Positions 1 to 37,768 of a stretch of 37,768 nucleotides of DNA are shown piece by piece (the first letter of the stretch is position 1; every line of letters starts with the position of its first letter). The notes under the pieces were generated by a model. The model made no database searches. It was not told the DNA's origin and worked only from the letters and a program-made list of their open reading frames with translations. A program made the position numbers and the translations under genes. This stretch comes from Dehalococcoidaceae bacterium. Lineage in GTDB: Bacteria; Chloroflexota; Dehalococcoidia; Dehalococcoidales; CSSed11-197. The stretch is from NCBI GenBank assembly GCA_016928015.1, contig JAFGLQ010000018.1:1-37768 (forward strand). The letters are read 5' to 3'.

Positions 1-671
<671 letters not shown>

Positions 672-1568
672 TTACTTCTCCTGTTCCAAAGCCATTTTAC
701 CGGCGGTAATATCCAATAGTTCCCGGGTAATAACGTCCTGTCGGGCCTTATTAAATTGTAAAGTGAGGTCTTCAACCAGGTCATTAGCGTTGCTGGTGGC
801 ATTACGCATAGCGACCATGCGTGCAGATTGCTCACTGGCAATTGATTCCAGTATAACCTGGTAAACGCGCATCTCGACAAACCGCGGGAGGAGTTCATTC
901 AAAACACCGGCTACATCAGGTTCATATATATGTTCCACAGCTCCGGTATGGGTGTTCTGTTCTGCCGCAGGCTGAAATTGAGCCGTATCTACAGGTAACA
1001 GTTTTTCTATTACCGGCTGCTGGGAAATGGTGGACACGAACCGGTTATAGGCTATATAGACTTCATCTACCGCCCCGCTGGTATATTCATCAAGGATTAT
1101 GCGCGAGATCGGCAGTGTCTCGAGAAAAGAAGGCCGGTCTCCCATATTGGTGAATTCAGCCAGCATATGCCGTCCGGTTCGTCTTAAGAAATCTACGCTT
1201 TTTCTACCGACGGCAACCGCGGCAACGGGTTTTTTGATGCTCATGAAGAAGTGGCCGATTTTTCGATTGAGGTTGCTCACCAGGCCGCCGCACAGGCCCC
1301 TGTCGGGTGAGACAAACACTACTGCTACCTTCTTTACTTCCGGGCGAACCTCCAGTAAGGGATGAGGAGCGCTGGATCCTGTCGCCATCGTAGCCCTGGT
1401 CAGGTCGGCAACTACTTCCACCATTTTGTCGGAATAAGGCCTGCCGGCAAGACCACGCTCCTGGGCTTTGCGCATCTTGGAGGCGGCCACCATTTCCATT
1501 GCCCGGGTAATCTTGGCCGTGTTCTGAATACTGCGAATACGCCGTTTGATTAAACGGATGTTAGCCAA
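672..1568 (-). CDS. atpG: F-type ATP synthase subunit gamma
   Basis: MANIRLIKRRIRSIQNTAKITRAMEMVAASKMRKAQ..., C-terminal RMVAMRNATSNANDLVEDLTLQFNKARQDVITRELLDITAG. Confidence 0.98.
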   Translation of the reverse strand: MANIRLIKRRIRSIQNTAKITRAMEMVAASKMRKAQERGLAGRPYSDKMVEVVADLTRATMATGSSAPHPLLEVRPEVKKVAVVFVSPDRGLCGGLVSNLNRKIGHFFMSIKKPVAAVAVGRKSVDFLRRTGRHMLAEFTNMGDRPSFLETLPISRIILDEYTSGAVDEVYIAYNRFVSTISQQPVIEKLLPVDTAQFQPAAEQNTHTGAVEHIYEPDVAGVLNELLPRFVEMRVYQVILESIASEQSARMVAMRNATSNANDLVEDLTLQFNKARQDVITRELLDITAGKMALEQEK

Positions 1569-1580
1569 AAGTGCTCCTTT

Positions 1581-3110
1581 TTATTCCTTCTTCTTGCCTG
1601 CCACAAAGGTTGACTTGAATGATTCGATGGCTTCTTTTAGCTCCCCTTCGATTTCAGGGGTGATCTTCTTTTCTTTTATAATATTTTCACCCAGCTTACA
1701 ATGTTCACGCTCGACATAAGCATAGAAAGAGGATTCGAATTGTTTGACATCTTCAACCGCAACATCGTCAAGATAATTATTGGTGATCACGTAAAACATC
1801 ATTACCTGTTTCTCTACAGTCAGCGGCGAGAACTGCTGCTGTTTTAATATTTCGGTAATTCGTTTGCCGCGTTCAAGCTGGTTGCGGGTAGCCTTATCCA
1901 GGTCCGCGGCACCAAACTGGGCAAAAGCAGCCAGTTCCCGGTACTGAGCCATTTCCAGCTTGAGCTTGCCGGCCACCTGTTTCATGGCCTTTATCTGGGC
2001 AGCCGAGCCAACACGGGAAACTGAAAGGCCTACGTTAATTGCCGGGCGTATGCCGGCGTTGAAAAGGTCCGGCTCCATGTAAATCTGGCCGTCGGTGATG
2101 GAAATAACATTGGTCGGGACATAAGCCGAAACGTCCCCGGCCTGGGTTTCGATAATCGGCAGGGCGGTAAGGGAACCGCCGCCATTCTCTTTATTGAGCT
2201 TGGCCGAGCGCTCCAGAAGACGGCTGTGAAGATAAAATAAATCACCCGGGTAGGCTTCCCTTCCCGGCGGCCGTCTGAGCAGAAGCGACATCTGCCGGTA
2301 AGCCCACGCGTGCTTGGAAAGGTCGTCATATACGATCAAGGCTTCCTTGCCCTGCTCCATGAATTCTTCCCCGATGGCGCATCCGGCATATGGCGCCAGA
2401 TACTGCATGGCGGCAGAATCGGCCGCATTGGCAGCTACTATTACGGTATGCTTCATGGCGCCATTGGCCTCAAGCTGGGCAACTACCTGAGCCACCTTGG
2501 AAGCTTTCTGGCCGATAGCAACGTATATACAGGTCAGGTCGCCGTCTTTCTGGTTGATAATGGCATCCAGGGCTACGGCGGTTTTACCGGTGGAACGATC
2601 GCCAATAATTAACTCGCGCTGGCCCCGGCCGATAGGAAACATGCTGTCAATGGCTTTTATACCGGTTTGCACCGGAGTATCAACCGACTGCCGGGCTACG
2701 ACGTTAGAGGCGATGCGCTCCAGCGGCCGGGTGCCCTTGGTCTTGATATCTCCCTTGCCATCGAGCGGGCGGCCGAGCGGATCTACCACCCTGCCGATTA
2801 ACTCATCGCCTACTGGCACTTCGGCAACATGCCCGGTAGCTTTGACCTCATCCCCTTCCTTGATGCCGGAGTCGTCGCCCAGGATAATCGCAGAGACGAC
2901 GCCCTCTTCCAGGTTCATGGCAATACCCATCACATCACCGGGAAAGCGGAGAAGTTCATTGTAACTGGCCGAGCCAAGCCCGTGAATACGGGCAATCCCG
3001 TCGCCGACTTCGGCGACAGTGCCAACATCAACAACGCTGACCTTGGCTTCATATTTTTCGATACGCTGCTTTAAAGCAGCAACTATGTCATTTCCGGCTG
3101 AGTTTGCCAT
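1581..3110 (-). CDS. atpA: F-type ATP synthase subunit alpha
   Basis: 509 aa, [43 protein letters not shown]; gene order. Confidence 0.98.
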
Positions 3111-3646
3111 TAAACCAGCTCCTTGCTTATAGTTTGGAGTTTGGTGCGAATACTGCCATCGATAAGCTTGTCACCGATGCGTATTATCACCCCGCCCAGT
3201 ATTTCCGGGTCGACCCTGGAATCGATAACGACCGGCTTGCCCGCCATTTTGGAGAGGCTTTTGCCCAGCTCAAGCCTGGTAGCATCATCCAGCGGATTGA
3301 CCGTTGTGACACTGGCAACCTGGGAACCTTCAATCCCGTGATGCTGATCCATCAAGCGCTGGTATTCTATGGCAACGGAATCAACACTTCCCAGTTTGCC
3401 CTTTTCAATCAGAACTGAAAGAAGGTTTTCCATTTCAGCGCTTAACTCAACCCCTCTGTCCTTGAGGGCTTGCTGTTTTGCCTCGAATGGTATATCTGTT
3501 TTGCCAACCATGCCCGATAAAGCCGGGTCTTTTAACAAGTCGGCAAGCAACCTTAATTCGCTCAGCCATTTAACCAGGTTGCCTTTCTTTTCAGCGGCAT
3601 CGAACAAACCTTTGGCCATATCTTTAGCATAAACATTACTTGCCAT
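3110..3646 (-). CDS. atpH: F-type ATP synthase subunit delta
   Basis: 178 aa OSCP-like: [17 protein letters not shown]...; C-terminal [32 protein letters not shown]. Confidence 0.95.
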
Positions 3647-3678
3647 AAATTTTCCTCTCCACAGGAGGCCTTCCGACC

Positions 3679-4185
3679 CTAATCCTGAATAGCGGCTGCT
3701 TCTTTAAGAACCGAATCGATCAACTCCTGATGGGTTTTCTCGTCCAGGGAGTGGCTGATTGCCTTACTGGCGACCGCAACAGCCAGATCGGCTACTTCCT
3801 TGCGCAACTCGTTAAAGGCGGCGGCTTTTTCACGTTCTATTTCTACCTGAGCTTTCTGGATAATCTCTTCAGCCTGTTTCTTGGCATCCTGCTCAATCTT
3901 TTTCTTGACTGCCTCGGCCGACTTGGAAGCCTGTTCAACTATCTGCTGGCCCTTGAGGTTGGCTTCGTCAATGCGCTTGGCAACTTCCTGCTCCGCCTGT
4001 ACGGCTTCCTGCTTGGCTTTCTCACCGGCCTCCAGGCTTTCCTTGATCCGCCTGGAGCGCTCATCTACAGTTTTCAAAAAGCGTTGATAGCCGACTTTAT
4101 ACAGAATAAACAGCAAAATACCAAAGCTGACAGCTTGCGCTATAAGCGAAGGTATATTTATACCCAACTTGTCCAGTATTTCCAT
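3679..4185 (-). CDS. atpF: F-type ATP synthase subunit b
   Basis: 168 aa, N-terminal membrane anchor then long charged coiled coil; position between atpE and atpH. Confidence 0.95.
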   Translation of the reverse strand: MEILDKLGINIPSLIAQAVSFGILLFILYKVGYQRFLKTVDERSRRIKESLEAGEKAKQEAVQAEQEVAKRIDEANLKGQQIVEQASKSAEAVKKKIEQDAKKQAEEIIQKAQVEIEREKAAAFNELRKEVADLAVAVASKAISHSLDEKTHQELIDSVLKEAAAIQD

Positions 4186-4237
4186 TCTTCATCCTCCCTG
4201 GGATTAAAGTAAATCAATCCAACGCTAATAATGTTTG

Positions 4238-4468
4238 CTAGGCAACGAAAATCAGCAGAATGGCGATAATAAGCGCATAGATGGCGGCAGCCTCCGTTAA
4301 GCCGGCCATGAGAATCATGTTGGTAAACATAGGCCCCCTGGCATCAGGGTTGCGTGAAATACCCTGCAGCATATATGCACCAATCAAACCTAGGCCTATG
4401 CCAGGTCCTATCATGCCCAGACCAGCTGCCAGACCAGCGCCCAGTAATTTGGCGGCTTCCAGTTCCAT
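4238..4468 (-). CDS. atpE: F-type ATP synthase subunit c
   Basis: 76 aa hairpin: LGMIGPGIGLGLIGAYMLQGISRNPDARGPMFTNMILMAGLTEAAAIYALIIAILLIFVA; polar loop RNP and carboxylate in TEAAAIY. Confidence 0.97.
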   Translation of the reverse strand: MELEAAKLLGAGLAAGLGMIGPGIGLGLIGAYMLQGISRNPDARGPMFTNMILMAGLTEAAAIYALIIAILLIFVA

Positions 4469-4519
4469 TTTTTATACTCCCCCTTATTTTATATTTACAA
4501 TAATATCATGTGTACTGGT

Positions 4520-5473
4520 TTAATGCTCTTCATGTGGTTTTACGGCTAAGGAGATATACACGATTGCCAGGCTGCCGAACACCAGAGCCTGGATAAAGCC
4601 TACCAGCAGCTCAAGGCCGTAAAAAGGCAACGGTATCAGGTACGGCACAAGGAAAGCCATCATCATCAGCAGTATTTCGCCCGCCAGCATGTTGCCGAAT
4701 AACCGGAAACTCAAACTTAATATCCTGACCAGTTCGCTGATTAATTCAAGAAAACCTGCAAATGCGGTCATCAGCCCGGAAACAAGTTCCAGAGGCGCTT
4801 TGCCTTGCTGGCCTTTGGTAAACAGCATTTTTACGCCGCTGACTACACCGCTGAACACAAAAAACTTTTTAAGGTAGCCCAGCCCTAAACGTTTAAAGCC
4901 GATAAATTCAACCGTAAAAAAGGTAATCAGAGAAAGTGCCAGGGTGGTGCTCAAATCGGTATTGGCGCTTCGGATCAGCTCTGCCTCACCATCAGCTCCA
5001 TGGACCAGTATCGTCTGAAACCCCGGCAACAGGGCCAGCCATGCTGACACTATAATAAACAAAAATATGGTGGTAATAAAGGGGAAGAAACGCCGCCCGT
5101 CTTTTTCACCTGCGGTAGAGGTACATAAATCGTAAATCCAGCTCAAAATAGCTTCCAAACCGGCCTGCAGCCTGCCTGGAACCATACCGGGTTTTCTGAA
5201 GGCGGCCCAGAACAGGCCAACCAGAACCACGATAGTTAACCAGGTGGCGATAAGAGTATTGGTAACCGGGAAATTGAAAATATGGAATATTGTATCCGCC
5301 GGCAGTTTGGGATGAGGTGTATGCAGCGACATCCATGAAGGCAACCCCTCAACGCCGAATGCCCTGCCTAACGGCCCCGCCAAAGCACCCATGATAATTA
5401 CAGCAAGAACAACAACTACAAGTATAATGGCTACCGGTAATGAACAGCCGAGGCAGCCCTTCTTCTTAGCCAC
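4520..5473 (-). CDS. atpB: F-type ATP synthase subunit a
   Basis: 317 aa multi-pass; SLSFRLFGNMLAGEILLMMM contains the conserved stator Arg region; first gene of the operon. Confidence 0.96.
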   Translation of the reverse strand: MAKKKGCLGCSLPVAIILVVVVLAVIIMGALAGPLGRAFGVEGLPSWMSLHTPHPKLPADTIFHIFNFPVTNTLIATWLTIVVLVGLFWAAFRKPGMVPGRLQAGLEAILSWIYDLCTSTAGEKDGRRFFPFITTIFLFIIVSAWLALLPGFQTILVHGADGEAELIRSANTDLSTTLALSLITFFTVEFIGFKRLGLGYLKKFFVFSGVVSGVKMLFTKGQQGKAPLELVSGLMTAFAGFLELISELVRILSLSFRLFGNMLAGEILLMMMAFLVPYLIPLPFYGLELLVGFIQALVFGSLAIVYISLAVKPHEEH

Positions 5474-5715
5474 TAGCCATCCCCCTTACCTTATTATTTT
5501 TTTCGAGAGAACCATACATAATGATGTAAAACAAAACCTTTACAAGTCTAACAAACATTAAAAAAGCTCGGGGTTGTTTATATGATTAGAGGTTAACCGC
5601 CAAGCTTATTCTGCGCAAAACAAATAACCAACTTATGCTGCCGGAGCAAATTTATGTACAAATATTATATGCATATGCACGTGCCAAATGACCAGATTCT
5701 CATTTTCAAGAGGAT

Positions 5716-5745
5716 AGCATAACAAAACTCTTCAAAGCAAGTCAA
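5716..5745 (-). promoter_or_regulatory. Putative sigma70-type promoter for the atp operon
   Basis: Minus strand TTGACT (5740-5745), 18-bp spacer ending in TGT, TATGCT (5716-5721); extended -10 context; upstream of atpB. Confidence 0.55.
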
Positions 5746-5762
5746 TTTAACTCCGGAAATGC

Positions 5763-5792
5763 AAAAAACCCCCGATTATTTCAACCGGGGGT
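5763..5792 (-). terminator. Rho-independent terminator of the DUF151 gene
   Basis: Minus strand reads ACCCCCG-loop-CGGGGGT followed by T6 (plus strand 5763-5768 is A6); lies just past the stop at 5818. Confidence 0.85.
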
Positions 5793-5817
5793 CATATCTG
5801 CATGAGATCTGTTTGAA

Positions 5818-6390
5818 TCAGGATTTATTTTTATCGAAATCATCAAGATCGAGAGTGTCGATAAAGTCACGAAATGCCCCAAGACGTTTCATTTCTTCAT
5901 CACTCACCTTGCCGCCCTTTCCTTCATTTTCCAGGCCTTCGGCGCTGTCCAATATAAAATCATCAGTGTCCTTGTCCCTGTCAAGAGAAATACCGGCTTT
6001 GTCCAGCACCGCTTCATCAACAAAAATAGGCGCATCAGCCCGAATTGCCAGGGCCAGGGCATCACTCGGCCTCGAATCGATTTCCTGCTGGCGGCCGTTA
6101 ATGTTGACAATTATTTTGGCAAAAAAGATATCGTTCTCCAGGGAATTTACGATTACCGAATCCACCGAAGCCCCGAGTACATCCATGATAGTGTGCAGGA
6201 GGTCATGAGTCATAGGGCGCGGTACGGTTTCATTTTTCAACTTGATAAGTATGGCCCTGGCTTCCGCCTGGCCTATGAATATGGGCAAATAACGCTTGGT
6301 CATGCGTTCTCTTAACAAAACTACGTACTGGTATTCGGGTTTGCGGTTCATGAGCCCGATACGTACGCTATCAATTGTTACTTCAACCAT
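5818..6390 (-). CDS. Bifunctional nuclease family protein (DUF151)
   Basis: 190 aa: PIFIGQAEARAILIKL, RPMTHDLLHTIMDVLGASVDSVIVN, IDSRPSDALALAIRADAPIFVDEAVLDKAGI typical of DUF151; strong SD (GGAGG) before ATG. Confidence 0.9.
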   Translation of the reverse strand: MVEVTIDSVRIGLMNRKPEYQYVVLLRERMTKRYLPIFIGQAEARAILIKLKNETVPRPMTHDLLHTIMDVLGASVDSVIVNSLENDIFFAKIIVNINGRQQEIDSRPSDALALAIRADAPIFVDEAVLDKAGISLDRDKDTDDFILDSAEGLENEGKGGKVSDEEMKRLGAFRDFIDTLDLDDFDKNKS

Positions 6391-6438
6391 TATGAATGCC
6401 TCCTCGCTATCTTGGCCACAGCTTTACATCGCATGGAA

Positions 6439-6467
6439 ATTCTACTCTGGCGAAAAAGTACTGTCAA
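6439..6467 (-). promoter_or_regulatory. Sigma70-type promoter for the DUF151 gene
   Basis: Minus strand TTGACA (6462-6467), 17-bp spacer, TAGAAT (6439-6444); about 49 bp upstream of the ATG. Confidence 0.7.
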
Positions 6468-6527
6468 ATTAAACAGGGCTGCTAATAACGGCTTTACCCA
6501 GTCAAATTTCAATTTTCAATCATTGAC

Positions 6528-6556
6528 TTTATTCAATAGCTCACTATTGTTATAAT
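6528..6556 (+). promoter_or_regulatory. Putative promoter for the PEP synthase gene with extended -10 and overlapping inverted repeat
   Basis: TGTTATAAT extended -10 (TATAAT 6551-6556); CAATAG-ctca-CTATTG inverted repeat 6534-6549 in the spacer; TTGACT at 6523-6528 is 22 bp away (too far). Confidence 0.6.
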
Positions 6557-6593
6557 GTTATGAATTATCACCATATGTAAGGAGAATTATTGC

Positions 6594-8840
6594 ATGGAAA
6601 AGGGCGTTGTGTGGTTCAAAGAAGTTGGCAAGGGCGACATTGCCCTGGTAGGCGGCAAAGGCGCCAACCTGGGAGAAATGACCCAGGCAGGCATTCCAGT
6701 CCCACCGGGCTTTATCATAACCTCACAGGCCTACTACATGTTTCTTGAAGAATCCAAACTGGCGGCCAAAATCCAGAATCTGCTAACGCCCCTGGATGCC
6801 AACAATTCCAAACAGCTTCAGGATGTCAGTAAAAAAATCAAGCAACTGGTTTCGTCCGCCCCTATACCAGCTGAAATCAAAACCGAAATCAGAAAAGCAT
6901 ACAGCGAGCTCGGCCAGGGGCTAGTTGCAGTAAGGTCTTCGGCAACAGCCGAAGACCTGCCGGAGGCCTCTTTTGCCGGCCAGCAAAGCACTTTCCTGAA
7001 TATCGAGGGGGAAGACAACGTAATCCAGGCAGTACAGAATTGCTGGGCTTCTCTTTTCGAATCCCGGGCAATCTACTATCGCGAACAGCAGGGTTACGAA
7101 CACCTCAAAGTCGGCATCGCCGTTCCGGTGCAAAGAATGGTCAATTCCCAGACTTCGGGGGTGATGTTTACCGTGGAACCGGTCACCTCGGATACCAGAA
7201 AGATGGTAATCGAAGCCATTTATGGACTTGGCGAGGGGCTGGTATCCGGTGAAGTCAGCCCTGACCTGTACATTATCGATAAAGAAAAAGTAAAAATTTC
7301 CACCAAGAAAATAAGCCGCCAGGAACAGCAGCTTACCCGTAATCCGGCGCCGGGCGAAAAGGAGCCCAATATATGGCTGCAGCTGCCATCACGTATACAA
7401 AATGTCCAGAAGCTGACCGACCTTGAAATTGAACAACTGGCCGGGATGGGCAAGAAAATCGAAGAGCATTATCAACAGCCTCAGGATATCGAATGGGCCA
7501 GGGAAAACCATACATTCTACATTGTCCAGTCACGACCGGTTACAGCGCTGAAGGAGAGCATGGAGGAAGAAGCCGAAATCGATGCCCCGATTCTGCTTAC
7601 CGGAGATGCCGCTTCCCCGGGGCTGGCTTCCGGCCCGGTTAAAATTATTCTGGATCCGACCCAGATCGACCAGGTCGCCGAAGGAGATGTGCTGGTAGCA
7701 GAGATGACTACTCCCGATTTCGTGCCGGCTATGAAAAGGGCTGCAGCTATTGTGACCGATCGGGGCGGCCGCACGGCCCACGCTGCCATTGTCAGCCGCG
7801 AGCTGGGTATACCCTGCGTGGTTGGCGCAAGCCAGGCTACTGCCAAGCTGGCCAATGATCAGATGATAAGCGTAGATGGCAGCCACGGTAAGGTCTACGA
7901 AGGAAAGGTGGGCAGAAACACCGCTTCTGCCTTTGCAGCCAATATACTGAAGGAAGCCATCGAAACCAAAACCAGAGTTTATGTCAACCTGGCTCAACCT
8001 GAACTGGCCGAAATGGTTTCTGCTCGAAATGTAGATGGTGTCGGATTACTCAGGGCGGAATTCATGATCGCCCAGATAGGAGAGCATCCCAAGTATATGC
8101 TCAAACACCGGCGCGGCCACGAATTCGTACAGAAGCTCTACGATAACATTCTTTCCTTCGCCAAAGCTTTTCATCCCAGACCCGTCGTTTACCGCACCAC
8201 CGATTTCAAAACCAATGAATACCGCGACCTGATCGGCGGGCGTGAATTCGAGGAGGTCGAAGAAAACCCGATGCTGGGCTACCGGGGCGCTTCAAGATAT
8301 ATTACCGATATCGATTCTTTCAAACTCGAAATGGAAGCTATTCGAAGAGTCCGTAAAGATTATACCAATCTCTGGGTTATGATTCCTTTCGTCAGGACCG
8401 TAAATGAGCTCCAGGCTACCAAGGACCTGCTTGAATCGGAAGGCCTGAAACGTTCAAAAGAATTCAAGCTCTGGATGATGGTAGAAGTGCCGTCAAATAT
8501 CTTCCTTATCGATAAATTCCTGAACGTGGGCATTGACGGGATATCCATCGGCTCGAACGACCTTACCCAGTTGATTCTGGGCATTGACCGGGATTCCAAT
8601 CGACTGGCCAAAACCTTTGATGAACGCAATGAAGCCGTCCTGATGGCACTGGAAAGAGCCATTACCATATCCGGACAGATGGGGGTAACTTCTTCCATTT
8701 GCGGACAGGCTCCATCCGTATACCCGGAACTTACTGAAAAACTGGTCGGATGGGGAATAACATCGGTATCGGTGAGTCCGGATATGATTGGAACAACCAG
8801 GGAGATTATTGCCAGGGCTGAAGCCAAGCTAAATAAATAA
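6594..8840 (+). CDS. ppsA: Phosphoenolpyruvate synthase
   Basis: 748 aa: VGGKGANLGEMTQAGIPVPPGF; catalytic His GGRTAHAAIVSRELGIPCVVG; C-terminal SIGSNDLTQLILGIDRDS ... SICGQAPS; SD TAAGGAG. Confidence 0.95.
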   Translation: MEKGVVWFKEVGKGDIALVGGKGANLGEMTQAGIPVPPGFIITSQAYYMFLEESKLAAKIQNLLTPLDANNSKQLQDVSKKIKQLVSSAPIPAEIKTEIRKAYSELGQGLVAVRSSATAEDLPEASFAGQQSTFLNIEGEDNVIQAVQNCWASLFESRAIYYREQQGYEHLKVGIAVPVQRMVNSQTSGVMFTVEPVTSDTRKMVIEAIYGLGEGLVSGEVSPDLYIIDKEKVKISTKKISRQEQQLTRNPAPGEKEPNIWLQLPSRIQNVQKLTDLEIEQLAGMGKKIEEHYQQPQDIEWARENHTFYIVQSRPVTALKESMEEEAEIDAPILLTGDAASPGLASGPVKIILDPTQIDQVAEGDVLVAEMTTPDFVPAMKRAAAIVTDRGGRTAHAAIVSRELGIPCVVGASQATAKLANDQMISVDGSHGKVYEGKVGRNTASAFAANILKEAIETKTRVYVNLAQPELAEMVSARNVDGVGLLRAEFMIAQIGEHPKYMLKHRRGHEFVQKLYDNILSFAKAFHPRPVVYRTTDFKTNEYRDLIGGREFEEVEENPMLGYRGASRYITDIDSFKLEMEAIRRVRKDYTNLWVMIPFVRTVNELQATKDLLESEGLKRSKEFKLWMMVEVPSNIFLIDKFLNVGIDGISIGSNDLTQLILGIDRDSNRLAKTFDERNEAVLMALERAITISGQMGVTSSICGQAPSVYPELTEKLVGWGITSVSVSPDMIGTTREIIARAEAKLNK

Positions 8841-9883
8841 TGGGAGATATCCCGGAAATCCGCGTTCGGACCGAGCAGCGGGAAATCGAAATGCTCTCAC
8901 CGTTTGCCACCAGGAGCCGGTTTACCCTGGGCAGGGCACGACCGGAAGAACCCTGCCATATTCGTACCGAGTTCCAGCGTGACCGCGACAGGATTATTCA
9001 CTGCAAGGCGTTCAGACGCCTGAAACATAAAACACAGGTCTTCATCGCACCCGCCGGCGACCATTATGTCACAAGGCTCACTCACACCCTGGAGGTTACT
9101 CAGATAGCACGGACAATCACCCGGGCTCTTAACTTGAACGAAGATCTTGCCGAAGCAATCGGCCTGGGCCACGATCTTGGCCATACCCCTTTCGGACACA
9201 TGGGAGAGGAAACCCTGAACAAGCTTTATCCGGAAGGTTTCAAGCACAACCGGCAAAGCCTCCGTGTAGTAGATAGGCTGGAAAACGAAGGCAGCGGCCT
9301 TAACCTCACCCGGGAGGTGAGGGATGGCATTCTGAATCATTCAAAATCCATGGAAGAAATACTGGGTGAAGGATGGGGAGGTACCGGCAGTTTAGAGGGA
9401 GATATAGTGAAAATATCCGACCTGATTGCTTATATTAATCATGATGTTGATGATGCCGTACGCTCAGGAATGATTTGCGCTGGCGACATCCCTCTTCAAT
9501 CCAGGCGGGTGCTGGGCAGCAGCCATCGGGAGCGCATCAATACCATGGTCTGCGATATTATCTGTTCCTCCCGGCTGGAAGCCGTTCAGGAAGTTGGCTC
9601 GTATCAACGTATCTCGATGAGCCGGGAAGTGACAGAAGCCGCGAGTATTTTAAAAGATTTTTTGTTCGAGCATGTATATACTGTACAGTCGCTGCTTCAG
9701 GAAAGTGAAAATGCCAGGAATGTTGTGAGAAAACTGTATGACTATCTAAGCTGTCATCCGGGCAAACTGCCGGATGACTACCTGAGTATAAGCCGTGGTG
9801 ATAATTTGAGAGCAACGGTAGATTACATCGCCGGCATGACGGACCAGTACGCTGTTCGCCTGGCCCGGCAACTATGCCTCTAA
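8840..9883 (+). CDS. dgt: dGTP triphosphohydrolase-like HD protein
   Basis: RDRIIHCKAFRRLKHKTQVFIAPAGDHYVTRLTHTLEVTQIARTI, GLGHDLGHTPFGHMGE (HD motifs); 1-nt stop/start overlap with ppsA. Confidence 0.93.
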   Translation: MGDIPEIRVRTEQREIEMLSPFATRSRFTLGRARPEEPCHIRTEFQRDRDRIIHCKAFRRLKHKTQVFIAPAGDHYVTRLTHTLEVTQIARTITRALNLNEDLAEAIGLGHDLGHTPFGHMGEETLNKLYPEGFKHNRQSLRVVDRLENEGSGLNLTREVRDGILNHSKSMEEILGEGWGGTGSLEGDIVKISDLIAYINHDVDDAVRSGMICAGDIPLQSRRVLGSSHRERINTMVCDIICSSRLEAVQEVGSYQRISMSREVTEAASILKDFLFEHVYTVQSLLQESENARNVVRKLYDYLSCHPGKLPDDYLSISRGDNLRATVDYIAGMTDQYAVRLARQLCL

Positions 9884-9923
9884 AACCCCCTGCAAATCTT
9901 TTTATGTAAAGTCTATGATACTG

Positions 9924-9929
9924 TATAAT
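9924..9929 (+). promoter_or_regulatory. Putative -10 element very close to the dnaG start
   Basis: TATAAT 10 nt upstream of the dnaG ATG (9940); no clear -35. Confidence 0.4.
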
Positions 9930-9939
9930 AGGGTGTACC

Positions 9940-11724
9940 ATGAGTGCAATTGAAGAAATCAAACAAAAGCTGGATATAGTTGAAATTGCCGGCCGGTATA
10001 CCCAGTTAACCAAGGCAGGCAAGAATTTCAAAGGTGTTTGCCCTTTCCACCAGGAAAAGCACGGCTCTTTTTTTGTATTCCCGGACCGCCAGAGCTGGCA
10101 TTGTTTCGGCGCCTGTTCGACCGGCGGAGACATATTTTCCCTGGTGATGAAAAAGGAAGGCATAGAGTTCGCCGAAGCTCTTAAAATGCTGGCCGTCCGT
10201 GCCGGGGTCACCTTGCCGGTGCGCGGTCGCGAAACTCTGGAAAAACAGCAGCATGCCAGGTTGTATGAAGCCAATGAAGCCGCTCGGGATTATTACTATA
10301 ACCTGTTCAACACTTCCAGGGAAGCCGAAAAGGCACGTCAATATGCCCTCAGCCGCGGGCTTAATGCTCAGTCTTTAATGGATTTTAAACTGGGTTTCAG
10401 TCCTTCCGGACGTGAAAACCTGAAGAAACATCTGCTTGAGAAGGGTTTTTCCGAAAAGGAACTGCTGGATGCCGGACTGGTTATTAAAACGGAAACCGGG
10501 TTTATAGACCGTTTCCATAACCGGCTGATGTTCCCGATTAATAACACAGCTGGAAGAACGACCGGTTTCGGTGGACGCGAGATGGATGGTTCTCAACCAA
10601 AGTACTTGAATTCTCCGGAAAGTCCGGTATTCGACAAAAGCGGGATCCTGTACGGGCTGGATCTGGCCCGTGAAGAAATACGCAGGCGCGACCAGGTTGT
10701 ACTGGTTGAAGGCTATATGGATGTAATCATTGCCAGGCAGTATGGTTTTACAAATACCGTAGCTGCCATGGGAACCGCCATTTCCGAAAAACAGATTGAT
10801 GCGATAAAAAAGCTGACCCGCAACCTGGTCCTGGCAATGGACGCCGACGAAGCCGGTGAAAAAGCCGTGTTGAGAGGTATCGAGCACGAAAACTCTCTGG
10901 GCAGCGAAATAAAAGTAGCCTTGATGTCTCCGGGGCTCGACCCTGATGCCGTAATCCGGCAATCAGCCCAGGACTGGTCAAAGGCTGTAAACGATGCCGA
11001 ACCTCTGGTAGATTTCATCATCTCTAAAGCAGCCGCGGAATGCGACCTTTCCAGTGCCGCCGGCAAGTCCCGGCTGGTAGACAGGATTCTGCCTGTCATT
11101 GCCCAGATGAACAACCTTGTGCGCCAGGCGCATTATCTTCAAAAATTGTCAAAGATGGTAAACGTCAATGAGTCAAGGCTGGAAGCCTCCCTGAAAGAGA
11201 TGAAAACCCGCAACCAAACCGGATTTCAATATGCTAAACCGGAAGTGGCGCGGACCGGGCGGCCTCTGTTATCGAACCAGCGCGAAGAGTATTGCCTGGC
11301 CCTGCTCATCCAGCACCCGCAACTGAGGCAAAAAGCTGTCGAACTTGAAACTGAATACTTCTCCAGCACTGAAAATGCATTGATTTTCTCGCTCCTGTCT
11401 GCCGGTGATGACATCGAAACGGTAAAGAACAAGCTGGATTTTGCGACCCTGGAGTATATGGAACGCCTCGGCACCCGCCCGTTAATACCCGGCGGTCTTG
11501 AACGCAAACTGGAAGAGTGCGTGCTTCTTCTCAAGGAAAACTACCTGAGAACGCTTATGCAAAACCAGGAGGCCATTTTAAGCTCCGCAGGGCTGTCTGC
11601 AACGGAGAAGGAAGCGCTGCTCGAGGAGAGCATGAAAATAGGAGACCAATTAAAAAGCGTGTTCTGGCAAAAATCAAAAAATACAGAACGCATCAAGAAG
11701 GAGAACAACGCCAGTGAGAAATGA
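9940..11724 (+). CDS. dnaG: DNA primase
   Basis: 594 aa: CHC2 zinc domain [77 protein letters not shown]. Confidence 0.97.
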
Positions 11725-13222
11725 TAAAAAGAAAAACAAAGCTAAAATCGAAGTAAAAGAAGAAGCTAAAGACACAGAGGAAGAGCTCGAAGACAGCCTC
11801 GATGAAGAACCTTCGGATGAAGACCTGCCTGCCGATGACAGCCTGGCTGAAGACGAACTCAATTCCGATGTAGAAATTGAAGAAGATCTGGAAACGGCCG
11901 AGGCTGACCTCATCCTGCCTCTGGACCAAATTGAAGAGCATGGCGTTGTTGATGATCCGGTAAGAATGTACCTGCACGAAATAGGAAGGGTAACTCTGCT
12001 CAGTGCCGATGACGAAAAAGTCCTGGCAAAAAAAATGGAAGCCGGCAAACGGATTCGCGAAATAAAAGAAAGGTATACCGACGAGTACGGTACACCGCCC
12101 ACCCCCATACAGCTGGTGCTCAATATGCTTCTTGATCTCATCAAGGCCCGGGAAACCCTCTGCCTGTTTCAGGAAGAGCTTGGCCTGGAAAAATGCAAGT
12201 ATTTCAAACAGGCCATCACCAATCCGGATATACAGCACAACCTTATCGATGAAATCGACCAGAAATTTACCCAGTCTATCGCCGCAAAAACCGGCAAGAC
12301 CCCGGCAGAGGTCGAGAGTGAGCTCATCAATATTTCTCTGAATATCAGACTCCTTCCACCGGAAGTACTCGCGGCAATACCGGAGGAAACCACTCTGGAC
12401 GAAATAGATCAACTGGCTCGCCAGCAGTCGTTTATAGATTCAGTGGAGGTTAACGAACAGCAACTGAAACAATATTTGAAAAACATCAAAATGGAAGCCG
12501 AAAAAGCAGAGAAGCACCTGACAGAAGCCAACCTCAGGCTGGTTGTCAGCGTCGCTAAAAAACACATCGGCCGGGGTATGCCCCTGCTGGATCTGCTGCA
12601 GGAAGGTAATATTGGCTTAATCCGCGCAGTCGAGAAATTCGATTATCACCGCGGTTTCAAATTCTCAACGTATGCAACCTGGTGGATACGCCAAGCAATA
12701 ACCCGGGCTATCGCCGATCAGGCACGAACTATCCGTATCCCGGTCCATATGGTAGAAACCATCCACAAACTGCTCTCGGTAAGCCGTCAGCTTTCCCAGG
12801 AATACGGCCGCGAGCCGACCCCCAAGGAAATCGGCGCTGAAATGGACCTGCCCCCGGACAAGGTGAGGGAAATTATCAAGGTATCCCAGTTGCCGGTTTC
12901 CCTTGAAGCCCCAATCGGCGAGGAAGAGGACAGCCACCTGGGAGATTTTATAGAGGACCAGAACATAGTTCCGCCTCCGGACGCGGCATCCCGCCAGTTG
13001 CTCAAGGAGCAGATAGGCGAGGTACTTTCCAGCCTTACCCATCGTGAAAGAAGGGTATTACAACTGCGTTTCGGACTTGAAGACGGCCGGGCAAGGACCC
13101 TTGAGGAAGTTGGCAAGGAATTTAACGTTACCCGTGAACGCATCCGGCAAATCGAAGCTAAAGCTCTGCGTAAATTGCGCCATCCTTCCCGCAGTCGCAA
13201 ATTAAAGGATTACCTTGAATAG
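11714..13222 (+). CDS. rpoD: Primary RNA polymerase sigma factor (sigma70/SigA)
   Basis: 502 aa: region 2 [49 protein letters not shown]; region 4 [40 protein letters not shown]; acidic N-terminus; overlaps dnaG. Confidence 0.98.
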
Positions 13223-13228
13223 ACAACC

Positions 13229-15799
13229 ATGATTCCTTCAAGGCTCAAACTGCGCAATTTCATGCCGTACAGGGGGGACTTCCCGGCTTTTTCCTTCAGC
13301 GGTATTCATACTGCCTGTATCTCCGGTGATAATGGAGCCGGCAAGTCATCAATCATCGATGCCATCACCTGGGCTTTATGGGGAAAAACCCGCGCCAGCA
13401 GCGATGATGAGTTGATATCTATCGGGACGGAAGAAACCGCTGTAGAATTCGATTTTATGGCCTCCGGCAGTACATACCGGGTGATACGTAAACGCACCAG
13501 GGCTAAAAAAATAACCTCCAGCGGCCAATCCAGCCTGGACCTTTTATTATCCACACAGGAAGGTTTTAAACCTCTGACCGCCGATACCATATCCAAAACC
13601 CAGGCAGAAATAAATCGCCTGCTTCATATGGACTACGACACTTTCGTAAACAGCGCTTACCTGCGCCAGGGGCATGCTGACGAATTCAGCCGACAGACTC
13701 CATCCAGGCGAAAGGATGTTCTCGCCAGTATTCTGAAACTGGACATTTATGACACCCTGGCTGAATCAGCCAGACAGAAAACCAGGGAGAAACAGATCGA
13801 AGGCCAGGCCCTGGAGCACGCCATCAAAGAAATCAGGGTTGAACTGGAAAATAAGGACCTTCTGACCCGGGAGTGCGAAAAGGCGGGCATTGAGATGGAC
13901 GCCGCCGAAAAAGAATTCGTTCAGGCTCAATCGCAGCATGAACGCCTTAACCGGCTTGTACAGACTATGGAAAACCAGCAGGACCAGCTGGAACGGGCAA
14001 AATCAACTGTTCAAGAACTCCAGGCTCAGATTGCAAGCTGGCAGAAACAGGCCGAACAGAGCCGGATAAAAATTGCCGGGTATGAGAACATTCTGGCTGA
14101 AGGCCAGGCAATTGAAGACGGATTTTCCCGGTATCTTCAGGCAAAAGACACCTTTGATGAGATGAGCCGCCGGCTCAGGCTGCTCAATCAGACCAGCGAA
14201 CAAAAAAACAGGCTGGAAAAAATTATAGAATCCGAGCGAAATAAGCTGCTCAATCAACAGTCGGTTGCCTCTAAAACCCTCAATGAGCTTGAAAACAAGG
14301 CAAGCCTGGGAGAGAAACTGAAAAATAATATTGTTAACCAGCAAGCTGCCAGCCGGAAACTCAGCGAGCGGGAAATAAGCCTGCAACAGGCTGAAGAAAA
14401 AACCAGAAACATCCAAGAGCAGATACAAAACCTTGAATACCAGGATTTTCAGTCCAACCAGCGCGTCCATGAAATCGACAGCCGGCTGGAATTGATTTCA
14501 AGGGAACCTGAAACTAACTGCCCTTTATGCGAAAAACCGCTGGAAGAAAATGAGCGCCTTCTAATCCTTAAAAAATACAGTCAGGAAAAAACAGCTCTCA
14601 CCCGGTCTTTAGAGGCAAATGCATACAAAATAGCCGAGTTGCGCAAGACGCTCGAGCAAGACAGGCAAAGCCTGCTGGCAGCCAGAAAAATTTTGCGGCT
14701 GGACCTTGAAAAACACAACAATGATACGGCAATTCTTAACCACCGGATTAATGAGTGCGAACAAGCCGGCAAACAGGTTGAAGCCCAAAAGGCTGAGCTG
14801 GAAAGTATTGAAAAAAGGCTGGAAGAAAAAAGTTACGCCCAACGGGAACAGGCAGAACTCGCCAATATCTATCAGCAGCTTCAAAGCCTTGAATACAACG
14901 AGCAAGCTTACAACCAGTCAAGAGCTGATTTGGACCGTTTTGAATATTTCAAGGAACAGAAATTAAAGCTTTCCGAAGCCTCAACCCAAATCCAGTCTGA
15001 AAGAGAAACTGCGGAGGCTGCTATCGAAGCAATCGATAAGCTCACATTGCGCCAGCAGGCTGACCAGGAAATAATAGTACAGCTAACCGGCAAGGTTGCA
15101 GATTTGCCCTCGGTGAAAAAAGAACTCGTGCAGGCTGAAGAAAATCGTAAGACAGCCGATAACCGGCTAAAGGCCGCCAGAGAGACAGTATACCGTTTGC
15201 AAGCCAGGCTGGAAAGCCTTAAGGACCAGGAAAGTAAATTAAAAAAGAAAGAAGCCGACCTGAAAAAAACCGCTCTTGAAGAAGCAACCTATAAAACTTT
15301 GACACAAGCCTTCGGCAAGAAAGGTATTCAGGGAATGCTTATCGAAATGGCTATTCCTGAAATAGAAAACGAAGCCAACCGCATACTGGGAAAAATGACC
15401 GACAACCGGATGGCCCTTAAAATAGAATCCCAGAAATTGAAAAAAACCGGTGAAAAGGCTGAAACCCTGGAAATCAACATATCAGATGAAGTCGGCACGC
15501 GAAATTATGAGATGTACAGCGGTGGTGAGGCTTTCCGCATCGATTTTGCCCTTAGAATCGCACTAGCCAAACTGCTGGCTAACCGCAGCGGCGCTCCCCT
15601 ACCTACCCTCATAATTGATGAGGGTTTCGGAACTCAAGATGATATCGGGCTGGAAAAAGTTAAGGAGGCTATCAACTCGATTCAGAATGACTTTGAAATT
15701 ATACTGGTGATTACCCACATAGATGAACTTAAAAACGCCTTCAACAGCCGCATCGAGGTAACCAAAACACCTGAGGGCTCTGTAGTCGATATCATTTAA
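13229..15799 (+). CDS. SbcC/Rad50-type SMC-like ATPase
   Basis: 856 aa: N-terminal SGDNGAGKSSIIDAITWALWGKTR, long coiled coil with zinc-hook CPLC (codons about 14519-14530), C-terminal YEMYSGGEAFRIDFALRIALAKLLA ... LIIDEGFGTQD. Confidence 0.93.
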   Translation: MIPSRLKLRNFMPYRGDFPAFSFSGIHTACISGDNGAGKSSIIDAITWALWGKTRASSDDELISIGTEETAVEFDFMASGSTYRVIRKRTRAKKITSSGQSSLDLLLSTQEGFKPLTADTISKTQAEINRLLHMDYDTFVNSAYLRQGHADEFSRQTPSRRKDVLASILKLDIYDTLAESARQKTREKQIEGQALEHAIKEIRVELENKDLLTRECEKAGIEMDAAEKEFVQAQSQHERLNRLVQTMENQQDQLERAKSTVQELQAQIASWQKQAEQSRIKIAGYENILAEGQAIEDGFSRYLQAKDTFDEMSRRLRLLNQTSEQKNRLEKIIESERNKLLNQQSVASKTLNELENKASLGEKLKNNIVNQQAASRKLSEREISLQQAEEKTRNIQEQIQNLEYQDFQSNQRVHEIDSRLELISREPETNCPLCEKPLEENERLLILKKYSQEKTALTRSLEANAYKIAELRKTLEQDRQSLLAARKILRLDLEKHNNDTAILNHRINECEQAGKQVEAQKAELESIEKRLEEKSYAQREQAELANIYQQLQSLEYNEQAYNQSRADLDRFEYFKEQKLKLSEASTQIQSERETAEAAIEAIDKLTLRQQADQEIIVQLTGKVADLPSVKKELVQAEENRKTADNRLKAARETVYRLQARLESLKDQESKLKKKEADLKKTALEEATYKTLTQAFGKKGIQGMLIEMAIPEIENEANRILGKMTDNRMALKIESQKLKKTGEKAETLEINISDEVGTRNYEMYSGGEAFRIDFALRIALAKLLANRSGAPLPTLIIDEGFGTQDDIGLEKVKEAINSIQNDFEIILVITHIDELKNAFNSRIEVTKTPEGSVVDII

Positions 15800-16347
15800 A
15801 GCCCCAGATCGGCCGCAATCTCTTTCATGGCATCGAGTCCCAGCTCGATAAACTGGTCCAGCTCAAGACCCAGGTTGGCGCACGTTTCTATCTGTTTCCG
15901 GTTGACTCCCGCTGCGAAACCTTTCTCCTTGTATTTCTTCTTGATAGATTTGAATTCCACGCTGGCCAGCTTCTTATCCGGCCGGACTAGCGCTGTGGTA
16001 GTAATCAGACCGGTCAGAGCATCGGCACAATATAAAGCCATGTCGAGTTGCGTCGCGGCAACTATGCCATGAGCTTCATTGTGGCGTAGTATGGCATCGG
16101 CAACCTCTTCCTCGACGCCCATTTCCCGAACCAGATCGGCACCCAACCTTGAATGGACATGCATGTCGCCGTTGCAGAGCTCCATATCGATGTCATGCAA
16201 CAGTCCGGTTATGCCCCACAATTCCACGTCCTTACCCAGGTTCCGGGCCAGCGAGCGCATTATGGCTTCGGTTGCCAGCATGTGCTTGATGAGGTTCCGG
16301 TTCTTTATCTTAGCTTCAACTGCCGCCAGAGCTTCCTGCCTTTCCAA
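15796..16347 (-). CDS. HD-domain hydrolase (TTG start proposed; the track ORF extends to 16407)
   Basis: NLIKHMLATEAIMRSLARNLGKDVELWGITGLLHDIDMEL...; AGGAGG 7 nt upstream of in-frame TTG (16345-16347); this start also removes overlap with uvrA. Confidence 0.85.
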   Translation of the reverse strand: MERQEALAAVEAKIKNRNLIKHMLATEAIMRSLARNLGKDVELWGITGLLHDIDMELCNGDMHVHSRLGADLVREMGVEEEVADAILRHNEAHGIVAATQLDMALYCADALTGLITTTALVRPDKKLASVEFKSIKKKYKEKGFAAGVNRKQIETCANLGLELDQFIELGLDAMKEIAADLGL

Positions 16348-16369
16348 TTTGCAACCTCCTGAAACCTTG

Positions 16370-19225
16370 CTATAAATTAACGGATGCCGGTGTTGCCCTA
16401 TTTCCAAGAACCCCGTTCAGATAACTGCCGGTTAACGAGGATGAATGCCGGGCTATTTCTTCAGGGGTACCGCAGGCCACTATCTCGCCCCCGCGGTCCC
16501 CGGCGCCAGGCCCAAGGTCAATAATCCAGTCAGCGTTTTTCATAACATCCAGATGATGCTCTATTATCAGAACGGTGTTGCCGGTGCCGGCCAGCCTCTG
16601 CAGAACCTTGAGTAATGCCGCAATATCCTCAAAAGCCAGGCCGGTCGTCGGCTCATCAAGGATGTAGAGAGTGCGACCGGTAGCTCGCCGTGACAGCTCG
16701 GTAGCGAGTTTCACCCTTTGGGCTTCGCCACCCGACAGGGTTGGAGCAGGCTGACCCAGGCGTATGTAGCCCAGGCCCACATCATTGAGAGTCGAAAGTT
16801 TATTTTTTACTTTTGGAAAATTCTCAAAAAATTTCAATGCTTCCGCAACCGTCATATCCAGTACTTCGGCAATGTTTTTACCCTTGAATTTTACCCCCAG
16901 TACCTCCCGCGTATAGCGTTTACCGCGGCACACCTCGCACGGAACGGTAACATCGGGCAGAAACTGCATTTCGATACGGGTGTAACCGTCACCACTGCAG
17001 GCCTCACAGCGCCCGCCTTTGACATTGAAAGAAAACCTGCCCGGCCCATAGCCGCGGACTTTTGCTTCGGGTGAAGCCGCGAACAATTCGCGTACAGGGG
17101 TAAAAGTGCCCGTATAGGTTGCCGGGTTGGAACGTGGTGTCCTGCCAATGGGAGACTGGTCAATATTGATTATTTTATCAATGAACTCAACACCGTCGAT
17201 GCTGTCGCAACGGCCGGGCTTTTCCCTGGAGCGGTTCAGCTTCTGGGCCAGCTTCTTGTAGAGTACTTCATTTATCAGGGTGCTTTTACCCGAGCCGGAA
17301 ACACCGGTTACGCATACCAGGCAACCCAGTGGAATATCGACATCGATACTTTTAAGGTTGTTTTCTCTGGCTCCCCTTATTCTCAACTGCTCACCGTTAC
17401 CCGGCCTTCGGTGTTCCGGCAAGGGTATAATCCGCCGGCCGCTGAGGTATTTGCCTGTGAGCGAATCCGGACATTCCATTATGTGTTCGAGAGTACCAAA
17501 TGCCACCATTTTGCCGCCGTGCTCTCCAGCTCCCGGCCCCATATCGATAATGTAATCGGCAGAGCGCATCATGGCTTCATCATGCTCCACCACCAGTACC
17601 GTGTTTCCCAGTTCACGTAATCGCTCAAGTGTTCCTATCAAGCGTGAATCATCAGCCGGGTGAAGGCCGACGGTAGGTTCATCACAAACATACAAAACGC
17701 CCATCAGCCCGCTGCCTATCTGGGTCGCCAGGCGTATACGCTGAGCTTCACCGCCTGAAAGGGTGGAAGAAACCCGGTCAAGGCTGAGATAATCAAGCCC
17801 GACATTTTCCAGGAAACTTAAACGGGCCTCGATTTCCTTGAATATTTCAGCAGCGATGGTTTGTTCTCTTGTGGAAAGAGGGGTATCCGCAGATTTGAGC
17901 ATACGCACCCACTCAAGCACCTCGCTCACCGACATAGCCGCAACCTCTGTAATATTTTTGCGCTGGATTTGTATAGCCAGGGCTTCGGGTTTCAGGCGTT
18001 TGCCGCCGCAATCAGGACAGGGGAGGCTCACCATATAGCGTTCCACGTACTGGCGCGATTGCTCGGATTCGGTATCGCGGTACAGCCGCATCATGCGGGG
18101 TATTACCCCTTCGAAACCATTGTAATATTCCCTGACTCTGCCGAACTGGTTACGATATCGCTGGGGTTCCCCTCCTTCTCCGTACAATATGAGGTCAAGC
18201 TGTTGTTCGTTGAGCTTACTGAGCGGTTCACGAGTTGAAAAACCATAACGCCTTGCCATGTCGGATATCTGGGAAAAATACCATGTCTGAAACTGATAGG
18301 GTTGGATCGCTCCTTCTGTCAGCGAAAGATTCCTGTCCGGAATGACCATCTCGGGGTCAATTTCCTGGCGGACCCCCAGCCCGGTGCAGGCGGCACAGGC
18401 TCCATGCGGGCTGTTGAAGCTGAACGTGCGCGGTTCGATTTCTCCCAGGCTTGTACCGCACTGTGCACAACTGTAGTGTTCGGAAAAAAGCAGTTCTTCT
18501 CCATCTATTATAGATACCAGCACAACACCACCACCCAGTTTTAAAGCCGTCTCGACCGAACTTGTCATACGGCTGAGGCTGTACTCCCTGCCGATTATCA
18601 ACCGGTCAATAATCACTTCGATGTTATGCTTTTTGTTTTTATCCGGTTTAATTTCTTCGGAGAGGTCTGTTACCACTCCATCTACTCTCACCCTGGCATA
18701 ACCCGAACGGCGCAGGTCGTCGAAAAGCTGCTGGTATTCCCCTTTACGGCCCTTTATCAAAGGCGCCATTATCTGAATTCGGCTCCCTTCCGCCAGAGAG
18801 TTTATGGAATCGGCAATCTGCTCCACCGTCTGGGCAGCAATCTCCCTACCGCACTGGGGGCAATAAGGCCGGCCAGCGCGGGCAAAAAGAAGGCGCAGAT
18901 AATCATAAATTTCCGTTACGGTACCTACCGTGGAGCGGGGGTTATGACTAACGCCTTTCTGGTCGATGGATATCGCCGGACTCAATCCCTCGATATAATC
19001 CACGTCCGGTTTTTCCATGCGCCCAAGGAACTGACGGGCATAAGATGACAACGATTCCATATAGCGCCGCTGTCCTTCGGCATAGATGGTATCGAAAGCC
19101 AGCGAGCTTTTGCCCGAACCTGAAACTCCGGTTATTACCACCAGTTTATCTCTGGGTATGGTAACATCAATGTTTTTTAAATTATGTTCCCGAGCACCTT
19201 TCACAACTATATATTGCTGGGTCAA
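16370..19225 (-). CDS. uvrA: Excinuclease ABC subunit A
   Basis: 951 aa: [78 protein letters not shown]; two ABC signatures [18 protein letters not shown]. Confidence 0.99.
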
Positions 19226-19341
19226 TTGTCAACTCCTTATACAGTTTTATTTTACCCCAGCCTTTGAGTATGCACAAACTGTGGCAAGCGTTTGGGCTGC
19301 GGGCAGAGTTGCAGCGTGTAGCTATAAACCGGTTGTTGGGT

Positions 19342-19347
19342 TATAAT
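19342..19347 (+). promoter_or_regulatory. Putative -10 element very close to the M20 gene start
   Basis: TATAAT 14 nt upstream of ATG 19362; no SD visible between. Confidence 0.4.
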
Positions 19348-19361
19348 GGCTCCATAAGAAA

Positions 19362-20531
19362 ATGAACAGGACCGACAACCTGAAAAACCAGGTCGCAGAC
19401 ACGCTGAAGCAGCACAAAACGCACCTCAAGCGCCTTTGTCTTAAGATTCATGCCAGCCCTGAAACCGGGCTCGAGGAATACAAAGCGTCCGGATGGTTGC
19501 GGGAGTATTTCGAAAACAACGGCTTTGAAATTAATGCCGGGGTTGGCGATTTGCCTACCGCCTTTACCGCCTGCTATGGCAACGGCAAGCCCCGCATAGG
19601 GCTGTTGGCGGAGTACGATGCTTTGCCACAGTTGGGCCATGCCTGTGGCCATAATATTATCGCCGCCGCTTCAGCCGGGGCTGCCATTGCAGTTAAACCG
19701 GCGATAGATGCACTCGGCGGCACCATTGTGGTCATCGGGTCCCCTTCGGAAGAAATCCACAGCGGCAAGGAGTTGCTTATCCGGCGGGGAGTTATCGAGG
19801 GGTTGGATGCGGCTATGATGGTCCACCCCGGCAATGAAAACATTACCCGCATACAAACACTGGCCTGTATTACTCTTGAAGTCGAATTCAAGGGCCGCCA
19901 GGCTCACGCTTCCGCTAACCCTGAAGAAGGCGTCAACGCGCTGGAAGCAATGCTGCTCAGTTTTAACGCCATAAACTCCCTGAGGCAGCATATACCGGAC
20001 TCCGCCCGGGTGCACGGTATTATTACCGACGGCGGACAGGCAGCCAATATAGTACCGGCTCGCTCGGCAGCCATGTTCATGGTGAGAGCAACAAACACCG
20101 GCTACCTGGAGGAGCTGAAAAGCAAGGTTATCAACTGTTTCAAGGGCGCTGCCGCGGCAACCGGCACCAAGCTGAAATACCATTGGGCAGATGTATATTG
20201 CCAGCCTATGAAATCCAATGCCTGCCTGGCGGCAGCCTTTAACCGGAATATGGCTGTAACAGGACGGCAAATGGAAACCGGGAACCGGGATTTTGCCTCT
20301 ACCGACATGGGCAATATAAGCCAGATAGTCCCGTCGATTCATCCCATAATCGCCATTGCCCCACGGGGAACCCCTCTTCACTCTACAGGTTTTCTTAAAG
20401 CGGCCGCTTCCGGTGAGGCTATTAAAGCCGTGGAAGACGCAGCCCTGGCCATGGCGCTCACAATTACCGACATCCTGAGCGATGCTGAACTGCTTGAAAG
20501 CATCCAGGATGAGTTTAACCATTCGAGGTAG
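19362..20531 (+). CDS. M20 family metallopeptidase / amidohydrolase
   Basis: 389 aa: IGLLAEYDALPQLGHACGHNIIAAASAGAA, GSPSEEIHSGKELLI, MVHPGN; resembles AbgB/amidohydrolase-type M20D proteins. Confidence 0.9.
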   Translation: MNRTDNLKNQVADTLKQHKTHLKRLCLKIHASPETGLEEYKASGWLREYFENNGFEINAGVGDLPTAFTACYGNGKPRIGLLAEYDALPQLGHACGHNIIAAASAGAAIAVKPAIDALGGTIVVIGSPSEEIHSGKELLIRRGVIEGLDAAMMVHPGNENITRIQTLACITLEVEFKGRQAHASANPEEGVNALEAMLLSFNAINSLRQHIPDSARVHGIITDGGQAANIVPARSAAMFMVRATNTGYLEELKSKVINCFKGAAAATGTKLKYHWADVYCQPMKSNACLAAAFNRNMAVTGRQMETGNRDFASTDMGNISQIVPSIHPIIAIAPRGTPLHSTGFLKAAASGEAIKAVEDAALAMALTITDILSDAELLESIQDEFNHSR

Positions 20532-20537
20532 TTCGAC

Positions 20538-21365
20538 TTGGCAAGGTATCTGGGAATAGACGTCGGCTCCATAAGCACCAAAATGGTAATTGCCGCCCCG
20601 GACAATGTCATTGCTGCATGGTGTTATCTTCCGACTGCGGGAAATCCTTCGGAGGCGCTTCGCCGGGGTTTGGAGCGGCTTGAAACTGAACTCGGGGAAG
20701 ACAGCTCAATCGACGGGATCGCCGTTACCGGCTCCGGACGTAAACTGACGGGGGAGATGCTGGGTGCCGGCATTATAAAAAACGAAATAACCTGCCAGAT
20801 GATAAGCGCGTTGAACTTCGAACCCTGCGTTCAGACAATAGTGGAAATCGGCGGGCAGGATGCAAAAATGATCGTCGTGCGCCGGGGACTGGTAGCCGAT
20901 TTCAGCATGAATTCGGTTTGTGCGGCCGGCACAGGTTCATTTCTTGACCACCAGGCAGCACGGCTGAATATTACCCTGGATGAAATGAGCCTCCTGGCTG
21001 AAGCCAGTCGAAACCCGGTAACCATAAACGCTACCTGTACTGTATTTGCCGAATCCGACATGATTACCCGTCAGCAGTCCGGATGCCGTAAGGAAGATAT
21101 TGTGTATGGTTTATGTAAAGCTCTGGTGGCTAACTTCAGGCGAAGCGTAATCCAGTCCAAGCCTGTACAGGTACCGGTAGTGTTTCAAGGCGGAGTAGCC
21201 CATAACAGGGGTATTATCAGGGCCTTCAGAGAGGAGATGGGCATGGATGTAATCGTGCCTCCCTTTCCTGAACTTACCGGTGCGCACGGGGCAGCCCTGC
21301 TGTGCATGGCCGAAAAAACTGAAAGCGCAATCAGGCTTGGGAAATTGAAGCGCCTGGTAAATTAA
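20538..21365 (+). CDS. Acyl-CoA dehydratase activase / BcrAD-BadFG-type ATPase (TTG start)
   Basis: 275 aa: YLGIDVGSISTKMVI, VEIGGQDAKMIVV, NSVCAAGTGSFLDHQAARL, ATCTVFAESDMITRQQSG, VVFQGGVAHNRGI; both cluster-ligand Cys regions present; SD GAGG upstream. Confidence 0.9.
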   Translation: MARYLGIDVGSISTKMVIAAPDNVIAAWCYLPTAGNPSEALRRGLERLETELGEDSSIDGIAVTGSGRKLTGEMLGAGIIKNEITCQMISALNFEPCVQTIVEIGGQDAKMIVVRRGLVADFSMNSVCAAGTGSFLDHQAARLNITLDEMSLLAEASRNPVTINATCTVFAESDMITRQQSGCRKEDIVYGLCKALVANFRRSVIQSKPVQVPVVFQGGVAHNRGIIRAFREEMGMDVIVPPFPELTGAHGAALLCMAEKTESAIRLGKLKRLVN

Positions 21366-21389
21366 TATTTCCGAAAAGGAGAAGTTAAA

Positions 21390-22307
21390 ATGGCAAAAAA
21401 GTATGATGTTGTAATTGTCGGCGGTGGGCCCGCCGGTTTGACAGCCGGCCTGTATGCTGCGAGGGACCGGTTCCAGACACTCATAATAGAAAGGGCTGTT
21501 ATCGGTGGCAATATCACCAATGCCGAAGAAGTGGACAACTATCCCGGCTACCCGGAAGGTATAAGCGGTGTTGAATTGACGGCTAAAATGCACGAGCAAG
21601 CCACTAAACACGGCGCTGAAACGTTGAGCGCTGACGTAAACTCTATTGAAATAATCGATGGCATCAAGCATATTCGTACCAGCGAAGGCGATTTCCAGGC
21701 TGGAGCGGTCATTATTGCCAGCGGCACCGAAAGAGCAAAACTGGAAGTAGAGGGCGAAAAAGAATTCACCGGTCGGGGGGTTTCCTACTGTGCCACCTGT
21801 GACGGGCCCTTTTTCAAAGGTAAAAAAGTGGCCGTAGTGGGTGGAGGCAACGCCGCTCTTTACGAAGCGCTACATTTGTCCAAGTTTGCCGCCAAGGTTT
21901 ACCTGATACACCGTCGTGATGCTTACCGGGCGACCATGGCAGTACAGGAAAAAATGAAACAAAACCCGGTAATCGAACCCGTGCTGAGTGCCGTCGTTTC
22001 AAAAATCAGAGGCGGGGACAAAGTGAGTGCCCTGGAACTCAGCGGTACCGGCGACGGCAAAATTTTCGAACTGGAAGTCGATGGAATATTCGTATCGGTA
22101 GGCCTTATTCCCAATACCTCATTTGTAAAATCCGTTATTGAACTTGACGGTCATGGCTCGATTAAGGTGGACGAAAAACTGCAAACCAGTGCCAGTGGTA
22201 TTTTTGCCGCCGGTGATATTCGCAGCCACTCGATACGCCAGGTAGTGACCGCTGCCGGTGACGGAGCCCATGCCGCATTCCATGTCCGGGAATATCTGGA
22301 AGCTTAG
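21390..22307 (+). CDS. trxB: Thioredoxin reductase
   Basis: 305 aa: VIVGGGPAGLTAGLYAAR, CATCDGPFFKGKKVAVVGGGNAA, FAAGDIRSHSIRQVVTAAGDGAHAA; SD AAGGAG. Confidence 0.96.
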   Translation: MAKKYDVVIVGGGPAGLTAGLYAARDRFQTLIIERAVIGGNITNAEEVDNYPGYPEGISGVELTAKMHEQATKHGAETLSADVNSIEIIDGIKHIRTSEGDFQAGAVIIASGTERAKLEVEGEKEFTGRGVSYCATCDGPFFKGKKVAVVGGGNAALYEALHLSKFAAKVYLIHRRDAYRATMAVQEKMKQNPVIEPVLSAVVSKIRGGDKVSALELSGTGDGKIFELEVDGIFVSVGLIPNTSFVKSVIELDGHGSIKVDEKLQTSASGIFAAGDIRSHSIRQVVTAAGDGAHAAFHVREYLEA

Positions 22308-22357
22308 GTTTTCAGGCTTTCCGCCATTAAGGTATAATATCTGCCGGAGATGAAATT

Positions 22358-22813
22358 ATGAAAGTTGTTTTTTTAAAGGATGTACCGGGCTCCGGCATCA
22401 AAGGGGAAGTAAAAGAAGTTGCCGATGGTTATGCCATGAATTATCTTGTGCGTCAGCGTCTGGCCCTGCCGGCCACTGAACAGACTATAAACCAGTTGAA
22501 AGCCCGCAAAAAGGCAGAAGAGAACAAGAAAGCCCGGATAGAAGCCAGCCTGGCCAGCCAGGCAAACGATTTAAACGGCAAAGTGATAACACTGTCAGCC
22601 AAAGTCGGCTCCAGGGGCAAGCTCTATGGTTCTATTACCAGCGCCGATATCGCCGCCGAACTAAACAGGATTTACGGCCTTGAACTGGATAAGCGCAAAA
22701 TTGAACTGTCCGAACCTCTCCATGAACTGGGAACATTTGAAGTTATCGTTAAACTTGCCAGGAGCCATTTGCCAAAGCTTATCGTAAAAGTTGTCCCCCA
22801 GGAGGAGGAATAA
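22358..22813 (+). CDS. rplI: 50S ribosomal protein L9
   Basis: MKVVFLKDVPGSGIKGEVKEVADGYAMNYLVRQRLALPAT; GSRGKLYGSITSADIA. Confidence 0.97.
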   Translation: MKVVFLKDVPGSGIKGEVKEVADGYAMNYLVRQRLALPATEQTINQLKARKKAEENKKARIEASLASQANDLNGKVITLSAKVGSRGKLYGSITSADIAAELNRIYGLELDKRKIELSEPLHELGTFEVIVKLARSHLPKLIVKVVPQEEE

Positions 22814-22817
22814 GTTC

Positions 22818-24215
22818 GTGGCCGAAACCCGGTTGCCGCCACATGACCTTGATGCTGAAGAAGCCGTCAACGGATCCCTGCTGCTGGACGGTAAAGCTAT
22901 TTTTGAGATAGCCACCTTCCTGAGGCCCGAAGATTTCTATAGTCCGGCAAACCGTGCAATCTACCAGAGCTGCCTCAATTTATATCAGCGCGATGAAGCT
23001 ATCAACAAGGTTACCGTTTCCCAGGAACTAAACCGTCTGGGACAACTTGAAAAAAGCGGCGACGTAGCCTATCTCAGCCATCTGGCCTCAGCTGTACCTA
23101 CTTCTCTGGAGGCAGGCCAGTTCGCCCGGATTGTTCAACGGCTCTCGATAATGCGCCAGCTCATTCAAGCATCTGATAAGATTGCCGAAATAGGTTATGG
23201 CTCGGAACCTGATGCAGCTGCAGCGCTGAACAAAGCCGAAGATATCCTGTTCCGCCTTCGTTACAACCGCAGCGCCGTAGATTTTATTCATATCCGTGAA
23301 CTCCTGGACAAGTACTTCGAGGCACCTCCCGAACAAGAAGCCGGGGCTCTTCAACCCAGGGCAAGTATCCATTCCGCCTTTACCGGGCTTGATGACCTTT
23401 TAGGCGGCTTCCAGCGTTCCGACCTGATAATCATCGCCGGGCGGCCAAGTATGGGTAAAACCAGCTTTGCTTTAAACATAGCCCGGAACGCCGCTGTCCT
23501 GGAAAGAGCATGTATTGCCATATTCAGCCTTGAGATGAGCCAGGAATCCCTGGTAAGCCGTCTTCTTTCAGCTGAAAGCGGTGTAAGCGCCAAACGTATT
23601 CGCTTGGGTTTGTACCAGGATATCCATGATGAATATGAAGGCCGTATTATGGACGCCATCGGCACCCTGAGTGAAGCGCCAATATACCTGGACGATTCCC
23701 CGCAACTGCGTATGCTGGAAATGAGAAGTAAGGCCCGGCGACTGCATCATGAGCATGGGCTGGATTTGATAATAGTAGACTATCTCCAGCTTTTACAGGG
23801 AGATACCCGCACCGATAACCGCGTACAGGAAATCAGCTATATATCCAGAGCCCTTAAAGGGCTCGCCAGGGAGTTGAACGTGCCTGTCCTGGCGGTTTCA
23901 CAGTTGAGCCGTGCAGTTGAATGGCGCCAGTCACACGTGCCCCAACTCTCAGATCTCAGAGAAAGCGGCAGCATCGAGCAAGATGCCGATGTGGTTGTGT
24001 TCGTTTACCGCGATGAGGTCTATTTTACTGAAGAAGAATGGTATAGAACTCATGAAAACCAGCAATACCCCAGCGAACTGGCCGATATTATCGTGGCCAA
24101 GCACCGCAACGGGCCTATCGGTCAGGTAAAACTGCGTTTTCGCAAAAGGCTTACCAATTTTGAAAATTTGCCACCTGAAATGGTCGAGGCAAGAGAAACT
24201 GAAGCCCTGCTATGA
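22818..24215 (+). CDS. dnaB: Replicative DNA helicase (GTG start proposed)
   Basis: RLPPHDLDAEEAVNGSLLLDG; DLIIIAGRPSMGKTSFALNIARNAA; LIIVDYLQLL; SDLRESGSIEQDADVVVFVYRDE. GGAGGAGG precedes in-frame GTG at 22818; track ORF starts 22791 inside rplI. Confidence 0.96.
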   Translation: MAETRLPPHDLDAEEAVNGSLLLDGKAIFEIATFLRPEDFYSPANRAIYQSCLNLYQRDEAINKVTVSQELNRLGQLEKSGDVAYLSHLASAVPTSLEAGQFARIVQRLSIMRQLIQASDKIAEIGYGSEPDAAAALNKAEDILFRLRYNRSAVDFIHIRELLDKYFEAPPEQEAGALQPRASIHSAFTGLDDLLGGFQRSDLIIIAGRPSMGKTSFALNIARNAAVLERACIAIFSLEMSQESLVSRLLSAESGVSAKRIRLGLYQDIHDEYEGRIMDAIGTLSEAPIYLDDSPQLRMLEMRSKARRLHHEHGLDLIIVDYLQLLQGDTRTDNRVQEISYISRALKGLARELNVPVLAVSQLSRAVEWRQSHVPQLSDLRESGSIEQDADVVVFVYRDEVYFTEEEWYRTHENQQYPSELADIIVAKHRNGPIGQVKLRFRKRLTNFENLPPEMVEARETEALL

Positions 24216-24925
24216 TGCAAAAACCCGGCCTGCCGGCCAGAATGGATTTCAGCGCCATCCCCAGTTATTACCTTAACATAGTAATGCCTCATGTTGATGA
24301 CCCCCTGGAGCTGAAACTCAGCCTTCATCTGTTCAAAATACTCACCCGTAAGAAAGGCAAGGCCCAATTCACCAGTTTTAATGAACTGTTATCCGACCCG
24401 GTCGTCGTGGAGAGCATCAGGCAAAAAGACCGCCCGGTGGAAGAAACGCTCCGGGAAACCCTGGCGAGGGTTTTATCCAGGGGGATAATAACAGCGGCTC
24501 AAATAAACCAGGCAGGCAATCCCGACACGGCCTATCTGCTTAACACGCCGTCCAATAATGAGTTAATGGACAGCATCAACCGGGGAGAGTTAAAACTGAC
24601 CGGCAAGAAGACAGCGGTTTCTCAATTACCTCCCGGCGAACCCCTGCCGGATATCTTCAGTTATTACGAGCAAAACATTGGTCTGTTGACCCCTCTGGTC
24701 GCCGATGAATTAAAAGAGGCTGAAAAAATTTACCCGGCGCATTGGATTGTCGAAAGCATCAGGGAGGCTGCACTTAATAATAAACGTAACTGGCGCTACA
24801 TTTCGCGCATCCTGGAACGGTGGCTATCCGAAGGGAAGAATGATGGAACATATAGGCAAAATTATTCACCAGACGACCCCGCTAAATACACGACCGGGAA
24901 ATACCAGCAGTTTGTCCAGCACTGA
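24212..24925 (+). CDS. DnaD-like domain protein (putative primosome/replication initiation component)
   Basis: 237 aa: LKLSLHLFKILTRKKG...; C-terminal YYEQNIGLLTPLVADELKEAEKIYPAHWIVESIREAALNNKRNWRYISRILERW typical of the DnaD/DnaB_2 domain; ATGA overlap with dnaB. Confidence 0.85.
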   Translation: MMQKPGLPARMDFSAIPSYYLNIVMPHVDDPLELKLSLHLFKILTRKKGKAQFTSFNELLSDPVVVESIRQKDRPVEETLRETLARVLSRGIITAAQINQAGNPDTAYLLNTPSNNELMDSINRGELKLTGKKTAVSQLPPGEPLPDIFSYYEQNIGLLTPLVADELKEAEKIYPAHWIVESIREAALNNKRNWRYISRILERWLSEGKNDGTYRQNYSPDDPAKYTTGKYQQFVQH

Positions 24926-26243
24926 TTCAGCTGAAAACACCGGGAAAGTCTGCTCAAGGTGCCGTGGTGCAGGCTTCTTTCATCCTCACTTTGCTGACGG
25001 CCGGGTGGATTATTCCCGGGTGGTCGCCTGCAGGTGCCGTTCCGAGCTTACCGCCGAGCAAAAAAGGAAACTGCTGCTTGAAAAATCAAACCTGAGCTCA
25101 CTGGAGAGGTTCACATTCGATAACCTGAATCCCGAGGGCCGCAGCGGTTACCAGGTAAACCGGAAAATGTTTAAGGCCGCCTGTGAAGCAGCTTTGGAGT
25201 TTGCCGGTTCTCCCAAAGGCTGGATGGTAGTGGTTGGGCCAAGTGGATCAGGTAAAACACACCTGGTTACGGCTGTTGCCGTAGAGCAGTTGCGCCGGGA
25301 TAGGGAGGTATTGTATATAACCGCGCCGGACCTTCTGGAACATCTGCGTTCCAGTTACAGCCCTTCAAGCGACACCGACCACGACACCCTTTTCGATGAA
25401 GTACGCAATACTCCACTGCTTATTCTGGATGACCTGGGGATTCATGCAACCAGCCCCTGGGCCAAGGAAAAACTGGACCAGTTGCTCAGCTACCGTTTCA
25501 ACCGCGAACTGCCGACCCTGATTACCATGCTTGATACCGAAGACCTCGAAGAGCGCCTGCGCACCCGGCTGAATGACCCTGTGGTTTGTCATATTTATCG
25601 GCTGGAAATAGGCCGGGGAGATATCTCAGGTTATGAATGGGAACCCGGCCTTGAACTGCAAAAGCAGATGACTTTTGAAAATTTCGACTGGAAGAGAGCC
25701 AACCTTCCGGCTGCGCAAAGGGAGAACCTTGAAAAAGCCTACCGCACTGCCATGGATTATGCCCGTTCGCCAGATGGCTGGCTGGTCTGGCAGGGAGTAA
25801 CCGGAAGCGGTAAAACGCACCTGGCCTCGGCAATTGTGAACTATCTTCACCAGGCCGGCAAACAGGCGGTTTTCATTGTCGTCCCGGAATTCATAGACCA
25901 TCTTCGCTCAGCTTTCAGCCCCGAAAGCCGTGTTTCCTACGACCAGCTTTTCGAAAAGGTAAAAACAGCCAGCTTCCTGGTTCTGGATGATTTCGGAGAA
26001 CAGACTGCCACGCCGTGGGCACAGGAAAAACTCTTCCAGGTGATCAACTATCGTTACAATGCCAGGCTGGCTACCGTTATTACGACCACCAGACTATTGG
26101 ATGAACTGGACAGCCGCATACGCTCCAGATTGCTTGACCCGAAAATCAGCATGACGTTCTCGCTTCAGGTTCCGGATTACCGCTCCGACCCGGCTTGCCG
26201 CCCGGTCAGAAAACCCGCTTATCGTCCAACCAGCCGCCGCTGA
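24843..26243 (+). CDS. Tandem AAA+ ATPase, DnaC/DnaI/IstB-like putative helicase loader (ATG at 24840 or 24843)
   Basis: Two complete modules: WMVVVGPSGSGKTHLVTAVAVEQL ... LLILDDLG ... RTRLNDP and WLVWQGVTGSGKTHLASAIVNYL ... FLVLDDFG ... RSRLLDP; N-terminal Cys motif CSRC...CRC. Confidence 0.9.
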   Translation: MEHIGKIIHQTTPLNTRPGNTSSLSSTDSAENTGKVCSRCRGAGFFHPHFADGRVDYSRVVACRCRSELTAEQKRKLLLEKSNLSSLERFTFDNLNPEGRSGYQVNRKMFKAACEAALEFAGSPKGWMVVVGPSGSGKTHLVTAVAVEQLRRDREVLYITAPDLLEHLRSSYSPSSDTDHDTLFDEVRNTPLLILDDLGIHATSPWAKEKLDQLLSYRFNRELPTLITMLDTEDLEERLRTRLNDPVVCHIYRLEIGRGDISGYEWEPGLELQKQMTFENFDWKRANLPAAQRENLEKAYRTAMDYARSPDGWLVWQGVTGSGKTHLASAIVNYLHQAGKQAVFIVVPEFIDHLRSAFSPESRVSYDQLFEKVKTASFLVLDDFGEQTATPWAQEKLFQVINYRYNARLATVITTTRLLDELDSRIRSRLLDPKISMTFSLQVPDYRSDPACRPVRKPAYRPTSRR

Positions 26244-26289
26244 CGGTGTATTTGAAATTCGAACTCAATGGGTCTAATATTTAGGGCAA

Positions 26290-26820
26290 ATGAACGTTTC
26301 GAGCGCCAAGGAAAGGTTACCGGTACTCGTTCTCAACAGTTCTTTTCAACCGTTGAGCGTCTGCCAGGTAAAACGAGCCGTCATGCTGATACTTGAGGGC
26401 AAAGCTGAAATGGTTGAAAACGGTATGGGATACATCCATACCATAAGAAGTGATTTTCCTCTGCCTACGGTTATCCGGCTGGATTATATGATCAAAAAAC
26501 CCAGCCACCACAACAAGCTTACCAGAATGGGAGTATTTCGCCGCGATAACTACACCTGCCAGTTTTGCGGTAAGGAGAGCCCGCTGCTAACCATCGACCA
26601 CGTAATTCCGCGACATCGAGGAGGACAGCATCTCTGGGAAAACGTTACCAGCGCCTGCCCTAAATGCAATCACCGTAAAGCCGGGCGTACTCCCGAAGAA
26701 GCCAACATGAAACTGATTCGCCAGCCTTTCGAACCTAAAAACTATGGGGGTTTCTACCTGCCGCATCGTTACACCCGCGGTTTGCCGGCATGGCAGAAAT
26801 ATTTATGCAAAGCCGGTTAG
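26290..26820 (+). CDS. HNH endonuclease family protein
   Basis: CQFCGKESPLLTIDHVIPRHRGGQHLWENVTSACPKCNHRKAGRTPEEANM; N-terminal VLVLNSSFQPLSVCQVKRAVMLILEGKAEMVE. Confidence 0.93.
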   Translation: MNVSSAKERLPVLVLNSSFQPLSVCQVKRAVMLILEGKAEMVENGMGYIHTIRSDFPLPTVIRLDYMIKKPSHHNKLTRMGVFRRDNYTCQFCGKESPLLTIDHVIPRHRGGQHLWENVTSACPKCNHRKAGRTPEEANMKLIRQPFEPKNYGGFYLPHRYTRGLPAWQKYLCKAG

Positions 26821-26839
26821 GCCTTTTGTAAACTGTGCA

Positions 26840-27691
26840 TTACCGCCGGTTCGACCGGTTGCCTTTCGGGTGCTCGACTGACTCTGTGCCGTCGTTTGGC
26901 ACTTTAATGTCTGCCAGGCCGACCTCAACCCTCGAGCCGGTCTCAAGTTCAACAATAACGATATCTTCCAGCGGGCGGTTGCCCACCACCACACCCAGGC
27001 CTTCGGCTACAGAAACCTTCTGGCCCTCCGCAGGAAATTTCTGTTTCATCTCGCGATATTGTTCGAATTCATATCCCAGGCAGCACAATAACCGGCCGCA
27101 TAAGCCGGATATTTTCATCGGGTTCAGGGGTAAATCCTGCTCTTTGGCCATCTTGATGGATACCGGGGAAAATTCGGATAAAAAGGTCGCGCAGCACAGA
27201 GACCGGCCGCACCTGCCGAAACCGCCAATTAAGCGGGTTTCATCCCTCGGTCCGACCTGTCTGAGTTCGACTCGGGTCTTGATTTTACGGCTGAGTTCTC
27301 TAACCAGTTCCCGGAAATCCACGCGGCTTTCAGCTCCAAAAAATATGGTAACAACCGCCCCGTCCAGGCTGTATTCAGCCTTCAACAGCTTCATCGGCAG
27401 GTTCAACTGCCTGACAAGCTGCTCACATTCTGACAGCGCTTCGGATTCTTTGGAGTCCATACGCTCCGCCTGTTCCAAATCCTCCGGACCGGCCAGCCTT
27501 ACTACCGGTTTTAACATATCCGGAACTTCTTTATCATCCATTTCAAACGGTCCGCCCACGATTTTACCCAGCTCCTGTCCCCGGGCTGTCTCCACTACAA
27601 CCATATCACCGTCTTTCAGTTCAATCTCGGCCGGATCGAAATGATATATCTTGCCTACAGGGCGAAAACGCACTCCTACTACTAACGGCAT
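26840..27691 (-). CDS. ricT: PSP1-domain protein RicT/YaaT
   Basis: VGVRFRPVGKIYHFDPAEIELKDGDMVVVETARGQELGKIV; FGRCGRSLCCATFLSEFSPVSIKMAKEQDLPLNPMKISGLCGRLLCCLGYE. Confidence 0.92.
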   Translation of the reverse strand: MPLVVGVRFRPVGKIYHFDPAEIELKDGDMVVVETARGQELGKIVGGPFEMDDKEVPDMLKPVVRLAGPEDLEQAERMDSKESEALSECEQLVRQLNLPMKLLKAEYSLDGAVVTIFFGAESRVDFRELVRELSRKIKTRVELRQVGPRDETRLIGGFGRCGRSLCCATFLSEFSPVSIKMAKEQDLPLNPMKISGLCGRLLCCLGYEFEQYREMKQKFPAEGQKVSVAEGLGVVVGNRPLEDIVIVELETGSRVEVGLADIKVPNDGTESVEHPKGNRSNRR

Positions 27692-27707
27692 AGCTACCCT
27701 CCGTTCA

Positions 27708-28757
27708 TCATTTTACCATTATTCCCGTGGCAGGCGCTTTCAATGAGAGCACTGCATTCTCGAGGACAAGCCGAGGATTAACATTGGAGCTCAACTGTTC
27801 ACCGGCTGCCTGAATTGCCTTTATAAAATCAACCAGTTCACCCGGTTTGTATAAGCTGGAAATCCGGTTTATACTTTCAAGCTTGTCTTGATTAGTTATG
27901 TAATCTTCCTGGCCAAAACCCGCCAGCAAAAGGTCCCGCGCGATTATCCGCAGTTCCAGAAGTTCGTCGTGCACGTCCGGACGGTTCTTGCCAAAACGCA
28001 TCGCCAGAGACCCGGCCCAGGAAAAACGCTCCTCGTAGCCGGCGACGAACAGCGCCAGCATATTATCTCTGCGTTTAAAGTAATCCTCCCGGAATTGTCC
28101 GTCTTTCAGGGCTTCAATAGCCCAACCGGTTCGTCCCCGGCTTAACCTGGCCAATAGACAGGCTTCTTCAATGCCTGCACCGGCAACCTGTACGAGATAG
28201 GCGGCCAGACTGTCATTCGAGCTCAGTTTGAATTCAAAGTGCCGGCATCGTGACGCTACCGTCGGCAGCACTTGTTCAAATGATGCGGCCAGTAAAACAA
28301 ACACCACTCCGGGAGGGGGCTCTTCAAGTGTCTTTAACAACCGGTTGGCGGCACCCGCTGTAAGAAATTCTGCTCCATCGATAATAAAAACCCTTGACCT
28401 GCCTTCGAAAGGAGGCAAAATAGCCGCACGTTGTATGGCTTCTATTTCTTCTACTACAATCGCTGTCCGGGCACCCGTCTCATCCTGGCGGGTTACCAGG
28501 TCGATAAGCTGAACATCGGCATGTTTCCCGCCGGTAATGCGTTCACACGAGACGCATTCACCGCATGGCGCCTGGCTTGACTCACAGTTAATCGCCCGGG
28601 CCAGGTTATAAGCCGTGAGCTTTTTCCCGGTTCTTGAAGGCCCTGTAAACAGATAGGCATGATGGGTTAACCCCTTATCGATGCCAACAGCCAGCTGCGA
28701 AGTAACCTCTTCCTGCCCAAAAACGGTCCACAAGAGGTTACTGCCCGCCTTCAACAT
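27708..28757 (-). CDS. holB: DNA polymerase III subunit delta'
   Basis: FGQEEVTSQLAVGIDKGLTHHAYLFTGPSRTGKKLTAYNLARAINCE...CGECVSCERITGGKHADV; LLKTLEEPPPGVVFVLLAA; ASRCRHFEF. Confidence 0.9.
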   Translation of the reverse strand: MLKAGSNLLWTVFGQEEVTSQLAVGIDKGLTHHAYLFTGPSRTGKKLTAYNLARAINCESSQAPCGECVSCERITGGKHADVQLIDLVTRQDETGARTAIVVEEIEAIQRAAILPPFEGRSRVFIIDGAEFLTAGAANRLLKTLEEPPPGVVFVLLAASFEQVLPTVASRCRHFEFKLSSNDSLAAYLVQVAGAGIEEACLLARLSRGRTGWAIEALKDGQFREDYFKRRDNMLALFVAGYEERFSWAGSLAMRFGKNRPDVHDELLELRIIARDLLLAGFGQEDYITNQDKLESINRISSLYKPGELVDFIKAIQAAGEQLSSNVNPRLVLENAVLSLKAPATGIMVK

Positions 28758-30057
28758 CTAAATACATAAGGTCCCGGTATTCTTCACGGCGGCGTATCAG
28801 CCGGTGTTTGCCTTTATTGACCAGTATGACAGCCGGCTTCAGCGCTCCATTGTAATTGGACGCCATCGGCATGCAATAAGCACCGGTCACGGGTATTGCC
28901 AGTATATCGCCGGCTTCTATTACCGGCAAGCTTGCATTTCTGATCAGTATATCACCGGATTCGCAGTATTTACCGGCAATAATAACTTCATTTTCAATCC
29001 TGTGGTTGACTTTATTTGCCGCCACGGCCGTATACACGGCATCATAGAGAGCCGGCCGGATATTATCCGCCATACCACCGTCTACAGCCACATAGTGCCC
29101 GAAGCCCCGAATCTTTTTCTGCATCCCCACGCTGTAGAGCGTAACCCCGGCACTGGCAACTATCGCCCGGCCCGGTTCGATTACAAGGCGGGGTAATTCA
29201 AGCCCGAGTTCACCACAACCGGCAACCAGGGCGGAAGCAATCGCTCCGGCATAAACCCCGGCAGGCAAGGCTTTATCCTCAAGCGTGTAGTTTACGCCGA
29301 ACCCGCCGCCCAGGCTCAATACCTTGAGTTCAAAACCCTGTTCGATCTTCATCGTATGACTGAATTCAAGCAGAATTCCCAGGGCTTTTACGTACGGCTC
29401 AACCTCATGGATTTGTGAGCCGAGGTGGCAGTGCAACCCGGCAATTTCAAGGCTGGCTAATCCAGCAGCTTGTTTTATCGCCCTGGCTGCATCTTCCAGC
29501 GGTAAGCCGAACTTGCTTCCGGCAACCCCTGTGGTTATATGGTGGTGAGTATGGGCGTCGACTCCAGGTGTGACCCGTAGTAATATCTCCGGTAAATAGC
29601 CGGTCTTGCCTGCCAGCCGGTCAATTAGCTCCAGCTCAGCAAGATTATCAGCCACGAAATGGCCGACTCCAGCCTGAAAGGCATATTCCAGCTCGGATTT
29701 TGATTTGTTATTCCCGTGAAAGTAGATCTTTGCAGCCGGAAACCCCGCCGAAAGCGCGATTGCCAGCTCTCCTCCCGACACGACATCCAGTTCCATTTCT
29801 TCCTGGTTTATTATGCTGGCAAGCGCCTTGTTTAAGCAGGCTTTTGAAGCATAGGCCACCCGGACATTTTGATATGCCCGGGTAAATTCCCGGCGATACT
29901 CTCTGCATTGCCGGCGTATGTGGTTTTCATCCAGTATATACAGCGGTGTACCATAATGGCCAGCCAGAAAAACAGTATCACATCCGCCGACCACCAGGTT
30001 TCCGGCGGAGTTAATGGTAGTTCCTGCGGGAAATAAATCCAGTATGGCTTCATTCAT
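28738..30057 (-). CDS. lysA: Diaminopimelate decarboxylase
   Basis: 439 aa: YGTPLYILDENHIRRQCREYRREF, VAYASKACLNKAL (PLP lysine region), HCHLGSQIHEVEPYVKAL, VEPGRAIVASAGVTLY, CESGDIL. Confidence 0.95.
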   Translation of the reverse strand: MNEAILDLFPAGTTINSAGNLVVGGCDTVFLAGHYGTPLYILDENHIRRQCREYRREFTRAYQNVRVAYASKACLNKALASIINQEEMELDVVSGGELAIALSAGFPAAKIYFHGNNKSKSELEYAFQAGVGHFVADNLAELELIDRLAGKTGYLPEILLRVTPGVDAHTHHHITTGVAGSKFGLPLEDAARAIKQAAGLASLEIAGLHCHLGSQIHEVEPYVKALGILLEFSHTMKIEQGFELKVLSLGGGFGVNYTLEDKALPAGVYAGAIASALVAGCGELGLELPRLVIEPGRAIVASAGVTLYSVGMQKKIRGFGHYVAVDGGMADNIRPALYDAVYTAVAANKVNHRIENEVIIAGKYCESGDILIRNASLPVIEAGDILAIPVTGAYCMPMASNYNGALKPAVILVNKGKHRLIRRREEYRDLMYLDVEGGQ

Positions 30058-30203
30058 AACCCTAAGATGATAATGCAGCCGGCTTTTTCAGTCAATTCAA
30101 CATACAGCATCAGTTCATCATCCGGACGAGGCACCAGGCTCTGCGGCGCTTTACACAAAAGCCGGTAAAGGTTAAAATCAGGTTTTAGGAAAGGAGCGAG
30201 TTT

Positions 30204-30929
30204 TTGATAAAGGCAGTATTGTTTGATCTCTTCAACACCCTTATCACCTATCAGCCGCCCCGGGAAGATATTCACCTGGATATTCTGGCAAAAAACAAAA
30301 TTCTGATTGATAAAAAAGTTATGGCCAACGCCATAAAATCGGGGGATGAGTTTTTCTACAGGGAGAACTCTGTTTCCCTGGTGAAAAACCGCCCGGCCCA
30401 GGAGCAAAAATCGGTATGGTACGGTTACGAGGCTACCGTATTAAAAGACGCCGGAATCGATCCGGAACCGTCGCTGATTATGAATATTTTGAATGCATTG
30501 AAGGATGTCAGTTACAAGATGGTTCTATTTGACGACGTTTTGCCGGCACTGCGGGAACTAAAAAATAAGGAGATGAAACTGGGTATTGTCTCTAACATAG
30601 ACCGTGACATTCGCCCTATGTGCATTGAAATGGGCATAATGAATATTCTGGATATTGTGCTCACCTCGCTTGAAACCGGGCTGTTCAAACCATCACCGGA
30701 AATCTTTTTGCGCGCAACTGCAGAACTGAATGTAACAGCCGGAGAATCACTGTATGCCGGAGACCAGTACCAGATCGATGTAATCGGCGCCAACCGAGCG
30801 GGTTTAACCGGAGTCCTTGTCGACCGTGACGGCTTGCAGGATAGCCTGCTTACTAACGGTTACCGGGTTGGTTCCCTGTCGGAAATACCGGCACTGGTAA
30901 GAAAAATCAATTCCGGCAACACGGGTTAA
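30204..30929 (+). CDS. HAD-superfamily hydrolase (TTG start)
   Basis: MIKAVLFDLFNTLITYQPP; LGIVSNID; TSLETGLFKPSPEIFLRAT; YAGDQYQIDVIGANRAGLTGVLVDRDG; SD AAGGAG. Confidence 0.88.
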   Translation: MIKAVLFDLFNTLITYQPPREDIHLDILAKNKILIDKKVMANAIKSGDEFFYRENSVSLVKNRPAQEQKSVWYGYEATVLKDAGIDPEPSLIMNILNALKDVSYKMVLFDDVLPALRELKNKEMKLGIVSNIDRDIRPMCIEMGIMNILDIVLTSLETGLFKPSPEIFLRATAELNVTAGESLYAGDQYQIDVIGANRAGLTGVLVDRDGLQDSLLTNGYRVGSLSEIPALVRKINSGNTG

Positions 30930-30941
30930 ATCCGTTATAGT

Positions 30942-31700
30942 CTAACCCGCACCCTTTTTTCTTGATTTGCGTACCGGCCTGGGGTTTTTCTCTGCGGCTG
31001 TCTCCTTATTGTTTTTTTCTTGAGAATCAGTCCGGCTCTCTTTGCTTTTACCGGACGCCGGAGGTTTCTGCCCCGGTTGGGGTCCCGGTTGCTCCGATTC
31101 CTGCCGACGCAGCCAGCGTTTGAATTCATCCAGTGCCGGCGGGGCTACGTAAAAGACTTCGATATCCGCCGGAAACTGTATATGGTGGTTTTCACTTATT
31201 ATCAGCAGGCCTATTTCGTCACTGGCAAGGCTTTCTTCCAGGCGGGCTGCCATTGACTGGTTGCGCCTGTTTTGCGCCTCCTGGTAGGAGTTAAGTACCG
31301 ATGTCAGCACTTTATGACTGAATAAACCTGCCGACAGGCACCGGCCCCAATCCATATATTCCGACAGCAATTCACCGTCCTCAATGGCCATAAACCTGGC
31401 GCCCCTTTCGACCATGCTGCGAGCCAGATGATAGCTGTGTGTATTGAGCGGCTGGAGATTTTTCAACCCGCTTTCGTCGGCTGAAGCGATCATCTCATGG
31501 TAAACGCAGTTTACACTGCCTATGCGGGCTTCCAGCCCGTTAATCTGGCGCCGGGCTTCTTCCCAGTAACGCTGGATGATGCCTTTAAGCTCTTCCGGCG
31601 GTGAAGGCGGCTCAAAAAGCAGCGGCACCAGAAAAAGGCGCCTGCCTGCCTTGAACTGCTCCGCTTCAGGTTTGGTAATCCGGCCAAGTTCTTCTGCCAT
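30942..31700 (-). CDS. Protein of unknown function with basic/low-complexity C-terminal tail
   Basis: 252-aa ORF bounded by flanking genes; globular region to LDEFKRWLRRQ, then K/R/E/P/Q/S-rich tail. No family recognised. Confidence 0.75.
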   Translation of the reverse strand: MAEELGRITKPEAEQFKAGRRLFLVPLLFEPPSPPEELKGIIQRYWEEARRQINGLEARIGSVNCVYHEMIASADESGLKNLQPLNTHSYHLARSMVERGARFMAIEDGELLSEYMDWGRCLSAGLFSHKVLTSVLNSYQEAQNRRNQSMAARLEESLASDEIGLLIISENHHIQFPADIEVFYVAPPALDEFKRWLRRQESEQPGPQPGQKPPASGKSKESRTDSQEKNNKETAAEKNPRPVRKSRKKGAG

Positions 31701-31865
31701 AATCCCTTAACCTCCTGCAAGCACTTGACTATATTTTATGAAACACCTGCGTTTTTTACAACCCTGCCGCATGCTTAAAATTTGTGCCGGACAGCTGCAA
31801 GATAATATAATTTACTTTAACAGGAGATTGAATGCCGTGAGAAAAGAAAGGAACGTAGTTGCCGA

Positions 31866-32351
31866 ATGATTGTAACTGTAATGATAGAGATTCCAAAAGG
31901 GAGCCGCAATAAGTACGAGTGGGACCCGGCAACCAAAGCCATCAAGCTTAACCGGATGCTTTTTTCATCTGTACACTACCCAAGTGACTATGGCTTTATC
32001 CTCAATACCCTGGCCGGTGATGGCGACGCCCTGGACGCCCTGGTAATGGTCTGGGAACCGACTTTCCCCGGTTGCATCATCGATGCCCGTCCGGTGGGAG
32101 TTTTTAAAATGCGCGACGAAAAAGGCCCGGACGAGAAAATATTATGCGTACCCATCAATGATCCGATGTGGAACTACATCAACTGTCTCGATGACGTACC
32201 GCCCCATATGTTAAAGGAAATAGAACATTTCTTTACCGTGTACAAAGAACTTGAAGCCAAGAAAACCGGAATTTACGGCTGGGACAGCAAAAAAACGGCT
32301 ATCCGGGTGGTCGAAGAATCCTTGAGCAGGTTCAAGGATGCGGATTTGTAG
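31866..32351 (+). CDS. ppa: Inorganic pyrophosphatase (family I)
   Basis: VMIEIPKGSRNKYEWDPATKAIKLNRMLFSSVHYPSDYGFILNTLAGDGDALDALVM. Confidence 0.95.
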   Translation: MIVTVMIEIPKGSRNKYEWDPATKAIKLNRMLFSSVHYPSDYGFILNTLAGDGDALDALVMVWEPTFPGCIIDARPVGVFKMRDEKGPDEKILCVPINDPMWNYINCLDDVPPHMLKEIEHFFTVYKELEAKKTGIYGWDSKKTAIRVVEESLSRFKDADL

Positions 32352-32421
32352 TGTCTGGTTGCCTGGTCAGCTCGCTGGAATATCCCTGACTCGGTTAAAT
32401 ACAACTGGCAGTTTTCCGATT

Positions 32422-32452
32422 TTGGTCAAAGATACCCGGGATGTGTTACAAT
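32422..32452 (+). promoter_or_regulatory. Putative promoter for the FKBP lipoprotein gene
   Basis: TTGGTC (32422-32427), 19-bp spacer ending TGT, TACAAT (32447-32452); extended -10 TGTTACAAT. Confidence 0.5.
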
Positions 32453-32523
32453 TCAGCATCAAACGTAAGGGAATATCCGGGATTTTTTTTGATATTCCGA
32501 ATCTGACCCTCCCAGGCTAAAAG

Positions 32524-33048
32524 ATGAATTTTCACATAAAACGCTATTACAAATACGTGGCTTTGCCGGTCACCCTCCTGCTGGGCCTGGTTTTAGTCAC
32601 AGCATGCAAGGGAGAGGAAGCACCAATGGCACAGAACGGCGATACAGTCAAGGTACACTATACGGGAACCCTAGAAGACGGCAGCGTTTTCGATTCATCC
32701 CTTGGCCGCGATCCACTTGAATTTACCCTGGGTGAAGGCTCGGTAATTCCTGGTTTCGAATCAGCCGTCAACGGCATGAAAATAGGCGACAGCAAAACGG
32801 TTACCATCCCATGCGAGCAGGCATACGGCCAGCGAGATGACAACCAGCTTATCGAAATCCCCAAAAGCCAGTTGCCCGAAAATCTGAACCCTGCAGTAGG
32901 CCAGCAATTGCAGATGCAGACTATGGAAGGCCAGGTGCTGGTGGTTACCGTTACCCGAGTGGACGATGAAAGCATTACCGTAGACGCCAATCACCCGCTG
33001 GCCGGCAAGGACCTTACTTTTAAAATCGAGCTTGTCGAAATAAGCTAG
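32524..33048 (+). CDS. FKBP-type peptidyl-prolyl cis-trans isomerase, SlyD-like, predicted lipoprotein
   Basis: Lipobox LVTAC after hydrophobic signal peptide; DTVKVHYTGTLEDGSVFDSSLGRDPLEFTLGEGSVIPGFESAVNGMKIGDSKTVTIPCEQAYG. Confidence 0.93.
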   Translation: MNFHIKRYYKYVALPVTLLLGLVLVTACKGEEAPMAQNGDTVKVHYTGTLEDGSVFDSSLGRDPLEFTLGEGSVIPGFESAVNGMKIGDSKTVTIPCEQAYGQRDDNQLIEIPKSQLPENLNPAVGQQLQMQTMEGQVLVVTVTRVDDESITVDANHPLAGKDLTFKIELVEIS

Positions 33049-33105
33049 GTCCTATCTGTTTATCCTCCCGGTAAAAGAAGCCGGGAAATACAATCCGAAG
33101 CCGGG

Positions 33106-34926
33106 CTAACCCAGTTTCATTATCTCCAGGAATGCTTCCTTGGGCACCTCCACCCGGCCTATCATTTTCATCTTCTTCTTGCCCTCTTTCTGTTTTTCCA
33201 GAAGTTTTCGCTTGCGGGTAATATCGCCGCCATAGCACTTGGCCAGCACGTCCTTTCTCCGGGCGGATATGTCCTCACGGGCAACGATCCGGCTGCCTAC
33301 CGCCGCCTGAATAGGCACCTTGAACAACTGGCGGGGAATCACCTCTTTCAACTTGGAAACTACTGATTTGCCCGTATCGTGGGCTTTCTCCGGAGGAATA
33401 ATCCGGCTGAATGCGTCCACTTTCAATTCATTTACCATAACATCCAGTTTTACCAGCCTGGCTTCACGGTATCCCAAAAACTCATGATCCAGGGAAGCAT
33501 ACCCCCGGCTGCGGCTTTTCAGGCTGTCGTAAAAGGTCGTCAGCATGGATCTTAGCGGCATTTCATATTCCAGCCTTACCCGCTGGCTTTCTTCACCCAT
33601 TACGGTAATCTGCCCGAGGTATTCGGTATGTTTGTAAGCCCCTTCGTATTCCTGCATAACGTCCATCAAGGCGCCGATGAAACCGGATGGAGTAATGATA
33701 GAAATACCCACCCACGGCTCTTCGGTTTTTTGTATCTCCGTTGGTTCCGGAAAATCTACAGGGCTGGTTACAGCCAGCCTTTCTCCATTGGTTTTTGTAA
33801 CCATAAATTTTACTCCGGGAACGGTTACAACAAGTGAAAGCCCGAATTCTCTTTCCAGCCGCTCCACTACAATATCAAGGTGAAGCAATCCGAGGAAACC
33901 ACAGCGGAAACCCTGACCCAGAATAGGGCTGGATTCGGGCTCAAAGGTCAGCGAAGCATCGTTCAGATTGAGTTTTTCGATAGCTTCTCTGAGATCGGCA
34001 TATTCATCCGCCTGAGTGGGGTAAATTCCGGCAAATACCATCGGTTTTGGCAATTCATAGCCTATGAGAGGCTGCCTGGCACCACCGCTGGCCAGGGTAA
34101 TGGTATCGCCTACCCGGCATTCCTTCACACTCTTGAGACCGGTAGCGATATAACCCACTTCTCCAGCTTCCAGCCGGTCTTCAGGCGTTGGCCCCGGGGC
34201 AAAATACCCCAGTTCAAGTACTTCCAGGTGGGTTCCCTGCCCCATCAAACGTAATTTCGCTCCCGTTTCCATCACACCGTCCACTACCCTTATATAGGCT
34301 ATCACGCCTTTATAATCGTCATAATGAGAATCAAAAATCAAAGCCCTCAAAGGCAAATCGCTTCTGCCCGCCGGCGGAGGTACCCGGTTAACTATGGCTT
34401 CTATTAATTCAGACACGCCCTGGCCCGTCTTGGCGCTTATAAGCAGCACTTCACTGGATTTGTAGCCCAAAACCGTTTCGATTTCTTTCATCACATGTTC
34501 GGGTTCGCTGCCGGGCAGGTCTATTTTGTTGATTACCGGGATTACTTCCAGGTTGTGCTCCATGGCAATATAGATGTTGGCCAGAGTCTGAGCCTGAATA
34601 CCCTGGGTGGCGTCGATAACCAGCACGGCACCTTCGCAGGCAACCAGCGTCCTGGATACTTCGTAAGAAAAATCGACGTGCCCCGGGGTATCTATAAGGT
34701 TTAACCTGAATAATTCCCCGGCCCCACTGTGGTAACCCAGCCGGACGGCCTTGGCCTTGATGGTAATACCCCTTTCCCTTTCAAGGTCCATACTGTCCAT
34801 AACCTGCTGGATAATCTTGTCCTTCCTGAGAGTTCCGGTAAGTTCAATCAGCCGGTCGGCAAGGGTGGATTTGCCATGGTCTATGTGAGCTATAATACAA
34901 AAATTTCTTATCGACTTCTGGTCCAT
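33106..34926 (-). CDS. lepA: Elongation factor 4
   Basis: 606 aa: IRNFCIIAHIDHGKSTLADRLIELTGTL; LIDTPGHVDFSYEVSRTLVACEGAVLVIDATQGIQAQTLANIYIAMEHNLEVIPVINKIDLP; C-terminal KCYGGDITRKRKLLEKQKEGKKKMKMIGRVEVPKEAFLEIMK. Confidence 0.99.
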   Translation of the reverse strand: MDQKSIRNFCIIAHIDHGKSTLADRLIELTGTLRKDKIIQQVMDSMDLERERGITIKAKAVRLGYHSGAGELFRLNLIDTPGHVDFSYEVSRTLVACEGAVLVIDATQGIQAQTLANIYIAMEHNLEVIPVINKIDLPGSEPEHVMKEIETVLGYKSSEVLLISAKTGQGVSELIEAIVNRVPPPAGRSDLPLRALIFDSHYDDYKGVIAYIRVVDGVMETGAKLRLMGQGTHLEVLELGYFAPGPTPEDRLEAGEVGYIATGLKSVKECRVGDTITLASGGARQPLIGYELPKPMVFAGIYPTQADEYADLREAIEKLNLNDASLTFEPESSPILGQGFRCGFLGLLHLDIVVERLEREFGLSLVVTVPGVKFMVTKTNGERLAVTSPVDFPEPTEIQKTEEPWVGISIITPSGFIGALMDVMQEYEGAYKHTEYLGQITVMGEESQRVRLEYEMPLRSMLTTFYDSLKSRSRGYASLDHEFLGYREARLVKLDVMVNELKVDAFSRIIPPEKAHDTGKSVVSKLKEVIPRQLFKVPIQAAVGSRIVAREDISARRKDVLAKCYGGDITRKRKLLEKQKEGKKKMKMIGRVEVPKEAFLEIMKLG

Positions 34927-34962
34927 GAATACTCCATTTTCAATTATACTGAATTATACATC

Positions 34963-36108
34963 TTAAGAGGGCTGTTCCGGCAAAAAACGCCAGAAAACCT
35001 CGTTGCCCAGCAGCCTGCCCTTCGGTGTCAATGACAGGCTGTTTTCTTTACGCGAGAGCAGTCCCAGGTCTACAAGTTCGCTGATCTGACAAGAATAGTG
35101 TTTTAAAAGATCAATTCCGTACTCCCGGTTGAACCTGGCAATATCGGCCCCGTTTTCCAACCGCAGGGCGAGTATTACCGCTTCTGCCAGTTGTAAATCG
35201 CAACCGGTTTCTTCGTCGGTTTCAATCAACATAGCCGCCCCGCTGCAAACCAGGTAGATATATTCGTCCAGGCAGGCCACATTGGTTCTGCGATGCTTTT
35301 CCAGGTAGGAACTGGCCGCCACCCCCAACCCCAGGTAAGGCTCCATCAACCAGCAGGACAGGTTATGCCGGCATTCGTAGCCGGGTTTTGCCCAGTTTGA
35401 AATCTCGTAATGCCGGTAGCCGTACCCATCCAGCATGGCTTCCGCCAGCTCATATTGTCCGGCAGCCATATCCGGGTCCAGCGGCGGCAGTATGCCGGCT
35501 TCAATCTGCCCGGCCAGAATGGCAGTTGCTTCCAGGCTCAAACAGTATAGTGATAAATGCCGGGGCCCAAGGCTCGCTGCCAGGTTCAGGGTTTTTTCCC
35601 AGGTCTCGATACCCTGCCCGGGCAACCCGTAAATCAGGTCCATGTTAATGTTATCGAACCCTGAACGGCAGGCTGTTCGGAAAGCTGCAAGAGCTTCACT
35701 GGCAGTGTGCAGCCTGCCCAGCAGGCCAAGCTCATCGTCGTTTAAGCTCTGGACGCCAATACTCAGCCGGTTCACACCGCAGTTTCTCAGGTCTTCCATA
35801 TAACCGGATGTAAGCATACCCGGGTTCATTTCTACCGTAATCTCGGCTTGTTTGTCTATCGTAAAAGCCTGCCCGATACAATCAAACAATTCCGCGAACT
35901 GGCCTGCCGTCATCAAACTCGGCGTACCACCGCCAAAATAAATACTTTTCAAGTGGAATCTGCCTGAATGGTTGCTGATTTCGCGTTTCAGGCATTCGAG
36001 ATATACAGGTATATCCTGCTCCCTGTTTTCAGTTGAAACAAACGAACAGTAGTAACACCGGCGCCGGCAGAATGGAAAATGAAGATAAAGTCCGATTGAC
36101 TCGCGCAT
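34963..36108 (-). CDS. hemW: HemW-like radical SAM protein (coproporphyrinogen III oxidase-like)
   Basis: GLYLHFPFCRRRCYYCSFVS (CX3CX2C), IYFGGGTPSLM, VEMNPGM, RLSIGVQSLNDDELGLLGRLH, NINMDLIYGLPGQ. Lacks the fourth Cys typical of true HemN. Confidence 0.9.
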   Translation of the reverse strand: MRESIGLYLHFPFCRRRCYYCSFVSTENREQDIPVYLECLKREISNHSGRFHLKSIYFGGGTPSLMTAGQFAELFDCIGQAFTIDKQAEITVEMNPGMLTSGYMEDLRNCGVNRLSIGVQSLNDDELGLLGRLHTASEALAAFRTACRSGFDNINMDLIYGLPGQGIETWEKTLNLAASLGPRHLSLYCLSLEATAILAGQIEAGILPPLDPDMAAGQYELAEAMLDGYGYRHYEISNWAKPGYECRHNLSCWLMEPYLGLGVAASSYLEKHRRTNVACLDEYIYLVCSGAAMLIETDEETGCDLQLAEAVILALRLENGADIARFNREYGIDLLKHYSCQISELVDLGLLSRKENSLSLTPKGRLLGNEVFWRFLPEQPS

Positions 36109-36117
36109 TATTGGTTG

Positions 36118-36126
36118 ATTATAACA
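36118..36126 (-). promoter_or_regulatory. Extended -10 (TGTTATAAT) immediately upstream of hemW
   Basis: Minus strand TGTTATAATCAACCAATAATG: TATAAT ends 9 nt before the ATG. Confidence 0.5.
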
Positions 36127-36226
36127 GATGGCTGCATACTGACCCTAAAGACTTACCGGGCCGCCAGTCTGATAAAAACTATATAACGGCCTGCCGGCAG
36201 TAGTTCAGATGAGTGAATACGATATA

Positions 36227-36256
36227 TTGACACGGCTTAATTGGTATGCTTATAAT
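36227..36256 (+). promoter_or_regulatory. Near-consensus sigma70 promoter upstream of the arsEFG-like operon
   Basis: TTGACA (36227-36232), 18-bp spacer, TATAAT (36251-36256). Confidence 0.8.
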
Positions 36257-36284
36257 ACTATAAGCGTAAATGCGCATATAGTAT
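36255..36284. promoter_or_regulatory. Long interrupted palindrome, candidate repressor operator
   Basis: ATACTATA-a-GCG-taaatg-CGC-a-TATAGTAT overlapping the end of the -10 and the expected transcription start. Confidence 0.65.
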
Positions 36285-36416
36285 TTTAGTATCCTAATAG
36301 AGGTAGTTGCCGGCACGGAGAAGTAATTTTGGAATATTTCCAATATCGGGCAACAGTTTGGTTTTCAATTTCATTTCGCTGTATGGTAAATTAATATGAC
36401 AAAAGAGGTGAAAATA

Positions 36417-36662
36417 ATGAACATTAAGGTATTGGGTCCCGGCTGCGCAAAATGCCACAAACTCAACCAGCTGGTCAAAGAGGCGTTGGATGACTTGAAA
36501 ATGGAGGCTGACCTGGAATATATACAGGACATGAGTAAAATTATGGAATATCCCATACTTACCACTCCTGGGCTGGTCATTAACGAAAAGGTGGTTTCTG
36601 CCGGCAGGGTGCCATCCAAACAGGATATTATCAGCATGATAGAAAAAGCGAAGGCTGCCTAG
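36417..36662 (+). CDS. Small thioredoxin-like redox-active disulfide protein (ArsE-like)
   Basis: MNIKVLGPGCAKCHKLNQLVKEALDDL with CAKC and TTPGLVINEKVVSAG (cis-Pro loop); start at 36417 preferred over 36396 because GAGGTG lies just upstream. Confidence 0.85.
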   Translation: MNIKVLGPGCAKCHKLNQLVKEALDDLKMEADLEYIQDMSKIMEYPILTTPGLVINEKVVSAGRVPSKQDIISMIEKAKAA

Positions 36663-36705
36663 TTTAACATGGTTATTTCAATACTCCACAAACAGGAGAG
36701 AAAGT

Positions 36706-37185
36706 ATGATAAAGGGTAAATCAATACTATTGGTAGCGACGTTAGCAGTTTTGGTAATCGCAAGCCTGGCAGCATGTAACGGCTCGAACGGAAATACAAC
36801 CACGCCGAGAACCACCACCGGCCCTGCCGATCTGGTAGAAGTAACTTTCTTTTTTGAATCCGATAATTGCTTCTGCCTCGACCTGGCGGTGCAGTGGGTT
36901 GATACCGTAATGACGGAAGACTATGCCAGCGAACTTGCCGGCGGCAAACTGACCTACGACCGGTACGACACCCGCGACGCGGAAACCGCACCTCTGATGG
37001 AACAATTCAACGCAACCAAGTTCGCATTTTTCATTACAACCCACCACGGCGAAACCATCAATACCTGGCAGGTCAGCCGCATCTGGATGTATACCGATAC
37101 CAGCGGTACCAACGCACAGCTTAAAGAAAAATTCTTCGGTGAACTGCACCGCAACCTGGATAAAGCGCTCTACGGAGAATCCTAA
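36706..37185 (+). CDS. ArsF-like predicted lipoprotein with thioredoxin-like domain
   Basis: Signal peptide with lipobox LAAC; VEVTFFFESDNCFCLDLAVQWVDTVMTEDYASELAGGKLTYDRYDTRDAETAPLMEQF; SD AGGAG; sits between ArsE-like and ArsG-like genes. Confidence 0.75.
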   Translation: MIKGKSILLVATLAVLVIASLAACNGSNGNTTTPRTTTGPADLVEVTFFFESDNCFCLDLAVQWVDTVMTEDYASELAGGKLTYDRYDTRDAETAPLMEQFNATKFAFFITTHHGETINTWQVSRIWMYTDTSGTNAQLKEKFFGELHRNLDKALYGES

Positions 37186-37768
37186 TGGCATGGCTCTCGG
37201 ATTTTTTACACAACATATTCGTTGACACAGATGTCACCATATTCGCCGCATTGCTTCTGGGCCTGATGGCATCCGTCGGCCCTTGCACCATGGCAACCAA
37301 CGTAGCCTCCATTGCCTACATCAGCCGCCGCATAACGGACCGGAGGTATGCCGTCCTGGCCAGCCTCCTCTATTCCCTGGGCAGGATGATAACTTACACC
37401 CTGCTGGGAGTATTGATAATCGCCATCGGGCTGGAAGTGCCCGCGATCCGCAACTTCCTGGAGGGTGTGGGCGTCTATGTACTGGGCCCGCTGTTGATAA
37501 TTGCCGGCTTTCTTATGCTCATTGCCGACCGGATATCGTTCGGCGGTGGCGGCAGGCTGGCTGCGCTGGGCAACAAGGTGTCGGACTGGGGGCTCTTGGG
37601 GGCTTTATTCATGGGTATGATTTTTGCCCTGGCATTTTGCCCTTATGTAGCCGTGCTTTTCTTTGCTGTTCTGATACCCATGGCCCTTACCAGTACCGGC
37701 GGCGTATTCCTGCCTCCCCTGTTCGCCATCGGTACCGGCCTGCCCGTGATCCTGTTCGGCGTGCTGAT
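37185..37768 (+). CDS. CcdA/DsbD-like membrane protein, ArsG-family permease-like (partial, runs off the right edge)
   Basis: ATG at 37185 overlaps the arsF-like stop (TAATG). MAWLSDFLHNIFVDTDVTIFAALLLGLMASVGPCTMATNVASIAYISRR...ALAFCPYVAVLFFAVLIPMAL; paired GPC and FCP cysteines; multiple TM segments. Confidence 0.82.
   Translation, partial: MAWLSDFLHNIFVDTDVTIFAALLLGLMASVGPCTMATNVASIAYISRRITDRRYAVLASLLYSLGRMITYTLLGVLIIAIGLEVPAIRNFLEGVGVYVLGPLLIIAGFLMLIADRISFGGGGRLAALGNKVSDWGLLGALFMGMIFALAFCPYVAVLFFAVLIPMALTSTGGVFLPPLFAIGTGLPVILFGVL

Follow-up and report, generated by a model that had tools for sequence, protein, structure and literature searches.

An arsEFG-like operon of Dehalococcoidia linked to a predicted exported lipoyl carrier

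The window genes and their promoter

The window, by which is meant the whole 37,768-nucleotide stretch that was analysed, is the entire contig C41 of its own 1.6-Mb genome (G000). Its right edge carries three tightly packed plus-strand genes, all of them where the first-pass annotation had placed them, together with a promoter and an operator-like dyad:

36227..36256, plus strand: sigma-70 type promoter TTGACA-N18-TATAAT upstream of arsE, with 12/12 consensus matches
36254..36285, no strand: operator-like dyad AATACTATA-N14-TATAGTATT, an inverted repeat that overlaps the -10 box
36417..36662, plus strand: arsE-like gene for an 81-aa thioredoxin-fold protein with a GCAKC motif (TIGR00412, PF13192)
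36706..37185, plus strand: arsF-like gene for an exported lipoprotein of thioredoxin fold with CFC instead of CxxC (NF040494 below cut-off; AlphaFold model; motif alignment)
37185..37768, plus strand: arsG-like gene for a CcdA/DsbD-type membrane protein, first 194 aa (NF040495; DsbD_2 7.5e-16)

The first of these genes starts at the ATG at 36417, which is preceded by a AAGAGGTG ribosome site. Its product, described earlier as an 81-aa CAKC thioredoxin-like protein, is indeed an ArsE, scoring 98.1 bits against the NCBIfam model TIGR00412 (MTH895/ArsE; cut-off 62) and matching Pfam PF13192. The cysteine pair is kept in 72/72 ArsE homologues that adjoin arsG, and 1ilo represents a solved relative of the sister-genome ArsE protein. 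The arsF product is 159 aa long, carries the lipobox LAAC and gives a thioredoxin-like AlphaFold model (pLDDT 82.5), for which Foldseek returned PDI and thioredoxin domains, all of them weak matches (E 2.6e-3 or worse), in agreement with the lipoprotein of thioredoxin fold that had been described. Its score against NF040494 is 28.3 bits, which fails the cut-off of 60, with the sister-genome ArsF at 27.9, and in the motif alignment it has CFC where most ArsF relatives have CxxC. In one sister genome (G002, L021:6974-7483) ArsF looks circularly permuted, with the CFC-bearing first strand-helix unit at the C-terminus and in frame, which may be an assembly artefact.

The window part of ArsG, cut to 194 aa by the contig end, passes the cut-off of NF040495 with 201 bits against 200, and the complete sister-genome protein reaches 251.8 bits. 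The protein also matches Pfam DsbD_2 (7.5e-16) and DsbD_TM, as was anticipated for a CcdA/DsbD-like permease with GPC...FCP cysteines; the GPC cysteine (C34) is kept in 85/86 homologues and the FCP cysteine (C152) in 86/86. When the ArsG profile was compared by sequence with solved structures there was no match. The earlier arsE-arsF-arsG call is thus largely right at family level, holding for ArsE and ArsG through their NCBIfam scores and failing for ArsF, with its low score and its CFC motif. A trxB-like ORF is present at 21390-22307, 14.1 kb from the arsEFG genes, as had been reported to within rounding.

The arsE promoter is the sole perfect sigma-70 site within 36000-37768. The arms of the dyad that overlaps it were sought genome-wide (1.6 Mb) with a pattern allowing 10-26 bases between them. 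The search gave two sites in total, and a control pattern gave 0. The one further site (G000:C22:13140-13179) lies in the intergenic region that separates an arsP-like gene from an acr3-arsR pair, and the ArsR of that pair carries an ECCVCEV box, which we take to be an As(III) sensor box. We infer that the window genes are part of an ars regulon, though arsR and arsP do not adjoin them here, and that an ArsR would bind the dyad at 36254-36285. The arsenic link that had been suspected is borne out by this common operator-like dyad in the genome itself and by arsR, arsP-like, acr3, arsA and arsD neighbours in relatives. At the level of sequence the window genes are an arsenic-linked thiol module.

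The operon beyond the contig end

The first-pass annotation had proposed looking past the contig end for further ars genes or a molybdo-enzyme. Contig C65 of the same genome opens, in reverse, with the end of arsG, overlapping C41 by 106 bp of which 100 are identical. The six differences all fall in third codon positions, so that the protein is identical; they look like strain variation in a MAG, and may also reflect a duplicated gene. C65 supplies the remaining arsG sequence as 75 aa, 34 of them common to the window part, and past its end come, in order, the gene for a glycine-cleavage H-protein-like carrier (here called GcvHx), lipB and lipA. As GcvHx lies off the window's contig, and the two contigs differ at 6 silent positions in their overlap of 106 bp, the join depends on synteny. 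A Mo-hydroxylase does follow the operon downstream on C65 (L003:3667-7719, of the xanthine-dehydrogenase family, with a Tat-signal 2Fe-2S subunit), whereas arsR and arsP, rather than following, precede arsE in sister genomes. The Mo-hydroxylase genes were rejected as a part of the module, as they do not adjoin lipA in G031.

The sister genomes, which are MAGs and belong to Dehalococcoidia, as do the related genomes with named database records, provide the synteny. The order arsR-arsP-arsE-arsF-arsG-GcvHx-lipB-lipA is found on a single contig in G004, where it stands beside lepA, in G002, where it stands beside lepA and hemW, and in G031 on one 1.38-Mb contig. A single contig of G003, again beside lepA and hemW, has the same order from arsP onwards. 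G001 keeps the set with GcvHx moved ahead of arsP, its contigs C130 and C8 meeting inside arsP. Since sister genomes keep both the arsE-arsF-arsG set and its location beside hemW-lepA, a chance gene set is excluded. The window very probably ends inside an arsenic operon, and GcvHx very likely belongs to this operon. The ArsP-like permease matches PF03773 but reaches no NCBIfam cut-off, and two of the ArsP-like genes (G006:C14:11160-12149, L211; G375:C2:25030-26022, L210) have one in-frame TGA each, possibly selenocysteine or a frame problem.

GcvHx also stands among ars genes of a second architecture. G375 has it as a single run of genes, arsA-arsR-arsD-x-CcdA-GcvHx-lipB-lipA; in G000 (C97) and G031 the order is arsR-arsD-arsA-(x)-CcdA-GcvHx, and G006 has a rearranged form of the same cluster with acr3. 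All four ArsD copies have an intact CC....C, and CxC is kept in the ArsRs. GcvHx is thus linked to ars genes in two different operon types, for which reason chance was rejected as an explanation.

How general is this association? An ArsG survey took in 80 loci from Bacteroidota, Chloroflexota, DPANN archaea and others, and in the 76 that were readable found ArsE at 63, ArsF at 70, ArsP-like proteins at 62, ArsR at 58 and Acr3 at 25. At least one of arsR, arsP, acr3, arsA or arsD lies within 5 kb of arsG in 73 of the 76, which marks ArsEFG as a widespread arsenic module. It does not need GcvHx, since most ArsG operons are without that gene, which was found only in three families of one order. 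ArsG forms a single protein with an ArsF-like domain at two loci on the Actinomycetota side (L110, L115), a fusion that resembles the arrangement of DsbD.

GcvHx and its lipoate supply

GcvHx proteins, 190-280 aa in length, carry a twin-arginine signal and a lipobox cysteine, have a linker rich in Thr, Ser and Pro (in G001 short or missing) and end in a domain of the glycine-cleavage H-protein type (PF01597, 3.7e-22). A model of this domain gave H-protein structures as its Foldseek matches (3a7a_B, E 4.9e-12, TM 0.88 of target), and the protein scores 20.6 bits against the TIGR01409 model (cut-off 16.7) and 68.1 bits against the GcvH equivalog TIGR00527, which fails the cut-off of 115.85. The lipobox is present in 18/18 GcvHx and the twin-arginine motif in 17/18, the remaining one being cut by a contig end, while the lipobox cysteine and the lipoyl lysine are invariant in the 17/17 aligned sequences. 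One extra cysteine in the mature part is kept in 17/18. From the Tat motif, the lipobox, the conserved lysine and the linked lipB-lipA it is highly likely that GcvHx is exported and, with a little less assurance, likely that it is lipoylated. Lipoylation in the cytoplasm would agree with a Tat system that exports the protein after folding and modification.

Twelve of the 18 exported GcvHx genes are beside ars genes. Of the other six, two have lipA and redox genes as neighbours (a DsbD_2 protein among them in one case), a Mo-hydroxylase-like gene adjoins another two, and the last two are in different surroundings. The pair with the Mo-hydroxylase-like neighbour is in G006 (L052, L053), the neighbour being similar to the FAD subunit of a Mo-hydroxylase, so there may be further uses for exported lipoyl proteins. 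One G000 GcvHx cluster (L047) has rhodanese-like and DoxX/MauE genes. More distant relatives of the carrier were also seen: at L057 (G015:C165) two short related proteins adjoin a GcvH-like protein that has an N-terminal extension and is not exported, with ArsE-like, second thioredoxin-like, CcdA-like and Acr3 neighbours, making this another lipoyl-type protein in an arsenite locus; and in an Actinomycetota MAG (L110:2787-3365) a GcvH-like gene that seems to lack the lipoyl lysine is divergent from arsR-acr3-arsE-arsE-trx-arsF/arsG fusion. CXC ArsFs were found in two other Dehalococcoidia (L104, L106), without GcvHx in the stretch read, which weakened a tie of the ArsF CXC motif to GcvHx.

A search of 61 related genomes found no E2 of 2-oxoacid dehydrogenase (PF00198) in the GcvHx genomes, and no match to glycine-cleavage P-protein (PF02347) in G000-G006, G031, G044 and G055. 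In genomes with E2 or P-protein, lipA is often near those genes (for instance G008:C89, G041:C35, G043:C9, G047:C71 and G060:C61). With such relatives left out of the count, lipA is present in 7/9 GcvHx genomes against 1/44 others (Fisher p 2e-6, with genomes as non-independent samples); it was not found in the GcvHx carriers G044 and G055, which are draft genomes. As no E2 or P-protein was detected in the GcvHx genomes, the main recipients of the lipoate made there would seem to be exported carriers. The genus also keeps a short cytosolic GcvH-like protein (G000:C78, L049; G003:C4, L224; G002:C45, L225), which may use lipoate as well.

Of the cassette enzymes, LipA and LipB each form one side of a branch, with support of 99/97 and 100/100, respectively. 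The cluster motifs of the cassette LipA are intact. The LipB of GcvHx cassettes (L003:10491-11174 and seven homologues, 8/8) has Gln at the usual catalytic Lys position; as a specific mark this is weakened by two PDH-linked LipBs with Glu there.

Candidate roles for the predicted exported lipoyl arm

What, then, might such an operon do? Our proposal is that arsE-arsF-arsG-GcvHx-lipB-lipA is a metalloid-regulated operon for a thiol relay that runs outward to a lipoyl arm; we see about equal odds for and against this. As(III) entering the cell would cause an ArsR-type repressor to leave the arsE promoter, as suggested by the dyad in common with acr3-arsR/arsP and by the ArsR CxC boxes. In the cytoplasm LipB and LipA would lipoylate GcvHx, and the Tat system would then export the folded, modified protein to become a membrane-anchored lipoprotein. 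ArsE would give electrons to the two-cysteine CcdA-like ArsG, by which they would cross the membrane and reach ArsF, the GcvHx lipoyl disulfide without an intermediate, or both. Outside, the dihydrolipoyl dithiol would bind or reduce arsenicals and block their re-entry, perhaps with the conserved GcvHx cysteine as a third sulfur ligand, and the arm would work alongside the ArsP-like and Acr3 permeases.

The electron path from ArsE through ArsG to ArsF and the lipoyl arm is favoured by the kept ArsG cysteines, by membership of the DsbD/CcdA superfamily and by the ArsF-ArsG fusions, and the invariant cysteines lend good support to the thiol relay that the first-pass annotation had offered as its own alternative. 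The CXC motif of ArsF speaks against the relay, being atypical for a thioredoxin-type donor. The dihydrolipoyl group binds As(III) strongly, and an exported, reduced lipoyl arm is therefore a plausible arsenic binder or reductant. GcvHx is more likely than not to be reduced by ArsG, and the chance that it acts directly on arsenic is somewhat better than even.

The same genes can be read in other ways. In an ordinary ArsEFG system ArsE and ArsF would reduce nitroaromatic or other organic arsenicals and ArsG would export the product, leaving the lipoyl genes as passengers. The family scores of ArsE and ArsG suit such a system, as do the ars genes at 73/76 ArsG loci across many phyla, nearly all of them without GcvHx, but it accounts poorly for an ArsF that is CXC and under its HMM cut-off, for the linkage of GcvHx-lipB-lipA to two ars operon types and for CcdA-type cysteines, both present in essentially all ArsG, that would be odd in a pure efflux pump; we consider it unlikely. 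The cysteines of ArsE, ArsG and ArsF might instead hand over As(III), not electrons, with the exported dihydrolipoyl arm as final As(III) receptor outside. This would suit the clusters of G375, G031 and G000 (C97), which have ArsA and ArsD, no internal ArsB or Acr3, and only the CcdA-like protein and GcvHx, and it would agree with the intact As(III) cysteines of ArsD, the CXC of ArsF and the one conserved extra cysteine in 17/18 GcvHx. However, Acr3 genes occur elsewhere in G000 (L207) and beside the cluster in G006 (L051), and CcdA/DsbD proteins are known as electron conduits, and we hold such a hand-over to be improbable.

A further reading would make GcvHx an extracytoplasmic sulfur carrier, like LbpA or the SoxY arm, with regeneration by a CcdA-type protein in the way that SoxV/SoxW regenerate SoxY, and with ars genes as neighbours for other reasons. 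LbpA, a GcvH-like lipoyl protein, is essential for sulfur oxidation (PMC6067878), and in sox-type clusters the SoxV protein is orthologous to CcdA, while the regulator SoxR belongs to the ArsR family (PMC10451225). The rhodanese-like and DoxX/MauE genes of the one G000 cluster point the same way, yet the neighbours bear the As(III)-binding ArsR CxC and ArsD CC....C, and no shdr or sox genes were seen beside GcvHx in the clusters read, the labelling of which was made mainly with local references and is not exhaustive; a sulfur carrier seems quite doubtful to us. Largely refuted is the notion of arsG as an ordinary cytochrome c maturation CcdA that has arsE and arsF as its thioredoxins. The DsbD_2 and DsbD_TM matches allow for this, but ArsG passes the HMM of its own family, ars neighbours are found nearly everywhere, and the ccs and resA genes named earlier as the company such a protein would keep were recognised neither in the window nor at the sister loci.

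We return to the exported dithiol relay, in which a Tat-exported, membrane-anchored H-protein homologue with its own LipB-LipA and CcdA-type reduction would serve as a dithiol arm of arsenic detoxification, and to which we assign a probability of roughly 0.45. That arsenicals attack lipoate is textbook matter, and the enzymes from which lipoate is known are cytoplasmic or mitochondrial. If the proposal is true, the usual target of arsenic poisoning becomes the defence, and the lipoyl group has a function beyond the cytoplasm. What would be new in the finding is an exported lipoyl carrier accompanied by lipoylation genes of its own; the literature searched (open-licence papers only) offered nothing relevant on lipoyl proteins that are exported or on ars operons with lipoyl genes. 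A Tat-exported carrier with dedicated lipoylation genes and two ars operon types would, if real, represent a new place and a new job for lipoate. The proposal also bears on whether ArsG pumps arsenicals or conducts electrons, and the invariant cysteines and ArsF-ArsG fusions suggest electrons.

Among the closest known systems is the ArsEFG of Shewanella, which Chen, Zhang and Rosen are said to have described in 2019 as detoxifying roxarsone and nitarsone. The order arsE-arsF-arsG, the passing of the ArsE and ArsG models and the nearby arsR and other ars genes in relatives are the same; the low-scoring CXC ArsF and the extension of the operon by an exported lipoyl protein and lipB-lipA are different. 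Roxarsone may be a candidate substrate of the window ArsEFG, as a reading by likeness. The DsbD/CcdA and SoxV-SoxW relays likewise combine a two-cysteine membrane conduit with a thioredoxin in the cytosol and a thioredoxin-fold protein that is exported, and the natural fusions of ArsF with ArsG are DsbD-like, whereas the proposed last acceptor here is a lipoyl arm and not only a CXXC protein, and there is linkage to arsenic genes. GcvH has the fold, lipoyl-lysine region and PF01597 domain of GcvHx, to which the latter adds a Tat-lipoprotein leader and a Thr/Pro-rich linker, while falling below the equivalog cut-off in genomes where no P-protein was detected. LbpA of the sHdr pathway is also a GcvH-like lipoyl protein that serves a purpose other than glycine cleavage and has lipoylation genes linked to it, but belongs to a cytoplasmic system with sHdr genes and lipS1/sLpl, in contrast to the Tat signal, lipobox, lipB-lipA and ars and CcdA-like neighbours of GcvHx. 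Finally, the second architecture has the arsA, arsR and arsD of ArsA-ArsD-ArsR arsenite operons, with the As(III) cysteines intact, but the place expected for an arsB or acr3 pump is occupied by the CcdA-like protein, GcvHx and lipB-lipA.
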